Positions 1 through 64,000 of a DNA stretch of 64,000 nt are shown here, in pieces. A program made the translations under genes and the position numbers. Source of the stretch: Acidobacteriota bacterium (GTDB lineage: Bacteria; Acidobacteriota; Terriglobia; Acidiferrales; UBA7541); NCBI GenBank assembly GCA_003224145.1, contig QHYN01000200.1, positions 1-64,000 on the forward strand, given 5' to 3'. The first letter of the stretch is position 1, and each line of letters opens with the position of its first letter. Below the pieces are notes generated by a model. It searched no databases and was not told the origin of the DNA. It saw only the letters and a program-made list of their open reading frames with translations.

Positions 1-10
1 TAAACACTTC

Positions 11-2143
11 TTGCGGTTCGTTTGTGTTGCGTTGCTGGCTCTTGCTTCACTGCTGCTCGCTTCGGTCCTGCGGCTGCCAGCCACGGATGATTCTTCTCCC
101 CTGCCCGCACCCCCGGTGGCCAAGAAGGCGCCGAAAGTCACGGAAATCAATGGCCAAAAGATGGTCGATAACTACTTCTGGCTGCGAGACAAAAAGAATC
201 CGGAAGTGAAAGCGTATCTGGAGGCCGAGAACACCTACACCGACGCGGTCATGAAACCCACCGAGCCCTTGCAGAAAAAACTCTATGACGAAATGCTGAG
301 CCGCATCAAGGAAACGGACGTGGAGGTTCCGTACAAGGAAGGCGGCTATTTCTATTATGTGCGCACCGAAGCGGGCAAGCAGTACCCGATTCGCTGCCGC
401 AAGAAGGGCAGCATGGACGCCCCGGAAGAAGTGGTTCTAGACGTGAACGAACTCGCCAAAGGCCAGACCTTCATGTCTCTGGGGGCCTTCAGCGTGAGCG
501 ATGACGGGAATCTGCTGGCTTACGCCACGGACAACACTGGATTCCGGCAATTCACGCTGGCGGTGAAGGATTTGCGTACAGGAAAAGTCCTGCCCGACCA
601 TGCGGAGAGAGTTGGCTCTGTCGCTTGGGCCAACGACAACAAGACCATCTTCTATACCATCGAAGATGAAACGACCAAGCGCCAATACCGCATGTACCGC
701 CACACGGTAGGCACTACAGGAAACGACCCTCTAGTCTATGAGGAGAAAGATGAGCGCTTTGACGTCTTTGCGGGCAAAACACGCAGCAAGGCGTACGTCT
801 TCCTTTTCAGCGCCAGCCATACCACCACGGAAGTCCGTTACATTCCCGCGGACCAACCACTGGCCGAATGGAAAGTTCTCGAACCGCGTAAACAAGACGT
901 CGAATACTATCCCGATCACAGCGGCGATTTCATCTACATCCGCGTAAACGACACCGGCCGCAACTTTCGCCTTGTGAAAGCACCTATCTCCGATCCCGGA
1001 AAAAAGAACTGGCAGGAAGTCATTCCGCAGCGCGCGGATGTCATGCTTGACGACATCGACTTTTTCAAAGGCTACTATGTGCTGTCTGAACGGGAAAAAG
1101 GCTTGCCGCAGATTCGCGTGTGCGACTTACGCAACGGCGAGTGCAAGCATATCGACTTCCCAGAGCCCGCGTATGTGAGCTATTCCTACGTCAATCGGGA
1201 GTTTGACACCGCCAAGTTCCGCTACGGCTATCAGTCGTTCATCACGCCGCAATCCGTGTTTGAGTACGACATGGCCGGCGGCGGCTCGACTCTCCTGAAA
1301 CAAAAAGAGGTGCCGGGCGGTTATGACGGCACGCGCTATCAGGTCGAACGAGTTTTCGCGACGGCCTCCGACGGCGTGAAGGTTCCCATTTCCGTTTTGC
1401 ACTTGAAAGGCGTGAAGTTGGATGGCAAAGGCCCGATTTATCTCACCGGGTATGGTTCTTACGGGATCCCTTATGACATCGGCTTCAACTCCAACTTGTT
1501 CAGCCTCGTGGATCGCGGAGTGGTCGCGGCGGTGGCGCATATCCGCGGCGGCGGTGAAATGGGCAAAGCCTGGCACGACGACGGGCGCATGATGCACAAG
1601 AAAAACACCTTTACGGATTTCATCGCCAGCGCCGAATATCTAGTGGCTCAGGGATATGGCTCCAAAGACCACCTGGTCATCGAAGGCCGAAGCGCGGGCG
1701 GTCTGCTGATGGGCGCGGTCCTGAATCTGCGGCCGGATTTGTTCCATGCGGCGCTTGTCGGCGTTCCGTTTGTCGACGTGATGAACACCATGCTGGACGA
1801 GTCCTTGCCGTTGACCGTGGGCGAGTTCGAGGAATGGGGCAATCCCAAGGAAAAGCCGGCGTTCGACTACATGCTGACCTACTCACCGTACGACAACATC
1901 GCGACCAAAACTTATCCCAACATTCTGGTCAGAACTTCTTTTAATGACAGCCAGGTGATGTACTGGGAGCCGGCCAAGTACGTGGCGAAAATGCGCGCGC
2001 TACGCAAGGATCACAATCTGCTCATCCTGAAAACAAAAATGGACCCCGGTGGCCATGGGGGCGCCTCCGGACGGTATGACCGGCTGAAGGATAACGCGTT
2101 TGATTACGCGTTCTTCCTGACGCAGATGGGGATCCAGAACTGA
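11..2143 (+). CDS. S9A-family prolyl oligopeptidase / oligopeptidase B-like serine peptidase (5' end probably cut by window edge)
   Basis: Serine peptidase that would cleave peptides outside the cytoplasm. A beta-propeller region (about residues 60-400) precedes an alpha/beta-hydrolase domain (about 470-710). The triad is visible: Ser561 in GRSAGG, Asp646 in SFNDSQ and His682 in PGGHGG. The GxSAGG nucleophile elbow is nearer oligopeptidase B than classic prolyl oligopeptidase (GGSNGG). The N-terminus is a hydrophobic export signal. The first in-frame start here is a TTG at 11, but the frame stays open to the window edge and the preceding codons read K-H-F, as if the protein began M-K-H-F just outside, so I treat the start as truncated. 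It converges with the PspC gene, leaving 6 bp between stops. Confidence 0.9.
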   Translation: MRFVCVALLALASLLLASVLRLPATDDSSPLPAPPVAKKAPKVTEINGQKMVDNYFWLRDKKNPEVKAYLEAENTYTDAVMKPTEPLQKKLYDEMLSRIKETDVEVPYKEGGYFYYVRTEAGKQYPIRCRKKGSMDAPEEVVLDVNELAKGQTFMSLGAFSVSDDGNLLAYATDNTGFRQFTLAVKDLRTGKVLPDHAERVGSVAWANDNKTIFYTIEDETTKRQYRMYRHTVGTTGNDPLVYEEKDERFDVFAGKTRSKAYVFLFSASHTTTEVRYIPADQPLAEWKVLEPRKQDVEYYPDHSGDFIYIRVNDTGRNFRLVKAPISDPGKKNWQEVIPQRADVMLDDIDFFKGYYVLSEREKGLPQIRVCDLRNGECKHIDFPEPAYVSYSYVNREFDTAKFRYGYQSFITPQSVFEYDMAGGGSTLLKQKEVPGGYDGTRYQVERVFATASDGVKVPISVLHLKGVKLDGKGPIYLTGYGSYGIPYDIGFNSNLFSLVDRGVVAAVAHIRGGGEMGKAWHDDGRMMHKKNTFTDFIASAEYLVAQGYGSKDHLVIEGRSAGGLLMGAVLNLRPDLFHAALVGVPFVDVMNTMLDESLPLTVGEFEEWGNPKEKPAFDYMLTYSPYDNIATKTYPNILVRTSFNDSQVMYWEPAKYVAKMRALRKDHNLLILKTKMDPGGHGGASGRYDRLKDNAFDYAFFLTQMGIQN

Positions 2144-2149
2144 CGGCTG

Positions 2150-2482
2150 CTAGGAGGCGGCCGTCGCTGAGGTTGGAATTACCCCTGCTGGCGCCAAAGG
2201 CAGAACAATCCACAGAATGATGTAAGCGAACAAGCCGGTGCCAAAGCAAAGGACAGCCAGCAGCCAGAGCACTCGGATGACCGTGGGATCCATGTCAAAA
2301 TAGTCGGCAAGGCCAGCGCATACGCCGGCAATTTTCTTGTCCGTGGACGAACGCATCAGCTTTTTCTTGTCGCCAGTTTGTGGCGAGAAGCCCGGCGCGG
2401 GCGTTTCCGGCTGCTTCGCGCCGCAGTTGTAGCAAAACTTCGAACCGATGGCGATGTCTTTTTGGCAATTAGGGCAGATCAT
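2150..2482 (-). CDS. Zinc-ribbon plus PspC-domain membrane protein
   Basis: A 110-residue protein. The N-terminus is a short zinc ribbon (CPNC at the start, CYNC about 17 residues later). A Pro-rich linker follows, then a PspC domain with the typical [13 protein letters not shown] motif and a hydrophobic segment ending in a membrane helix. PspC domains belong to envelope-stress (phage shock) systems; the specific role here is unknown. I chose the ATG at 2482 because the ribbon begins there; a GTG at 2521 would add 13 unremarkable residues. It may be read through from the E1 gene, which ends 100 bp upstream. Confidence 0.85.
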
Positions 2483-2582
2483 AGACTTACCCCCACAGAG
2501 CGAAGTTTCTGGCCCTTCCACCTATAAATACGCAAATTGAGCCAGAAAAGTTTCCCTGCGAGGCAGTTTATACCAGGCAGGC

Positions 2583-4739
2583 TCAGTACTCCAAAAGTTG
2601 TTTCACCGCGGCGGTGATGTCGTTCGTCTGCGGCAAAATCACTTCCTCGAGTTTTGGTGCGTAGGCGCAAAACGTGTCCACGGCGGCAACGCGCTTGACC
2701 GGGGCATCGAGTTCCTCGAACAACTCGTCGGCAATCCGCGCCGTAATCTCCGCGCCATACCCCCAGCTCAGCATGTCTTCGTAGGCCACGATCGCGCGGT
2801 GCGTCTTTCGAACCGTCGCCGCGATGGCTTCCCAGTCATACGGCGAGAGCGAACGGAGATCGAGGATTTCAACGTTGACGCCATCGCGCTGCAGTTGTGC
2901 CGCGGCAATTTCCGCACGATGCACCACCGCGCCATAAGTGATGATGCTCAGGTCGGTGCCTTCCTTCACCACCCGCGCTTTGCCAAACGGAATCGTGAAA
3001 TCGGGCCCGGGGAACTCTGAGCGGTTGTACGGCTGGCGGTAAAGATGTTTGTGCTCGAGGAACATCACCGGATCGTCGCAGCGGATCGCCGTGCGCAGCA
3101 GCCCTGCGATATCTAGTGCAGTGGATGGCATCACCACACGTAGTCCCGGGCAGTGCGTGAAAATCGATTCGCCGCTCTGGCTGTGGTACACGCCGCCGCC
3201 GGTCAGATAGCCGCCGATCGGTACGCGCAACACCACGGGCGCCTTGAATGCGCCATTCGAACGCCAGCGCATCACGCACAATTCATCGCGAATCTGCATC
3301 ATCGCCGGCCAGATGTAGTCAAAAAACTGGATCTCCGCGACCGGCTTCAGTCCGCGCACGGCCATGCCAATGGCCCGCCCGACGATACCTGCTTCCGCCA
3401 GCGGCGTGTTGAACACGCGGTCGTGCCCGTATTTCCGTTGCAATCCCGAAGTCGCTTTGAAAACCCCACCCTTCCCCTTCACCTGCTTGAGATTTTCTTC
3501 GCGGCTTGCGTCGGCCACGTCTTCGCCGAAAACCGTGATGCGTTCGTCGCGCGCCATCTCGTCAGAGAGAGTCAACGCGACCATCTCCACCATCGTTTTT
3601 GGCGCGCCGTGAAAGTGAGGCTGCGTTTCGAATGTCGCGGACGTCGGATCAATTTCCAGCGAATAAACGTTCTCGTAAATGGAATCCACGGACGGCTGTT
3701 CCGCGGCAAGAGCCTGATCCGCGGCCGCGCGAACTTCCTCGTCGATTTCCGCTTCCAGGTTCTCAATTTGTTTCTGATCGAGGATCCCTTCGCGCACCAG
3801 AAGGAGCGCCATTTTGGAAATCGGATCGCGCCGCGCCTCTTCTTCGCGTTCCGCGGGGGATTTGTAAAGCTTTTCGTCGTCGGACAACGAATGGGAGTAC
3901 GGGCGCGTCACGTGGGCGTGAACCAGCGCTGGGCCGCGGCGCTCCCGGCAGTGCTGCACGGCTTCTTTGCAGGCAGAGTAGCTTTCGAATGGGTCCGTGC
4001 CGTCACATTCGGCGACGTGCAGCCCCGGGAAACCGCGCACCAACTTCGAAATGTTGCCGCCCGCCGTCTGTACCTCGATGGGGACGGAGATGGCGTAGCC
4101 GTTGTCTTCGATCAGATAAACCAAAGGAAGCTTCTTCGCACAGGCGGCGTTGAGCGACTCCCAAAACTCGCCTTCGCTGGTGGCGCCATCACCGCCAGAG
4201 ACGTACACAATCTCGTCACTCTGTTGGCTTACATACTGGCCAAGAGGGGCCTTCTTAGCTTGCTCAAGGGCTTTCGGCCGCCCCTCGTAATAGAGCGTGG
4301 CCTCAGCCGCCCCCACCGCGTGCAAAAACTGGGTTCCCGTGCAGGAAGACTTGCTGACGATATTCAGCCGCGGCTGGCCCCAATGGGACGGCATCTGCCG
4401 GCCACCGGAGCTGGGATCGTCCTTCGCACCCACCGCTGCCAGAAGAGTTTCCAGCGGGGTGACGCCCACCATCAGACAGAGCGCGCGATCGCGGTAGTAA
4501 GGAAACAGCCAGTCCACGCCGGGACGCAACAAAAGTCCCATCGTGGCGCAAACCGCTTCATGTCCAGCGCTGGAGATCTGGAAATAAATCTTATTCTGGC
4601 GCTTCAGTTGAATTTCGCGGTCGTCGAGCCGTCGCGAAAGGTACATCGTGCGGTAAATGCGAAGGAGGGTGTCGTGATCCAGGCCCTGAACTTTGGGGGC
4701 GTCAAGCTTTGCCAGTTTGACGCGCGTTTGGAGCGCCAT
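2583..4739 (-). CDS. Fused E1 (alpha + beta) component of a 2-oxoacid dehydrogenase complex
   Basis: Thiamine-diphosphate enzyme that decarboxylates a 2-oxoacid (pyruvate or a branched-chain 2-oxoacid) and passes the acyl group to a lipoyl E2. The first half (about residues 20-370) is an E1 alpha chain with the ThDP/Mg motif GGDG...EDNGYAI. The second half (about 385-718) is an E1 beta chain with the G-E-D-V-A and G-x-A-x-G-M-A motifs. The two subunits usually encoded separately are one 718-residue chain. The ATG at 4739 is preceded by GAGGGAGAA; an upstream in-frame start would add 27 unlikely residues. No E2 or E3 gene lies in the window, so the substrate cannot be told from context. Confidence 0.9.
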
Positions 4740-4910
4740 TCGTTCTCCCTCGTGTTGGAATCGGGGGCTTGCGCTTCTGCGGAATTCAATTATAGCGGAT
4801 TTCCCGCTCGATCCGCCCAAATTGGTTTCTTCGACAATGCCTTTGGGGCACCGTCATCGGGCCAATTTGGCCTCAAATCCCTGAATCCAAAAACGCTCCA
4901 TATTCTCAAA

Positions 4911-5375
4911 TCACGAGAGCGATTCGAATTGCGTGTCTGTGGCTTCGAATTCCGGATCGTGCTGGTGGATGATCTTCGGAGCGGCACTCTTGAACGGCTC
5001 CTCGGAGGGAATTCGCTCCAGCCAGCGCTGTTCGGAGAGTTTTTCGTAGGAGGAAAAATACAGCCTCACGAGCAACCCAACTTTGCCGTCCATAGCTGCC
5101 GCAGGCTTTTCCGCGGCGGGCTCGCTGGATTTTTCCGCAGCTTTTGCTGTGGTTTTTGCTGCCGGCTTTGCCTTTGACTTCGTCGCGGGCGCAGGCTTTT
5201 CCACAGCCTCGGGTTTCGAAACGGTTTCCACCACAGCGCTCTCCGGACGGTCCATTTTGTACTGCACTCTCTTGTCCAGCCGGAACGCCTGCCTCCAACC
5301 ATCTAGTTTATGCCGCGCTTGCTGAGCCTTTTCTTCGTCGGTGCCAAAATCAAAACGAATATACGTGTGCGCCAT
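4911..5375 (-). CDS. Hypothetical protein with an Ala/Lys/Pro-rich central linker
   Basis: A 154-residue protein I do not recognise. Two conserved-looking ends (MAHTYIRFDFGTDEEKAQQA at the N-terminus; V-G-L-L-V-R-L-Y-F-S-S-Y-E-K-L-S near the C-terminus) are joined by about 50 residues of Ala, Lys, Pro and Glu, a low-complexity linker like those of nucleic-acid-associated or scaffold proteins. No signal peptide or membrane segment. The start at 5375 (MAHTY) is preferred to one 39 codons upstream, whose extension is Arg-rich and looks non-coding. It is 171 bp upstream of the E1 gene on the same strand and divergent from the Cys/His-rich gene at 5526. Confidence 0.6.
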   Translation of the reverse strand: MAHTYIRFDFGTDEEKAQQARHKLDGWRQAFRLDKRVQYKMDRPESAVVETVSKPEAVEKPAPATKSKAKPAAKTTAKAAEKSSEPAAEKPAAAMDGKVGLLVRLYFSSYEKLSEQRWLERIPSEEPFKSAAPKIIHQHDPEFEATDTQFESLS

Positions 5376-5475
5376 GCTTCGAGTCTGCGGCGCGCCGCAC
5401 GCCAAGTCAAGACTCCGAGAAACCGCCCGTCGATCCTCTAATACGCGGGCATATCGGAGCCTTTCGACAGGTCTG

Positions 5476-5504
5476 CTGAAGGTCGACTCCATTTAGCGTA
5501 TGAT
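5476..5504 (+). promoter_or_regulatory. Possible sigma-70-type promoter for the Cys/His-rich gene
   Basis: CTGAAG at 5476-5481 and TATGAT at 5499-5504 are separated by 17 bases and sit 21 bases before the ATG at 5526. The -10 is close to consensus and the -35 is partial. Confidence 0.35.
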
Positions 5505-5525
5505 TGAAGGAAGCTTGGATCGGAG

Positions 5526-5942
5526 ATGAAGATTCCACATCAAGACCGCTGGCGCTCGTTTTTCGCAACGCTTTGCCTGGTTGCGGTCGTCCTTCTTTAT
5601 GCGCCGCTGGCCGGAACCGCATGGACTCTCTACTCCGTAGCCTGCTGCACGTCGGGGCAATGCCCGATCCAGGGACACCATCACCAGCACTCACCCGCTT
5701 CCTCTCGGAAGTCGATGGACTGCGGTCATGAAATGCCCGGCTTGTCCAAATGCACCATGTCGTGTTGTCATAATTCGGACCATCCCGCAATCGCACCTGT
5801 TTTGTTTGTGCTCCCTCCCGCGCTCAACGTTTCTGCGCCTTCCAGTTTCAAGTCATCCATCACTTTCTCTAAGCCATCGAATGATCTGCGCTCAATCGAG
5901 CCGCTTTCACCTCCTCCTCGCCTCTCTGCAGCGGCCGCTTAA
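5526..5942 (+). CDS. Exported Cys/His/Met-rich small protein upstream of a TonB receptor
   Basis: A 138-residue protein. Residues about 10-33 form a signal peptide or membrane anchor ending in A-G-T-A. After it come clustered metal-binding residues: Cys-Cys and QC followed by HHHQH, then D-C-G-H-E-M and K-C-T-M-S-C-C-H-N-S-D-H. This resembles periplasmic copper- or zinc-binding sequences, but I know no named family for it. The C-terminal third is Ser/Pro-rich. It lies 86 bp upstream of the TonB-dependent receptor on the same strand and probably shares its transcript, which suggests a role in metal capture, sensing or delivery. That role is inference. Confidence 0.6.
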   Translation: MKIPHQDRWRSFFATLCLVAVVLLYAPLAGTAWTLYSVACCTSGQCPIQGHHHQHSPASSRKSMDCGHEMPGLSKCTMSCCHNSDHPAIAPVLFVLPPALNVSAPSSFKSSITFSKPSNDLRSIEPLSPPPRLSAAAA

Positions 5943-6028
5943 AGCGCCGCCCGCTCTTTCCATCCGCTGATCCACGCGCTCCGCGGCAACCTGCCGCGAC
6001 TCAACCATTTTAGGGAGAAAGAGTTTCT

Positions 6029-8263
6029 ATGCGACGCATCTTGTTGTTCGCAGTTTTTCTTTTGGCGGCTACGGGGGCCTTCGCCACGGTCTTTGGCGGC
6101 GTCCGCGGCATCGTTCATGATCCACAGCACCGCCCGGTTCCTGACATAAAAGTGATTCTCAAAGCGCGCGCTTCGGACTACACGCAATCCTCCCTGACCG
6201 ACTCCGCCGGGCAATTCCAATTCGATGCGGTCCCTCTGGGCGAATACACCGTCACGATCTCCGATTCCACCTTCATGGCCGGTCAGCAGAGCGTGACGGT
6301 CCTCTCCGGCACCTCTCCCGTTCTGCACCTTGAACTGCGTCTTCCATCACAGAGCCAGACGGTCACGGTTTCTGCTGACGCAGCGCAAACTGAAACCGTC
6401 ACGCCCACCAGCCTCGTGGATCGCCTGCAAATCCAGGAAGCGCCCGGGGCTTCGCGTTCCAACAGTCTCGCCATGGTCGCTGACTTCGTCCCCGGCGCCT
6501 ACCTCTCGCACGACCAGCTTCACATTCGTGGCGGGCACCAGGTCAGTTGGCTCATTGACGGCGTGCCCATCCCCAACACCAACATCGCCAGCAATCTCGG
6601 GCCGCAAATCGACCCGAAAGATATCGACGTCCTCGAAATCCAGCGGGGCAGTTACTCCGCCGACTATGGCGATCGCACCTACGGAATCTTCAACGTCGCG
6701 CCGCGCACCGGCTTCGAGCGCAACAACGAGGCCGAGCTGATTCTTTCCACCGGCAATTTTTTTCAAACCGACGATCAGCTCAATTTCGGCGGCCACTCCA
6801 GCCGCCTCGCCTACTACGCCAGCCTCAGCGGCAATCGCACGAACCTGGGCCTGGACCCGCCAACAGCGGCCGTTCTCCACGACGCTGCCAACGGCTTCGG
6901 CGGATTCACTTCGCTGATTTACAATGCGGATCCGCAGGACCAGCTTCGCCTGGTTGCGCAGTCCCGCCGCGATTTCTATCAGGTTCCCTTCGATCCCAAG
7001 GACCCGAACAACGCGCCCGGCCAATCCCTGCGCGATGCCAACGTCGAAAAAGATTCCTTCCTCACGTTTTCCTGGGTTCGCACCATCAATCCGGGCTTGG
7101 TGCTCACGGCCTCGCCCTTCTATCACTACAACGCCGCGAGCTATGGCAGCAGCCCGCAGGATTTTCCCGCTTCCACGACCCAAGACCGCGCTTCCCAGTA
7201 CGAAGGCGGCCAGGCCTCGCTCTCTTGGGTGGTGAAGCGCAACAATCTGCGCGCCGGCCTGTTCGGCTTCGCGCAGCAGGATAATGAACTCTTTGGGTTG
7301 CTCTGCCACGATCCGCAACAGTGCGTTGGGCTCAGTTCGCCGGAAATCGACAATTCCACGGGGAGCCTTGTGGCGGTTTACGCTGAGGACCAGTTGAAAG
7401 CCACTTCCTGGCTCACGTTCAACGCCGGCCTTCGCCAAACTCATTTTTCCGGTGGCGTGCTTGAGAACGCCAGCAGCCCTCGCGTTGGCGCCTCGGTGCG
7501 CATCCCAAAACTCAACTGGGTTTTCCGCGGTTTCTATGGCCACTTTTATCAGCCTCCGCCCTTGTTGACCGTTTCCGGCCCCCTCTTGCAAGCCGCCAGC
7601 GCTCAAAACCTCAGTTTTATCCCGCTCCATGGGGAGCGCGACGAAGAGCATCAGTTCGGCGTCACTATTTCCTTTCACGGCTGGACGCTCGACGCCACCA
7701 ACTTCCTCACGCGCGCCAGGAACTTCTTCGATCACAACAATTTCAACAATTCCGATCTCTTTTTCCCCATCACCATCGAGGGTGCGCGCATCAACGGCTG
7801 GGAACTCACTCTGCGCTCCCCGCGCATCCGTAACCGCGGCCAAATTTATCTGACTTATTCCAATCAGCTCGCGCTCGGTTGTGGCGGCATCAATGGCGGC
7901 CTCACCGATTTCTCCTTCGGCGGCGGTTGCGGCTTCCTCGATCATGATCAGCGCAACACGCTTCATATTGGGGGCGAGTATGCTCTGCCGTGGCATGCCC
8001 ACGCGTCCACGGACATCTCCTACGCCTCCGGCTTTGCCAACGGAACTCTAACTGCCGCGAATCCTCGAGACCATCTCCAGCCGCACACTACTTTTGATCT
8101 TTCGCTTGGCAAACATTTCGGCGAGCGCTTCTCGATCAACGTTCAGGCGGTCAATGTCGCCAACCGCCGTGTGCTGCTCGACAATAGCTTCACTTTTGGC
8201 GGCACACACTTCCTCAAACCGCGCGAAATCTTTGTCCAAGTGCGCTATCGCTTCCACTACTGA
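6029..8263 (+). CDS. TonB-dependent receptor with carboxypeptidase-regulatory-like N-terminal domain
   Basis: Outer-membrane active transporter of 744 residues. A cleavable signal peptide (about 1-19) is followed by a carboxypeptidase-regulatory-like beta-sandwich (about 22-105, G-V-R-G-I-V-H-D...), a plug domain (about 130-225, with L-H-I-R-G-G-H and V-L-E-I-Q-R-G) and a beta-barrel ending V-Q-V-R-Y-R-F-H-Y with the usual C-terminal aromatic. At this length it is a conventional receptor rather than an Oar-type giant. AGGGAGAAAGAG precedes the ATG. Its likely partners are the Cys/His-rich gene upstream and the MFS gene downstream, though a terminator separates it from the latter. The substrate is unknown; metal chelate is a guess from the neighbour. 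Confidence 0.85.
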   Translation: MRRILLFAVFLLAATGAFATVFGGVRGIVHDPQHRPVPDIKVILKARASDYTQSSLTDSAGQFQFDAVPLGEYTVTISDSTFMAGQQSVTVLSGTSPVLHLELRLPSQSQTVTVSADAAQTETVTPTSLVDRLQIQEAPGASRSNSLAMVADFVPGAYLSHDQLHIRGGHQVSWLIDGVPIPNTNIASNLGPQIDPKDIDVLEIQRGSYSADYGDRTYGIFNVAPRTGFERNNEAELILSTGNFFQTDDQLNFGGHSSRLAYYASLSGNRTNLGLDPPTAAVLHDAANGFGGFTSLIYNADPQDQLRLVAQSRRDFYQVPFDPKDPNNAPGQSLRDANVEKDSFLTFSWVRTINPGLVLTASPFYHYNAASYGSSPQDFPASTTQDRASQYEGGQASLSWVVKRNNLRAGLFGFAQQDNELFGLLCHDPQQCVGLSSPEIDNSTGSLVAVYAEDQLKATSWLTFNAGLRQTHFSGGVLENASSPRVGASVRIPKLNWVFRGFYGHFYQPPPLLTVSGPLLQAASAQNLSFIPLHGERDEEHQFGVTISFHGWTLDATNFLTRARNFFDHNNFNNSDLFFPITIEGARINGWELTLRSPRIRNRGQIYLTYSNQLALGCGGINGGLTDFSFGGGCGFLDHDQRNTLHIGGEYALPWHAHASTDISYASGFANGTLTAANPRDHLQPHTTFDLSLGKHFGERFSINVQAVNVANRRVLLDNSFTFGGTHFLKPREIFVQVRYRFHY

Positions 8264-8330
8264 TGCTTTCTCCTTGACCTTCTTCACATTTTTAGCTAGC
8301 ATCATTCCAGGTGAAACTGTTTGGAGAAGC

Positions 8331-8352
8331 GGCGGTCATCCGCCGTTTTTTC
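8331..8352 (+). terminator. Rho-independent terminator after the TonB receptor
   Basis: CGGCGG (8331-8336), loop TCAT, CCGCCG (8341-8346), then six T. It is a perfect 6-bp GC stem with a T-tract, 67 bp after the receptor stop. Confidence 0.85.
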
Positions 8353-8424
8353 TTTTGCCCCACGGACCGGGCTTGCGTTGGCAAAATCCCGCGGAGCGCA
8401 CGCTTCAAAACCCGCAAGACCTGC

Positions 8425-8545
8425 ACAATTTTAGTGCAATCTAAATCCTTTAGAATCAGCACTTCTACAAATGTTCATTCTAAAGAACTTAAAACCCTTT
8501 AGAATCAACACTTACGAAAAACCTAGGGTGAGGGGTGCGGCCTAC
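8425..8545 (-). repeat. Intergenic repeat element with TGATTCTAAAGG units and dyads
   Basis: This AT-rich island fills most of the gap between the terminator and the MFS gene. Read on the minus strand it has two near-identical units, GTGTTGATTCTAAAGGGTTT (8495-8514) and GTGCTGATTCTAAAGGATTT (8446-8465). On the plus strand ATTCTAAAG (8477-8485) and CTTTAGAAT (8497-8505) form a perfect 9-bp inverted repeat, and TTTAG (8430-8434) pairs with CTAAA (8441-8445). A minus-strand CCTCACCCTAGG tract leads into it. A related sequence lies at 38868-38965, so I favour a dispersed intergenic element; an operator array for the MFS gene is the alternative. Confidence 0.5.
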
Positions 8546-8574
8546 GCTGCTGGAGTTTTTTTAGCTGCCGACTG

Positions 8575-8580
8575 TAAACT
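8575..8580 (+). promoter_or_regulatory. -10-like hexamer immediately before the MFS start
   Basis: TAAACT lies 8 bases before the ATG at 8589, and no Shine-Dalgarno is present. The layout fits a leaderless transcript. No good -35 is visible (TGGAGT at 8551-8556, 18 bases away, is weak). Confidence 0.35.
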
Positions 8581-8588
8581 GCATCCTT

Positions 8589-9782
8589 ATGCCCGAACCC
8601 AAACAATCCTGGCTCAATCGCACCGTCCTTGGCGTTGGCCTCACCAGTCTCTTCAGCGACTGGAGCCACGAAACGGCGACCGCAGTCCTGCCTGCATTCC
8701 TCGCAGCCATTGGCGCGGGTCCAGCGTGGCTCGGCGCCATCGAAGGCATCGCCGACGGCCTCTCCAGTTTCGCAAAGCTCGCCGCGGGTTATTACACGGA
8801 CCAGCTAAAGCGCCGCAAACCCCTCGCCGTGTTCGGCTACGCTTTCACCGCGCTGTGCACCGCATCGTTCGCACTGGCAAGCCACGCCTATCAGGTGCTC
8901 TTGGGACGCGCCGGGGCCTGGCTTGGGCGCGGCGTCCGTTCCCCGGCGAGGAAAGCGCTTCTCGCTGCGGACGTTCCTCCAAATGCTTATGGCCGTGCGT
9001 TCGGTCTCGAACGCCTCATGGACACCCTCGGCGCCATCGCCGGCCCGCTTTGTGCCCTTTGGCTCCTCGAAGCGACCGGGCATTCTTACCGCAAAGTTTT
9101 TTTCTGGACGCTTCTTCCCGGCCTCGTGGCTGTAGCATCCTTCTGGCTGCTGGTGCGCGAGCGCCCGGTCACGGCGCGCTCCCATCGTTCTTTCTTTCTT
9201 GGATTGAAGGCGCTTCCCATTCCCTTTCGGCGCTTGCTTCTGGGCGTTGGCATTTTCGGCGCAGGCGATTTTTCTCATTCGCTGCTGATTCTTTATGCTT
9301 CCCGGATGCTGGCGCCGAGTCACGGTCTCGCGCGCGCTGCCAGCCTGGCCGTCGGTCTCTACACACTTCACAACATCTTCTACGCCGGCTCGGCGTACCT
9401 TAGTGGCTGGCTCGGCGATCACGTTCCTCAACGCAAATTCGTCCTCGCGGCAGGCTACGCGCTCGCGGGTATCACCGCAATTCTTCTTTGCACGGGAACG
9501 CATTCGTTGTGGTTGCTGGCTCTGATTTTCGCTCTGGCAGGTCTCTACATCGGCACCGAAGAGCCGTTGGAAGACTCACTCTCCGCCGAACTCGTTCCGC
9601 ACGAGCAGCACGGCATGGCTTTCGGCACACTTGCTGCTGTCAACGCCGCCGGCGACTTTGTCTCCAGTCTTCTTGTGGGCTTTCTCTGGAGCGCCTTCAA
9701 CGTGCAAATCGCCTTCGCCGCCTCGGCCATCCTCTTCTTTAGCGGCGCTGCCCTGATTCTCCGTCTCCGCACCCATCCCTGA
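8589..9782 (+). CDS. Major facilitator superfamily (MFS) transporter
   Basis: Inner-membrane secondary transporter of 397 residues with about 11-12 hydrophobic helices. The N-terminal L-T-S-L-F-S-D-W-S-H-E-T segment and the loop-2 motif G-Y-Y-T-D-Q-L-K-R-R-K-P-L are typical MFS signatures (motif A: D-x-x-x-R-R/K). The substrate cannot be read from sequence. The two preceding genes suggest a shared uptake or efflux job, but the terminator at 8331 and a start lacking a ribosome site imply separate transcription. The stop is followed by the helicase gene after about 100 bp. Confidence 0.85.
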   Translation: MPEPKQSWLNRTVLGVGLTSLFSDWSHETATAVLPAFLAAIGAGPAWLGAIEGIADGLSSFAKLAAGYYTDQLKRRKPLAVFGYAFTALCTASFALASHAYQVLLGRAGAWLGRGVRSPARKALLAADVPPNAYGRAFGLERLMDTLGAIAGPLCALWLLEATGHSYRKVFFWTLLPGLVAVASFWLLVRERPVTARSHRSFFLGLKALPIPFRRLLLGVGIFGAGDFSHSLLILYASRMLAPSHGLARAASLAVGLYTLHNIFYAGSAYLSGWLGDHVPQRKFVLAAGYALAGITAILLCTGTHSLWLLALIFALAGLYIGTEEPLEDSLSAELVPHEQHGMAFGTLAAVNAAGDFVSSLLVGFLWSAFNVQIAFAASAILFFSGAALILRLRTHP

Positions 9783-9886
9783 TTTGCTCTTGCGTTGCGG
9801 CAAGCCGCGTGTTAGCGTTGGCGAACAAAAGGCGAATAGGCTGCGCTGACTCCTTTCAGGCCTGGCGCCTTTCCGAGGGGCTCTTC

Positions 9887-12355
9887 ATGCCGGAATCGCT
9901 CGCCGTTCGCAGGGCTGACGTATCGAACGCCATCACCCGCGTCCACGAAGTGCTGGATGCTTTCGCCTCGCGCGATCATAGTGGTGAAATCCTCACCGCG
10001 ATCCGCCATTTCCCGGCCCGCGAAGCGCAGGTGGCCGATTTCCCGGAGTGGGTGAACGCGAATCTCGTTTCCGCCTACGCAGCCAAAGGCATTCGCCGAC
10101 TGTACACACATCAAGCTGCGGCTGCCGAAGCTGTCCACGCAGGGAAAAATATTGTGATCGTCACGCCCACGGCTTCCGGAAAAACGCTCTGCTACAACCT
10201 GCCCGTTCTGAACGCGGTTCTCGAAAATTCCGATGCCCGCGCACTCTATCTTTTTCCGACGAAAGCTCTCGCGCAGGACCAGCTCGCCGAACTTTACGAC
10301 TTGAACCAGCGCCTGGAGAACCGCTTCGGCGTTTTCACGTATGACGGCGACACGCCGGCCGACGCGCGCAAATCGATCCGCGAAAAGGGCCACATCATTC
10401 TCACCAATCCGGACATGCTGCACAGCGGAATTTTGCCGCACCACACGCGATGGACGCGGCTCTTCGAAAATTTGCGCTATATCGTGCTCGACGAGCTGCA
10501 CACCTACCGCGGCGTTTTCGGCAGCCACTTGTGCAACGTTCTTCGCCGGCTGCGCCGCATCGCGCGATTCTATGGCCGCGATCTGCAATTCATTTGCTGC
10601 TCCGCGACCATCGCCAACCCCGGCGAGTTGGCCTCGCGTCTGGTCGAATCCGAAGTCGAGGTGCTCGATTCCAACGGCGCCCCTGCCGCGGAGAAAACTT
10701 TTGTCTTTTACAATCCGCCGGTGGTCAATCGCGCTCTCGGCATCCGCCGCAGCTACATCAACGAATCCGCGCGCGTGTCGCAGGAATTCCTGAAACACGA
10801 TTTGCAGACGATGGTCTTCGCGAATTCCCGTTTGCACACCGAGATTCTTCTCACCTATTTGCAGCAGGCGAATCCCCGTCTCCCCGGAAAGCCGGAAACC
10901 ATTCGCGGCTACCGCGGCGGATACTTGCCCAATGAACGGAGGGAAATCGAGCGCGGCTTGCGCGACGGAAAAATCCGCGGCGTGGTTTCCACCAGCGCCC
11001 TCGAATTAGGCATCGACGTCGGCTCGCTGGACACCGTGGTGATGGCCGGCTATCCCGGCACGATTGCTGCCACCTGGCAACGAGCCGGACGCGCCGGACG
11101 CCGCAGTGGAAGTTCCTGCGCCGTGTTGGTGGCTTCCTCCTCGCCGCTGGATCAATTCATGGTGCGGCATCCGGACTATTTTTTCGGCAACACGCCGGAG
11201 CATGCCTTCATCCAGCCGGACAATCTGGAAATTCTCGTCAATCACCTGAAATGCGCGGCGTTTGAATTACCCATTAAACCAAACGAAAAATTCGGCGATG
11301 TGGATGTCGCCGATCTGTGCGCGCGGCTTGCGGCGGCCGGATTTCTCCACCTCGCGGGAGAAAACTATCACTGGACTCACGAAGCTTACCCGGCCGACAC
11401 CATTAGCCTGCGGTCGGTTACCAGCGACAATTTCGTGATTATTGACATTACGGGCGAACCGAATGTCGTCGGCGAAATTGACTTTCCGAGCGCGCTGGTT
11501 TTCGTGCACGAAAAAGCGATCTACCTCCACGGAGGGCAGCAATATCATGTCGAGCACCTCGACTTCAAAGAACGCAAAGCGTACGTCAAGCGCGTCGACG
11601 TGGATTACTACACCGACGCTATCCGTTATACACAGGTCCGCGTCCTCGAAATCGCTTCCACTCTGCGTAATCCTGCCGCTGCCACCGCTAAGCTCCGGAA
11701 AACCTCCTCCGCCCTACCGGACGCCTCTTCATCCTTTACCTCCTTAATCTCCACTACTTCCTTTGCCTCTTCTTATTCTCACGGCGATGTTCAGGTGCGC
11801 TCACAGGTGGTGGGCTTCAAGAAAATCAAATTTTTCACCAACGAGAATATTGGCGACGGAAAGCTGGAATTGCCCGAAAACGAAATGCACACGACGGCCT
11901 ACTGGATCACGCTGGAGCGGCCTCTGCTTGAATCGCTTCCCTTTTCTGTCAGCGAACGCCAGTCTGGCATGTTTGGCCTGCTCCATGCGCTCGAATCCGT
12001 CGCCACGCTCCTTTTGATGTGCGACCGGCGCGATCTAGGCACCGCCATCGGCGAGCGCCCTCCGGATGCAGGCCAAGAAAGCGATCCGATTGTTTCACTG
12101 CGCATGGAAGACGCGGTCTCCGCGAATGCAGAATTTTTCGAGCCGAATCTTTACCTGTACGACGCATATCCGGGCGGCATCGGCTTTTCCGAGCCGCTCT
12201 TTTGTGCGCACGATCTGCTGATGCAAAAGACGCGCGAACTGATTTCCTTCTGCGAATGCGAGCAAGGCTGCCCTTCCTGTGTCGGTCCCGCGGGGGATCT
12301 TGCCCCGCGCGCCAAGGAGGCGGCGCTCGCGATTCTTGACGGGCTGTGTGCCTAA
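9887..12355 (+). CDS. mrfA: DEAD/DEAH-box helicase with DUF1998 zinc domain, MrfA (YprA) type
   Basis: Superfamily 2 helicase of 822 residues. Motif I (TASGKT, about 94-99), motif II (DELH, about 202-205), motif III (SAT) and motif VI (QRAGRAGR) are all present. The C-terminal DUF1998 region ends in a four-Cys cluster at C789, C791, C795 and C798, a likely zinc or Fe-S site. Bacillus subtilis MrfA/YprA, with its nuclease partner, removes mitomycin-type DNA damage independently of UvrA; here the next gene starts directly after the stop and is the matching nuclease. The ATG at 9887 has GAGGGG 6 bases upstream and is preferred to a GTG at 9809. A Ser/Thr-rich insert (about residues 625-660) is unusual. 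Confidence 0.85.
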   Translation: MPESLAVRRADVSNAITRVHEVLDAFASRDHSGEILTAIRHFPAREAQVADFPEWVNANLVSAYAAKGIRRLYTHQAAAAEAVHAGKNIVIVTPTASGKTLCYNLPVLNAVLENSDARALYLFPTKALAQDQLAELYDLNQRLENRFGVFTYDGDTPADARKSIREKGHIILTNPDMLHSGILPHHTRWTRLFENLRYIVLDELHTYRGVFGSHLCNVLRRLRRIARFYGRDLQFICCSATIANPGELASRLVESEVEVLDSNGAPAAEKTFVFYNPPVVNRALGIRRSYINESARVSQEFLKHDLQTMVFANSRLHTEILLTYLQQANPRLPGKPETIRGYRGGYLPNERREIERGLRDGKIRGVVSTSALELGIDVGSLDTVVMAGYPGTIAATWQRAGRAGRRSGSSCAVLVASSSPLDQFMVRHPDYFFGNTPEHAFIQPDNLEILVNHLKCAAFELPIKPNEKFGDVDVADLCARLAAAGFLHLAGENYHWTHEAYPADTISLRSVTSDNFVIIDITGEPNVVGEIDFPSALVFVHEKAIYLHGGQQYHVEHLDFKERKAYVKRVDVDYYTDAIRYTQVRVLEIASTLRNPAAATAKLRKTSSALPDASSSFTSLISTTSFASSYSHGDVQVRSQVVGFKKIKFFTNENIGDGKLELPENEMHTTAYWITLERPLLESLPFSVSERQSGMFGLLHALESVATLLLMCDRRDLGTAIGERPPDAGQESDPIVSLRMEDAVSANAEFFEPNLYLYDAYPGGIGFSEPLFCAHDLLMQKTRELISFCECEQGCPSCVGPAGDLAPRAKEAALAILDGLCA

Positions 12356-13720
12356 ATGGCGGGAATGGCTGACAAATTTTCGCGGCTTGCCGCTCTGAGG
12401 CCTGCGCGACCGTCCGCCACGCGCGCAGAGAAGGCTGCGCTCCGCGCGCCCGACCAAGAAGACGCCCTCGGCCAACTGCTGGGAGCAGGCGTGGCGAAAA
12501 ACCATTTCGGCGAGCACTTGGCCATTCGAAACTGGTATTCCACTCCGGAATACATTGAGCCGTCCACAATCGCCGTTGAACTACTCTCTCGCATGCGCGA
12601 CGAATCCCTTTCCCGAAAAACCCGCGCTGCTCTCGAGAATCCATCCAAATGGCTGTTTCTCGATACGGAAACGACGGGCCTCGCAGGAGGAACCGGCACG
12701 TACGCGTTTCTCGTTGGCGTGGCGTGGTGGGATGCCGGAGGATTGCAAGTCGAACAATTCTTCATGCGCGATTTCACGGAGGAATATTCAATGCTCCAGG
12801 AATTGGCGGCGCGCGTTGCGGAGCGGCCTGTCCTTCTCACGTTTAACGGGAAATCGTTCGACTGGCCGCTGCTCGAGAACCGTTTTACGATGACGCGCGC
12901 GATCGCCGCGCCAAAGCTGGCCGCACATCTGGATCTGTTGCATCCCGCGCGCGCGCTGTGGAAGCTGCGCCTGGGTACGGTTCGGCTGGTGGAACTCGAA
13001 CGCCACGTCCTCGACGCCCCTCGGCTCGGCTGGCGCCGCGAGGACGATGTGGAGTCGGCTTTGATCCCGCAGTATTACTTCGATTATTTGCGAGGCGGAA
13101 GCGCGCGCCCGCTTGCGGGAATCGTGAAGCACAATCAGATGGACTTGCGCGGCCTGGCCGCTCTTTTCTGCAGAATCAATACGCTGCTTTCTGATTTGTC
13201 GTGCAACGCAGGCGAAGTGGAAAGCCTCGATCTTTTTGGCCTTTCGCGATTCTTGCAACGCCGCGGGGATGCGGGCCGTGCGCATACCGCGTGCGCGCAA
13301 GCGCTGGCGATCGGACTGCCCGCCGATGTACGGCCGAAGGCGCAACGGGAACTGGCGCTGATGGCCAAACGCCGCGGTGAACACGAACGCGCCGCAGTGA
13401 TCTGGCAGGAGATGGTTGCGGATTCTCAGGACGGAGTGCGCGCCTGCGAACAACTGGCCATCTACTACGAACGGCACGCTAAAGACTTTCGCCGTGCTAT
13501 GGAATTCGCGCAATTGGCACTGGGCAAGCTCAGGCGGGAACGCGGTCTCTTGCAACGACTGTTGCGCGATCCGTATGCGGGGGCTCGACGTGCGCGACTG
13601 GAGCAGAGATTCCGTCATCGGATTGCACGGCTGGAGAAAAAAACTGCGCGGTCTTCTCCGGCACGGTGCGGGGGCGCTCCGGAGGCTGCGGCGCCAAAGG
13701 CCAGTCGAGCGCTTTGGTAA
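12356..13720 (+). CDS. mrfB: DnaQ/RNase H-like exonuclease with TPR-like tail, MrfB (YprB) type
   Basis: A 454-residue partner of the preceding helicase. The nuclease core begins with L-F-L-D-T-E-T-T-G-L, giving the metal-binding D103 and E105 of the DEDD exonucleases; F-N-G-K-S-F-D and K-H-N-Q-M-D-L supply later motifs. About residues 280-400 look like helical TPR-type repeats. The start codon abuts the helicase stop (TAA then ATG), indicating translational coupling. In B. subtilis MrfB is a 3'-5' DNA exonuclease acting with MrfA. The last about 64 codons overlap the convergent protease gene; the end is basic and Ala/Arg-rich, so the true C-terminus may be poorly conserved. Confidence 0.85.
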   Translation: MAGMADKFSRLAALRPARPSATRAEKAALRAPDQEDALGQLLGAGVAKNHFGEHLAIRNWYSTPEYIEPSTIAVELLSRMRDESLSRKTRAALENPSKWLFLDTETTGLAGGTGTYAFLVGVAWWDAGGLQVEQFFMRDFTEEYSMLQELAARVAERPVLLTFNGKSFDWPLLENRFTMTRAIAAPKLAAHLDLLHPARALWKLRLGTVRLVELERHVLDAPRLGWRREDDVESALIPQYYFDYLRGGSARPLAGIVKHNQMDLRGLAALFCRINTLLSDLSCNAGEVESLDLFGLSRFLQRRGDAGRAHTACAQALAIGLPADVRPKAQRELALMAKRRGEHERAAVIWQEMVADSQDGVRACEQLAIYYERHAKDFRRAMEFAQLALGKLRRERGLLQRLLRDPYAGARRARLEQRFRHRIARLEKKTARSSPARCGGAPEAAAPKASRALW

Positions 13721-15017
13721 AGTCATCGAACACGTCCCGCGTAGAGCCTTCCATCGTCACGCACTCGCGGCCGAGACAATAGAGGAAAACGGCGCCATCG
13801 GGAGTTTCAAAGGAAAAAAAGCTTGGGCGGCGCAAAAGATTGACGCGCTCCGAATGTTTCTTCTCGAGCGCTTCGGAATATTGCCCAAAGAAACGAGCGG
13901 CATGCTCTTCGCTGTCGAGATGCAAGCGCGTGACGAGGATCAGCTTTTTCGTCTGTTTTTGTTCGTAAAGCGCGTAGCGATCACCGTCCCAGGTGGCCGC
14001 CAGAGATTTGGCGCGGTCGTCATCGAGAAATTGCTTCACGACCTCCTTCCAGCCGAATTCGCCCAAAATGTTCTCATCGAGCTTCGCCCAATCTTTCCCA
14101 AGCATTTTCTCGAGTGGCGGGAGCGTGACGCTCGAAGGAGTTTTCGCGGATTTGTACAGTTCGGGATGCAGAATCTGCTGCGTGGAGACAGGAGGTTTTT
14201 CAAATACTCCGGCTAGAGTGGCCCAGCCGCTGCTTTTGAGCACTGCTGCCGAGAAATTGAGTCCGCTGATATAAGGAAAGATCAGCGCGTCCTTGAGAAA
14301 GGGGGGCGCGGTCTTGAGCGTCGGGGTGCTTTCCAGTTCACCAATCAGCATGGAGGGATCGAATTCTGGCAGGTCCTTGAGTGAACGGCCAGTCCCCAGC
14401 ATTAAGTAATCCATCATAGCGGCCATGGCGCTGCCCTCAAGCACAGCATCACGCGCCAGTTCCGCGTCTTCATTGGGCCGTGCCGCCCGGCTCCACGCCT
14501 CAATGTGAAAATGCTGGTCTTCGAGCGCATGCGTCAGTTCATGGGCCATGACCATGCGCTGATCGCTAAGCGGGCTCCAGTCTGCGATGTAAAATTCCTG
14601 TGTCTTGGGGTCGTACAGACCCTCGACCTGCTCCGTGAGCACGTTCACCATAAAAGCATCAAGGTCGAATCCTTTGGGAAGCAAGCCGAGAGCTTCGGCC
14701 GTGCGCGCGTCAGCATACCGCTCGGCGGGATTCTTTTCTTCGTTCATCTGCTTGATGACGTAGGCGCGAATCTCCTCGCGCGAGCGCAACGATTTCTTCA
14801 AAGGAGTGAGCAGCTTCAAACCGGTGATCTCGCTCATTTGGCGGAGCACTTCGTCGGCGGCGGCGATGAACTCGGCATTGTTGAGGGCCTTGGAATCCGC
14901 GCGCGGAGCCGCCACGGAAGCTTCTTGCGCAGGGGCTCCTGCCGCACCGAAAAGAAAGGCAAGGCACGCAAACAGTGCGGTTAGCCTGGATTGGACCCGT
15001 TTTAGGATGAAAGCCAT
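13530..15017 (-). CDS. Exported HExxH protein (putative zinc metallopeptidase)
   Basis: A 495-residue protein with a signal peptide (about 1-30, cleavage after A-P-A) and one clear motif, HELTH at residues 159-163 within V-M-A-H-E-L-T-H-A-L-E-D-Q, the zinc site of gluzincin-like peptidases. A possible third ligand glutamate is in V-L-E-G-S-A about 35 residues later. The family cannot be named with confidence. The frame overlaps the convergent mrfB gene by 191 bp; the overlapping C-terminus is Pro/Arg-rich with no recognisable fold, so the two proteins may tolerate each other's tails. Confidence 0.7.
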   Translation of the reverse strand: MAFILKRVQSRLTALFACLAFLFGAAGAPAQEASVAAPRADSKALNNAEFIAAADEVLRQMSEITGLKLLTPLKKSLRSREEIRAYVIKQMNEEKNPAERYADARTAEALGLLPKGFDLDAFMVNVLTEQVEGLYDPKTQEFYIADWSPLSDQRMVMAHELTHALEDQHFHIEAWSRAARPNEDAELARDAVLEGSAMAAMMDYLMLGTGRSLKDLPEFDPSMLIGELESTPTLKTAPPFLKDALIFPYISGLNFSAAVLKSSGWATLAGVFEKPPVSTQQILHPELYKSAKTPSSVTLPPLEKMLGKDWAKLDENILGEFGWKEVVKQFLDDDRAKSLAATWDGDRYALYEQKQTKKLILVTRLHLDSEEHAARFFGQYSEALEKKHSERVNLLRRPSFFSFETPDGAVFLYCLGRECVTMEGSTRDVFDDFTKALDWPLAPQPPERPRTVPEKTAQFFSPAVQSDDGISAPVAHVEPPHTDRATVVARDRVPA

Positions 15018-15194
15018 GTCTTGAGCAGAATAACAGAATCAGAATTTCCCTGCTGTTCCCGATGGCCGGCCATCTTCCGAACTCCCACACCGTTTGGCAA
15101 ACGCTTGTCGGGCAACAATGGTAAACTAAGGAAAACCCGTTTCGCTGTTCCGAAATCTTAACAGTATGGTAATTCTAATGTACCCTTCAGGGAG

Positions 15195-15216
15195 GGGAGC
15201 CGCTCGGCTCCCGAGG
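15195..15216 (+). promoter_or_regulatory. GC hairpin directly before the ribosome-binding site of the XRE/S24-like regulator
   Basis: GGGAGCC (15195-15201), loop GCTC, GGCTCCC (15206-15212) is followed at once by GAGG (15213-15216) and the ATG at 15222. A 7-bp stem abutting the Shine-Dalgarno could tune translation. Confidence 0.4.
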
Positions 15217-15221
15217 ATTCG

Positions 15222-16004
15222 ATGCAGCCAGGTCTTCGGTTAAGGCAGGCGCGAGAACGACTGGGACTAACTTATCGAGATGTGGAAAGGGCCAGCTATG
15301 AACTGGCAGCCCGCCGTGGCCGTCCCGATTTTATCCTCCACATTAGCCGGCTGGCAGACATCGAAAACCGGGGAGTTGTGCCGGGCCTGCACAAGCTGTA
15401 CACCCTCGCAGCCATTTACCGGCTGAATCCACTGGAAATTCTTCGCTGGTTCGACATCCCCATCGAGGAGTGCTTCCATGATGGAACCTCGTTCGGGGTG
15501 CCGCAGACCCACTTGATGGCAGCACCCACGTCGTTGCGCATACCGATGAGGTTTGATCCGGCATTTGATCCGCGGCGGACGGAACTATTATCGCGGATGG
15601 TGGAAAAGTGGGGCCATTTTGAGGGGGTGTTAACCAACGGTCACAGCGACCACGTCTATGGGTATATCGGAATGAGTGACCGGCGGATGGTGCCTTTGTT
15701 GCGTCCGGGGAGCATCGTGCTTGTCGATGCCTCCCGGCACAGGGTTGAGGATGGTGATTGGAGCAGCGAACACGACCGGCCGATGTATTTTGTTGACGTT
15801 CGCGATGGCTATCGCTGCGGCTGGTTTCACGAGGATGGGCCGAAACTGGTCATGCAACCGCACCCGTTATCGCATTGTTTGCCGGAAGCGTGGCGCATGC
15901 CGGAGGAAGCGGAGATCGTCGGCCGCGTTGCAGGGATCGTCACGCGTCTGAGCGAGCCGTGCTGCATTGCTCGTGGAGAATCTCGAGCAATGCCCGAAGA
16001 TTAG
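15222..16004 (+). CDS. XRE-family regulator with S24/LexA-like C-terminal domain, apparently lacking the Ser/Lys dyad
   Basis: DNA-binding protein of 260 residues. Residues 1-62 form an XRE helix-turn-helix (L-R-Q-A-R-E-R-L-G-L-T-Y ... I-S-R-L-A-D-I-E-N-R). From about 130 to 245 the G-x-I-G-x-x-D-R-R-M-V-P-L-L-R-P-G-S-I-V-L-V-D stretch resembles the S24 fold of LexA/CI repressors, but I cannot see the usual G-D-S-M-x-P serine or the catalytic lysine, so self-cleavage is unlikely. The start has GAGG 5 bases upstream. It overlaps the convergent 149-residue gene by 65 bp. It is the obvious candidate regulator for the repeat-peptide and seven-helix genes downstream. Confidence 0.75.
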   Translation: MQPGLRLRQARERLGLTYRDVERASYELAARRGRPDFILHISRLADIENRGVVPGLHKLYTLAAIYRLNPLEILRWFDIPIEECFHDGTSFGVPQTHLMAAPTSLRIPMRFDPAFDPRRTELLSRMVEKWGHFEGVLTNGHSDHVYGYIGMSDRRMVPLLRPGSIVLVDASRHRVEDGDWSSEHDRPMYFVDVRDGYRCGWFHEDGPKLVMQPHPLSHCLPEAWRMPEEAEIVGRVAGIVTRLSEPCCIARGESRAMPED

Positions 16005-16389
16005 AGATGAACAGCTCCTTGAGATAATCCGGAGCCTGCTCAGGAATCAAAACGCGGTACGGCTCGAGTTGACGCCAGTGCGAAACAACCGCGGCCAGAC
16101 CTCCTTCCATTGCCGCGAGACAGCTTTTCAAATCCTCCAACTGCTTGGAAAGCGGCCTCTCGAGAATGCGCTCGAAAATCTGCTCGTGACATACCTGGAG
16201 GGCCTGCTGGACAGCTTCCTCCGGGTAAAGCGCCGCGAGGCCTTGATGCTCATACCGTCCGCTGGATAAGTCCCGCAGCGAAGACACATAGACCAGTCTC
16301 GCGAATTCTCCGGGAATTCCCGCCAAGGTCGTCACCGTGAAATCCTGAATGACCCTGCGATTCTGCTGGAGTTGTGTGAGCGTTCCCAT
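15940..16389 (-). CDS. Hypothetical alpha-helical protein (149 residues)
   Basis: I do not recognise a named family. The sequence is helical and soluble, with no signal peptide, and has well-formed motifs such as V-Y-V-S-S-L-R-D-L-S-S-G-R-Y-E-H-Q-G-L-A and C-H-E-Q-I-F-E-R-I-L-E-R-P-L that look conserved rather than random. It sits between the XRE/S24-like gene (convergent, 65-bp overlap) and the repeat-peptide gene (divergent), so it shares an upstream region with the latter. The ATG at 16389 has only a weak AGG-containing site. A regulatory or adaptor role in this cluster is inference. Confidence 0.65.
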   Translation of the reverse strand: MGTLTQLQQNRRVIQDFTVTTLAGIPGEFARLVYVSSLRDLSSGRYEHQGLAALYPEEAVQQALQVCHEQIFERILERPLSKQLEDLKSCLAAMEGGLAAVVSHWRQLEPYRVLIPEQAPDYLKELFISNLRALLEILHEQCSTARSDA

Positions 16390-16440
16390 ATCAACCTGTG
16401 TTCCGCAAACAGAACATTTTCCAACTCGAAATTTCGCTTC

Positions 16441-16480
16441 GGACGTAGCCCCTCAGCATGCGGCTGAGGAGGGTTACGCC
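16441..16480 (+). promoter_or_regulatory. Long hairpin that sequesters the Shine-Dalgarno of the repeat-peptide gene
   Basis: CCTCAGC (16451-16457) pairs perfectly with GCTGAGG (16463-16469) around the loop ATGCG. With small bulges the pairing continues outward: GTA (16445-16447) with TAC (16475-16477), and GG (16441-16442) with CC (16479-16480). The GAGGAGGG ribosome site lies within the 3' arm, 10 bases before the TTG start at 16482, so folding would block initiation. Confidence 0.5.
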
Positions 16481-16481
16481 C

Positions 16482-16811
16482 TTGAAAAAAACCGCATTGG
16501 TCTTGGCGATTTGCGCCTTGACTCTGTTGATCCTACTTCCCGCAGTTTCTCCCGTCAATACTTCAAACAGCGGTACACCGCTAACCGACCGGGTACGATA
16601 CACGCGCAGTAATACAACCCTAATGGTGGACGGCTGGCCACTCCCGCCACCGATCCCGCCTCAGCAGACCGAAACCCTTGTTGCGGACGGCTGGCCGCTG
16701 CCGCCACCGATCCCGCCTCAGCAGACCGAAACCCTTGTCGCGGACGGCTGGCCACTACCGCCACCGATCCCTCCGAACATGAATACAGTAGCTTATCCGT
16801 ACTCTGTCTAA
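16482..16811 (+). CDS. Small secreted protein built of three 19-residue D-G-W-P-L-P-P-P-I-P-P repeats
   Basis: A 109-residue protein if started at the TTG at 16482, which gives a textbook signal peptide (K-K-T-A-L-V-L-A-I-C-A-L-T-L-L-I-L-L) and has GAGGAGGG upstream; an ATG at 16458 would lie in the hairpin loop and add 8 residues. After a short spacer come three near-identical units, VADGWPLPPPIPPQQTETL-type, at 16620-16676, 16677-16733 and 16734-16790. The copies differ mainly at synonymous positions, so the amino-acid sequence is under selection. No family is known to me. Possible roles: a surface or periplasmic proline-rich protein, or a multi-copy precursor of a short secreted peptide. 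Confidence 0.65.
   Translation: MKKTALVLAICALTLLILLPAVSPVNTSNSGTPLTDRVRYTRSNTTLMVDGWPLPPPIPPQQTETLVADGWPLPPPIPPQQTETLVADGWPLPPPIPPNMNTVAYPYSV
16620..16790 (+). repeat. Three tandem 57-bp coding repeats
   Basis: Each unit encodes L-(V/M)-(A/V)-D-G-W-P-L-P-P-P-I-P-P followed by Q-Q-T-E-T in units 1 and 2; unit 3 diverges after I-P-P. Third-position changes (CCA/CCG, CTC/CTG/CTA) distinguish the units. Confidence 0.9.
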
Positions 16812-16874
16812 GAATTTTCTAACAGAAACAGGCGCGAACGGCCGCCAAAGGCACCAGTACTTTCAGACTATCGA

Positions 16875-16930
16875 CCGGGCGCATATAGGCTATTTGCAGT
16901 ACTCTAATGCTGATGCTAATATGCGCCCGG
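16875..16930 (+). promoter_or_regulatory. Promoter inside a 12-bp perfect inverted repeat, directly before the seven-helix protein gene
   Basis: CCGGGCGCATAT (16875-16886) and ATATGCGCCCGG (16919-16930) are exact inverted copies 32 bases apart. Between and overlapping them lies TTGCAG (16894-16899), 17 bases, then TAATAT (16917-16922). The -10 overlaps the right arm, and the ATG at 16932 follows 9 bases after it. This could be an operator or an attenuating RNA stem. Confidence 0.55.
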
Positions 16931-16931
16931 A

Positions 16932-17720
16932 ATGGTTGGGAACTTTACTTTTGACCGCTTACTCTGGAGCATCACCTTTCTTCTCAACACAGAGCTTGTC
17001 GTTTTGCTCGTCTACCGAAAGAATCATCGAGTCTTTCCCTTCTTCTTCATCTACGCCCTGCTGAACCTTTTCCAGGGTATTGTCCTCTTCGAGAGCTACA
17101 GGATTTGGGGATTTCGGTCCACCGTATCTATGCGAGTCGCTTGGAGTGTGCAGGGTTTGGTGACCTTTGCGCGAGCAGTGGCGGTCGCTGAGATTTGCCA
17201 TCGGATCCTGGCGAAGTTTCGTGGTATCTGGGGGCTCGCTTGGCGACTGCTGTTTGCGGCAGCCGCCTTCATTTCGTTCTACGCCTGGACGGTTTCCCGA
17301 GGAAGCTGGCCGTTTGCGATCTTGAATCTGGATCGCGGCCTAGAGCTGGCGATGGCCACGGTGATCGTCCTCCTTTTTGCGTTTGCCCGGTACTACGAAG
17401 TGGGCGTAGAGCCAGCCGTCCGAACGGTGGCAATCGGCTTCTTCCTGTATTCTTGCTTCCGCGTTCTGAACGACACAATTCTAGAAGGCTGGTTGCACCG
17501 TTACGCGACGCTGTGGAATCTGTTGGGAACGCTGTCCTTCCTGGCAAGCATGCTGCTGTGGAGCTGGGCTTTCCGCCGGACGCAACCTGCGACGACATTC
17601 GAGACCGGACTGCTGCCAGAGGATCTCTATCGCACGCTAGCACCGGAAATCAATGCTCGGCTGAGAGAGCTCAACGAACAGTTAAGGCATTTTGGGCATG
17701 CCGAAGGGAAGAGAACTTGA
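16932..17720 (+). CDS. Seven-helix integral membrane protein of unknown function
   Basis: A 262-residue protein with about seven hydrophobic helices (roughly residues 10-28, 35-55, 68-90, 102-120, 132-150, 160-178 and 190-212) and a charged cytoplasmic tail of about 45 residues ending in a short amphipathic helix. I recognise no transporter or enzyme motif. The topology would suit a sensor or receptor, but nothing proves it. Expression starts from the promoter in the inverted repeat with no ribosome site. The next gene starts within its stop codon, so the two are translationally coupled. Confidence 0.7.
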   Translation: MVGNFTFDRLLWSITFLLNTELVVLLVYRKNHRVFPFFFIYALLNLFQGIVLFESYRIWGFRSTVSMRVAWSVQGLVTFARAVAVAEICHRILAKFRGIWGLAWRLLFAAAAFISFYAWTVSRGSWPFAILNLDRGLELAMATVIVLLFAFARYYEVGVEPAVRTVAIGFFLYSCFRVLNDTILEGWLHRYATLWNLLGTLSFLASMLLWSWAFRRTQPATTFETGLLPEDLYRTLAPEINARLRELNEQLRHFGHAEGKRT

Positions 17721-18295
17721 ACCTTCACCTCTATCTATTCTTTGGACTAATCGGATTTCTCCTTTTCTTATTTCTATGGGCCATCCGAAACTCGAAGGCA
17801 CGCGCCTCCCGGTCCTCCGGCAGGAGCATTCCGGAAGATTTTGGCCGAAGTCATATATCGCACTGGGCGCAAATCCGGCAGGCGCTGGCCAAGACGGACC
17901 ATGAATTCGTGGCGAATCAAGCTCCGCGGGAGGTCGTGCGGCGAATGCGGCGAGAACGTCGGCGAGTGGCCCTTGCCTATCTTCTTGCTTTGCGCGGAGA
18001 TTTCGATGGACTCCTCGGAATGGCAAGGGTTATCGCTGTGCTGTCTCCGGGAGTGGCTGCGGTGCAGGAGTTCGAAAGGCTTCGTCTGACGGTAAACTTC
18101 CTGTGGCGGTACCGGATCATCCGGATGAGCGTATGGGCAGGTTACGCGCCGCTGCCGCAAATGGATGGTCTGAGCAACTTGATCAGCGGATTCAGTGTTC
18201 GACTGGAGGCGGCCATGAAAGAACTGGGTGAGCGCGCCGCCCTTGTGGCGGAGATGGTGTCATCACCCGATCGGCGCCGCATCCATCCTGTTTAG
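17717..18295 (+). CDS. Single-pass membrane protein of unknown function, coupled to the seven-helix protein
   Basis: A 192-residue protein started at a TTG (17717) that overlaps the upstream TGA by 4 bases, with AAGGGAAGAG ahead of it. Residues about 3-22 are one membrane helix. The rest is basic and helical (R-E-V-V-R-R-M-R-R-E-R-R-R-V-A-L-A-Y-L-L-A-L-R-G-D-F-D-G-L-L-G-M-A-R-V-I-A-V-L-S-P). No family recognised. The coupling implies a partnership with the seven-helix protein. Its last 33 bp overlap the end of the convergent sensor kinase. Confidence 0.65.
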   Translation: MNLHLYLFFGLIGFLLFLFLWAIRNSKARASRSSGRSIPEDFGRSHISHWAQIRQALAKTDHEFVANQAPREVVRRMRRERRRVALAYLLALRGDFDGLLGMARVIAVLSPGVAAVQEFERLRLTVNFLWRYRIIRMSVWAGYAPLPQMDGLSNLISGFSVRLEAAMKELGERAALVAEMVSSPDRRRIHPV

Positions 18296-21200
18296 CAGCA
18301 GGTCATCGACGGCCGCAAGCAAATCACTTACTTTGAAAGGCTTTTGCAATACCTGGCGAGGGCTTCCGGGCAGTTTCCCCCCTGCGCTTCCGGACGGCGC
18401 GACGGCAGACATCCAGACCAATTTGCGGGAAAGAGCCGGCCTATGCTGGGCCAGCCAATCTCCGAGGCCTGTTCCGTTCGGACCTGAGGCAATTTGCAGA
18501 TCAGCCACAATCACGTCGAAGTCTTGTTTCTCAAGCAGTCTGTGAGCTGCAGACAAGCTCCTGGCCACCTCCACACGATGATCGCGAGCCCGAAGTAAAG
18601 TCCCAACCGCTTCCAATACTGAGTCGTCGTGATCCACCAGGAGAATATTCCCCGTCTTGCCGGAGTCTGCCTTTGTTCTGTCCACCGATAAGTTGGGAGA
18701 GGCTGCCCGTTGGAATGGCAACTCGATGGTGAAAGAAGCGCCACGCGGCGGAAGGTTCGTGACGCGAATTGTTCCGCCGTGCTCGGTAATGATCCCATAA
18801 CAGATGCTCAATCCGAGGCCAGTTCCTTTGCCAACCGGTTTTGTCGTGTAGAAAGGATCGAAAACGCGGGAAGCGTCCTTTACCCCCGGGCCGCTGTCGG
18901 TAAACTCAATGAAAATAAGGTCGCCGTTGATCCCAGTACGAACCCAAAGGTCACCTTCGCTGGAGCGCTCCAGTATAGCGTCCACTGCGTTGTTTACCAG
19001 ATTCAGAAAGACCTGCTGCAACTGATGAGGATCGGCGGCCGTCACGGGAAGATCCGGAGCAAGATCGAGATGGATGCGAATGTTGCTCATACGCAAATCG
19101 TAGTCACGAAGCGCCAAGGTCTCCTCCAGAGCCTGATTGATTTGAACCGACACCCGCTCCGGCTTGTGCTGACGGGCAAAGCTCAAAAGGTTCTGCACGA
19201 TGCGGTGGGTGCGCTGTGCTTGCTTATAAAGTTTGTCCGCGTATTCGATTCCCTGCTGATTTAATTGACCGCTGGACGTCAGTAACTGGCTGTAGCCAAG
19301 GATGGCCGTAAGCGGGTTATTTAGTTCGTGCGCAACGCCGGAGATGAGCTGGCCGACCGCGGCCAGTTTTTCACTGTGAAGCAGTTGCTCCTGTGTGCGA
19401 CGCAGGTTTTCATAAGCCTGGCGTGTTTCTTCGTAGAGGTTCGAGCGCTCGATCGCGCTGGAGATCTGGCTGCCAACGGCGATGAGCAGATTCACATCCG
19501 CCGGCGAAAATTCGCGTGGTGTGCGGCTTCCAACAACGAGGCCGCCAATCACGCGGTCTTTCGACCAAAGGATTACCACGTAGGCCGTGGCTATCCCTTC
19601 TTTTATTTGCGCATCGCGGAATACGGGTGGCAGCGGCAAGCCCTGCGCGGAGAGAAAGGTCGCATGAACCGCCTTGATGTGCTGCACCAACTCCGGCTTC
19701 ACGGAGACGGCCGGAAAATGCCGCGAGTATTCTGAGCGATGGCCGGCTGCGGCAATGCGACGCAACTTCGTGACCTTTTCATCGAAGAGATAGAGCGAGG
19801 TGGCGTCCAGACTGAAGAGTTCGGCCATCTGCCGCAGGGTGCGGTGCAGCGAGTCGCCCAGGTCCAGCGATTCCGTCAGCGTCTTGGCGATCGAGTTCAG
19901 CACCATGAGTTCCCGATTGCGGCGCCGGATTTCCTGCTCCGCCTGTTTACGTTCGGTGATGTCCAGGAGGAAACCCTGATAGGCGGTCACGTTTCTCGCG
20001 GAATCCCGTACGGCTATGGAAGATTCCAGCATGGTGCGGAACTCGCCATCCTTGCGCCGCATTTCGAACTCGAAATCCGCAACCGCACCGTGTTGCTCCA
20101 GCAGTCTCTTAAGCCGCTCGCGATCGGCGGTGTTCTTGTAGAACGCCGTCGGAATATCAATGGTCATCAACTCCTCGCGGGTCTCATAGCCGGTCATGCG
20201 CAGCAGGGCTTCGTTAAAATCGAGAAACCTTCCCTGCGGCGTGGAGATAAACACGCCTTCCTGTACGTTGGAGACAAGCGTGCGATACTTTTCCTCCGCC
20301 CTCTTGCGTTCCGTAATGTCCTTAAGCACGTGAACGGTGCCGAGTTGCCGCCCGCCAGGGTCCGCGAACGTCGAGTTGGACACGAGGAAGTACCCCGAAA
20401 GCCAGGGATCGGGAGCGTCGCCTTCACCGGCGACTCCTTCGCAATAGGGGCAATTACTGTAGGCTGCGTTCTTGGCGGAAAGAAGTTCCTTAACATTCCT
20501 GCCGACCAGAGTGCCGCTCCCGCGGCCCAGAAGCTGCTTGAGACGCTGGTTGCTGCGCAGTATGCGCCCCTGGGGATCGTGAACCAAGATGGGGTCGCCA
20601 ATGGAATCGAAAGTGTATTCCCATTGTTGCTGAGTGGTTGTGACCTGCTCAAACAAACGAACATTCTGCAGCGTCATCCCCAGCAGGTTGGCAATATTCA
20701 CAAGGTAGGAGATTTCGTCGGTGTGAAAGCGCGTATGCGCCGTCGAGCCTATCGCAATGACTCCCAGGGCGCCGTTCTTCCCCGGAAGGGCGAGCGTTAC
20801 CAACGATTTCAGTCCTGCTTCGTCCAGCCGCTTGCGTGCGGCCGGGTCCCATTCATCTTTCGATTCCAGAAACTGGCATTCTTCTTTCAAAACATGCTGC
20901 GCCCACGGTTCCATGGCGGATACTCGGGCATGCTGCGCAAGGAAGGAAGGCGTGTAGCCCACCGATGCCCGGGCCACCAGGTACGACGCATTGCCCTCGC
21001 CCTCTTTCAGCCGCACGATTCCGTGCGTAGCCCCCAAGCTTTCCACCAGATGCGAAAGGACCTGGTCAATCACCTCCTGCACGGAAAGAGTCTGCGTGCT
21101 GGCCGCAGTCAACAGAGTCAACCGGCGCAACTTGTCATTCAATTCCTCGCTTCGCGCTTGGGCTTCTTCCAGCACGGCGACCACCATGGCGATTCCCAGG

Positions 21201-21889
21201 GCCACTCCGAGAAGATGATCAAACGCGATACGCAACAGAAAGTACGGATGCTGCAGCCAAAGGGGACGGTCCAGCCCATGCAAGCCAATCAGGAGAAAAA
21301 CCCCGGCAAGAAGTTGCGCGCCGTGCCCTCGGAGCGCCATGGGAGATCGCAGGAGCAAGAAACCGGGAAAAAGGCAAATTGCGCTTTCAAATATGGCAGT
21401 TTCCCAATGCAGGGAAGCAAACTGCTGCGGCCCTCTTCGCTCCACATAGTAGACCGCTCCCAGAATCAGGCTGATCAGTGGAAGTACCGAGAAGATTCGT
21501 CGATCTGACCCCGTTGCGCCGTTCATTACCGCCGCAAATAGGAACAGCAGCGCGGCGGCCTGGCTTGCCAGATAAACAAGATTTAGACCTGCAAGCGGCC
21601 GGGCGAGCAGCGTCACTTCACACAGCGCCGAAAACGTGAAGCAGCACCATCCGGCAAGCCAGAATCGGAAATAGCCTGTGTGATGATCGCGGCGGAAGAG
21701 GAAAAACAGGACCAGCAGAATGACGAATGCGCTGGCTTCGAAGAAGGCAATCCCGAGCAGGCCTTGGTTCTCCAGCAAGATGCGCCGCCTCCCGGCCGTA
21801 AATGCCGTCACCGCGGTGCTCGAGCTGCCGCGAACCTTGATGTGAACGGCGAGAAAATCCGAAGGATGAGCTTCTATCCAAGCTAGCAC
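18263..21889 (-). CDS. Hybrid sensor histidine kinase: membrane domain, GAF, two PAS, GAF, HisKA, HATPase, receiver
   Basis: A 1208-residue kinase. In order: a membrane domain of about seven helices (about 40-240); a GAF domain (about 255-400); a PAS domain (about 425-540) with a C-P-Y-C pair that might be redox active; a second PAS (about 545-665, M-R-R-K-D-G-E-F); a second GAF (about 675-825); HisKA with the phospho-acceptor in G-V-A-H-E-L-N-N-P-L (His near 852); HATPase with N-L-V-N-N-A-V-D-A-I, D-S-G-P-G-V and G-T-G-L-G-L; and a receiver (about 1085-1200) with V-A-D-L-Q and the L-Q-K-P-F lysine. It is divergent from the HD-GYP regulator with only about 75 bp between starts, so they probably form one pathway. 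Confidence 0.85.
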   Translation of the reverse strand: MLAWIEAHPSDFLAVHIKVRGSSSTAVTAFTAGRRRILLENQGLLGIAFFEASAFVILLVLFFLFRRDHHTGYFRFWLAGWCCFTFSALCEVTLLARPLAGLNLVYLASQAAALLFLFAAVMNGATGSDRRIFSVLPLISLILGAVYYVERRGPQQFASLHWETAIFESAICLFPGFLLLRSPMALRGHGAQLLAGVFLLIGLHGLDRPLWLQHPYFLLRIAFDHLLGVALGIAMVVAVLEEAQARSEELNDKLRRLTLLTAASTQTLSVQEVIDQVLSHLVESLGATHGIVRLKEGEGNASYLVARASVGYTPSFLAQHARVSAMEPWAQHVLKEECQFLESKDEWDPAARKRLDEAGLKSLVTLALPGKNGALGVIAIGSTAHTRFHTDEISYLVNIANLLGMTLQNVRLFEQVTTTQQQWEYTFDSIGDPILVHDPQGRILRSNQRLKQLLGRGSGTLVGRNVKELLSAKNAAYSNCPYCEGVAGEGDAPDPWLSGYFLVSNSTFADPGGRQLGTVHVLKDITERKRAEEKYRTLVSNVQEGVFISTPQGRFLDFNEALLRMTGYETREELMTIDIPTAFYKNTADRERLKRLLEQHGAVADFEFEMRRKDGEFRTMLESSIAVRDSARNVTAYQGFLLDITERKQAEQEIRRRNRELMVLNSIAKTLTESLDLGDSLHRTLRQMAELFSLDATSLYLFDEKVTKLRRIAAAGHRSEYSRHFPAVSVKPELVQHIKAVHATFLSAQGLPLPPVFRDAQIKEGIATAYVVILWSKDRVIGGLVVGSRTPREFSPADVNLLIAVGSQISSAIERSNLYEETRQAYENLRRTQEQLLHSEKLAAVGQLISGVAHELNNPLTAILGYSQLLTSSGQLNQQGIEYADKLYKQAQRTHRIVQNLLSFARQHKPERVSVQINQALEETLALRDYDLRMSNIRIHLDLAPDLPVTAADPHQLQQVFLNLVNNAVDAILERSSEGDLWVRTGINGDLIFIEFTDSGPGVKDASRVFDPFYTTKPVGKGTGLGLSICYGIITEHGGTIRVTNLPPRGASFTIELPFQRAASPNLSVDRTKADSGKTGNILLVDHDDSVLEAVGTLLRARDHRVEVARSLSAAHRLLEKQDFDVIVADLQIASGPNGTGLGDWLAQHRPALSRKLVWMSAVAPSGSAGGKLPGSPRQVLQKPFKVSDLLAAVDDLLLNRMDAAPIG

Positions 21890-21938
21890 GCTATTTTCTG
21901 ACTGGGCAAGCGTTCACACATTTCGGTGTGCTGTCCCA

Positions 21939-21944
21939 TATAAT
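21939..21944 (+). promoter_or_regulatory. Consensus -10 hexamer (TATAAT) before the HD-GYP gene
   Basis: An exact TATAAT in the 75-bp divergent region. No convincing -35 is seen at 16-18 bases. Transcription from here would start near 21951, just ahead of the GGGAG ribosome site that serves the GTG at 21965. Confidence 0.4.
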
Positions 21945-21964
21945 GGTTACTGGGAGTGGACAGA

Positions 21965-23044
21965 GTGGACGACGAAACCATACTGGTCGTGGACGACGAA
22001 GAGGCCATTCGCGAGGTCGTTTCCACGATGCTCGAATCCAAAGGCTATCGTTGCGCGGTCGCGCACAATGGCCGCGCCGCGCAGGAGCAGATCAAACGCG
22101 ATACCCCTGACCTGGTCCTGAGCGACATGATCATGCCGGAGATGGACGGCATCAAGCTGCTGGAATGGGTGCGCCAGTATGACCCGGATGTGCCGGTCAT
22201 CATGGTCACTGCCATCCATGACATTTCGACCGCGCTCGAGGCCATTCGCCGCGGCGCTTACGATTACATCCTCAAGCCCTTCGAAAAGGACCAGCTCTTC
22301 CTCGGCGTAAACCGCGCTCTGCAACATCGGCGGCTCGTCAACGAAAACCGGAAATATCAGCGCGATCTCGAGCAGCAGGTCAGAGATCGAACCGCCCGCC
22401 TCCAAGAGGCTCTCGACCAGCTCGAGCAATCTTACGACGACACTCTGGAGGCCCTGGGGGGCGCTCTGGACTTGAAAGACGAAGAGACTGAAGGCCATTG
22501 CCAGCGCGTAACCGCTTTCTGTATTTCCATTGCGAAAATGGTGCCGGTGCCCGATGGCTATCTGCCCATCATGGCACGTGCCGCATTCCTTCATGATATC
22601 GGCAAGATGGCCATACCCGATGGCATCTTGCGCAAACCTGGCCCTCTCACCGACGATGAAAAAAGGGTCATGCGTACGCACTGCGAAATTGGCTACAACA
22701 TGCTAATTCGCATCCCTTTTCTTCGCGATGCCGCGGAAATCGTGCTGGCGCACCAGGAGTTCTACGATGGCTCTGGTTACCCACGTGGATTGAAAGGCGA
22801 GGAGATTCCTCTCGGTGCGCGCATATTCGCGGTCGCGGATTCCCTTGACGCCATGGTCAGCGACAGGCCCTACCGCCGCAAACTCCCGATGGCCCACGCA
22901 TGCGAAGAGATCAAGCGATGTTCCGGCAGCCAGTTTGATCCCGAAGTGGTCAAAGTCTTCTTGTCCATTCCGGAACAACATTGGTTGGACCTGCGCGAAA
23001 ATCTTGGTTCTCCGTTCCGTCTCGCCCATCTCAAGAATTTGTAG
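21965..23044 (+). CDS. Response regulator with HD-GYP domain (cyclic-di-GMP phosphodiesterase type)
   Basis: About 359 residues. An N-terminal receiver has the D-D-E-E pocket, the phospho-accepting Asp in V-L-S-D-M-I-M-P and the conserved L-K-P-F lysine. A coiled linker leads to an HD-GYP domain with F-L-H-D-I-G-K, H-C-E-I-G, A-H-Q-E-F-Y-D-G-S-G-Y-P-R-G-L and A-D-S-L-D-A-M. The GYP residues and metal ligands are intact, so it should hydrolyse cyclic di-GMP when phosphorylated. GTG 21965 has GGGAG 8 bases upstream; a GTG at 21956 is the alternative. The divergent hybrid kinase is its probable partner. Confidence 0.85.
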   Translation: MDDETILVVDDEEAIREVVSTMLESKGYRCAVAHNGRAAQEQIKRDTPDLVLSDMIMPEMDGIKLLEWVRQYDPDVPVIMVTAIHDISTALEAIRRGAYDYILKPFEKDQLFLGVNRALQHRRLVNENRKYQRDLEQQVRDRTARLQEALDQLEQSYDDTLEALGGALDLKDEETEGHCQRVTAFCISIAKMVPVPDGYLPIMARAAFLHDIGKMAIPDGILRKPGPLTDDEKRVMRTHCEIGYNMLIRIPFLRDAAEIVLAHQEFYDGSGYPRGLKGEEIPLGARIFAVADSLDAMVSDRPYRRKLPMAHACEEIKRCSGSQFDPEVVKVFLSIPEQHWLDLRENLGSPFRLAHLKNL

Positions 23045-23143
23045 GCGCAAGATAGTACAGCTGCAGTGCGGGCAATCGGGGCTGCGCTCGCATTTTCTTT
23101 TTTTCTTTCCCTCAAGTTTCGACGCTGGACCGTTCACTCAGTC

Positions 23144-23172
23144 TTGCATGCCGTCCGCCGAATGCGTACTAT
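23144..23172 (+). promoter_or_regulatory. Promoter for the small Cys-rich gene
   Basis: TTGCAT (23144-23149), 17 bases, TACTAT (23167-23172), then 8 bases to the ATG at 23181, with no Shine-Dalgarno. The spacing supports a leaderless transcript and this start codon. Confidence 0.5.
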
Positions 23173-23180
23173 TGCTTTCG

Positions 23181-23438
23181 ATGGCTCTCGTTCCCATCAA
23201 GACCGCCTCCGAAACCGGCTACTGTGATTGCATCTGCGGATGCTACGAACTGGCCAGCCTGCGTGATGAAGACACCGGCAAGGGCTACTGCCCTGCCTGC
23301 GCGAAGGACCACCTGGAGCTGAACGCCGGCGTGGGCCTCCCGAATCCCGCACCCGTCAAGCTCTCTCCGAATGCAGAAGGAAGTCGGCGCGCCGCACCGA
23401 TGCCCGCCCCCGCCGATCCCCCCGGCCGCCTGCGCTGA
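23181..23438 (+). CDS. Small Cys-rich (zinc-ribbon-like) protein
   Basis: An 85-residue protein. Cys residues occur as C-D-C-I-C-G-C and, after 16 residues, C-P-A-C-A-K-D-H, a pattern able to bind one zinc. The C-terminal 30 residues are Pro/Ala-rich and disordered. I do not recognise a family. The promoter placed 8 bases before the ATG supports this start over an in-frame ATG 11 codons upstream. The gene ends 46 bp before a bidirectional terminator. Confidence 0.55.
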   Translation: MALVPIKTASETGYCDCICGCYELASLRDEDTGKGYCPACAKDHLELNAGVGLPNPAPVKLSPNAEGSRRAAPMPAPADPPGRLR

Positions 23439-23483
23439 AGGAACCGCCCCAAAAGGCGAAACTATAAACTCGCTAGGAAAAAG

Positions 23484-23520
23484 AAAGGGCGCCTCGCGTA
23501 AAAGGCGCCCTTTTCCTTTC
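23484..23520. terminator. Bidirectional terminator between the small Cys-rich gene and the Oar-like receptor
   Basis: AAAGGGCGCC (23484-23493) and GGCGCCCTTT (23504-23513) form a perfect 10-bp stem. T-rich tracts follow on both strands, so it can end both convergent genes. Confidence 0.85.
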
Positions 23521-23534
23521 AAACTTGCGAACGG

Positions 23535-26500
23535 TTAGAAGTAGAACTTCGCCGCCAACTGTACGATGCGCGGCCCGATGTTGCTGTCGCTGGTGACCCG
23601 GCCAAGAAAACTGGAATTGACGTTGGTGCTGCTGCCGCCGGAGCCGAAGGTTGATTGTGGATTATTGAAGTTTACATGATTAAAGGTGTTAAACGTTTCC
23701 AGGCGCAGCTCGAAGCGCATCTGCTCTCTAACGGGAATTTCCTTCATCAGAGCAAGGTTGGTGAAGTTCAAGCCCAGCCCATGGAAGGAGTTTTTGCCGG
23801 TATTGCCGAACGTTCCAGGGTCCGCGTGGCAGAAGGCCGATGGATCAAAAAAGAAGTTCCCGGACCGTAGAGTGCCGGCACAATTTGCTACGCCAGTACC
23901 CGCTTTAGCGTCATGCGACACGCGGGGATCCATCCTCACGAGCGGACCTACTTGATTGGGATTATCCCAACAGGTGTAGAAAATGACGCCGAACCCGGGA
24001 CAGGTCAGTGAGGTTTCGCTGGTGTCGTTCAGGTTTAGCGGGAACCCCGACTGGAATGTGGTGATGCCGGCGATTCTCCACCCTTTGAAGATTCTGCTCA
24101 GGACCGGCCCCGAACCGAGTGCGTGGGGAACCGGTAGTTCGTACTGGTAGCTGGCCACGAACCTATGCCGTGCGTCGAAGTCCGAATCACCCCAGTTCAG
24201 GCCTGGAAGCAATGGGTTGACGCCGCGGTTGCCAAACGATGAGCTTTCGAAGCCTGACCCATTGTCCTGCGAGTGCGCGTAGGTGTAGGAAAGCAAGAAC
24301 TGCAACCCCTGAGACATGCGCTTGTTCAAGCTCACCTGCAAGGAGTTGTACCTGGAATTTCCGTCCGTGCTTTGCTGTCCTATGGAAGCAAATGCGCCGG
24401 CAAAATTTGTCCCCGCAAATCCATATTTGAAGAACTGCGGGAAATCCTGTCCTAAAAAGTCTGCATCACTGACGCAACCGGGATCGGCCGCGCAAGCTGC
24501 CGGATTGATTCCCACATTCTGTTCGATGACCCGCTCCAGATGACGCCCTTGTGAACCCACATAACCCACCGACAAAATCGTCTGGCCCGGGAACTCTCTT
24601 TGAATGGTTACATTGTAATTTACGGCATACGGCACGGAATAGCGCGGATCGATGGTGCTCAATGAAAACGGCTCGAAGAACGTAAAATCCACAAGGCTCC
24701 CCGGGGGTGGCGGAGTGAACGGGTATTTGTTGGCAATCGACGCCGGATCGGTCGTTGTGGTCGAAGTCGGGCAAGACGCCGGTGGGGTGCCACACATATT
24801 GAGGTTACCGAGGAAGTTCGTTGTCGTGATCGTGGTCGTATTAATGCTGGTAAATGGTACAGCAAAGCTCGGGTGGCCACCCACATCGCCCACGCCAATG
24901 TCTGTGAGCGCAAACGGCGGCGCCGTCAGGTTCTGGAGCGTCTGCTCCTCTTCCACTTGGTTGAAATACACGCCTACGCCAGCGCGGAGGGAGAACTTCC
25001 CCTGGTCGCCGGTGAGGTGTCCCAGCGGACCACTTACATTCGGCGCCCAGGCAATTCCGAGGCGCGGTCCAAAGTGAGTAAAGCCGGTCTTGTATCCGGA
25101 CGGAGTACAATCCACGTCTCCCGGGAACACCAGGCCGGTCGGCGCCGTTGGGTAGATGACAGACTGTTGACCCGGCCTGAAGCAGTTGATCGCGCGGTCA
25201 CGATTGAAATGATCCGTGGTTGGCTGGTTGATTTGCCAGCCCAATCCGAAGTTGAGAGTGAAGTTGGAAGTCGCTTTCCACGAATCCTGGGCATACGAGT
25301 AAAAGCCTTGCGTGCCGGCATCGATGAAGCTGCCGCTGCCCTGGCCGTAGCTGTCTGGAATCCCCAACAGGAAATCTGCCCCCGGATCGTGCGTAGAAAA
25401 GAAACCGGTACCATTAAAGGTGAAGCTACCGTTATTCCGATTGGCGAACGGATTGCTCACGTGGAAGCGGCGTCCATCGAAGCCGAACTTCAAGGTGTGC
25501 CGTCCTATGATATAGCTGAAGTTGTCGTTAGCCTGATAGACCTGGTCGATGCGCGGCTGCGGCCCGTTATTGCTGAATCCAAGGTTGAAGAAACCAGTTA
25601 AACTCATTACCGGGAGGCCGGCAGCACCGGGCAACTGGGGATTGATGTCGAAACCCACCGAAGAAGGAAGCTGCACCGTTACCGGCTCGACGGCGACGAA
25701 ATTGAACCGCGTATAGCCAAATCGCATTTCGTTCAGGACATCCGCGTTGAAGACATGAATCCAAGAGGCAGTAAACTGCTTCGCGTGCCGCTGCGCTTCC
25801 TCAGGGAATCCTGGGAGTGTTGAGCCTGTAAACGGCAAAGTGTCCTGTGTCGGATTGGTCTGGATGAAACCGTATGAACGGATCGAGTCCTTCGTATTAA
25901 ACGTATGGTCCACTTGCCAGAGATACTGATCCACCTTCCCGGAAGTGACTGCAACGGGCGTGAATTGCAACGTGCCTACTTGGGCCGATGTGGGTACGTA
26001 CTTGTTCATCAAATTGACGGCAATGGAGTTAAGATCTTGGCTCGGAATCACTCCGGTACTGAACAACCCGTTGGTGAGCAAATTGCCGTTGTTGTCGTAG
26101 GCTTTGCCATAATACGTGCCGGCTGGGCACATCACGCCGCCCGACACGGGGCAAGGCGAACTGTCATCGCCAAACGTGGCGACCGGCGAAACGTGCGGAT
26201 TCTTCGGCGCGCAACCCGGATTTTTTGTCGGGCACTTTCCTGTGACTGGATCCGGTAGAGGCGGGGGCGTTCCGTTGAAATTGAAATCACTGAAATCACC
26301 GCCGCGCTGCGCGTCCGAGAACAACGTGTTCTGGCTCGAGGCTTGGGGCTGGCGGAAGCGCGAGCCTTGATAAGAGAAGAAGAAGAAAGTGTGATGCTTC
26401 CACACCGGACCGCCAAGAGTTCCGCCGAACTGGTTCTGATGGAAGACCGCAGCTTTATGCGTGAAGAAGTCCTTGTTATTCAAGGAAGTATCACGATAAA

Positions 26501-27269
26501 AGTTGAACCCGCTGCCATGGAAGCTGTTCGTTCCGGACTTGATGACGGCGTTCATGATCGCGCCGGAGTTACGCCCGTACTCCGGATTGATTGTGTTGGT
26601 CACCATGTTGAATTCCGCAATGGCATCCGGGCTGGGAATAATAAGGGGCGTGTTCAAGGGCAGGTCGTTGGAGTCCTGGCCGTTAATTAAAAAGTTATTC
26701 TGCTGCGTCTGGCTGCCATTGGTCGAGAAGGTGCCAAACCGGTCGTTCGAACTCATCACCCCGGGCTCAAGCAATTGCAACTGCACCCAGTTGCGGCCGT
26801 TCAAGGGCATGTCCACAATGGTGTCGCCGGTAATCACCGTCCCGAGCTGCGTGTTGGTTGATTCCACTTGTATTCTTGCGGCTTCGACCAAGACCTGCTG
26901 GGAAATCTGGCCCAATTCCATCTTAATGTTCAACACATACACTTGGTCGACTGTGAGGGTAATGCCGGTCGCCGTGAAGGTCCGGAAGCCCGAACTCGTC
27001 GCTGTAACCCGGTAGGTTCCAATCGGCAGATTCAAAAACACGAAGGTGCCGTCTCCAGAACTGGCTGTGGTATACGAAATACTGGTACCAAGGTTCGTAG
27101 CCGTTAATTGCACCCCGGTCAAGACGGCCCCCGCCGGATCGATCACTGTGCCTTGAATTTTGCCATAGACGTCTGCCCTCGTCGTTTGCACGCAACTGAA
27201 CAGAACCATTACTGCGATCACGGACAAACGTAGAGGCAGAAAATAGCCACTCTTTAGGACAGATTTCAT
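23535..27269 (-). CDS. Oar-like TonB-dependent outer-membrane receptor with carboxypeptidase-regulatory-like domain
   Basis: A 1244-residue outer-membrane protein. After a signal peptide (about 1-31) comes a carboxypeptidase-regulatory-like domain (about 35-115, G-K-I-Q-G-T-V-I-D-P-A-G-A), a plug (about 120-240, M-P-L-N-G-R-N-W and N-S-G-A-I-M-N-A-V-I-K-S-G-T-N-S-F-H-G) and a long barrel ending in a C-terminal Phe (A-A-K-F-Y-F). This is the expanded Oar-type receptor common in Acidobacteriota, usually of unknown, probably glycan- or peptide-related, substrate. Start 27269 gives the signal peptide M-K-S-V-L-K-S; an upstream frame adds 15 implausible residues. No surface lipoprotein or enzyme gene accompanies it. 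Confidence 0.85.
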   Translation of the reverse strand: MKSVLKSGYFLPLRLSVIAVMVLFSCVQTTRADVYGKIQGTVIDPAGAVLTGVQLTATNLGTSISYTTASSGDGTFVFLNLPIGTYRVTATSSGFRTFTATGITLTVDQVYVLNIKMELGQISQQVLVEAARIQVESTNTQLGTVITGDTIVDMPLNGRNWVQLQLLEPGVMSSNDRFGTFSTNGSQTQQNNFLINGQDSNDLPLNTPLIIPSPDAIAEFNMVTNTINPEYGRNSGAIMNAVIKSGTNSFHGSGFNFYRDTSLNNKDFFTHKAAVFHQNQFGGTLGGPVWKHHTFFFFSYQGSRFRQPQASSQNTLFSDAQRGGDFSDFNFNGTPPPLPDPVTGKCPTKNPGCAPKNPHVSPVATFGDDSSPCPVSGGVMCPAGTYYGKAYDNNGNLLTNGLFSTGVIPSQDLNSIAVNLMNKYVPTSAQVGTLQFTPVAVTSGKVDQYLWQVDHTFNTKDSIRSYGFIQTNPTQDTLPFTGSTLPGFPEEAQRHAKQFTASWIHVFNADVLNEMRFGYTRFNFVAVEPVTVQLPSSVGFDINPQLPGAAGLPVMSLTGFFNLGFSNNGPQPRIDQVYQANDNFSYIIGRHTLKFGFDGRRFHVSNPFANRNNGSFTFNGTGFFSTHDPGADFLLGIPDSYGQGSGSFIDAGTQGFYSYAQDSWKATSNFTLNFGLGWQINQPTTDHFNRDRAINCFRPGQQSVIYPTAPTGLVFPGDVDCTPSGYKTGFTHFGPRLGIAWAPNVSGPLGHLTGDQGKFSLRAGVGVYFNQVEEEQTLQNLTAPPFALTDIGVGDVGGHPSFAVPFTSINTTTITTTNFLGNLNMCGTPPASCPTSTTTTDPASIANKYPFTPPPPGSLVDFTFFEPFSLSTIDPRYSVPYAVNYNVTIQREFPGQTILSVGYVGSQGRHLERVIEQNVGINPAACAADPGCVSDADFLGQDFPQFFKYGFAGTNFAGAFASIGQQSTDGNSRYNSLQVSLNKRMSQGLQFLLSYTYAHSQDNGSGFESSSFGNRGVNPLLPGLNWGDSDFDARHRFVASYQYELPVPHALGSGPVLSRIFKGWRIAGITTFQSGFPLNLNDTSETSLTCPGFGVIFYTCWDNPNQVGPLVRMDPRVSHDAKAGTGVANCAGTLRSGNFFFDPSAFCHADPGTFGNTGKNSFHGLGLNFTNLALMKEIPVREQMRFELRLETFNTFNHVNFNNPQSTFGSGGSSTNVNSSFLGRVTSDSNIGPRIVQLAAKFYF

Positions 27270-27529
27270 ATCATTTGCCCCCTGGCTTTGAATAGATTGA
27301 ATGGGCCGACACACACAGTCCGCGGTTTAGGCGCGTGCAATGCTCTTTCCATTCTGAAAGTTATGTGGATTTCGATGAATGCGAGGTAACTTCTTTATTT
27401 TGTTTATAGTACTGGAACTCGATTCTTGGATTTAGCTGTCCTTCATACCATAAACCGTACGTTAATCCCATATTTCGTGGAACTTATGCTGAATCAAAGC
27501 AGCTCTTATCGACTGAAGTCCGGACGAAA

Positions 27530-28690
27530 CTAATGGGATCTCATTATCAACCCAGCCAAACCCGAACTAAAGTCCGCCTCCCTGGCAATCAGGCTCGCGA
27601 CGAGATATCCCTCCGATGGGAAGTCGTAAAAATGGCCGGGATGAATGTAAACACCATCGTCGTTCAACAGGGAAAGAGCGAGTTCCTCGTCCGTCCGTGT
27701 TGCAGGGACGCGCAGAACTGCGTACCAGCCGCCTTCCACCTCGAGGCGGCTGCAGACTTTCTGCAAAGCGAGTTGCCGGTCCAGCTCCGCGAGATTCCGC
27801 CGGACCCGATCCATCAACTGGTTCTGAAAGGCACGGCGTTGCAAGAGAAAGGATGGCATCGCCAGTTGCACAGGAGCATTCATCGAGAGGTAGGTGTCCG
27901 CGATGACTTCGAGCCGCGCGAGCGCTTCGCTTTTCAGCTTCTGCGGTCCGCCGACCACCAGCCAGGCAGCCTTCATCTGCGGGAGTCCGCAAATCTTGGA
28001 TAGGCCGCTCATCGTAAAGGTCAGCGCGTCTCGATTCCCTGCAAAACTCGGCGGCCGCGCCGCACCGAGTGAGAAATCCAGGAAGACCTCGTCGGCGATG
28101 ATAGCGAGCTCGCGCGAAGTGCAAAGCGCGTTCAGCTTCTCCATTTCCGCGCGCTTCACGTAATGTCCTGTGGGATTATTGGGATTCACAACGACGACTC
28201 CGCGCGCGTGTGGGGTAATGGCCTGCTCCAGCGTATGAAAATCGATCTGCCATCCGTGGTCGTAAACCAGCGGATAGCGCACCAGCTTCACATCCTGAAG
28301 GTCAGCGAGAAAATCGAAAAGGGGATAGCTTGGCGCGGGAATCAAAATTTCGTCGCAGGGATTGCACAGCAGCTTAAATACGTACGAGTATGCTTCGCTT
28401 GTACTCGTGGTGAGAAAGATGTCTTCGATGCCCACGCTGGCGCCGTGTCCGGCGTAATACTCCGCCACGGCCTCCCGCGCCGTGGCCAGGCCCCGTGCCA
28501 CCGGCTCGTATTTGAGCGCGGCGGGATTGCTCAGCGCATCTAAAATCGCACGCTGGTCGTATACAAAGCCGCATTCTGTCGGATTCGAAACGGTTAAATC
28601 TACCAGCGGCTTCCCTGCTGCGCGATGCCGCGCGAGCGCCTCGCTCAAGCGGTTTGGTGAAAGATTCCAATGAGTGCGCTCTGCAAACAT
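27530..28690 (-). CDS. Class I/II PLP-dependent aminotransferase
   Basis: A 386-residue fold-type I aminotransferase, probably acting on alanine, aspartate or another small amino acid. N-P-N-N-P-T-G is at 169-175, A-D-E-V-F at about 199-203 and the PLP lysine is K232 in M-S-G-L-S-K. The N-terminus (F-A-E-R-T-H-W-N-L-S-P-N-R-L) is typical of a subgroup annotated only as pyridoxal-dependent aminotransferase. The ATG at 28690 has GAGG upstream; the open frame continues 146 codons further but overlaps the divergent gene and lacks protein-like character. It is divergent from the DegT-type gene. Confidence 0.8.
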   Translation of the reverse strand: MFAERTHWNLSPNRLSEALARHRAAGKPLVDLTVSNPTECGFVYDQRAILDALSNPAALKYEPVARGLATAREAVAEYYAGHGASVGIEDIFLTTSTSEAYSYVFKLLCNPCDEILIPAPSYPLFDFLADLQDVKLVRYPLVYDHGWQIDFHTLEQAITPHARGVVVVNPNNPTGHYVKRAEMEKLNALCTSRELAIIADEVFLDFSLGAARPPSFAGNRDALTFTMSGLSKICGLPQMKAAWLVVGGPQKLKSEALARLEVIADTYLSMNAPVQLAMPSFLLQRRAFQNQLMDRVRRNLAELDRQLALQKVCSRLEVEGGWYAVLRVPATRTDEELALSLLNDDGVYIHPGHFYDFPSEGYLVASLIAREADFSSGLAGLIMRSH

Positions 28691-28758
28691 GATGCCTCGA
28701 CCCGTACCGCAGGCATTATATCCACCGCGCCGGAGAACGCCCATGACCCCCAGTCGCG

Positions 28759-28785
28759 TATACTGATTGTCGCATGCACCTATGA
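28759..28785 (+). promoter_or_regulatory. -10 hexamer plus a three-codon mini-ORF before the DegT-type gene
   Basis: TATACT (28759-28764) lies 9 bases before an ATG at 28774 that opens ATG CAC CTA TGA. Its stop (28783-28785) overlaps the main ATG at 28782. No Shine-Dalgarno and no clear -35. A leaderless mini-cistron coupled to the main gene is possible. Confidence 0.3.
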
Positions 28786-29921
28786 GCACGCCCCCACAGC
28801 TCAATCCCGTTCCCGAACCTGTGCCGCAGTTTGATTTGACCGCGCAATATGCGGCGATTGGCGCGGAGATTCGAACGGCCATCGATCGCGTGCTTTCCTC
28901 GCAGCAATTTGTCCTGGGACGCGAAGGCGCCGCTTTGGAACGGGAGATCGCCACGCTGTGCGGCGTCGCGCACGGAGTTGCGGTAGCCTCCGGCACGGAC
29001 GCGCTCATGCTGGCCTTGCGCGCGTGTGGCGTGCACGCTGGCGATGAAGTGCTGCTGCCAACATTCACCTTTGTTGCCACCGGGAGCGCCGTGAGCGCCC
29101 TGGGAGCGAGGCCGGTTTTCGCAGACATTCGCCCGGAAACCTACAACCTCGACCCCGCTGAACTCGAACGCCGCATGACACCGCGAACGCGTGCCATCAT
29201 CGTCGTGCATCTTTACGGACTCGCCGCCGACATGGACCCGATTCTGGCGTTTGCGAAAGCGCGCCAATTGCCGGTCATCGAAGACGGCGCACAGACCATC
29301 GGAGCGTCATACAAAGGACGGCGGACGGGTTCCTTTGGCGATGTGGCCTGCCTCAGCTTCTACCCCACAAAAAACCTGGGCGCGTATGGTGACGCGGGCA
29401 TGGTCGTCTCGAACTCTACCGAGATCGCCGCACGCATTCGAACGCTGCGCGACCACGGCCAGACCGAGAAATATCTCAGCAGCGAACCTGGCTGGAACAG
29501 CCGTCTCGATGAGATCCAGGCAGCAATTCTGCGTGTCAAACTGCGCCATCTTTCGGAATGGCAGCACGCGCGGCGGTCGAACGCCGCGACGTACAGTCGC
29601 CTGTTGCAACAAATCCCTGGAGTCATGCCCCCGCTCGAACCGGAATGCTGCGAACACGTCTATCATCAATACACGATTCGAACGGAGCAGCGCGATGCCC
29701 TCCAGCAGCACTTGGCCGTTCGAAAGATTGGCAGCACTGTCTATTATCCCCATCCCCTGCATCTGCAACCTTTATATGCATCTCTTGGCCACAAACGCGC
29801 TGACTTTCCCCACGCGGAGCGTGCTGCGCAGGAAGTTCTATCGCTCCCGATGTATCCCGAATTGCGGAAGGATCAGATCGCGTGGGTGGTGGAAGCCATC
29901 GGCGAGTTTTTGAAATGTTAA
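28782..29921 (+). CDS. DegT/DnrJ/EryC1/StrS-family PLP aminotransferase
   Basis: A 379-residue sugar aminotransferase-type enzyme; the family transfers amino groups to keto-sugars for surface glycans or antibiotics. Family motifs are clear: V-A-S-G-T-D-A-L (about 68-75), P-T-F-T-F-V-A-T, E-D-G-A-Q and the PLP lysine K197 in F-Y-P-T-K-N-L-G-A-Y-G-D. No other sugar-nucleotide gene is adjacent, so the substrate is unknown. The ATG at 28782 is preferred to a TTG at 28767, which would start only 2 bases after the -10 hexamer. It converges with the oxidase subunit III gene, 16 bp apart. Confidence 0.85.
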   Translation: MSTPPQLNPVPEPVPQFDLTAQYAAIGAEIRTAIDRVLSSQQFVLGREGAALEREIATLCGVAHGVAVASGTDALMLALRACGVHAGDEVLLPTFTFVATGSAVSALGARPVFADIRPETYNLDPAELERRMTPRTRAIIVVHLYGLAADMDPILAFAKARQLPVIEDGAQTIGASYKGRRTGSFGDVACLSFYPTKNLGAYGDAGMVVSNSTEIAARIRTLRDHGQTEKYLSSEPGWNSRLDEIQAAILRVKLRHLSEWQHARRSNAATYSRLLQQIPGVMPPLEPECCEHVYHQYTIRTEQRDALQQHLAVRKIGSTVYYPHPLHLQPLYASLGHKRADFPHAERAAQEVLSLPMYPELRKDQIAWVVEAIGEFLKC

Positions 29922-29937
29922 GCAGGCCGATTCGAAT

Positions 29938-30615
29938 CTACGCGCCAAGAAACAGAAGCACGAACAGGAAGACCCAAAGTCCATCCATAAAATGCCAGTA
30001 GTAGGAAGTGATTTCCGCGGCAGTGGAAATCGAGATCTGCGACTTTTCAAAATTGCGCAGCGCAACAAAGAGCAGCGCCGCCACTCCTCCCAGCAGATGG
30101 ACGGCGTGCGCCCCTGTAAAAATGTAGAAAAAACTGCTGGCCTGGTTGCTCGCAATGTACACGCCTTGCGCCACCAGTTGTCGCCAAGCCACGAGTTGTC
30201 CACCAACAAATACGAATCCCATCAAGGTGCCTGCGAACCACAGCCTGCGAAAGCCGAGCATATCTCGGAGAGCAAGCCGCGACCGCGCCCGTTCCAGAGT
30301 GAAGCTGCTTCCCACAAGAACGAGGGTATTGAACCAAAGAATCCGGGGCAGGTGCACGGTTACCCACACTTCACTGGTGTGGCGAAGAACAAGGAAGGCG
30401 CTGGCCAGAGCCATGAAGAACATGAGGATGGAGATCACGCCGATGGTGATTGCTGTAGAGAAGCGCCGGGATGATGGAGACCCATTGCGTCGGCGCTTGC
30501 CGTCATCCCCATCATCTCCGCCGTTGCCGCCTGCGGGTGGCTGACCGCCACCTCCGCCGCCCCTCGAATCCTCGATGATGAGTTCGACATCTCGAACTGC
30601 GGTTGTCCCCGGCAT
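29938..30615 (-). CDS. Cytochrome c oxidase subunit III-like protein
   Basis: A 225-residue membrane protein. An N-terminal cytosolic stretch rich in Gly and Asp (about 1-48) precedes five helices. Subunit III motifs are visible: F-T-G-A-H-A-V-H-L-L-G-G and the C-terminal Y-Y-W-H-F-M-D-G-L-W-V-F-L-F. It starts 13 bp after the subunit I stop with GGAAGGAAG ahead of the ATG, so the two are one operon. In standard oxidases it stabilises subunit I and its proton uptake. Subunit II (Cu-A) is not in the window. Confidence 0.85.
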   Translation of the reverse strand: MPGTTAVRDVELIIEDSRGGGGGGQPPAGGNGGDDGDDGKRRRNGSPSSRRFSTAITIGVISILMFFMALASAFLVLRHTSEVWVTVHLPRILWFNTLVLVGSSFTLERARSRLALRDMLGFRRLWFAGTLMGFVFVGGQLVAWRQLVAQGVYIASNQASSFFYIFTGAHAVHLLGGVAALLFVALRNFEKSQISISTAAEITSYYWHFMDGLWVFLFVLLFLGA

Positions 30616-30628
30616 ATCTTCCTTCCCT

Positions 30629-32326
30629 CTATTCCAACGAGCAGGTCCTGACTACTTCTCCCGGCGCAAGGTGCTGCGGAACAAAATCCTCGGCCACACC
30701 GGGCACGCCGAATTCATACGCACCCCGATAAACCACGGGTTCGCGCACACCAAAATCATCCGCCGGTGGCGGTGAAGAGACACTCCATTCGAGCGTGGTA
30801 GCACGCCAAGGGTTGCACTCTTCGATTTTTTTGCCGCGAAAAAGGCTCCACAAAAAATTGAACAGAAAGAGCCCCTGCGCAAAAACGGTAATGAGTATGG
30901 CGAACGTGATGAACGAGCGAACCGGGCCGATCAACGCAGCGATGGCGGTGAGGCCGCTGTCGGAGCGAATGTTCGCATGCGAAATGAGTCCCAGCCAGTG
31001 CATAGGCATAAAAACGCAATAAACACCGGCGAAGGTCAGCCAGAAGTGGATTTTGCCCAGCGGTTCGTTGAGGCGGCGGCCAAAGAGTTTCGGGAACCAG
31101 AAAAACAAGGCGCCGAGAATGGCGAAGGTAGCCGCGACACCCATCACGAGATGGAAATGCCCGGCAACAAACTCTTCGCTGACAGCAGAAGAAGCAAGAT
31201 CGTGGCGCGCGAGAAAAATCCCGGAGAGTCCGCCGGCGAGAAAAAGGGAAATGAACCCGAGGGCAAACAGCATGGAAGTGTTGAGCTGGATGCGCGCATC
31301 CCAGAGCGTACCGAACCAACTGATGATGAGAATGGTAGCAGGCAAGCCGAGCGAGGCAGCGAGAAGCGAAAAAACCAGAGGCGAAGAAGGATTCATGCCG
31401 CTGGAGAACATGTGCTGGCCCCAGACACAAAAGCCAACCAGGCCCACGCCACACAGCGCAAGAACAACCAGGCGTTCCTTCCAAACAGGTTTGCGAGAAA
31501 ACGTGGCAATGAGATGGGAAATGATACCGAAGCACGGGAGCATGGCCACGTAGACCTCGGCCTGCGCGAAAAACCAGAAGAGGCGCTGCCACAGCGCGGG
31601 CAAAGCGTCGGCGGCAATATTCGCGGGCTGAGAGGCGAGAAAATTCACCGCTGAGAAAAAGTGCGTGCCGAAAAAACGATCCGAGAGCAAACAGAGACAC
31701 GCGGCGAGGAGAATGCTGAAAATGAGCAGGCTGAGTATGGCGTTGATGAGCCAGGCCCACACTGTCAGCGGAAGCCGCGGAAGAGTCATGCCTTGCGCGC
31801 GCAGGTCGATCGTGGTGACGGTAAAATTGAGCGCGCTGAAAAGCGAAGCGGCGCAGAAAACAGAGACGGAAACGATCCAAAGCGTGATTCCCGACTGCGG
31901 GGCAACCAGGAATGCAGCGGTCATGCCGATGAGCGAAACAACCGTGACCCAGAAAGAAAAAAGGTTGAGCGTGGGAAAGGCCATTTCGCGCGCGCCGATT
32001 TGCAGCGGAAGAAAATAATTGCCGAAGCCCGCCTGGGGCGCGGCGGTAAGGACAAGAAACACCATGAGCGAGCCATGGAGCAAAGGCAGTGTGGCAAAGC
32101 TCTCTGGTGTGCTGCCGAGGGCGGAAAGGAATGGAAGGCGCGCGACAGGCCAGACCAGATGGATGCGCATGAGCAGCGATATGGCCATGCCAAGAAAAAC
32201 GCTGAACAGCGCAAGCCAGAGATATTGTAGGCCGATGGTCTTGTGGTCCGTGGTGAAGAGATGGCGGGAGAGGAAGCCGGCGGGTGGCGACTTCGGTTGA
32301 TTTGCGCCGCTGTCGTAGGTGACCAT
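30629..32326 (-). CDS. Heme-copper oxidase subunit I-like protein with a depleted Cu-B site
   Basis: A 565-residue, about 12-helix protein clearly of the subunit I family (T-T-D-H-K-T-I-G at the start). Heme ligands are all present: H84 in H-G-S-L-M-V-F, H390 and H392 in G-H-F-H-L-V-M. The Cu-B ligands are not. The usual G-H-P-E-V-Y reads A-Q-A-E-V-Y (Q255 in place of His, Y259 kept), and the usual H-H pair reads Q304-H305. The K-channel lysine position reads isoleucine (L-I-I-S-W), and the D-channel aspartate is glutamate (R-E-M-A-F-P). With no subunit II nearby, ordinary oxygen reduction is doubtful. It may be an altered oxidase, a NO- or redox-related relative, or a heme sensor/assembly protein. 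Confidence 0.85.
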   Translation of the reverse strand: MVTYDSGANQPKSPPAGFLSRHLFTTDHKTIGLQYLWLALFSVFLGMAISLLMRIHLVWPVARLPFLSALGSTPESFATLPLLHGSLMVFLVLTAAPQAGFGNYFLPLQIGAREMAFPTLNLFSFWVTVVSLIGMTAAFLVAPQSGITLWIVSVSVFCAASLFSALNFTVTTIDLRAQGMTLPRLPLTVWAWLINAILSLLIFSILLAACLCLLSDRFFGTHFFSAVNFLASQPANIAADALPALWQRLFWFFAQAEVYVAMLPCFGIISHLIATFSRKPVWKERLVVLALCGVGLVGFCVWGQHMFSSGMNPSSPLVFSLLAASLGLPATILIISWFGTLWDARIQLNTSMLFALGFISLFLAGGLSGIFLARHDLASSAVSEEFVAGHFHLVMGVAATFAILGALFFWFPKLFGRRLNEPLGKIHFWLTFAGVYCVFMPMHWLGLISHANIRSDSGLTAIAALIGPVRSFITFAILITVFAQGLFLFNFLWSLFRGKKIEECNPWRATTLEWSVSSPPPADDFGVREPVVYRGAYEFGVPGVAEDFVPQHLAPGEVVRTCSLE

Positions 32327-32539
32327 GCCCGCTGTAAGTAGAGACCTCCGCCTCCGAACGAACTAATCCCTTCGGGGTGGATAAATAGAATACATCGGAT
32401 GGGAAAAAACAAGAGGCGTGCTCAGTGAGCGGCCGGGTATCATCGGGTGCTTTGCTGGGCCGCTCATCGTGCTCCTGGAGGGTTACGCCCCAAACTGGCT
32501 GAATCCGTGGTAAAACACAGTCCTACTGGAGCGTGCTTC

Positions 32540-32878
32540 ATGCTGACTCTTCCTTTGTGGATCTTCCCCTTTTTCCATTTCCATCCGATTTTTCTGTTGG
32601 TGTCGCTGTTCCTTTACTTTCTGCCCGCGTATCTGGCGCGGCACAAGTCCAACTTCACGGCTATATTCCTGCTCAACCTCCTCACAGGATGGACGTTCAT
32701 TGGCTGGATTGCCGCGCTGATTTGGGCAGTCTCCTCGGAGCCGCAGCGGCAAGTCGCTGCCCCTCCGCAACCCGCGGCTGGCGGAGGCCTTTTCTGCACC
32801 ACTTGCGGAAAGCCCTGCGTGGCCGGTGCGCGTTTTTGCAATTCCTGCGGCGCCGCCCAGCCCGCAACGCAACGCTGA
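32540..32878 (+). CDS. Superinfection-immunity-type membrane protein fused to a C-terminal zinc ribbon
   Basis: A 112-residue protein. Two membrane helices (about 10-30 and 42-64), the second within L-L-N-L-L-T-G-W-T-F-I-G-W-I-A-A-L-I-W-A, match the Imm_superinfect family named after the T4 phage Imm protein. After a Pro/Ala linker a zinc ribbon follows (C-T-T-C-G-K and C-N-S-C-G). In bacterial genomes such fusions are common and need not concern phage. The ATG at 32540 has GGAG 9 bases upstream; the frame is open for 31 codons further up but without protein character. Confidence 0.75.
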   Translation: MLTLPLWIFPFFHFHPIFLLVSLFLYFLPAYLARHKSNFTAIFLLNLLTGWTFIGWIAALIWAVSSEPQRQVAAPPQPAAGGGLFCTTCGKPCVAGARFCNSCGAAQPATQR

Positions 32879-32970
32879 TGCAGCCCGTTTCAGTTTCCGC
32901 CATTCGTTTGCGGCGCGCAGGACCTGATTGGTGTTCCCATTTGATGAGGATTTCTCACGCCTAGTGGAAC

Positions 32971-33960
32971 TTACGGAGCGGCGAGGCGGTTAAGAAAGAA
33001 TCGAAAGAACGCGTCGGGGCTCGAGTCGAGGCAAACCTGCGCGTTGAAGGAGTTCGCGTTGGGAGGGCCGGGGTCGGAGCGCGTAAAACCCTTTTCGTCC
33101 ACGCGGATGTGCATCGGCTGGACCGGGCAGAGACTGGGCTTAACGAGGAAGGCGATGGTCATGGGATCGAAGAGCGTAGGCGTTTCTTGGCCCCACTGGC
33201 GATAAAGCAAAGTGAGCGCGTCCGTAATCGGAGTGCCCTGGCGGAAAAGGAAGGCGCGCTTGACCTCGTCCAATTTCAACTGGGTGGAATCGAGGGGCAT
33301 CACAAACAAGGGCACGCCAGCGGCGAAGAGCTTTTGGGCGGAAGGAATGTCATTGACGATGTTCCATTCGGGCTCGGGGCCGTGGGGCGGGCCGTAGCCC
33401 ATATCGCCATAACCGCGCTTGATCGAGCCGCCCATCATGACAATGCGCTTGAGCTTGCGGAAGGTGTCTGGGTCTTTGTCGACGGCGGCACCAACGTTCA
33501 TGAGCGGGCCGATGGCAATGAGCGTGATTTCGCCCGGGTTGCGGCGGATCAGGTCGAGAAGAAAAGTGATAGCGTCCGGATGAGACGATTTTGCGAAGTG
33601 CCCGCCTTCGGCGTAACGGCGCTGCGTAAGTACGGCCTTAGGTGGCGTGGGCACCCCGGCGGCCACGGGAATATCCGCGCGCCCTACTTCGCCAAGAAAG
33701 CGGTCGAGGAGCTTGGCACGGGTTTCGGTGTCGCCGAAAGTCGTGGTGATGCCGAGGATTTGCAGCTCCGGGCTGCGCAAAGCCAGCGCCACGGCGAAGG
33801 CGTCGTCGATGTCATCGCCAATGTCTGTATCGATGACGACTTTTTCCGAGGGTGCAGTCTGAGGTGTCGTAGACGGGGAACTTTGCGCAGAGCAGCCGGG
33901 AGAAGCCGCGAGCACCAAGCAAGTCAAGATGGAGACGAAGATCGCGCACGGTGTGACCAT
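32971..33960 (-). CDS. Exported inosine-uridine-type nucleoside hydrolase
   Basis: A 329-residue enzyme splitting the N-glycosidic bond of ribonucleosides. The calcium-binding signature D-T-D-I-G-D-D-I-D-D-A follows an N-terminal signal peptide (M-V-T-P-C-A-I-F ... G-C-S-A), so it acts outside the cytoplasm, possibly as a lipoprotein although the lipobox (A-S-P-G-C) is not canonical. Further motifs: A-I-G-P-L-M-N, M-M-G-G-S and the later D-P-M-T-I. Start 33960 keeps the signal peptide; an upstream frame adds 12 residues. It is divergent from the VOC gene. Confidence 0.85.
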   Translation of the reverse strand: MVTPCAIFVSILTCLVLAASPGCSAQSSPSTTPQTAPSEKVVIDTDIGDDIDDAFAVALALRSPELQILGITTTFGDTETRAKLLDRFLGEVGRADIPVAAGVPTPPKAVLTQRRYAEGGHFAKSSHPDAITFLLDLIRRNPGEITLIAIGPLMNVGAAVDKDPDTFRKLKRIVMMGGSIKRGYGDMGYGPPHGPEPEWNIVNDIPSAQKLFAAGVPLFVMPLDSTQLKLDEVKRAFLFRQGTPITDALTLLYRQWGQETPTLFDPMTIAFLVKPSLCPVQPMHIRVDEKGFTRSDPGPPNANSFNAQVCLDSSPDAFFRFFLNRLAAP

Positions 33961-34045
33961 AATCGATTGCCGGCCCCATTGGACGCCGCGCCGCAAAAAG
34001 AAAAGATGCGCCGCGGAAAACAGACAAGTTTATCACGGGCCCGGC

Positions 34046-34075
34046 TTGTCCCTGGTCCCCAGGCAAGCGTATGAT
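34046..34075 (+). promoter_or_regulatory. Promoter for the VOC-family gene
   Basis: TTGTCC (34046-34051), 18 bases, TATGAT (34070-34075), then 9 bases to the ATG at 34085; no Shine-Dalgarno. Fits a leaderless transcript. Confidence 0.45.
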
Positions 34076-34084
34076 GCGCGTGCC

Positions 34085-34471
34085 ATGAGGCGAGTGCGCG
34101 GCATCGGTGGAATTTTCTTCAAATCTGAGAATCCGGAAGCACTGCGCGCCTGGTATGCCAAACATTTGGGCATTGTGAGCGAAGGCGAGCATGGAACCAT
34201 GTTCCAGTGGCATCAGCCGGACAGCCCCGCAAAAGAGAACTTCACCGCGTGGTGCATTTTTCCTGCGTCTACAACGTATTTCGGAAAGAGCAATGCAAGC
34301 CTGATGGTGAATTACGTGGTGGATGATTTGCATGCCTTGCTTGACGTTCTGCAAAAAGAAGGCATGTGGGTGGATCCGAAGGTAGAGGAATACGATTACG
34401 GAAAGTTTGGCTGGATCCAGGATCCCGACGGAAACCGGATCGAACTCTGGGAGCCTTTGCCGAAGAAATAA
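34085..34471 (+). CDS. VOC-superfamily (glyoxalase/bleomycin-resistance-like) protein
   Basis: A 128-residue single-module VOC protein: beta-alpha-beta-beta-beta units with F-F-K-S-E-N-P-E-A-L-R-A-W-Y-A-K-H-L-G at the start and D-P-D-G-N-R-I-E-L-W-E-P at the end. The terminal Glu and an upstream residue would hold a metal. Members include lactoylglutathione lyases and dioxygenases; the reaction here is unknown. The start is set by the promoter 9 bases upstream. Confidence 0.8.
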   Translation: MRRVRGIGGIFFKSENPEALRAWYAKHLGIVSEGEHGTMFQWHQPDSPAKENFTAWCIFPASTTYFGKSNASLMVNYVVDDLHALLDVLQKEGMWVDPKVEEYDYGKFGWIQDPDGNRIELWEPLPKK

Positions 34472-34575
34472 GGATTCGTAGGTCAGACGGACGCTGCAGC
34501 CTAAACGAAAAGCTTCCGCTCGCCCCCCTGTCCGATAAGTCGGCCCAGCTCGTGCAGATGTTCCTGTGAAGAATT

Positions 34576-34662
34576 TGGTGCGGTAGAGAGGACTCGAACC
34601 TCCACGGTATTGCTACCGCCAGCCCCTCAAGCTGGTGCGTCTGCCAGTTCCGCCACTACCGC
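34576..34662 (-). tRNA. tRNA-Leu (anticodon GAG)
   Basis: Read on the minus strand, acceptor arms GCGGTAG/CTACCGC, anticodon stem CCAGC/GCTGG with loop TTGAGGG (anticodon GAG), a long variable arm typical of leucine tRNAs, T-loop GGTTCGAGTCC, discriminator A and an encoded CCA end. Length 87 nt. Confidence 0.95.
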
Positions 34663-34731
34663 ACGTGGGAGACAAAACCATTTTAGCTGCGGACGAGTAG
34701 ACCCGCAACCATAAACCAGTTTTTAGTCGTG

Positions 34732-34752
34732 AGTTCTTAGTTCTTAGTTCTT
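34732..34752 (+). repeat. Heptanucleotide tandem repeat, three AGTTCTT units
   Basis: Three exact AGTTCTT units, followed by degenerate AGTTTTTTGTCTTTAGTCTT, in the non-coding stretch between tRNA-Leu and secG. No coding function seen. Confidence 0.85.
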
Positions 34753-34811
34753 AGTTTTTTGTCTTTAGTCTTCAGTCGACAGTTCAGATCTGACAACTCA
34801 ATGGGCTAGAG

Positions 34812-35420
34812 CTAGGGCTTCTTCGTCGGCGTTGGTGTTGGGGCGGGCTGGGAGCTCGCTGGTGGCTGCGTACTTGCCGGAGGTTTTTGTGCCGGCGCTG
34901 ACTGCCCGGGTTGCGAAGATGCCGGAGGCTGTTGCGTTGGCTGAGACGTTGCGGGCGCCGGCTGCGAACCAGATGGAGTTTGCGAAGCGGGCGGTTGAGT
35001 GCCGGGTTGCTGGGCGGGCGGCAGAGCGTTATGCGTATTGGGTTGCGGGACAGCCGGAGTCGGCGCCGGAGCGGGCTTGGAGACTTTTTGCAGGACAGAA
35101 CCACCTTGCTCGACGGCCTTATCGGTGCGGAGGACCAAGGCCAAGGCGCAGAGCATGAACATGATCGCGCACCAGGTGGTGGCCTTGGAGAGAACGTTGG
35201 CGGCACCGCGTGGACCGAAAGCCGTCTGACTGCCCGCTCCGCCGAAAGCGCCGGCCAGATCGGCGGCCTTGCCGCTCTGCAGCAACACAACGATGATCAG
35301 CACAAAGCAGTTTAAAATGAAAAAACCACTGAGGAGCCATCCGGCGTAGCGGAAGCCGACGGCGATGACTCCGAAACCAATCAAAATGGCGATGGCCCAT
35401 TTCATCCAAGCTGGCGTCAT
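34812..35420 (-). CDS. secG: Preprotein translocase subunit SecG with a long Pro/Ser/Gln-rich tail
   Basis: Two membrane helices (about 8-50 and 83-101) flank the SecG signature V-V-L-L-Q-S-G-K-A-A-D-L-A-G-A-F-G-G-A-G-S-Q-T-A-F-G-P-R-G. SecG assists SecYE in protein export. Typical SecG is about 75-120 residues; this one has 202, the extra C-terminal part (from about 112) being Pro, Ala, Ser, Gln and Thr repeats. GAGGT precedes the ATG at 35420. It follows tpiA by 55 bp, the usual gap-pgk-tpiA-secG order. Confidence 0.9.
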   Translation of the reverse strand: MTPAWMKWAIAILIGFGVIAVGFRYAGWLLSGFFILNCFVLIIVVLLQSGKAADLAGAFGGAGSQTAFGPRGAANVLSKATTWCAIMFMLCALALVLRTDKAVEQGGSVLQKVSKPAPAPTPAVPQPNTHNALPPAQQPGTQPPASQTPSGSQPAPATSQPTQQPPASSQPGQSAPAQKPPASTQPPASSQPAPTPTPTKKP

Positions 35421-35475
35421 TGCAAGACCTCACACAAATTCGAAGAAAACCTTGATGCCAGGCTAAAGCCCGGCG

Positions 35476-36228
35476 CTATGCAAAACTGACGATCGTGGCG
35501 AACGATTTGGCATCCAGGCTCGCTCCCCCTACAAGCGCGCCGTCCAACTCTTCCTGCGCCATCAACCCCTGAATATTGTCAGGCTTGACGCTGCCGCCGT
35601 AGAGAATCCGCAGGGCGGAGGCGTGGGCGGCAGAGAATCTCTCAGCCGCACACTGGCGGAGAAACCGATGCACATCGGAGGCGATTTCCGGGGTTGCGGT
35701 GCGGCCCGTTCCAATGGCCCAAACCGGTTCGTAAGCTATCAGAATACGGGAGAACTCGTCCGCGGTCAACGCGGCGACGCCACCAGTAAATTGGGACTTG
35801 CAGATGTGATGGGTTTGGCCGGCTTCGCGGTGAGAAAGCAATTCGCCAAGGCAGACGATGGGAGTTAAGCCGGCGGCGAGGGCGGCTTTCGTTTTTTTGG
35901 CGACGGTCTCGTCGGTTTCGCCAAAAAATTGGCGGCGTTCGGAGTGGCCAATGATGACGTAGCGGCAGCCGGCTTCGACGAGCATGTTGGCAGAAATTTC
36001 GCCGGTGAAGGCGCCGTCTTTTTCCCAGAAAACATCCTGGCCGGAAATGGCGATGTTGGTGCCTTTTGCGACTTCGACGGCGGCAGGAATGGCAGTGAAA
36101 GGCGGCGCGATCACGATATCGCAGTTCGTTGAGGAACCAACCAACGGAGCAAACGCGGAGAAGAAGGCGCGCGTTTCCGATTGAGTCTTGAACATTTTCC
36201 AGTTACCAGCAATGACGCGACGGCGCAT
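35476..36228 (-). CDS. tpiA: Triosephosphate isomerase
   Basis: Interconverts dihydroxyacetone phosphate and glyceraldehyde 3-phosphate. All catalytic residues are in place: N9 and K11 in G-N-W-K, H95 in I-G-H-S-E-R-R and E167 in A-Y-E-P-V-W-A-I-G-T-G; the phosphate loop Y-G-G-S-V follows. Normal length (250). Part of the glycolytic operon, 80 bp after pgk. Confidence 0.97.
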   Translation of the reverse strand: MRRRVIAGNWKMFKTQSETRAFFSAFAPLVGSSTNCDIVIAPPFTAIPAAVEVAKGTNIAISGQDVFWEKDGAFTGEISANMLVEAGCRYVIIGHSERRQFFGETDETVAKKTKAALAAGLTPIVCLGELLSHREAGQTHHICKSQFTGGVAALTADEFSRILIAYEPVWAIGTGRTATPEIASDVHRFLRQCAAERFSAAHASALRILYGGSVKPDNIQGLMAQEELDGALVGGASLDAKSFATIVSFA

Positions 36229-36308
36229 TCAGTCCTCCCATAGAACGAAACGAAAAGATAACGCGGAGGCGCGGAGAACGCTGAGATTTCGCAGAGAAGA
36301 GGCGGAAA

Positions 36309-37502
<1,194 letters not shown>

Positions 37503-37606
37503 GATGTCATAATTCGTGATCTACAAAATGCGACTACGCGCCAGGACGCAGCGTCTGAGATCGTTCGGGGCCCGAACCTGCTGGGACCTCAGAATGACAC
37601 ATTTGA

Positions 37607-38611
37607 CTAGAACTTGGACGCTAAGAGCTTGATCAGGTCGCGGCAACGGCAGGAATAGCCCCACTCATTGTCATACCAGGCCAAAACTTTGACGCAGCGG
37701 TCGCCGACGACTTTGGTATAGCCTGCGTCCACGATGGAAGAGTTGGAATTGCCCTTGAAATCGGCGGAGACGAGTTCCTCTTCGGTGTAGGCGAGAATTC
37801 CCTTCATTGGGCCGTTCGCGGCAGATTTTAGAGCGGCGTTGACCGACTGGACGGTCGCCGGCTTTTCCACGAAAACGGTGAGATCGACGACACTGACATT
37901 GGGAGTAGGTACGCGCATGGCGTAGCCGTCGAGCTTACCCTTGAGCTCGGGAATCACGAGATGCAGCGCCTTGGCGGCGCCGGTAGAGCTGGGAATCATG
38001 TTGATTGCTGCGGCGCGTGCCCGACGCAGATCCTTGTGAGGCAGATCGAGGAGCTTTTGGTCGTTGGTGTAGGAATGGATGGTGGTCATGGTGCCGCTGT
38101 TGATGCCGAAAGTGTCCTGGAGAACCTTGGCGACGGGCGCAAGGCAGTTCGTCGTGCAAGAAGCGTTAGAAATGACGTGATGCTTCGCGGGGTCATAGGT
38201 CTTGTCGTTCACGCCGAGAACGAAGGTGGCGTCAGGGCCATCGGCAGGCGCGGAGATGATCACTTTTTTCACCGGCGCACGGAGATGCTTCTTCGCGTCG
38301 GGCCCCTTGGTGAAAAGGCCGGTGGATTCCACAACGATTTCGGCGCCAACCGAGGCCCAATCGAGTTCGGCGGGATCCTTCACCTTGAAAACCTTGAAGC
38401 TGCGGCCTTCGACGGCGATGGTGTCATCGGTATGAGTAACGTTGTGCGGCAAGTTGCCCAGAACGGAGTCGTACTTCAACAGGTGCGCGAGCGTTTTCGC
38501 GTCGGTGATGTCGTTGACGGCGACAAATTGAATGTCCTTGTCGTCGAGGGCCGTGCGCACGATGTTACGCCCGATGCGGCCGAAGCCGTTGATGCCGACC
38601 TTGATGGGCAT
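37607..38611 (-). CDS. gap: Glyceraldehyde-3-phosphate dehydrogenase (type I)
   Basis: Oxidises glyceraldehyde 3-phosphate with NAD. The Rossmann motif G-I-N-G-F-G-R-I-G-R opens the protein, catalytic C152 is in S-N-A-S-C-T-T-N-C-L-A-P, and the C-terminal W-Y-D-N-E-W-G-Y-S is present. An Asp after N in V-N-D-I-T-D suggests NAD rather than NADP. 334 residues. GGAGGAAGGT precedes the ATG. First gene of the glycolytic operon; a TACAAT hexamer about 47 bp upstream could be its -10, with a weak -35. Confidence 0.97.
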   Translation of the reverse strand: MPIKVGINGFGRIGRNIVRTALDDKDIQFVAVNDITDAKTLAHLLKYDSVLGNLPHNVTHTDDTIAVEGRSFKVFKVKDPAELDWASVGAEIVVESTGLFTKGPDAKKHLRAPVKKVIISAPADGPDATFVLGVNDKTYDPAKHHVISNASCTTNCLAPVAKVLQDTFGINSGTMTTIHSYTNDQKLLDLPHKDLRRARAAAINMIPSSTGAAKALHLVIPELKGKLDGYAMRVPTPNVSVVDLTVFVEKPATVQSVNAALKSAANGPMKGILAYTEEELVSADFKGNSNSSIVDAGYTKVVGDRCVKVLAWYDNEWGYSCRCRDLIKLLASKF

Positions 38612-38867
38612 ACCTTCCTCCGATGCTGGTTCGTTGGCCGCGGTGCGGTAACCTTGGAATTGTAGCGGCCGAATGGAGCGAGATGCAGCCGCGCGTGGAA
38701 GGTAAAATCGTAGGGGCAGCGATAGGAAAAGTCAACGTAAGTCAACCGAGTGCGGTTCAATGTGGGCCGTTTGCTTCAGAGACTAGTTTCGCCATTCGCG
38801 GGGGATAAAGCCTTGCCGATCTGGAGGTTAGCAACAAACTTCAAGTAATACTTTATGAAATGGCAGC

Positions 38868-38965
38868 ACGAGGTACCCCCCACACACCCGGCATTTTGTA
38901 TGAATGTCAAAGCAAAGGACTTATAGATTTTGCAATTCGTAATCGATTGATTCTAAAAGAACTCG
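38868..38965 (+). repeat. Intergenic element related to the one at 8425-8545
   Basis: The 565-bp gap between gap and the plus-strand gene at 39177 holds no convincing ORF. In it, GGTACCCCCCACACACCC leads to a stretch with CAAAGGACTTATAG and TTGATTCTAAAAG. The C-rich leader and TTGATTCTAAA word, in this order, also occur on the minus strand at 8545-8425. The match is partial, so a shared family is likely but not proven. Confidence 0.35.
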
Positions 38966-39162
38966 AATTTCCCGTATGTCAGGAGAATGCGAACCGCCGA
39001 TTCCGAAAAGGTTGATGCGTGTTCCTGAGAATGATAGGGAGAGCGCTGAAACAGTTCGCGGTATTACCCAACCTTTATTATAGCGCGGGCGCAAAACGGG
39101 TCAAGAAAGATTTGGTACAGGGCCAATTTAGGCGAGCACCAGTCCAGGTGCAGCCTGCGGGC

Positions 39163-39168
39163 TATAAT
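39163..39168 (+). promoter_or_regulatory. Consensus -10 hexamer 8 bases before the lipase-maturation-factor gene
   Basis: An exact TATAAT, then 8 bases to the ATG at 39177; no Shine-Dalgarno and only a weak -35. Consistent with leaderless transcription. Confidence 0.45.
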
Positions 39169-39176
39169 GGCGGCTG

Positions 39177-40787
39177 ATGAAGGATAGCTCACCTGCGTCA
39201 GCGCTGTGCTGGCTGTTTGCTTCAGAACGGGGCGCGGCAGACAGGCTGCTTCCCCGCTGGATTTTTCTGCGTGCTCTCGGTCTGATTTATTATTCCGCGT
39301 TTTTTTCGCTCGTTTTCCAAATCAAAGGATTGATCGGGCCGCACGGAATTCTTCCCGCGAACGAATACTTGCAAGCAGTGGCCGAACAGTTTGGGCGCAC
39401 CGGCCATTGGTACGTGCCGACGCTCCTGTGGTTTTCGCGTAGTTCGCATATGCTGACCGGGATTTGCTGGGCGGGCATGATTGCGTCGGTGCTGCTGGTG
39501 TTGAATTTCTGGCCGCGAGGAATGCTGGCGATCTGTTTCGTGTGTTTTCTCTCTTTCGTGAGCGCGGCGCAAGATTTTTCCGCGTACCAATCCGACGGGA
39601 TGCTGCTCGAAGCGGGATTCATTGCCATGTTCTTCGCTCCACGGGGATGGCGGCCGGGATGGGAGAAAACGAGCCCACCTTCGCGCGCGAGTTGGTTTTT
39701 GCTGGTCTGGGAATGCTTCCGGATTTATTTCGAGTCGGGCGTGGCCAAAATCGTGGGAGGCGATCCGGAGTGGCGAAACTTCACGGCGCTGGACGAGTAT
39801 TACCAGAACGGACCGCTACCCACGTGGATCGGATGGTACATGCAGCATTGGCCGCACTGGTTCCATGCGGTGACGGCGTTTGGAACGCTGGCGCTGGAAT
39901 TGGGGCTGGCGTGGATGATGTTTCTGCCACGGAGCTTTCGCATTCTATGCTTTTGCATCCTCACGCCGTGGCAGTTCGGGATCATCCTCTCGGCGAATTA
40001 TACATTTCTGAATTATTTGGTACTGGTGCTGGGCTTCCTCCTGCTGGATGACAAGTTCCTGCGGCGGCTCCTGCCGCAGCGATGGAGAAGGGAGTTTGTT
40101 GAGTCGCAGGAAGCGAAACCGATCGCCGAAGCAAATCCGCAAAAAGATTGGCGAGACATGCTGCGCCCACGGTGGACCGCGGTGAAGCTGGCGGTGACCA
40201 CAGTGATGCTCACATGGATTTTCTACGCGACACTGGCAGAGATGGTATGGATGGTGAAGCCAGTGGGGCTGCCGACGGTGCCCGTCTCCGTGCTGGAACC
40301 GTTTCGCATTGCCAATCGGTACGGGTTGTTCGCGATGATGACGCGCGGGCGCTACGAGATTGAGTTTCAAGGCTCGGAGGATGGGCAGACGTGGCTGGTG
40401 TACCCGTTCCGGTTCAAACCACAGGACCCAGCGAAGCCGCCGGGGATCTATGCGCCGTACCAGCCGCGCTTTGATTGGAATTTATGGTTCGCGTCGCTGA
40501 GCACATGGCGCCAGGAGCCGATCGTACCGCGCACGGAGCAAGCCTTGTTGCGCGGCAGCACGGATGTGCTGTTGCTGTTTGCCGGAAATCCCTTTCCGCA
40601 CGCACCGCCGCGGCAAGTGCGCGCGGTGCTGTGGCAATACTGGTTCACAACGCCAGGGGAAAAACGATCGCAAGGTTTATGGTGGCGGCGGGAACTGCTG
40701 GGGCTATACGCACCGACGCTGGAGCGGGAAGAAGACGGAAGGATTTTGGTGTTGCAATGGCCAAGTGCCGTGGAACCGCGTGAATGA
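39177..40787 (+). CDS. Lipase maturation factor (LMF1) family membrane protein
   Basis: A 536-residue polytopic protein with about eight helices and a large extracytoplasmic C-terminal domain. The family markers are evident: L-I-G-x-x-G-I-L-P, F-x-S-Y-Q-S-D-G-M-L-L-E-A-G, W-x-W-E-C-F-R-I-Y-F-E-S-G-V-A-K, N-x-T-x-x-x-Y-x-x-x-P-L-P-T and a final W-x-Y-x-F-T-T-P-x-E-K domain. The vertebrate relative LMF1 helps lipoprotein lipases fold in the ER; bacterial members are uncharacterised and may aid an exported enzyme. No lipase gene is adjacent. Confidence 0.85.
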   Translation: MKDSSPASALCWLFASERGAADRLLPRWIFLRALGLIYYSAFFSLVFQIKGLIGPHGILPANEYLQAVAEQFGRTGHWYVPTLLWFSRSSHMLTGICWAGMIASVLLVLNFWPRGMLAICFVCFLSFVSAAQDFSAYQSDGMLLEAGFIAMFFAPRGWRPGWEKTSPPSRASWFLLVWECFRIYFESGVAKIVGGDPEWRNFTALDEYYQNGPLPTWIGWYMQHWPHWFHAVTAFGTLALELGLAWMMFLPRSFRILCFCILTPWQFGIILSANYTFLNYLVLVLGFLLLDDKFLRRLLPQRWRREFVESQEAKPIAEANPQKDWRDMLRPRWTAVKLAVTTVMLTWIFYATLAEMVWMVKPVGLPTVPVSVLEPFRIANRYGLFAMMTRGRYEIEFQGSEDGQTWLVYPFRFKPQDPAKPPGIYAPYQPRFDWNLWFASLSTWRQEPIVPRTEQALLRGSTDVLLLFAGNPFPHAPPRQVRAVLWQYWFTTPGEKRSQGLWWRRELLGLYAPTLEREEDGRILVLQWPSAVEPRE

Positions 40788-40804
40788 AGCGCTGAGTATG
40801 GGCG

Positions 40805-41725
40805 TTATTGCGGGAATTGTTTGATGCTGGTGACGTGGTCGCCGGTGAAGCGGACGAAGACCGTTTTCGACGGCGGCTGGCCGTAAATCCAGTCCTCGAT
40901 GTCGTTGCCCTCGGCATCGCGCTCGCGGACCTTGTGGTCGGGCTTGCCCATGGCGGCGATGAGTTCCTCGCGGTCCATGCCGACCACGGGCCTGCGTTCT
41001 TGAATGGCCTTTTTCATTTCCGGCGGCAGGGTATCAACCCAGTGCACCGACGCGGAGCGCTCTTTCTCGAAATTGAGGAAAGGTGAAAGGAGCTGCTTTA
41101 AATCCGCTGGGGACATGTCGGGAACGGATTTATTCCATTCCAGGAAGATGGTGCTGCCCATACCGGGCTGTAGTCCCGGTGGGCCACCCTCCTGGGTCGA
41201 GGTGCTCCGCATCGTGGGATAGCCGCCTCCGATGCCAATCTGAAGATGATCGCGCCAGTGGTGCTTGCCGCGGCCGCCGCCATTCAAATCCACGACGATC
41301 TGGTGATCGCGGAATTCCAGCTTGGTGATCTGCACATTGTCGCCAGTATTTACGGCTGCACCGTGGGTGGCAACCGCACGGTCGAGGAGCTCCGTATTGA
41401 GCGGCTTGCCAACGTATACGATAATGCCTTGTTTCCCGGCGGGCAGAGCCTTGACGGCCTTGGCGAACTCGCCGGAGACAAAACGAATCAGGGACAGCTT
41501 CGAACTTTCCTGGAGCGGGGCGTTCCTCGACGTGCCGGTCGACTTCTCCTGAGACTGGGTGTTGTCAGAAGAGTTTCCCGTGTTCGGGAAAAGAGGGATT
41601 TCCTCATCCGACCGGAAGCTGATGGAAGGCTTCTCCGCCGGACGAAGGCTATTCGCTCGCGGAATGTCCGCATCAGCCAGGAGCAAAAACGCCAAAGGAA
41701 TAACAGTCCAGTTCGACATAAGCAT
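40805..41725 (-). CDS. Exported hypothetical protein with a BamE/SmpA-like C-terminus
   Basis: About 306 residues. A short hydrophobic N-terminal segment (about 5-18) may be a signal. The middle part is unfamiliar and contains Gly-rich runs (N-G-G-G-R-G-K-H-H-W). The last 60 residues (V-V-G-M-D-R-E-E-L-I-A-A-M-G-K-P-D-H-K ... V-F-V-R-F-T-G-D-H-V-T-S-I-K-Q-F) look like the BamE/SmpA fold of small outer-membrane proteins. ATGs at 41725 and 41719 are both possible. It converges with the LMF-family gene, 17 bp between stops. Confidence 0.6.
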   Translation of the reverse strand: MLMSNWTVIPLAFLLLADADIPRANSLRPAEKPSISFRSDEEIPLFPNTGNSSDNTQSQEKSTGTSRNAPLQESSKLSLIRFVSGEFAKAVKALPAGKQGIIVYVGKPLNTELLDRAVATHGAAVNTGDNVQITKLEFRDHQIVVDLNGGGRGKHHWRDHLQIGIGGGYPTMRSTSTQEGGPPGLQPGMGSTIFLEWNKSVPDMSPADLKQLLSPFLNFEKERSASVHWVDTLPPEMKKAIQERRPVVGMDREELIAAMGKPDHKVRERDAEGNDIEDWIYGQPPSKTVFVRFTGDHVTSIKQFPQ

Positions 41726-41897
41726 CACGGATCTCGTCCCGACGGGGTCCGCTACACCTATTCTATGATGCCACAAGGCGCCTGAACAGGTGCCAAGCTC
41801 GGAAAAAGAACCATCCCGCTAAACTATACTCGAATGGGACAGAACTGTAACGGGGGGACGGACCCCTGATTCAAGAACAAAACCGTCTTGGCAGGCC

Positions 41898-42908
41898 TTA
41901 GCGGGAAATGACCTGGACACCCTGACGATCGATGCTTACGGGAAGGACCTCAGCACCAGACTCTACGATGGCCTTTTCCACGCGTTCCCGAGCTTCTGGC
42001 TCAATGAGGAGAACCACGCAGCCACCACCCCCAGCGCCACACACTTTACCGGCCAGCGCCCCGTTGCGGCGCGCGTTTTCGATAACCCGATCAATGGTTT
42101 TCGTCGAAATCGTGGGGAGATTTCGTTTGCGGAAAGACCATTCCTCACGCATCAAGCGCCCGGCCTCCTGCCAGTCGGGCTTTTCGAAAGCTAAACGCAT
42201 TTGCCGGGCGACTTCGGAGATTCGTCCGAGACTGTGCTGCACGGCGCGGTTGCTGCCGATCTGTGCTTTGAACACTTCCCAGTTGTTGATGCCGTGCTGG
42301 CGGGGCTTGCCGGTGTAGCAGACCGCGACGCGGCGTTCGAGCTCATCAAGATTTAGGCGGAGTTCCACGCGATGTTCGCCGCCGGGAGGCAGCTCGATCG
42401 CCGCAGCGCCGCCAAAGGCCGGGGGGTAATGGTCCTGGGTGCCGGTGGGAACGTTGATGACAATGGCCTCGGCGTCGCGACTGATGTGGATCCAATCGAC
42501 CTTGCTCTTCCCTGCTCCGGTAAAGCGGTCCAGCGCGGCACATATCGCGACAGCCATGGCGCTGGAGCCACCGATGCCCGCGCCCGCGGGGGCTTCGGAA
42601 TCCGTTGTGAGCGTAAAGCCGCCCTGAGGGTGGAAGAACTTGGTGATTTCTGCGAGGAGCGGGAGGCGATAGCGTTTGGCCTTCACCAAAGCGGTGAAAG
42701 AGGGGAAACTTTCTTCGCTCTTTATGTCGCGAGAAACCAGTTTGATGCGGCTGTCGCTGGTCGGAAGCGTTTCGATGACGCAGGAAGCGTAAAGCGAAAT
42801 TGCGGCGTTCAGAGTGACCGCGCCTGGATGAAAGAGATAGAGCGGCCAAATGTCGAGCGTGCTGCCAGCGAAGTCCACACGGGTCGGTGCTTTGGATTCG
42901 ATGATCAT
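41898..42908 (-). CDS. GHMP-family sugar kinase (heptose-phosphate or fucose kinase-like)
   Basis: A 336-residue ATP-dependent kinase. The N-terminal A-P-T-R-V-D-F-A-G-S-T-L-D-I, the ATP loop P-A-G-A-G-I-G-G-S-S-A (107-117), the T-G-T-Q-D-H-Y motif and the C-terminal K-V-C-G-A-G-G-G-G-C are GHMP signatures, closest in style to D-glycero-D-manno-heptose 7-phosphate kinases. The substrate is not certain. No ribosome site is evident. It stands 146 bp downstream of tdk on the same strand. Confidence 0.8.
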   Translation of the reverse strand: MIIESKAPTRVDFAGSTLDIWPLYLFHPGAVTLNAAISLYASCVIETLPTSDSRIKLVSRDIKSEESFPSFTALVKAKRYRLPLLAEITKFFHPQGGFTLTTDSEAPAGAGIGGSSAMAVAICAALDRFTGAGKSKVDWIHISRDAEAIVINVPTGTQDHYPPAFGGAAAIELPPGGEHRVELRLNLDELERRVAVCYTGKPRQHGINNWEVFKAQIGSNRAVQHSLGRISEVARQMRLAFEKPDWQEAGRLMREEWSFRKRNLPTISTKTIDRVIENARRNGALAGKVCGAGGGGCVVLLIEPEARERVEKAIVESGAEVLPVSIDRQGVQVISR

Positions 42909-43054
42909 GTGTGCGCGCTAGCTCGATTCAGGGCAATTTCAGTCGAGCCAGTTTGACGGAATGGCTTCCCTAGCTCAAGCAGGGACAAGAACGACTGTCG
43001 ACGGATAGGCAACGGTCCTCGCAGCGGCAGCAGGCGGAGAACAGTGGAAAGGAC

Positions 43055-43687
43055 TCAGTTCCCACCGGCGGTAGCGGTACGGTTGCGGGCGATGAGCTGG
43101 GGGCCGTCCTTCTTCTCCAGGGCGAGGGCAGGATTAGGCTCGAAACAGCGGCGGCAGCGGGCTTCGTAAGCGCCCATCGCACCAACCACGATCAGTTCTT
43201 CGCTTTCGACGAGGCGCTGCGTGTGAACGGCAGGATTGCCGCACCGCACGCAGATGGCAAGCAGCTTGGTAATCTCCTCGGCGATGGCGAGGAGGCGCGG
43301 CATAGGTTCGAATGGGCGGCCGCGATAATCGGTGTCCAAGCCCGCGACAATGACGCGCTTACCAAGGTTGGCGAGCTTAGTGCAGACATCGACGACTTCG
43401 TCGCCCAGGAATTGGGCTTCGTCGATGCCGACGACTTCCGTGCGCGGGGACAACTTGTCCATGATTTCGGCGGCTTTGCTTATGTTGTCCGAGGGAATGC
43501 CGAGGCCGGAGTGCGAAACAATTTCATTGGCGGCATAGCGTTCGTCGATGGCGGGCTTGAAAATCTGTACGCGCTGGCGCGCGATCTCCGCGCGGCGCAG
43601 GCGGCGGATTAGCTCCTCACTCTTGCCGGAAAACATGGGGCCGACGATGACCTCGATCCAGCCCATATTGCCTTTGACGATGTCCAC
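43055..43687 (-). CDS. tdk: Thymidine kinase
   Basis: Phosphorylates thymidine in the salvage pathway. Walker A G-P-M-F-S-G-K-S (16-23), catalytic G-I-D-E-A-Q-F, the lasso region and the zinc-binding pairs C-V-R-C and C-R-R-C are present; 210 residues. The start is a GTG at 43687 with GGAG 5 bases upstream. Confidence 0.95.
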
Positions 43688-43704
43688 GACGTCTCCTTAC
43701 TCTG

Positions 43705-43734
43705 TTGTAGGCCGCGCTGCAAATTCCACGTCAA
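43705..43734 (-). promoter_or_regulatory. Promoter candidate for tdk
   Basis: On the minus strand TTGACG (43734-43729) and CTACAA (43710-43705) are 18 bases apart, upstream of the GGAG site and GTG start. The -35 matches five of six consensus bases. Confidence 0.4.
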
Positions 43735-43761
43735 ACTACGGATGGCCGTATCAATAAACCG

Positions 43762-44403
43762 TCAGCCGGAAGCGGACATTGCGGCGCTGTACATCTTGCC
43801 ATTATAGAACGGCGCGAAGGCCGCAATCACGGCGACGCGAAAGGCTTCTTGGCGCGTGATGAAATTGCCCGAAAGCACGCCCCAGGCACCTTGCGCGTCG
43901 CGAATGCCCACAGCCCCGGCAAACCGATCGATGGCCACGGCAAGCTCGGTACCGTTTTCAAGAACTTCGCGAACGAGGGACTGTGGCAGTTCGATGGCGC
44001 CCGAGCGTCCGTAATAGCCTTGCGCGCCGTCAGAAACGTACGCCCAGCTTTCGAGGAAAACGCGGCGACGCCTGCTTTGCGGCGCATCAGCATGATGGAT
44101 CGTTAGGTTTGGCGAAGCGCTGTCATGGACCACGTGGAGGCCACCTTCCAGGCCGACGAAGTAGCGCCAAGGGGCACCGCTTTCGTGCGCTAATTGCGCA
44201 AGCGCTTCGGTTCTTTGACGCGCGCCCCGCATCAACTCTTCCTGGGACAAGGGCGTGTGGCTGACTCCACTGTTCACTTCGATACTGACGAGCTCGAATT
44301 CGGCGTTGTGAGAAAGAGACATCGAGAAGGCTTCGAGAGCTTCTGCAACCGCGTTGAGCTTAGGTCCGCGTTTGCTGCCAACAGCGATGATGATTTTGGC
44401 CAT
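43762..44403 (-). CDS. Inosine/xanthosine triphosphatase (YjjX/DUF84 family)
   Basis: A 213-residue NTPase that removes non-canonical ITP and XTP from the nucleotide pool. The start M-A-K-I-I-I-A-V-G-S-K-R-G-P-K-L-N-A-V, the central F-V-G-L-E-G-G and the late G-A-W-G-V-L-S-G-N-F-I-T-R motifs define the family. Start 44403 is chosen since a 22-residue upstream extension lacks conservation features. Directly downstream of tRNA-Gly on the same strand. Confidence 0.85.
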   Translation of the reverse strand: MAKIIIAVGSKRGPKLNAVAEALEAFSMSLSHNAEFELVSIEVNSGVSHTPLSQEELMRGARQRTEALAQLAHESGAPWRYFVGLEGGLHVVHDSASPNLTIHHADAPQSRRRRVFLESWAYVSDGAQGYYGRSGAIELPQSLVREVLENGTELAVAIDRFAGAVGIRDAQGAWGVLSGNFITRQEAFRVAVIAAFAPFYNGKMYSAAMSASG

Positions 44404-44495
44404 TGGATAGCGAGAGTACAGGGCCGATTGTAACGGCACTTGGGCGAGAATTTCACGGAAAATTCTCAAGGCTGAGGAAAACTCAGGAGTGAATC

Positions 44496-44569
44496 TGGAG
44501 CGGCCTATCGGAATCGAACCGACACCTGAACCTTGGCAAGGTTCCGTACTACCACTATACTAAGGCCGC
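44496..44569 (-). tRNA. tRNA-Gly (anticodon GCC)
   Basis: Minus strand: acceptor GCGGCCT/AGGCCGC, D-arm with AGTGGTAG, anticodon stem GAACC/GGTTC with loop TTGCCAA (GCC), T-loop GGTTCGATTCC, discriminator T and an encoded CCA. 74 nt. Confidence 0.95.
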
Positions 44570-44665
44570 TCAACGACCTTCTTTTTATAGCATGCCCCAA
44601 GGGCAGCGACAAGCCCGGGCTGCCAGTGGCGGTCAATGCCGCCGTGCCGAGAACCAAAAAACTGA

Positions 44666-44881
44666 TCAGGAAACCTGAGTAACCCGGGCGGTCTTCACTA
44701 CTGGCGAGCGGCGTTGTCGCTCCGCGAAGCGAGTCGCCTTGTCCTTGTCGGTGTAAACGCGGCCGAACTTCTCGCCATCGGCATAGTAAATGCTCACGAG
44801 CCAATGATGATGTTTGCGGCGGCGGTCTTTGCCAAAAGAGGTCTTGTCTCTGTTCGGGGCATTTTTTGTCACGGTAGCCAT
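44666..44881 (-). CDS. Small basic hypothetical protein
   Basis: A 71-residue, Arg/Lys/His-rich protein (D-R-R-R-K-H-H-H-W-L-V-S-I-Y-Y-A-D-G-E-K-F-G-R-V-Y-T-D-K-D-K-A) with the look of a small nucleic-acid-binding beta fold. I do not know the family. A promoter-like TTGCGT-N17-GATAGT lies 27 bp upstream of the ATG. Confidence 0.55.
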   Translation of the reverse strand: MATVTKNAPNRDKTSFGKDRRRKHHHWLVSIYYADGEKFGRVYTDKDKATRFAERQRRSPVVKTARVTQVS

Positions 44882-44907
44882 CCCTGTCTGTGAAGGATCA
44901 GCACGAC

Positions 44908-44936
44908 ACTATCTCAGGGAAGCGAGCCCAACGCAA
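44908..44936 (-). promoter_or_regulatory. Promoter candidate for the small basic protein
   Basis: On the minus strand TTGCGT (44936-44931), 17 bases, GATAGT (44913-44908). The rest of the 424-bp gap up to 45305 holds no gene I can support. Confidence 0.35.
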
Positions 44937-45305
44937 GTACCAGTCGAGATACTAACCCGTATTCTATTACAACAAAAAAATCGAAAACTGGAATCCCGAA
45001 ATTCGGACCAGCCAACGCAAAGAACGAGTCTCTCCACGTATGCGTTCCGAGCTTGCCCCGCGGTGATAGAAAACGTAGGCCGATACCCTCTGAAGAATAA
45101 GGGAGACGGGCAAACCGGAAAATACAGCGCAATCCCCTGCCTGCCCACGATCCAACCGAATTCAGTCAAAAACCGCCGCCAGCCCCCCGACCAAATTGTC
45201 TACAAACGACCCCAAAAATTGTTGCATCCCGTGAAACATTTTCCAATTTCATTCGTCTTTAGGGATGAGGAGAAGATAAGCTCAATGTGGCGGAGAAACC
45301 CAATC

Positions 45306-45569
45306 ATGATCACCGTTACAAAACAGCCGCCCCTTTTAGAAGACCTGCGTAACCATTCGCAGGAACAGATCGGGGAATTGCGCCAGCTTCTTGTGGCGGG
45401 CGCACCGTCGCGCCCCGATCCGCGCCGACCCGGCTTCTATGAAGTAGAGGGCCGCTCCCACACGTATTATGTGTTCAAGTATCCCACGGGCACAAAGGTG
45501 CTGCTGCTCGGCGTGTGGGAGCGCGATCCGGTCGCGGAAATGGTCGCGTGTTCCTGCCCTGCCGCCTGA
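45306..45569 (+). CDS. Small hypothetical protein (87 residues)
   Basis: Sequence M-I-T-V-T-K-Q-P-P-L-L-E-D-L-R-N-H-S-Q-E-Q-I-G-E-L-R-Q-L-L, followed by a beta-rich part ending G-V-W-E-R-D-P-V-A-E-M-V-A-C-S-C-P-A-A. Soluble; the C-S-C near the end could bind metal. I recognise no named family. ATG 45306 is preferred, with ATG 45285 (GAGGAGAAG upstream) as a close alternative. A strong terminator 43 bp downstream of the stop supports a real, independently transcribed gene. Confidence 0.6.
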   Translation: MITVTKQPPLLEDLRNHSQEQIGELRQLLVAGAPSRPDPRRPGFYEVEGRSHTYYVFKYPTGTKVLLLGVWERDPVAEMVACSCPAA

Positions 45570-45612
45570 TTTTCTGTTTGCTGTTCCTTGAGAAACAAGA
45601 ACTGAGAGAAAG

Positions 45613-45645
45613 CGCCCTGGTCAGAGCCCAGGGCGTTTTCTTTTA
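45613..45645 (+). terminator. Rho-independent terminator after the 87-residue gene
   Basis: CGCCCTGG (45613-45620), 7-base loop, CCAGGGCG (45628-45635), then TTTTCTTTT. The T-tract overlaps the end of msrB on the opposite strand. Confidence 0.85.
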
Positions 45646-46038
45646 ATCCTCATCGAGTTCCAGCGCGGCGGAGTTAATGCAGTAACGCAAGCCGGTCGGC
45701 TGTGGACCATCGTCAAAGACATGGCCCAGATGGGCATCGCAACGGCTACATTTTACCTCGATCCTGCGCATCCCGTGACTGGTGTCGGTTTCGCTCTCCA
45801 CGGCATCTTCGTTAGCCGGGGCATAGAAACTGGGCCATCCAGAGCCAGAATGGTATTTCGTGTCGGAACGAAACAGAGGCTGCCCACAGCAGACACATTT
45901 GTAAGTACCTGGGGTTTCCGTATCTTCATACTCGCCAGTGAAGGGTGGCTCCGTGCCCTTCTGGCGGGTCACATAATATTGATTCGGCGTAAGTCGTTTC
46001 TTCCACGCCGCTTCGTCCTTGCGAATCTTCTCTTCCAT
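45643..46038 (-). CDS. msrB: Peptide methionine-(R)-S-oxide reductase
   Basis: Repairs methionine-R-sulfoxide in proteins. Zinc ligands C48, C51, C97 and C100 (C-V-C-C, C-S-R-C) and catalytic C120 in R-Y-C-I-N-S are all present; the G-W-P-S-F-Y substrate motif is intact. 131 residues, cytoplasmic (no signal peptide). It converges with the 87-residue gene and its terminator. Confidence 0.95.
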
Positions 46039-46239
46039 GGCAGCTCCCAGGTATCCTTCCCGTCCAATACTTCCTGTTCTATATCAGATTCCGTGCGCTA
46101 CAGCCAACTCCCGCTCGCAGGCAAAAATCCACGCTGGCTCTGTTCGAGCGCGCGGGTTGGAAGATCTCGCCGCTGACCGGGAAACTCTGGCAGAATCCGA
46201 AGGTTTGTTGGCACGCCACAACACCGCGAGGGTCCGCCG

Positions 46240-47304
46240 ATGAAAGTGAATCTTCCCGTGCGTAAGGCAATCCTGAATCGCCGCACGTATGAAGCGCCTG
46301 CCGAAGGGCGATCCGATAAGATGCGTCTTGATTTCAACGAAAATACTTCCGGCTGTTCGCCGACGGTACTGCGTGCGCTGGCAAAACTCACGTCCAAGCA
46401 AGTTGCAATGTACCCCGAGTATCAAAAGCCCACGAAGCAGCTGGCGCTCTACTTCCGCGTGCGGCCCGAGGAATTGCTGCTCACAAATGGCGGCGACGAT
46501 GCGCTGCGCGTTTTCTTCGACACCTTCGTCGATTCGGGAACCCGCATCCTGATTTGCGAGCCGACTTTTCCCATGTACCGCTACTATGCGGAGATCGCGG
46601 GAGCACGGACCGATGCGCTTCGCTATGACAGTGAGATGGGATTTCCACTTGAAGACGTGATCGGCGCATTGCGTAAGAAGCCACGCGTACTGTTCATCGC
46701 AAATCCGAACAATCCAACGGGTACGCTGCTCCATGAAAAAGAATTGCGGCGCATCCTGCAGGCCGCCACGGACACGGTTGTCGTGATGGACGAAGCTTAC
46801 GCTGAGTTTTCTGGTTTTTCGGCTGTTCCTTGGATTCACGGGTATCCTCAACTCTTCGTGACGCGGACATTCTCAAAGGTGGCAGGGCTCGCCGGGTTGC
46901 GTCTGGGCGCCGTGATCGCCTGCGAGAGATCCCTTGCTTTTGTGCGCCGCGCGATGCCGCCCTTTCCGGTCAACCTTGCTGCGCTGGTTGCGGCAGAAGC
47001 CGCCGTAGGAAATCCCGCAGCGATGCGAGTGTATGTTACGGAAGTGAAGCGTTTGCGCGCCTGGTTCGCGGCACAATTGCAAAAACTAGGGGTGAAATCC
47101 TACCCCAGTGGAGGAAATTTTCTGTTGGCAAATTTTGGATCGCTCGGATCACGCCTGTTTCGCAGACTGGAAAAGCTAGGAATTCTGCTACGCGACCGCA
47201 GCAAGGACATGGGGCCCGGCTTCGCGCGCATCACGATTGGAACTTCCTCCGAGATGCAACGACTTCTGAGGTTCATACGAAAAGAATGGAGAAGGCCAGT
47301 TTGA
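46240..47304 (+). CDS. hisC: Histidinol-phosphate aminotransferase-type enzyme
   Basis: A 354-residue fold-type I aminotransferase. N-E-N-T at about 34-37, A-N-P-N-N-P-T-G at 154-161, D-E-A-Y at 184-187 and the PLP lysine K213 in T-F-S-K-V-A-G-L-A-G-L-R-L-G match HisC. No other his gene is adjacent, so it could be a HisC paralogue acting on aromatic amino acids. GAGGG is 8 bases before the ATG. Confidence 0.8.
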   Translation: MKVNLPVRKAILNRRTYEAPAEGRSDKMRLDFNENTSGCSPTVLRALAKLTSKQVAMYPEYQKPTKQLALYFRVRPEELLLTNGGDDALRVFFDTFVDSGTRILICEPTFPMYRYYAEIAGARTDALRYDSEMGFPLEDVIGALRKKPRVLFIANPNNPTGTLLHEKELRRILQAATDTVVVMDEAYAEFSGFSAVPWIHGYPQLFVTRTFSKVAGLAGLRLGAVIACERSLAFVRRAMPPFPVNLAALVAAEAAVGNPAAMRVYVTEVKRLRAWFAAQLQKLGVKSYPSGGNFLLANFGSLGSRLFRRLEKLGILLRDRSKDMGPGFARITIGTSSEMQRLLRFIRKEWRRPV

Positions 47305-47324
47305 CCATCAGCGCGAGACCGAAG

Positions 47325-49109
47325 TCAGCGGAGATATGCGTCCGTGATGTACTGCTGCACCATGCGCTGCGTATTGAAGAATGAGCCGTTGATGGCGATG
47401 GCGTGCTTCATGACCTCCAAGAATTCGCGGCGCTCGCGGTAATACAGGGGAAGAATGACGCTCTCCAGTTTCGAATAAAGCGATTCGGCCTCAGCTTGGT
47501 TGTCGGTCGGCGCGCTGCTCCCAGCGGTGCGGCGTGACTCACCAATCGACCATCCGGTCACCCCTTCGATGTGCCCCTCGACCCACCAGCCATCCAAAAT
47601 ACTCAAGCTGGGCACGCCGTTCAGAGCAGCCTTCATCCCGCTCGTGCCGGAAGCCTCGAGAGGAAACTGCGGCGTGTTGAGCCAGAGATCCACGCCGGAA
47701 GTAATCTTTCCACCCAACTCCAGGTTGTAATCATCCAGGAACACGACGTGCACATTTTTCCGCAAAGCTTTTTTCGCCTTGAAGATGCGTCGAATAATGT
47801 CTTTCCCACCGGCGTCATTGGGATGAGCCTTGCCGGCAAAAACAATCTGAAACTGGCCGGCGTCTTTGGCAATTTGGCGCAGGCGATCGAGATCGGACAA
47901 AATGAGGTCCGCGCGTTTGTATCCGGTGGCGCGACGTGCGAAACCGATGGTGAAGACCTCAGGGTCCAAGTGGAGACCCGTTCTCTTACGCGCCGCTTCG
48001 AGCAATTCGTGCTTGGCCATCAGATGAGCCGCCCAGACTTCCTCCGCAGGCAGCCCGAGAGCACTTCGCAAACTGTAGTTATCCTCGCGCCAGGATGGAA
48101 TGTAGCGATCAAAGAGCTGCTGAAACGCCGGGCAAGTCCAGGTGCCCGCGTGCACGCCGTTGGTGATGGCCTCGATGGGCACCTCGGGAAACATCTGGCG
48201 TGAAGTTTCGCCGTGTTGCTTGGCGACACCGTTCACGTAAGTGCTGAGGCTCAGCGCGAGCTCAGTCATGTTCACCGAAGCGCCGCTGCGCGCGGCTTCC
48301 TGCAAGCCGGGAACATTTTGCTCTGCTCGCAGAATCCGCTTCACCAGGTCAGCCGAGGAGGCGTCGCTCAAATCGAAAAAGTTGGTCTGGGCGGGGAACA
48401 CACGCGTGAGGTACTCCATGGGGAACCGATCATGCCCGGCGGGAACGGGAGTGTGAGTCGTAAAAACGCACTTGCCGCGGACTCTGTCAATGTCCTCGCC
48501 ACGGATGGATGTGCGCCCTGCCTTCTCCGCTTCTTCGCCGAGCAATTCCAAAGCGAGGAGCGCCGCGTGGCCTTCGTTCATGTGGTAGCGCGTGAGGTCC
48601 TTGTAGCCCAGCGCACGCAGCATGCGCACGCCGCCGACACCAAGCACCACCTCCTGACAGAGGCGGTAGAACGAATCACCCCCATACAGGGATCCGGTGA
48701 GGTTGCGATCGGCGTCCGCGTTTGACGGCAGGTCAGCGTCGAGGAAATAGACGGGAACATCGAAACCGTGCACGCCACTCACGGAATACCGCCAGCAGCG
48801 AAGCTCGACGCGGCGGTTTTCTAGTGGTACGCTGGTCCGGACGGATTCTTCCGTCAAAAAATCTTCAACGCGCCATTCCACGGGTTCTTCGGTCTGCGAG
48901 CCGTCCTCGGCAAGCAGCTGCGTGAAGTAGCCCTTGCGGTAAAGAAGGGACACCGCCACCATCGGCAGGCGCAGGTCGGCCGCGGCGCGAATGGTGTCAC
49001 CTGCAAGCACGCCGAGTCCGCCGCTGTAGCTCGGCATGGAGTTCTCCAGGGCAATCTCCATCGAAAAATAAGCAATAAATCGTTTTGCTGAATTGATCGC
49101 ACTTGCCAT
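47325..49109 (-). CDS. Alpha-glucan (glycogen/maltodextrin) phosphorylase, GT35 short form
   Basis: Releases glucose 1-phosphate from alpha-1,4-glucans. A 594-residue protein with A-Y-F-S-M-E-I-A-L-E-N-S-M-P-S-Y-S-G-G-L-G-V-L-A-G-D at the start, N-E-G-H-A-A, T-H-T-P-V-P-A-G-H and the PLP lysine in G-T-S-G-M-K-A. It is shorter than the about 800-residue E. coli or mammalian enzymes and resembles the alternative bacterial/archaeal form. Start 49109 (M-A-S-A-I-N-S-A-K) is preferred to 13 codons upstream. Its stop is 21 bp from the convergent hisC-type stop. Confidence 0.88.
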   Translation of the reverse strand: MASAINSAKRFIAYFSMEIALENSMPSYSGGLGVLAGDTIRAAADLRLPMVAVSLLYRKGYFTQLLAEDGSQTEEPVEWRVEDFLTEESVRTSVPLENRRVELRCWRYSVSGVHGFDVPVYFLDADLPSNADADRNLTGSLYGGDSFYRLCQEVVLGVGGVRMLRALGYKDLTRYHMNEGHAALLALELLGEEAEKAGRTSIRGEDIDRVRGKCVFTTHTPVPAGHDRFPMEYLTRVFPAQTNFFDLSDASSADLVKRILRAEQNVPGLQEAARSGASVNMTELALSLSTYVNGVAKQHGETSRQMFPEVPIEAITNGVHAGTWTCPAFQQLFDRYIPSWREDNYSLRSALGLPAEEVWAAHLMAKHELLEAARKRTGLHLDPEVFTIGFARRATGYKRADLILSDLDRLRQIAKDAGQFQIVFAGKAHPNDAGGKDIIRRIFKAKKALRKNVHVVFLDDYNLELGGKITSGVDLWLNTPQFPLEASGTSGMKAALNGVPSLSILDGWWVEGHIEGVTGWSIGESRRTAGSSAPTDNQAEAESLYSKLESVILPLYYRERREFLEVMKHAIAINGSFFNTQRMVQQYITDAYLR

Positions 49110-49451
49110 TGCACTCGCTTTTCTCTTAAGCGCGCAGTGACCACGCACTCCGCAGAAAAAAATGCGTCTCTGTAAACCCTATATTCTCGGGGATTAGCAT
49201 CGCCCAAGCAAGCGCCGCCAAGGCAGCTTGTGTCAAAAAGCAGCGCACAAATTGCCACAGACGACACGGGGACAATTGAAGTGGGTCAGCCGCCTGCTCG
49301 CGCAAGGTGGACGGGACGCAATGGCACTGCCGCCTCTTCCGCAGTGTCACAGAAACTTGTGGGCACGATCATCGTGCCGCTCGCAAATTGAAAAGCGATG
49401 AGCGCTCGTCCGAGCTGTCAGCAGAAGCGACCCGTCCTACAACTTGCCACA

Positions 49452-49474
49452 ACGGGCGTGTTAGCCCCGCCCGT
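49452..49474 (-). other. GC hairpin just after the Oar-like receptor stop
   Basis: ACGGGCG (49452-49458) and CGCCCGT (49468-49474) form a 7-bp stem on the receptor's strand, 3 bp past its stop. No T-tract follows, so it may protect the mRNA end or pause transcription rather than terminate it. The remaining gap to 49109 has nothing I can identify. Confidence 0.35.
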
Positions 49475-49476
49475 CG

Positions 49477-52400
49477 TTAGAACTCAAAGCGCACAGACAA
49501 CTGCGCTTGCCGCGGATCGCCGACGCCGACACGCAGGAAGCCGTTGAAGTCAAAGAGCTGCGGCGACGACAACGGATTCACGTTGTTTGTGTTGTTGAAG
49601 GTGTTGAACATTTCGAGCCTCGGGATGAGGGACATTCTCTCCCCAAGATGGAAGCGGCGATCGACGCCGAAGTCGAAGGTGAAGAAAGCATTGTCCTTGC
49701 GGAGATGGTTACGGCCGCAGTCAATGGCTGTGCCACCAGCAGACGGAATCACAAACCGGGTCCTCGAGTTCTGGAAGCTGCACGGCGCACCAGTTCCGTC
49801 GCCGTTGACATTGTCAGTGATGGGCTGTGCGGAATGAGCTTGCATGCGCACGTTGCCATGGAAACCCCACGGCAGGTCGGCAACTGTATAAGCGTTAAAC
49901 TTGTGGCGCTCATCCCGATCACTGTAGCTATACTCCGCTTTGAGATTGAAAAGATTTGCATAGCGAAACGTGAACGGATCACGCTCATTCGAATCGTCAT
50001 CCCGATCGACCGAGTACGTATAGTTCGCGTCGAAGAGGAAACGATGACTCATTCTCTTGCGCATACCAAAAGTCACGCCGCGGTAGAGTGATCTCGCGGA
50101 GCTGACCGTATCAGTGATGTCACCGAGATCTGGGAAAGGAGCATGCACACCGACGTAGTTGACGGTGTCCTGGCCGACGGTGGGCAAGGTGAAGCCTGTG
50201 CCAGCATTTGGATTGGTGAAGCGCGTGAGGTGAACGCCTTGGGATATGGAAAAGTCCGCGTAAGCGGCGTAGTCGCCTGCAAGCTGCTGTTCGTAGCCCA
50301 CGTTTGTCGCGTAAATCCGCGGGTTTTCATAACTTTTGCTGAACACAGTGACACCAGCTTGCGCGATCGGCAATGTGACGTTAGTGGGCACAGTTACTAT
50401 TCCCGGATAAGTCGGCGGATTGCCTCCGGCCGAGTTGAAGCCGGTGACTGCAACGATCTCCTGCTGTTGCACCCCGTTCGTGGTGATGGCGCCCACTTGG
50501 GTCAACATGTTTTGGCGGGCATAAAAGATGCCATAACTGGCGCGGAGCGCTGACTTGCCATTTCCACGAATATCCCAGGCAAATCCCACCCGCGGTTGGA
50601 ACTCTTTGTTTTGGTTCGGGAGGAATCCAGTTGAATCAAACGCAGGATTGCTGAGGTCATTCCTGTAAGACGTACTTGATGGTGGAACAGTGGGGTTGGG
50701 AAAGCGCTGTGCGTCCCAGCGCAGACCATAGTTGAAAGTAAAATTGCGCCAAATTTTCCAAGTGTCCTGAGCAAACAAAGAGATGTCTTCATTAGCAATG
50801 CTGGACTGCCCGGACTGGTCGAGGGTTTCATTGGTCGATGTTCGTCCGTGCTGAAGATAGAGGAACAATGGTCCACCCGAGGGCGAGGTCCCGGCGGGGC
50901 AGGACTGGCTCGGGGGCGGGCCCACATAGGCTACCGGATTGAAATTCGCATCATCACACTCGACGGCCGTGGGACCAAAGCCAGGCGGATTTCCTGGCGG
51001 GATCGTGGCGTAATGTAGGAAACCGGTCACGCTGGAGAAAATATAGCGACCAGCGAAGAAGCCGCGGAAGATCTGCGAATTCCGGCTGTGGATCCACTCC
51101 CCACCTACTTTCCATGTGTGCTTCCCACGAACGACCGAGAAATCGTCGCGAATGTCGGTGCGATAGAAGAGCTCATCAATGGTCGGCTCGAGGAAGAAAG
51201 GCTGGCCGAAGCGGAAACTGGGGCCGAAACCCATGGCGGTATCCGGCACGCTGGAGGGATTAATCGTTCCGCGCGGGCGGTTTTCTCTCGCGTAGGTAAA
51301 GTGTGCTTCGTTCAGCATAGTGTTCGAAAGAGTGCTGAACCAGTTGGTGCTGATGGCCTGAATCTTTGACGGGCCCTCGACGCCGTTCGCGGTAGTGCCG
51401 TAGGTTGGAACGTCAAACGTCTCGTTGGGGTTCTTGGACCAGTCGTAGTTGTAGGAGCCGAAAATCTGATTCCTGGCATTCAGGTTGTAGTCCACGCGCC
51501 CGAAAATTGCGGCATTTCTCACCTGGTGGATGACAGGAAGACTCTCGTCGGTGTTCTTGAAGGGCGACGGAAAAGGAGCCGTCTTAAAGAAATTCAGAAG
51601 CACTTCGCGCTGGCATTCGGGACTCGCGACGATTTGCGCATCGCTGATGTTGGTGTTGAACACTGGACTTGCTACCGGGCAAGTTCCCAGCGAAGCACCA
51701 AGGTTTTTCCGGTTCAGGTTTTCGCGAATGCCCTCGCCAGCGCCGAAAAAGAACAGTTTGTCTTTGATAAGATGGCCGCCGAGGCTACCCCCGAACTGAT
51801 TGCGGCGGAAACCATCGAGGGGCTTGCCATCCGACGTGGCAGCGGTCAAAGATTCTGTGCGAAAGTATTCGAACAGGGCGCCGTGGACAGCGTTCGTTCC
51901 AGATTTCGTGACGACATTCACAACACCGCCAGCGGTGCGGCCGAATTCGGCATTGGCGCCGCTCGCCGTGACCTGGAACTCCTTTACGGCTTCGAGGGTG
52001 ATGTCAATGGCCGCGCGCTGACCGCCCATCTGCTCGCCGAAGAACCCGTTGTTGTAGTCACCACCGTCAAGGCTGATATTATTGAAAATTCCGCGCTGCC
52101 CGTTAATGTTGATCTCATCGCCATCCGGGCCCTGGGTGATGCTCACACCGGGGGTCAGGGTGAGCAAGTCTTCAAACTTGCGGCCGACCACGGGCGTGGA
52201 ACTGACGGTAAGCTCGTTGATCGTCGAGGCGGACTCTGTCTTTGTGGTCTCCAGGAGGGGGACGTCCGAAACGGTAATCTCCTGTACAACCGAGGAAACT
52301 TTCATGGTAACCGGGATGTTGATGGTCTGCCCGACTGTGAGGTTCACGTTCTGCTGAAGAAGATTGGCAAATCCCTGCTTGCTGATGGTGAGCGTGTAGC

Positions 52401-52635
52401 GGCCCGGAGCAAGACTTAAAAAGGCAAAGTGTCCGTCGGTGTTGGTCGTCTCCGTCTGCGTGAAATTGGTGTCCAGATTCCTTGCTACCACGGTTGCGCC
52501 CGCCACGCTTCCGCCCTTCTCATCGAGAACGTCCCCCTGGACGGTTCCCGCAGTAATCTTCGACTGCCCCCACGCGGTTGAGCCAAGTCCCATCGCAAGT
52601 GCCAGCACGAAGCAGGCACACAACAATTTGTTCAT
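49477..52635 (-). CDS. Oar-like TonB-dependent outer-membrane receptor with carboxypeptidase-regulatory-like domain
   Basis: A 1052-residue outer-membrane protein. Signal peptide about 1-23; carboxypeptidase-regulatory-like domain about 30-115 (G-T-V-Q-G-D-V-L-D-E-K-G-G-S-V-A-G-A-T-V); plug about 120-270 with N-I-S-L-D-G-G-D-Y-N-N-G-F-F-G and G-G-V-V-N-V-V-T-K-S-G-T-N; barrel with C-terminal S-V-R-F-E-F. GGGAGAA precedes the ATG. Same type as the receptor at 23535-27269, though the two are diverged. No neighbouring gene betrays the substrate. Confidence 0.88.
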   Translation of the reverse strand: MNKLLCACFVLALAMGLGSTAWGQSKITAGTVQGDVLDEKGGSVAGATVVARNLDTNFTQTETTNTDGHFAFLSLAPGRYTLTISKQGFANLLQQNVNLTVGQTINIPVTMKVSSVVQEITVSDVPLLETTKTESASTINELTVSSTPVVGRKFEDLLTLTPGVSITQGPDGDEININGQRGIFNNISLDGGDYNNGFFGEQMGGQRAAIDITLEAVKEFQVTASGANAEFGRTAGGVVNVVTKSGTNAVHGALFEYFRTESLTAATSDGKPLDGFRRNQFGGSLGGHLIKDKLFFFGAGEGIRENLNRKNLGASLGTCPVASPVFNTNISDAQIVASPECQREVLLNFFKTAPFPSPFKNTDESLPVIHQVRNAAIFGRVDYNLNARNQIFGSYNYDWSKNPNETFDVPTYGTTANGVEGPSKIQAISTNWFSTLSNTMLNEAHFTYARENRPRGTINPSSVPDTAMGFGPSFRFGQPFFLEPTIDELFYRTDIRDDFSVVRGKHTWKVGGEWIHSRNSQIFRGFFAGRYIFSSVTGFLHYATIPPGNPPGFGPTAVECDDANFNPVAYVGPPPSQSCPAGTSPSGGPLFLYLQHGRTSTNETLDQSGQSSIANEDISLFAQDTWKIWRNFTFNYGLRWDAQRFPNPTVPPSSTSYRNDLSNPAFDSTGFLPNQNKEFQPRVGFAWDIRGNGKSALRASYGIFYARQNMLTQVGAITTNGVQQQEIVAVTGFNSAGGNPPTYPGIVTVPTNVTLPIAQAGVTVFSKSYENPRIYATNVGYEQQLAGDYAAYADFSISQGVHLTRFTNPNAGTGFTLPTVGQDTVNYVGVHAPFPDLGDITDTVSSARSLYRGVTFGMRKRMSHRFLFDANYTYSVDRDDDSNERDPFTFRYANLFNLKAEYSYSDRDERHKFNAYTVADLPWGFHGNVRMQAHSAQPITDNVNGDGTGAPCSFQNSRTRFVIPSAGGTAIDCGRNHLRKDNAFFTFDFGVDRRFHLGERMSLIPRLEMFNTFNNTNNVNPLSSPQLFDFNGFLRVGVGDPRQAQLSVRFEF

Positions 52636-52765
52636 GTTTTTCTCCCTCAGACTTCACCCCGTTTTCGGAAGCCAGGAAGCTCTCACAGGTAGGAGGCGGC
52701 TTGCGAAAACCATTGCAGGGTAGGAGTTTAGGCCCAATTCCCTTCAAAACACAAGAGGAGTATCT

Positions 52766-52960
52766 GTGGAAACTTTAGTGGACTTCCACCAAATTTGGGA
52801 TGGAGCCGATTTGGCTTCCTTGAATGCCTACGTCTCACAACAAGTCCAAGGGGACGGCGAAGCAAAAATCGTAACGCCTACTCTTCCCAAGGATTTACCT
52901 GCGGAAAGGTTGCACAAAGAAGATGTCAGTTATAATCGCCGACCGTGGATACCATCCTAA
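52766..52960 (+). CDS. Possible small protein upstream of the CoA transferase
   Basis: A 64-codon frame with a GTG start 5 bases after GAGGAG. The product (M-E-T-L-V-D-F-H-Q-I-W-D-G-A-D-L ...) has no recognisable features and overlaps the CoA-transferase start by 16 bp. The only support is the ribosome site; it may be spurious. The gap from 52636 otherwise shows nothing. Confidence 0.25.
   Translation: METLVDFHQIWDGADLASLNAYVSQQVQGDGEAKIVTPTLPKDLPAERLHKEDVSYNRRPWIPS
52910..52936 (+). promoter_or_regulatory. Promoter for the CoA-transferase gene
   Basis: TTGCAC (52910-52915), 15 bases, TATAAT (52931-52936), then 8 bases to the GTG at 52945. No Shine-Dalgarno; leaderless layout. The 15-base spacer is short. 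Confidence 0.45.
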
Positions 52961-54141
52961 ATGCCACTCGCCTAGTGGAGCTCACCGAGGCACTGGCGGG
53001 TCCCTATTGCGCCATGCTGCTGGGCGATTTTGGCGCCGATGTCATCAAGGTCGAGCGGCCGGGCGTTGGTGATCAATCGAGGACTTGGGGCCCGCCGTTT
53101 GTCAGCGGCGAGTCTGCTTATTACCTGGCGACCAACCGCAACAAACGCTCCATCACGCTCAACTACGATTCCCCTTGCGGGGAGGAAGCGCTCCAAAAGC
53201 TGCTCTCGACCGCGGATGTTTTTATCAACAATCAGCCCTCGATGGCATCGCTCAAAAAGCGCGGGATCGATCCCGGCTCGCTTTGCGCCAAGAATCCTCG
53301 GCTCATCTACTGCAGTATCACCGGCTATGGATTCACTGGCCCGAAAGCAGGAAAGCCCGGTTACGACATCCTTGCCCAAGCGGAAGCCGGCGTAATGAGC
53401 TTCACAGGCGAACCAGCGGGCGGGCCGATGCGCTACCCTATCGCGATTGCAGACATGACTTGCGGAATGTACGCAGCAATGGGAATTCTCGCAGCGCTCT
53501 TCGCGCGAGAGAAAACCGGCTGTGGCCAATTTATTGACATGGCGCTTTTCGATTCGCAATTGACGTGGCTCGCCAACGCGGGGAGCAGCTATTTGAACGC
53601 TGGAGCCTCGCCGCAACGCTGGGACAATGCGCACCCGAATATCGTCCCGTACGAAGTTTTTCGCGCGTGTGACGACCGGTATTTTGTGGTCGGGGTGGGG
53701 ACAGACGCGTTGTGGAAGAAATTTGTAGTCGTGATGGGCGTACAGGACGAAATCGGCAACGACGATCGGTACAAGACAAATGCCGACCGCATCAAGAACC
53801 GCGAGACTCTGTTACCGCTGTTGCGAGACACTTTTCAGCGAGAGACCGCAGCATCCTGGTTGGAAAAATTCGCGGCGGCGGAAATTCCCGCTGCGCCCAT
53901 CCATACCGTTTCCGAGGCCGTGGATGATGTTCAGACCCGCGCTAGGAGGTTGATCGTGCAGCTCGAGCATCCGGCGATAGGCACGGCGAAAAGTATCGCC
54001 AATCCGATCCGCTTTTCCAGCACGCCAGTCAGCTATCGCTTGCCGCCGCCGCTCCTCGGCGAACATACCGCCGAGATTTTGCGCAGCCTGGGCTACTCCG
54101 ACGATGATGTCCGTGCGATGGCCGTAGCCTCCGCAACCTGA
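52945..54141 (+). CDS. CaiB/BaiF-type (family III) CoA transferase
   Basis: A 398-residue enzyme moving CoA between organic acids. L-A-G-P-Y-C-A-M-L-L-G-D-F-G-A-D-V-I-K-V-E-R-P at about 18-39 and the catalytic D170 in I-A-D-M-T-C-G-M-Y-A-A fit formyl-CoA transferase-type enzymes (Asp169 there). The R-S-I-T-L-N-Y-D motif for CoA is present. The GTG start is supported by the -10 hexamer 8 bases ahead. No acyl-CoA dehydrogenase or racemase is adjacent, so the acids involved are unknown. Confidence 0.85.
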   Translation: MDTILNATRLVELTEALAGPYCAMLLGDFGADVIKVERPGVGDQSRTWGPPFVSGESAYYLATNRNKRSITLNYDSPCGEEALQKLLSTADVFINNQPSMASLKKRGIDPGSLCAKNPRLIYCSITGYGFTGPKAGKPGYDILAQAEAGVMSFTGEPAGGPMRYPIAIADMTCGMYAAMGILAALFAREKTGCGQFIDMALFDSQLTWLANAGSSYLNAGASPQRWDNAHPNIVPYEVFRACDDRYFVVGVGTDALWKKFVVVMGVQDEIGNDDRYKTNADRIKNRETLLPLLRDTFQRETAASWLEKFAAAEIPAAPIHTVSEAVDDVQTRARRLIVQLEHPAIGTAKSIANPIRFSSTPVSYRLPPPLLGEHTAEILRSLGYSDDDVRAMAVASAT

Positions 54142-54373
54142 AGGAACCTGAGGAAGCCGGCGGGGGGCGGTTGACTTTGAGGGGTTCCCAGCAGTTTGTC
54201 TTAATTTCAAAAGACAGGACTTGGAGAATGGGCAGTACGCGAGTATGCGCACGTGCCGCCATTGCCCTCCGTATACAAGGAAACAAGTACGGTCGGCGCG
54301 GCTCTTCTGATCGGGGAGATCACTGCCCAGGAAGAAACGCTTGCCTCGCGCAGCGCATCTTATTGAGTAAAAG

Positions 54374-54820
54374 ATGAAGACCAATGAGCTTGATTGTCGA
54401 GGTGAATCAGGGGACCTGGGCCAGATGGATACAAAGCTTTTGGAACGGATCTGCAATGAAAATGCTTGTGGTGGCGCCGCGATCACTTCGCTGGATCAGC
54501 AGGCTCTCTGCCTGAACCACTTTCTGCTCCGGTGTTACGCCAAGCTGGAGGCGGTGGATCCACGTAGCCAGAAGTTCCATGAAGATCCCGTGGACCTGCC
54601 CTCCATGCGCGCCTTCATTGAGGAATGCTCGCAGAAAGCTCTTGAGATCAGCCTACAGTCTGAAAATCTCAGCAATTTGGAGCGCGGACGTTTGCTGGAT
54701 ATTCTCCTTTGGTCAGGCGAACTATTCGTCTTGCTGCGTGCGCCACGCATCACCTTCGCCGATTCCACGCCATTGGGTGAGTCCTCCAAGCCGGCCCGTG
54801 CGGCTTCACCTCGAACCTGA
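54374..54820 (+). CDS. Hypothetical helical protein (148 residues)
   Basis: Mostly helical, soluble, with several Cys (C-N-E-N-A-C-G-G, A-L-C-L-N-H-F-L-L-R-C-Y) and a C-terminal L-L-D-I-L-L-W-S-G-E-L-F-V-L-L-R-A-P-R. No family known to me. ATG 54374 has only a weak GAG upstream; ATG 54425 (M-D-T-K-L-L-E-R) is an alternative. The 232 bp separating it from the CoA transferase hold no gene I can support. It converges with the RND permease. Confidence 0.5.
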   Translation: MKTNELDCRGESGDLGQMDTKLLERICNENACGGAAITSLDQQALCLNHFLLRCYAKLEAVDPRSQKFHEDPVDLPSMRAFIEECSQKALEISLQSENLSNLERGRLLDILLWSGELFVLLRAPRITFADSTPLGESSKPARAASPRT

Positions 54821-54873
54821 CTTCCCTGCCTGCCCGAATCGCTCTTGCTGCTTCGCCACGAAAACTCGGCTGC

Positions 54874-57800
54874 TCAGTCGTTGTCGGAGGGGCGTGGAGC
54901 GGTGCGCGCGCGCCCGGCAATCCGGCTCGCCCATTCGACCCAGGGGACGGCCTCAAGTTCCGCTAAATACGAATAGGCCACCGGCACAACCAGCAGCGTC
55001 AACAATAAACAGAGTGTCTGGCCGCCAATAATGGTCACGGCGATGGAAGCGCGCTGCTCCGAGCCCGCCCCGATGCCAATCGCCACCGGAATCAGTCCCG
55101 CAATGATGGAGAGAGTGGTCATCAGGATGGGGCGCAGCCGCACCCGATTGGCTTCGAGGATGGCATCCCGCAGCGGCATTCCCTCGGCACGCAATCGATT
55201 GGTGTAGTCCACCTGCAATATGCCGTTCTTCTTCACAATGCCCAACAGCAGAAACATCCCCAAAGCGCTCCATAGGCTCAAGGCCCGCCCGGTGATCCAC
55301 AGCGAAAAGAGCGCAAACGGCACGCTCAGCGGCAGCGTCAGCATGATAATGAAGGGATAAGAGAAGCTTTCAAACTGCGCCGCAAGCACCATGTACATAA
55401 AAATGGAGGCCAGCACCATGGCCAGGAGGAGATTCCAGGTGGTCTCCTCCAGGACCTTCACTTGCCCCGAAAAAAGATACGAATAGCCCGCTGGCAGCCC
55501 GACATTTTTGATGGCCTGCACAGTGTGAGCAGCAGCAAGGTCCAAAGGATAGCCGGCAGCGACGTTGGCGTAGACGCCCACTTGAAACTCGCGGTTGTAC
55601 CTCTGGAGCGTGGCGGGCCCGGCGCCACGCACGATGCTCGCAACATTCTCTAGCCGCACCTGGCCCAGCTTCGTCGAAGGCACCATCATGCGCGCCAGGA
55701 CGTCGGGGTTATCCCGCTGCTGAGGCAGCAATTGCATCGTCACCGGATACTGCTCCGAGCCTTCCTTGAAGCGAGTAATTTCATCTTCCCCGGAATAAAA
55801 CAACCGCACGGCATCGCTCACGTCGGTCATGCGCACGCCGATGTCCGCAGCGCGCTGGCGATCCACTTTCACCTGCAACTCCGGCGTATTCAGGTTCAAG
55901 CTGGGATTGACGTCCACCAACTCGGGATATTTCGCCATCCGGCCGGCCACCGTTTTGCTGAGTTCCGCTAGTTGAGCGAGTTCCGGTCCACGTATCACCG
56001 CCGCGATCGGAAAATAGATTTCACCGCCGAGCACGGAAGGCAGGCGCACGTTGTAAGTCATGTTGCGATAGTTCGCCAAGATTCCGCGCACTTCCGTCGC
56101 CATCTGCGTGTGCGTCCGTTTTCGCTCGCTTCGCGGCACCAGCACGATGAACAAATGCGCGTGATTCGTCGGGCCGTGCGTGAAGGACTGGACCAGAGCT
56201 ACTTCCGGGAGTGCGACGACACGCTCCGAGATCTCCTCCGCGAGCTTCGTCGTTTTCTCCAAAGACGTGCCCTCGGGCAAGGTATAGGAACTGTTCAGTT
56301 CGGACTGGTCGTCCGCCGGGATCCAGTCGCGCCCCACCAAATGATAAAAACCAAAGGTGGAGAGAAACGTCGCTACACAAATCAGAACGATGACGCGTCG
56401 ATGTGCCAGCGACCAGCGCAACATTTTCAGATAATTCTCTTCGACAGCATGGAGAAATCCTTCGGAGTGCGCTTTTTTTTTGCGCTGGCCTAATTTCAAC
56501 AGTCGCGAACTCATCATCGGCGTCAGCGTGAAGGCCACCAACAGCGACACCAGAATCGCCATCGCCATCGTCCACCCGAAGGAATTCACATACTTCCGCG
56601 CGTAGCCGGTCATGAACGCAATAGGCAGAAAAATAATCACCAGCGACAGTGTCGTGGCCATGACCGCCAGCCCGATCTCCTTAGTGGCTTCTATCGCGGC
56701 AAGAACGCGGTCTCTTCCTTTGTCTTCCATGTACCGGAAAATGTTCTCGAGCACGATGATCGCGTCGTCGATCACAATCCCCACGGACAGCGTCAGCGCT
56801 AGCAGCGTCATGTTGTTTAGCGAAAAATCCATCCCGCGCATCAACGTGAATGTGGCGATGACGGACGCAGGAATGGCCACCGCGGCAATCAGCACCGCGC
56901 GCCAGTTTCGAATGAACACCCACACGATTAGGCTGGCGAGAATGCTTCCCAGAATCAGATGCTCAATGAGCGAATGCACTGAAGCTTTGATGAATTCGGA
57001 AATGTCGTGAACAACTTGGAGCTGAACTCCCGGAGGCATCTGGGACCGCAGATTGTCGACCTTGCTTCTCACGTTGTCTGCAACCCGCACCGTGTTCACG
57101 CCCGATTGCCGTAGCACCTGGATCGAGACGACATCTTGCGCTGGCGTGCGCTTCCGGAATAACGCCGACCAGGTGCGCAGTTCCTCCTCCCCGTCTTCCA
57201 CCTGCGCGACATCCCGCACGCGCACGGGCGTCTCCCCGCGTGTGCCGATCACGATTTCGCCAAACTGTTCCGCCGACGTCACCCTTCCCAGCGTGCGCAG
57301 CCCCAACTCCTGCGGGCCGGTAATCATGCGCCCGCCTGGCGCCTCGATATTTTCCCGCTGTAATGCCTCGCGCACGTCCAGCACCGTGAAGTTGTGCGCG
57401 GTAAGCTTCTGCGCATCGAGCAATACCCGGATCTGGCGCCTTTGCCCGCCGTTAAGCTCCACGCTGCCGACTCCGTCCGCGGTTTGAATCGCACGCCGCA
57501 CCTGCTTGTCCGCGATTTCCGTCAGCTCCCGGCGGCTCATCGAACCGCTCACCAGCAGCGTCATGATAGGGTCGGACTGCGGATCCTGCTTCGTGATAAT
57601 CGGGGGCAGCGTGTCGCGGGGTAGCCGATCAATCGCTCCCGCTACCTTCTCTCGGATGTCTTGCGCCGCCCCCTCGATATCGCGTTCCAAAACAAACGTA
57701 CACGTGATGTAGGCGAATCCCTCGAAGGAATAAACGTTGATCTCATCGATCCCGCTTACCGACGAAATCGCGTCTTCGAGCGGCAAAACGACTCCGGTCA

Positions 57801-57978
57801 CCACTTCTTCCGGAGTTGCTCCCGGCAGCCGTACTTCCACGTTTACCGTGGCAGGGTCCGCTTTGGGAAAAAGGTCGACGGCCAAGCCACGGTAGGAAAA
57901 GGCGCCCAGCGTCACGAGGAAGGCAATCAACATCACCGTGAAGACAGGATACTTGACGCAGGTTTCAGCGAGCTTCAT
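54874..57978 (-). CDS. RND-family efflux pump inner-membrane permease (AcrB/MdtB type)
   Basis: A 1034-residue proton-driven pump with twelve helices in two repeats and two large periplasmic loops. The proton relay is intact: the Asp pair in G-I-V-I-D-D-A-I-I-V-L-E-N and the lysine in G-I-V-K-K-N-G-I-L. The N-terminus (F-T-V-M-L-I-A-F-L-V-T-L-G ... G-L-A-V-D-L-F-P) is typical of HAE-1-type multidrug pumps. It follows the adaptor gene by 39 bp. No TolC-like outer-membrane gene is in the window. Confidence 0.93.
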   Translation of the reverse strand: MKLAETCVKYPVFTVMLIAFLVTLGAFSYRGLAVDLFPKADPATVNVEVRLPGATPEEVVTGVVLPLEDAISSVSGIDEINVYSFEGFAYITCTFVLERDIEGAAQDIREKVAGAIDRLPRDTLPPIITKQDPQSDPIMTLLVSGSMSRRELTEIADKQVRRAIQTADGVGSVELNGGQRRQIRVLLDAQKLTAHNFTVLDVREALQRENIEAPGGRMITGPQELGLRTLGRVTSAEQFGEIVIGTRGETPVRVRDVAQVEDGEEELRTWSALFRKRTPAQDVVSIQVLRQSGVNTVRVADNVRSKVDNLRSQMPPGVQLQVVHDISEFIKASVHSLIEHLILGSILASLIVWVFIRNWRAVLIAAVAIPASVIATFTLMRGMDFSLNNMTLLALTLSVGIVIDDAIIVLENIFRYMEDKGRDRVLAAIEATKEIGLAVMATTLSLVIIFLPIAFMTGYARKYVNSFGWTMAMAILVSLLVAFTLTPMMSSRLLKLGQRKKKAHSEGFLHAVEENYLKMLRWSLAHRRVIVLICVATFLSTFGFYHLVGRDWIPADDQSELNSSYTLPEGTSLEKTTKLAEEISERVVALPEVALVQSFTHGPTNHAHLFIVLVPRSERKRTHTQMATEVRGILANYRNMTYNVRLPSVLGGEIYFPIAAVIRGPELAQLAELSKTVAGRMAKYPELVDVNPSLNLNTPELQVKVDRQRAADIGVRMTDVSDAVRLFYSGEDEITRFKEGSEQYPVTMQLLPQQRDNPDVLARMMVPSTKLGQVRLENVASIVRGAGPATLQRYNREFQVGVYANVAAGYPLDLAAAHTVQAIKNVGLPAGYSYLFSGQVKVLEETTWNLLLAMVLASIFMYMVLAAQFESFSYPFIIMLTLPLSVPFALFSLWITGRALSLWSALGMFLLLGIVKKNGILQVDYTNRLRAEGMPLRDAILEANRVRLRPILMTTLSIIAGLIPVAIGIGAGSEQRASIAVTIIGGQTLCLLLTLLVVPVAYSYLAELEAVPWVEWASRIAGRARTAPRPSDND

Positions 57979-58017
57979 CGCTTTTTACGCTTGTTGCGCC
58001 TGTTCTTTCTGCCGCTC

Positions 58018-59274
58018 TTACTTCGCCGCCGGCGCGTTCCCTTCGGTCTGCTCTCGCACCACCGCGCCATCGCGCAGTTCCCCGGAAACGGCCACCGCGA
58101 CACGGTCGCCCGGCTTCAATCCTTCCGCGACTTCAAATCGCCGCCCGCGCTCATCCTCGGTCTGACCGGCGGGATGGATCTGCTGCTCCGAAACCCGGTT
58201 TCCATTGAGCAGAAATACCTTGTAGACGCCATACCGGTAATTCACCGCCCGTTCCGGCAGAAAAATCGTCTTCTCTTCTTTCTCGCTCGGAATCGAAGCT
58301 TGCACAAAAAAGCCCGGCTTCAGCCTCCCATCCAAATTCACGAGCAGCGCCTCCGTCTCAAATGTCCGCGAATCCTGTGCGACTGCGGGATTGATGCGCG
58401 AGATTTTTCCATGGAAGGTTTCTCCTGGAAACGCTTCCACGTGCAGATCAATCGTCGCCCCATCTTTCACCCATCCCGCCCAGCGCTCCGGCACCGCCAG
58501 CCGCGCGCGTAAGCGGTCCATCCGCACCAGAACCATCACTGGACTCTGCACCCGCAGGTATTCGCCGGGATGCACATTGCGAGTCTTGATCGCGCCGCGG
58601 TAAGGCGCGCGAATGGTTGCATCGTTCAATTTTTTCTCCGCCAGCTTTTCGCTGGCTTCGCTCGAGACCAGTAACGCTTTCAACCGGTCCACTTCTTGCA
58701 GCGCAACCGTATATGTCGCCTTGGTGCTCTGGTAGCGGCTCGCGCCTTCGTCCAATTGCTGTTGCGAAATCAGCTTGTCCCGGAACATCTCCTGCGCGCG
58801 GGTGTATTTCTGGTCCGCGTCAAATAAATCCGCTTCCGCGCGCTGTACCGAAGCGATCTTCTTTGGGTCGGTGGGCGGCGGATCAGCGGGTCCGATCCCC
58901 AATTGCGCTCGCACCTGGGTGACGATCCCGCGCTGCCGGTCCACCTCAAATTGCAATTCCCGGGGATCCAGCCGAATGAGCGCCTGTCCTTCTTTTACAT
59001 TGTCCCCGACATCGGCGAGCACCTCAGCCACCGGGCCTTCCACTTCCGAACTCAGCGTGCTTTCCTCCAGCGCGTAGAGCGAGCCGACGGCCTGTATGCG
59101 CCGCCTCGCCGTCTCCTCGGCCACGGTGTAGAAGTGCACGGGGGTTGGATGCGACGCGTCACCCAGCACGCTTGCAGGTTCCGACTTCGAGCACCCCGCT
59201 GCCAGCAGGATGACAAGCGCCAGCGCTGGAACGAAACCTATCCTCTCTGGCCAGAAATCAGGCTTTGGGTTCAT
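58018..59274 (-). CDS. RND efflux periplasmic adaptor (membrane fusion) lipoprotein
   Basis: A 418-residue adaptor. The signal peptide ends in a canonical lipobox L-A-A-G-C-S, so it is probably lipid-anchored. The barrel-sandwich (L-S-S-E-V-E-G-P-V-A-E-V-L-A-D-V-G-D-N-V-K-E-G-Q-A-L), alpha-hairpin (about 90-190) and beta-barrel regions follow as in AcrA. It links the permease downstream to an outer-membrane channel encoded elsewhere. ATG 59274 is chosen; a GTG 4 codons upstream is possible and neither has a clear ribosome site. Confidence 0.9.
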   Translation of the reverse strand: MNPKPDFWPERIGFVPALALVILLAAGCSKSEPASVLGDASHPTPVHFYTVAEETARRRIQAVGSLYALEESTLSSEVEGPVAEVLADVGDNVKEGQALIRLDPRELQFEVDRQRGIVTQVRAQLGIGPADPPPTDPKKIASVQRAEADLFDADQKYTRAQEMFRDKLISQQQLDEGASRYQSTKATYTVALQEVDRLKALLVSSEASEKLAEKKLNDATIRAPYRGAIKTRNVHPGEYLRVQSPVMVLVRMDRLRARLAVPERWAGWVKDGATIDLHVEAFPGETFHGKISRINPAVAQDSRTFETEALLVNLDGRLKPGFFVQASIPSEKEEKTIFLPERAVNYRYGVYKVFLLNGNRVSEQQIHPAGQTEDERGRRFEVAEGLKPGDRVAVAVSGELRDGAVVREQTEGNAPAAK

Positions 59275-59515
59275 ATGAAAGGGCACTGTGAAGAAAATTC
59301 TCCCGTCCTGCTGTTTTGACGCGCGACTACGGTAAACCGTTTCAACTCATCGTATAGGATAGCGCCAGAAGATTCTCGCGTGAAATGGATTGCCGGTCGC
59401 CGGCAAAATGGGAGAGCTGGGCCGTGCAGCCCCCGCCGATCCGCAAACTGATGAATTCCATCCATAGCGCGGCAACCGCACTCACCGGCAAATCCCCGCG
59501 CCAAATTCTGAGAAT

Positions 59516-61048
59516 TTACCTCTTGTCCTTATTTTCTGCCCCGAGGTCGCCGTAGGGCCAGAGGTTGAAAGCTTTCAGCTCTTCGTATTCATGCTGGTCG
59601 CGCAGCATTTTCGCGGTGCGCTCGGCGGGCCAGGGTGAGGCGAAACGCTCGGGCCGATCCGCGATCCAGAACGCCGCCAGCGCCATGAGTGTCGCATTGT
59701 GAGTGAGCACGTCTGGTTTTTGTGCCTCCAGCGCATCCGCGGCCGAATGATGGGTGTATTTATAATCGGTGGTCTCCTGCAGCATATTGATGCCGGGCAG
59801 ACCGACTATGGAAAACGGCAGTGTATCCGTTCCGGATTCCACTTTGTCGTCTACCTCCAAACGATGGAAATGGGACAGGGAATCTGCAAAGAGTTGAAAT
59901 GCCGACACTAAGTCGTCGCGGCCGCCCATTTGAAAACCTTTGACCGGCCCCTGCCCAAAGTCCAGCACCAAATCGCCCAGATGATTCGCGAGTTCTGACT
60001 TGTGCTGATGGACATACGCGAACGAGCCGTCGAGTCCCTGTTCTTCTCCGGTGAATAATACAAAGCGAATAGTGCGCCGCGGCCGCTGCCCGGAACGCAC
60101 GATCGCGTCGGCCGCTCCCAAGGTCGTCGCGATTCCCGAGCCATTGTCCGTTGTCCCTTCGGCTAGGTCCCAGGAATCAAGATGCCCGCCAACCACCAAG
60201 ATTTCTTCGGCATGTTCCCGTCCGCGAATCTCGCCGACGACGTTAGCAGTCTCCACGGGGCCATTCGTAAATGCGTTTTGCACGTTGAAGCGAACCCGCG
60301 GCGTGATGCCGCGCTCAAGAAAACGTTCCAACTGCCCGTGGTCCTCAGCAGTCATCGACAAGACAGGAACGGCGAAATCTGCGTTGAAGCCGAGGATCCC
60401 CGTGTGCGTCAGGTTCATACCTGAGGACTTTCCGCCGCCTTGCCCGCCGATCACCGCGATTGCTCCTGCCTGACCAGCAGCTTTCAAAAAGTCACCGAAC
60501 TGCGCGAAGAGCATCATGAAATCTTTGCTGGGCTTTCCTTTTGTGATGACCAGCGCGACTTTGCCCTTCAGCCTTGCGACATTCTTTATCTCATTGTCGA
60601 TATCGAACATGTTGACGGTCACGACATCGCCTTCAGCACCTCCCGCCGGCGTCGAGCCCGTCCAGCCCATGGCATCCACGTGCAGTTTGTGGCGTACGGG
60701 GGTGAGAAGTTCCGCTTCTGCCGTGCCCCGTGACCAGCCGCGCCAGATCGTATATTTTTCGGTGTGGACGTTTTCCAAGCCGATAGACTTCATTTTCGCG
60801 GCGCCCCAGTCTTCCGCCTTTCGCTCGGCGGGAGTGCCGGTGACACGGCCGCCGATGTCGTCGCTCAGTTGCGTCAGGTATTCGAAAGCGTGCGAATTCA
60901 GCAGCCCTTCGCCCGCAATTCGAACCAGCGCCGGCTTGGTGCCATCTTCGTCCGGGCCTTTGGGAGGCCGATCATCCGCGCGAAGCGGCAATCCGCCCGC
61001 GCACAAACTCGCCGCTACCATCATGAATCCCACCAGGACACGTTGCAT
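59516..61048 (-). CDS. Exported M28-family zinc aminopeptidase
   Basis: A 510-residue enzyme with a signal peptide (about 1-25), a PA-like insert (about 120-250, with a G-G-Q-G-G-G loop) and an M28 catalytic domain. The zinc-ligand motifs are V-G-G-H-L-D-S-W-D, D-N-G-S-G, T-G-E-E-Q-G-L-D-G-S and Y-T-H-H-S-A-A-D. It would remove N-terminal residues from peptides outside the cytoplasm. ATG 61048 has GGAGAG about 6 bases upstream; a start 14 codons earlier spoils the signal peptide. Divergent from the DUF3857 gene. Confidence 0.92.
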   Translation of the reverse strand: MQRVLVGFMMVAASLCAGGLPLRADDRPPKGPDEDGTKPALVRIAGEGLLNSHAFEYLTQLSDDIGGRVTGTPAERKAEDWGAAKMKSIGLENVHTEKYTIWRGWSRGTAEAELLTPVRHKLHVDAMGWTGSTPAGGAEGDVVTVNMFDIDNEIKNVARLKGKVALVITKGKPSKDFMMLFAQFGDFLKAAGQAGAIAVIGGQGGGKSSGMNLTHTGILGFNADFAVPVLSMTAEDHGQLERFLERGITPRVRFNVQNAFTNGPVETANVVGEIRGREHAEEILVVGGHLDSWDLAEGTTDNGSGIATTLGAADAIVRSGQRPRRTIRFVLFTGEEQGLDGSFAYVHQHKSELANHLGDLVLDFGQGPVKGFQMGGRDDLVSAFQLFADSLSHFHRLEVDDKVESGTDTLPFSIVGLPGINMLQETTDYKYTHHSAADALEAQKPDVLTHNATLMALAAFWIADRPERFASPWPAERTAKMLRDQHEYEELKAFNLWPYGDLGAENKDKR

Positions 61049-61218
61049 CGCTTCTCTCCTCGCGCTCTCAGCGCACATCAAGACTATCACGCACTCAGAC
61101 GCAGCCGCTGTCCAACGGTTTCGGCCTGCTGTCGCCGACAGTGTTGCTGCGGCAACGCATTCGAATCGGCGGCTTTACCGCGCGCCGTTCTCCCTTTTAC
61201 ACTGCCTTCGAGAACAAA

Positions 61219-63255
61219 ATGAAGCTTCGCGGCAAACCTCCGGTCTCTTGTCTGTATGCGGTTACGATCTTCTTTTTGTTGGCGCTTGGGCAGCAGGTTG
61301 CTCTAGGGCAGGCGGCGCCGCAGAAACCTGCGGAAAAGCCTGCTGCGAAGAGTCCCGAGAAAACAGGCTCCCCGAAAAAGGCAGAAAATCCCGCGCAAAT
61401 CGAGCTGCTCGAAACCAAGGTGCGATTTGAAATCACCGGGGACAGCCGCAAGGAAGTTCATGCGCTGGTGAAGATCAACAGCGAACTGGGCGTGCGCCAG
61501 TTCGCGCGGCTGAATTTTGATTTCAACCGCTCGTTCGAATCGGTGAATATCCCGCTGGTTCACATCACCCACGCGAGCGGGGGCACGGCCGACATTTTGC
61601 CGGGCGCTATCACCGATCAACCGAATCCCGCTGTCGTCAATGCTCCCGCGTATCAAGACGTGCGCGTGAAATCCGTGCGGATCCTTGGCCTCCAGCCCGG
61701 CGACACTCTCGAATACCGCGTCATCCGAACCGTCTCGCATCATCCGCTGGCACCGGATTTTTGGCTTGACCACACCTTCGACCGCACCGGCATCGTCTCC
61801 TACGAGATCTTCGGACTCGATCTGCCCGCCTCGCGAACTGTCCAAATGAAAGTTTCCAAGGACCTCCCTGAAGCGCAGAAGCAAGAAGAAGAGACCAGAG
61901 ACTCAGACCGTTTGCGGTACAAATGGAACCTGGTCGGTGCCACCAGCGCGCCCAGTGATAGCGAAGCCGAGAAAAAGGAGCTTCACGTCACCATCACAAC
62001 TTACGGCTCATGGGAAGAGCTTGCAAACCGCCTGCGTGCCACGCTGGAACCAGGGGAAGACGTTGTCAAGGAGTTCTACCCGAAGGCCAAGGAGCTAATC
62101 CAGGGCAAAAAGAGCGCCGATGAGTGGATTAACTCGTTTTATGACTTTGTTTCCCAGAAGATCAAAACCGTTGACCTTCCATTGGGCGCCACGGAGTATA
62201 AGACGCGCAAACCCTCCGACATTCTTTCTTCGGGTTATGCAACCGCAGAGGACAAATTCATCCTGTTTGCCGCAATTGGAAACAATTACTGCGGCCCGGC
62301 GCGCGCCGGGCTGGTCATTTCCCGTCCCGCAAATCAGGAATACGACCTCCCTCAGCCTGGCGTGTTCGATCACCTTCTCACCATGTCCGGCTATCCTTCC
62401 ATCAATGTCTGGATGGACCTGAATCTGGAAGTAGCGCCCTATCGCATGATCCTTCCTCAATTTCAAAAGAAACGTACTCTGCTCGTCGGCCCTGCCGTAT
62501 CTGACCAGTGGCCCATTGTGGCAGGCGAGCTTCCGTTTTCTGCAAAGCAAACAGTAAACGTCGATGCGTCGCTCGCTGCGGACGGCGAGCTCGCAGCGAA
62601 AGTCCACTACTCCATGCGCGGCGAAAATGAACTACTTCTGCGCGTCGCGTTTCATCAAACGCCCAAGGAAAAATGGAAGGAGCTCGCCCAGCTTCTCTCG
62701 ATCACCGACGGCTTCCGTGGGCAAGTGAGCAGTGTCAATGCGTCTGATCCGTACGCGACGAAAGAACCCTTTGCGCTGGAATACGAACTGGAGCAGCGAA
62801 AATTCGTGGACTGGTCGAAGAAGACTGTGCGCATCCCGGCGCTGCTCCCGCAGTTGGGTTTGCCCGACGCTCTGGCGAAGCCCGCCGCGGATACTGCAAC
62901 TACCGCCATCGAGCTCGGCACGCCGCTGGAAGTGGAAACTCGAATGACGCTGCATCTTCCAGCCGGTACGGCGGCCCAAACGCCGACCGGGACTTCCGTC
63001 GAGCGCGACTACGCCACGTACGCATCTCAGTACTCCGCCAAGGGAACTACGCTCACCGCCTCCCGACACATTCGTTTTCTCTTGAGGCAAATTCCCGGCA
63101 CTCGCGCGGCGGACTACAACGCCTTCCTCCACGCTGTCCAGAGTGACGAAGCCCAAGACTTCTCGCTCGAGCGGCCTGAAACCTCTGCGCCAAAAACAAA
63201 TTCGGCGGCTCCCCATAGCACGGCGCCGTCGAAACCAACCCAGCCCAAACCGTGA
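61219..63255 (+). CDS. DUF3857 / transglutaminase-like exported protein, catalytic Cys apparently missing
   Basis: A 678-residue protein. A signal peptide (about 1-32), a Lys/Pro/Ala-rich linker (about 33-58), a DUF3857 domain (about 60-250) and a transglutaminase-like core (about 290-410). Where active relatives have G-D-C-K-D-K, this protein reads G-Y-A-T-A-E-D-K, so the nucleophile is lost and the domain is probably structural or binding. The C-terminal half is beta-rich, ending in Ser/Pro/Thr repeats. The start at 61219 is chosen over 26 codons upstream because of the signal peptide. Its stop is 3 bp from frr. Confidence 0.8.
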   Translation: MKLRGKPPVSCLYAVTIFFLLALGQQVALGQAAPQKPAEKPAAKSPEKTGSPKKAENPAQIELLETKVRFEITGDSRKEVHALVKINSELGVRQFARLNFDFNRSFESVNIPLVHITHASGGTADILPGAITDQPNPAVVNAPAYQDVRVKSVRILGLQPGDTLEYRVIRTVSHHPLAPDFWLDHTFDRTGIVSYEIFGLDLPASRTVQMKVSKDLPEAQKQEEETRDSDRLRYKWNLVGATSAPSDSEAEKKELHVTITTYGSWEELANRLRATLEPGEDVVKEFYPKAKELIQGKKSADEWINSFYDFVSQKIKTVDLPLGATEYKTRKPSDILSSGYATAEDKFILFAAIGNNYCGPARAGLVISRPANQEYDLPQPGVFDHLLTMSGYPSINVWMDLNLEVAPYRMILPQFQKKRTLLVGPAVSDQWPIVAGELPFSAKQTVNVDASLAADGELAAKVHYSMRGENELLLRVAFHQTPKEKWKELAQLLSITDGFRGQVSSVNASDPYATKEPFALEYELEQRKFVDWSKKTVRIPALLPQLGLPDALAKPAADTATTAIELGTPLEVETRMTLHLPAGTAAQTPTGTSVERDYATYASQYSAKGTTLTASRHIRFLLRQIPGTRAADYNAFLHAVQSDEAQDFSLERPETSAPKTNSAAPHSTAPSKPTQPKP

Positions 63256-63258
63256 GTG

Positions 63259-63834
63259 TTACTTGATTTCCAGAATCTCTTTCTCTTTGGCGGCAGAGAG
63301 ATCTTCGATCTTCTTGGTCTCAGAGTGCGTGAACTTTTCCATTTCTTCGATGGCCCGCTTGTGCTCGTCCTGGCTGATTTTCTTGTCTTTCTCGAGTTTG
63401 TCGATGGCTTCCTTGATGTCGCGGCGGATATTGCGCACCGCGGTGCGGTGGTTCTCCAGGATTTTGTGCAGGTGCTTGACGATCTCCTTGCGCCGTTCCT
63501 CGGTGGGAGCGGGCATGGGCACGCGAACAATCTTGCCGTCGTTCGTGGGATTTAGTCCCAGATCCGACGAGCGAATGGCCTTATCGATCAGCGGCACCAC
63601 GCTGGGGTCCCATGGTGAAATCACCAGCAGCGTGGCTTCCGGCACCATCACGGTGCCCAATTGATTCACCGGCATGGGCGTGCCATGATAATCCACGCGG
63701 ATGGCATCCAGGATGGCCGCGTTCGCGCGCCCGGTGCGCAGCGTTGCCAGTTCCTTGCGGAAATCGTCGACAGCCTTCTCCATACGTGTCCTGGCTGCCG
63801 CCATCGCATCTTTCGTTGTCGCAATTGTCATCAT
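63259..63834 (-). CDS. frr: Ribosome recycling factor
   Basis: Splits post-termination ribosomes together with EF-G. The full-length domain architecture is visible in 191 residues, with the L-R-T-G-R-A-N-A motif near 32-39 and the conserved R-K-E-I-V-K region and C-terminal helix. ATGs at 63834 and 63831 are equally possible. The usual neighbours pyrH and tsf are not seen, but upstream sequence is cut by the window end; 63835-64000 shows nothing else. Confidence 0.95.
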   Translation of the reverse strand: MMTIATTKDAMAAARTRMEKAVDDFRKELATLRTGRANAAILDAIRVDYHGTPMPVNQLGTVMVPEATLLVISPWDPSVVPLIDKAIRSSDLGLNPTNDGKIVRVPMPAPTEERRKEIVKHLHKILENHRTAVRNIRRDIKEAIDKLEKDKKISQDEHKRAIEEMEKFTHSETKKIEDLSAAKEKEILEIK

Positions 63835-64000
63835 TTTTCAGGTCCTCAGTCTCCAGTGCTCAGGTCTTGGTAAAGATTTTGGAAGCAAGAGATTGTGCCG
63901 GGTTCGTGATCAACAATCACCCCCGGCCGAAGCCGCTCATCTAATTTTAGGCAGGTTCCTATCTTAAACCGACAACTGACTGCCGATAACCGAAAACTGT

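Follow-up and report, generated by a model that had tools for sequence, protein, structure and literature searches.

The 64-kb stretch of acidobacterial DNA analysed here, called the window below, carries a gene for a homologue of heme-copper oxidase subunit I in which two of the copper ligands are missing. This gene, cox1*, is followed by a gene for a subunit III homologue, cox3* (Table 1). The reading frame of cox1* starts with ATG and has no internal stops, so the first-pass annotation was right in describing the gene as intact and paired with subunit III. Its observation that subunit II is not near can be extended. No COX2 was found within the window, and the genome's only two COX2 genes lie on other contigs, each adjoining a normal cox1; there is thus no COX2 anywhere in the 64 kb.

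Table 1. Features of the cox1*-cox3* locus and its conserved neighbours in the window
Feature	Position	Strand	Remarks
cox1*, heme-copper oxidase subunit I homologue without CuB ligands 1 and 2	30629..32326	-	565 aa
cox3*, subunit III homologue	29938..30615	-	225 aa; 13 bp 3' of cox1*
F-A-Q255-A-E257-V-Y259 motif	31550..31570	-	canonical F-G-H-P-E-V-Y
Q304-H305 codons	31412..31417	-	canonical His-His (CuB ligands 2 and 3); coordinates derived from residue numbers
H390-F-H392 codons	31151..31159	-	high-spin and low-spin heme ligands; coordinates derived from residue numbers
secG (34812-35420), tpiA (35476-36228), pgk (36309-37502), gapA (37607-38611)	34812..38611	-	conserved upstream neighbours
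DegT/DnrJ/EryC1-family aminotransferase	28767..29921	+	conserved downstream neighbour

The cox1* protein scores 332 bits against the Pfam COX1 model and 421 bits against the NCBIfam CtaD model, which is under the latter's cut-off of 670.75. Residues 16-527 align in phmmer with P. denitrificans and other A-type subunit I sequences, and the motifs are unambiguous. The predicted fold is that of a 12-helix A-type subunit I (Z 38.0, 469 residues, rmsd 2.9 to 3om3). The AlphaFold model behind this comparison is heme-free and of medium confidence (mean pLDDT 73), and was used only for the overall fold and the limits of the helices.

The DegT/DnrJ/EryC1-family aminotransferase downstream is probably functionally unrelated to cox1*-cox3*. 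It is inverted in one orthologous locus (L051, 8410-9504) and missing from another (L052), whereas the class I aminotransferase beside it keeps its place. These differences are local rearrangements around the operon.

Residues of cox1* can be matched to those of the P. denitrificans protein (given first in each pair). The heme ligands H94, H411 and H413 correspond to H84, H390 and H392, Y280 to Y259, and E278 to E257. At the CuB site, H276 corresponds to Q255, H325 to Q304 and H326 to H305; in the proton channels, K354 corresponds to L333 and D124 to E114. Everything that had been read from the letters at first is borne out, the residues by this alignment to A-type subunit I. The three heme ligands and Y259 are present. 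The first CuB ligand is Q255 in the F-A-Q-A-E-V-Y motif and the usual histidine pair reads Q304-H305, which leaves H305 as the sole CuB histidine. The K-channel lysine is absent, and the D-channel aspartate has become glutamate. It had been allowed that the true CuB positions might lie elsewhere and be occupied by histidine; the alignment and the fold comparison are unambiguous on this point, and a misalignment is excluded by phmmer, by the alignment of orthologues and by the comparison of structures.

These changes are not peculiar to one genome. A search of 61 relatives found full-length or near full-length cox1* at 63-82% identity in 25 further genomes of the genus, and fragments in one more. 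The gene is present in 26 of the 36 species analysed from this acidobacterial genus, and a 27th has pieces of it. A scan of GTDB representatives recovered the same set: acidobacterial soil MAGs from several independent projects, mostly titled 'gp2'. Within the family (89 genomes), the next-best matches have at most 57% identity, and those examined are normal Cox1 proteins with all six histidines. Sampling the phylum more widely (396 genomes) yielded no further cox1* at E <= 1e-160, a cut-off that would miss more distant convergent cases. Outside the genus, the DNA pattern for FAQ-x-EVY also matches genomes of the class; the five such matches examined (L084-L088) are four alcohol-dehydrogenase-like proteins and one short chance frame, and as none of the five is an oxidase, they add nothing to the clade. 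A public MAG titled Betaproteobacteria (L051) also carries an acidobacterial cox1* locus, whose protein matches that of L022 from the window's genus. This MAG is probably mislabelled.

An alignment of the 26 orthologues separates what is kept from what is lost. The heme histidines at all three positions, Y280, E278 and H326 are each found in 26 of 26 sequences, and R54 is also invariant. H276 is replaced by Gln in 25 and by Leu in one; H325 is replaced by Gln in 17, Glu in four, Tyr in four and Leu in one. All 26 lack both histidines, whose presence in close homologues had been named beforehand as the mark of a decaying gene or an assembly error. The recurrence of the same changes in 26 species is far beyond chance or sequencing error. 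With so many orthologues from several independent sequencing projects, and with dN/dS of about 0.10-0.18, assembly error or decay is rejected as the main reading.

No orthologue is hydrophobic at both former ligand positions, CuB-1 and CuB-2, and so the pocket stays polar. Since the CuB-2 position has no conserved new ligand, a replacement metal seems unlikely. New residues are fixed near the lost site in 25 sequences, namely A254, A256 (or S), R248, A323, L326, A402 and L404, a pattern that looks like remodelling and not drift. The tyrosine Y259 is kept in all orthologues, while the histidine for its cross-link is absent.

The losses extend to one of the two proton channels and to the periplasmic face. 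In the K-channel, K354 is Leu in 26/26 and T351 is Ala in 23/26. In the D-channel, N113, N131, N199 and E278 are kept almost throughout, and D124 is replaced by Glu in 25/26. Beyond the losses noted at first, the W164 loop is deleted (gapped) in every sequence. Also lost from all 26 are H403 and D404, which together with subunit II make up the Mg site of canonical oxidases; R474 is not retained, and the heme-propionate arginines are not conserved. A conserved acidic pair stands at the former T405/Y406 on the periplasmic face. Of residues conserved in normal oxidases, the periplasmic loops keep 6/29 and the cytoplasmic loops and termini 24/45 (Fisher p 0.007, with loop and helix limits taken from the predicted model). 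This suggests that the face for subunit II and electron entry has been given up, while the membrane core and cytoplasmic side are better kept.

Loss of the K-channel lysine turns out not to be specific. A second A-type group in the same genus and its kin (L055, L107-L111, L113, L115) has all CuB and heme histidines, with K354 replaced by Met, Ile or Leu and T351 by Ala or Met. Judged by these residues, its members are CuB-intact oxidases without the standard K-channel. The lysine is indeed absent from cox1*, as first noted, but its loss was rejected as a mark of the clade.

Evidence for the origin of cox1* is provided by a tree and by gene order. In the cox1 tree, the 26 cox1* sequences form one clade (support 100; stem of 1.11 changes per column) that lies within the Cox1 proteins of the family itself; the enclosing groups have support 97 and 98. 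This tree is of the 'quick' kind and the stem is long, so the exact sister genus is uncertain; synteny provides independent support. Genome G232 of the sister genus (L096) encodes a normal Cox1 in the arrangement gapA-pgk-tpiA-secG-cox2-cox1-cox3. Three further loci (L117, L118 and L120) have a normal cox2-cox1-cox3 preceded by secG or tpiA-secG. A locus titled Candidatus Acidiferrales (L054) has a normal cox2-cox1-cox3 followed by a class I aminotransferase, as downstream in the window. In five cox1* loci (L039, L043, L047, L052 and L053), gapA-pgk-tpiA-secG is followed by cox1*-cox3*, with cox2 absent; a sixth (L035) shows the same from pgk onwards.

The conserved upstream neighbours indicate that the locus is orthologous to the standard cox2-cox1-cox3 operons of sister genera. 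Taken together, tree and gene order are most simply explained if the operon was converted in place and not acquired, cox1*-cox3* having replaced the standard cox2-cox1-cox3 and cox2 having been lost. No subunit II was found in any orthologous cox1* locus examined, and cox3 follows cox1* in every orthologue whose contig reaches that far. The homologues form a single supported clade without subunit II in the loci examined, the point that the first-pass annotation had proposed to check.

Among the closest pairs, cox1* has a dN/dS of 0.10-0.18 and the normal oxidase of the genus one of 0.03-0.06, which indicates that cox1* is under constraint, though a looser one. For cox3* the range is 0.05-0.17. 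The gene cox1* is intact in 25 of the 26 species with long matches. The copy in G011 (L020/L049), which sits on a long terminal branch of the tree, has a premature in-frame TAG shortly past the X-XI loop and is possibly a pseudogene or an assembly error.

Other species of the genus have only part of the operon. Four genomes without cox1* (G007, G009, G021 and G033) retain an intact cox3* alone at the locus, and near-complete G008 has neither gene there. In the species with an orphan cox3*, this gene has a dN/dS of 0.11-0.17, a sign of purifying selection. The cox3 tree places two orphans basal to the cox3* clade and two inside it, which implies at least one loss of cox1*, and probably two, since the origin of the clade, with cox3* staying behind. 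Together with G008, the species with cox3* only show that cox1* is dispensable over longer times. Orphan cox3* genes are found at the gapA-pgk-tpiA-secG locus, with no cox1 or cox2, at L121:10082-10741, L122:5727-6257, L123:5812-6459 and L126:1687-2181.

An ordinary oxidase role for cox1* is unlikely, since the copper site, one proton channel and the electron-delivery subunit have been lost. The window's genome also encodes two complete normal oxidases, along with a single heme A synthase-like gene, and so respiration does not depend on cox1*. The ligand losses and the clade support the original proposal of a divergent heme protein that does something other than standard oxygen reduction, though this other function is itself inferred.

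We give about an even chance to the reading that cox1*-cox3* is a former aa3 oxidase operon for a diheme membrane protein that binds a gas and acts in sensing or regulation, or in slow redox chemistry. In the ancestor of a single acidobacterial genus, an aa3-type operon would have lost subunit II and the CuB site, and cox1*-cox3* would have been retained since then as a diheme integral membrane protein. Its ligands suggest one six-coordinate low-spin heme and one five-coordinate high-spin heme, with no copper. Any reduction of the protein would take place directly at the heme edge exposed to the periplasm and not via CuA. In the absence of copper, O2 should not undergo its usual four-electron reduction at normal rates. 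A diatomic gas (O2, NO or CO) could instead bind the open high-spin heme, and next to the cell's intact oxidases this binding may serve sensing or regulation, or slow chemistry of one or two electrons. Several points count against this reading: cox1* has no linked sensor or effector gene, its heme-propionate arginines are not conserved, which could alter the binding of heme, one orthologue has a premature stop, and the gene is dispensable over longer times. The role that appears most likely is nevertheless gas binding, whether for sensing or for slow redox, with scaffold or assembly next.

A scaffold would be a non-catalytic partner of the normal aa3 oxidases: a pseudo-subunit for assembly, heme storage or regulation, in which cox3* is the essential part and cox1* the support. 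Normal oxidases are present in the same genomes, and cox3* outlives cox1* in four species belonging to two separate lineages, where the orphan is itself under purifying selection. A scaffold, however, needs no conservation of the heme ligands, Tyr280, Glu278 and H326 in 26 of 26 sequences, and we regard this explanation as rather improbable. Much the same doubt attaches to a heme-only NO or peroxide reductase, which would carry out one- or two-electron chemistry at the high-spin heme, taking protons from the D-channel and receiving electrons from a periplasmic cytochrome c. The retention of N113, N131, N199 and E278, the change of D124 to Glu and the acidic pair in place of T405/Y406 are all consistent with such an enzyme, and superfamily members with altered active sites do reduce NO (PMC8756737). 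Yet the NOR glutamate ligand pattern is missing, the residue at ligand 2 varies between Gln, Glu, Tyr and Leu with no conserved new metal ligand, and the loci read show no recurring linked cytochrome c or denitrification gene.

The graded states within the genus, from cox1*-cox3* to cox3* only to neither, could also be stages of slow decay, in which a dying oxidase operon has already lost subunit II but has not yet disappeared. The dN/dS, some three times the value for the normal oxidase, and the one premature stop (L020) fit this picture. It is hard to reconcile with genes that are intact in 25/26 species at 61-82% identity and have dN/dS well below 1, with invariant heme ligands, or with substitutions at the former CuB-1 position that are themselves conserved. 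Slow decay is thus the least probable of these explanations.

Possession of the three CuB histidines is taken as a defining feature of the heme-copper oxygen reductases. The data sets of a published classifier discarded sequences without the six conserved histidines (PMC3084760), and a clade like cox1* would therefore be invisible in such surveys. It would otherwise probably be annotated as ordinary cytochrome c oxidase, and counts of cox1 genes would overestimate terminal oxidases in soil metagenomes. A natural relative free of CuB and subunit II, selected in about 26 soil species, would show the uses of the two-heme core alone. Synteny arranges full oxidase, cox1*-cox3*, cox3* alone and nothing into a series that offers a view of how a respiratory complex changes its job.

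Several known systems can be compared with cox1*. It has in common with the A-type (A1) CtaD/CoxA proteins (P. denitrificans 1AR1, R. sphaeroides 3OM3) the fold with 12 helices, the heme histidines, Tyr280, Glu278, the D-channel asparagines and a subunit III partner. It differs from them in lacking CuB ligands 1 and 2, K354, the W164 loop, the Mg-site residues and subunit II. The family's syntenic cox2-cox1-cox3 oxidases (L096, L117, L118, L120; also L054 and L100) have about 50-55% identity to cox1* and share its neighbourhood (gapA-pgk-tpiA-secG in L096; tpiA/secG in L117, L118 and L120), but have all six histidines, K354 and an intact cox2.

The comparison with NO reductases that was first drawn does not hold beyond membership of one superfamily with altered active sites, because cox1* is nested in the family's A-type oxidases by tree and gene order and keeps the tyrosine that eNORs replace. 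In eNOR, Gln takes the place of the active-site Tyr, there is a cupredoxin subunit II, and a proton channel is proposed to be retained (PMC8756737). In contrast, cox1* loses histidines and has no subunit II; with Y259 kept in 26/26, it is not an eNOR. The cNOR and qNOR enzymes have a His-His pair followed by a conserved Glu motif (PMC3084760), and cox1*, whose pair reads Q304-H305, does not belong to them either. A literature search, mostly outside subscription journals, found no description of a superfamily member lacking both CuB and subunit II, nor of any clade of subunit I proteins lacking CuB. Site-directed mutants of the CuB ligands in laboratory oxidases lose CuB and retain the hemes. 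Compared with these mutants, the change in cox1* is natural, common to most of a genus and kept by selection.
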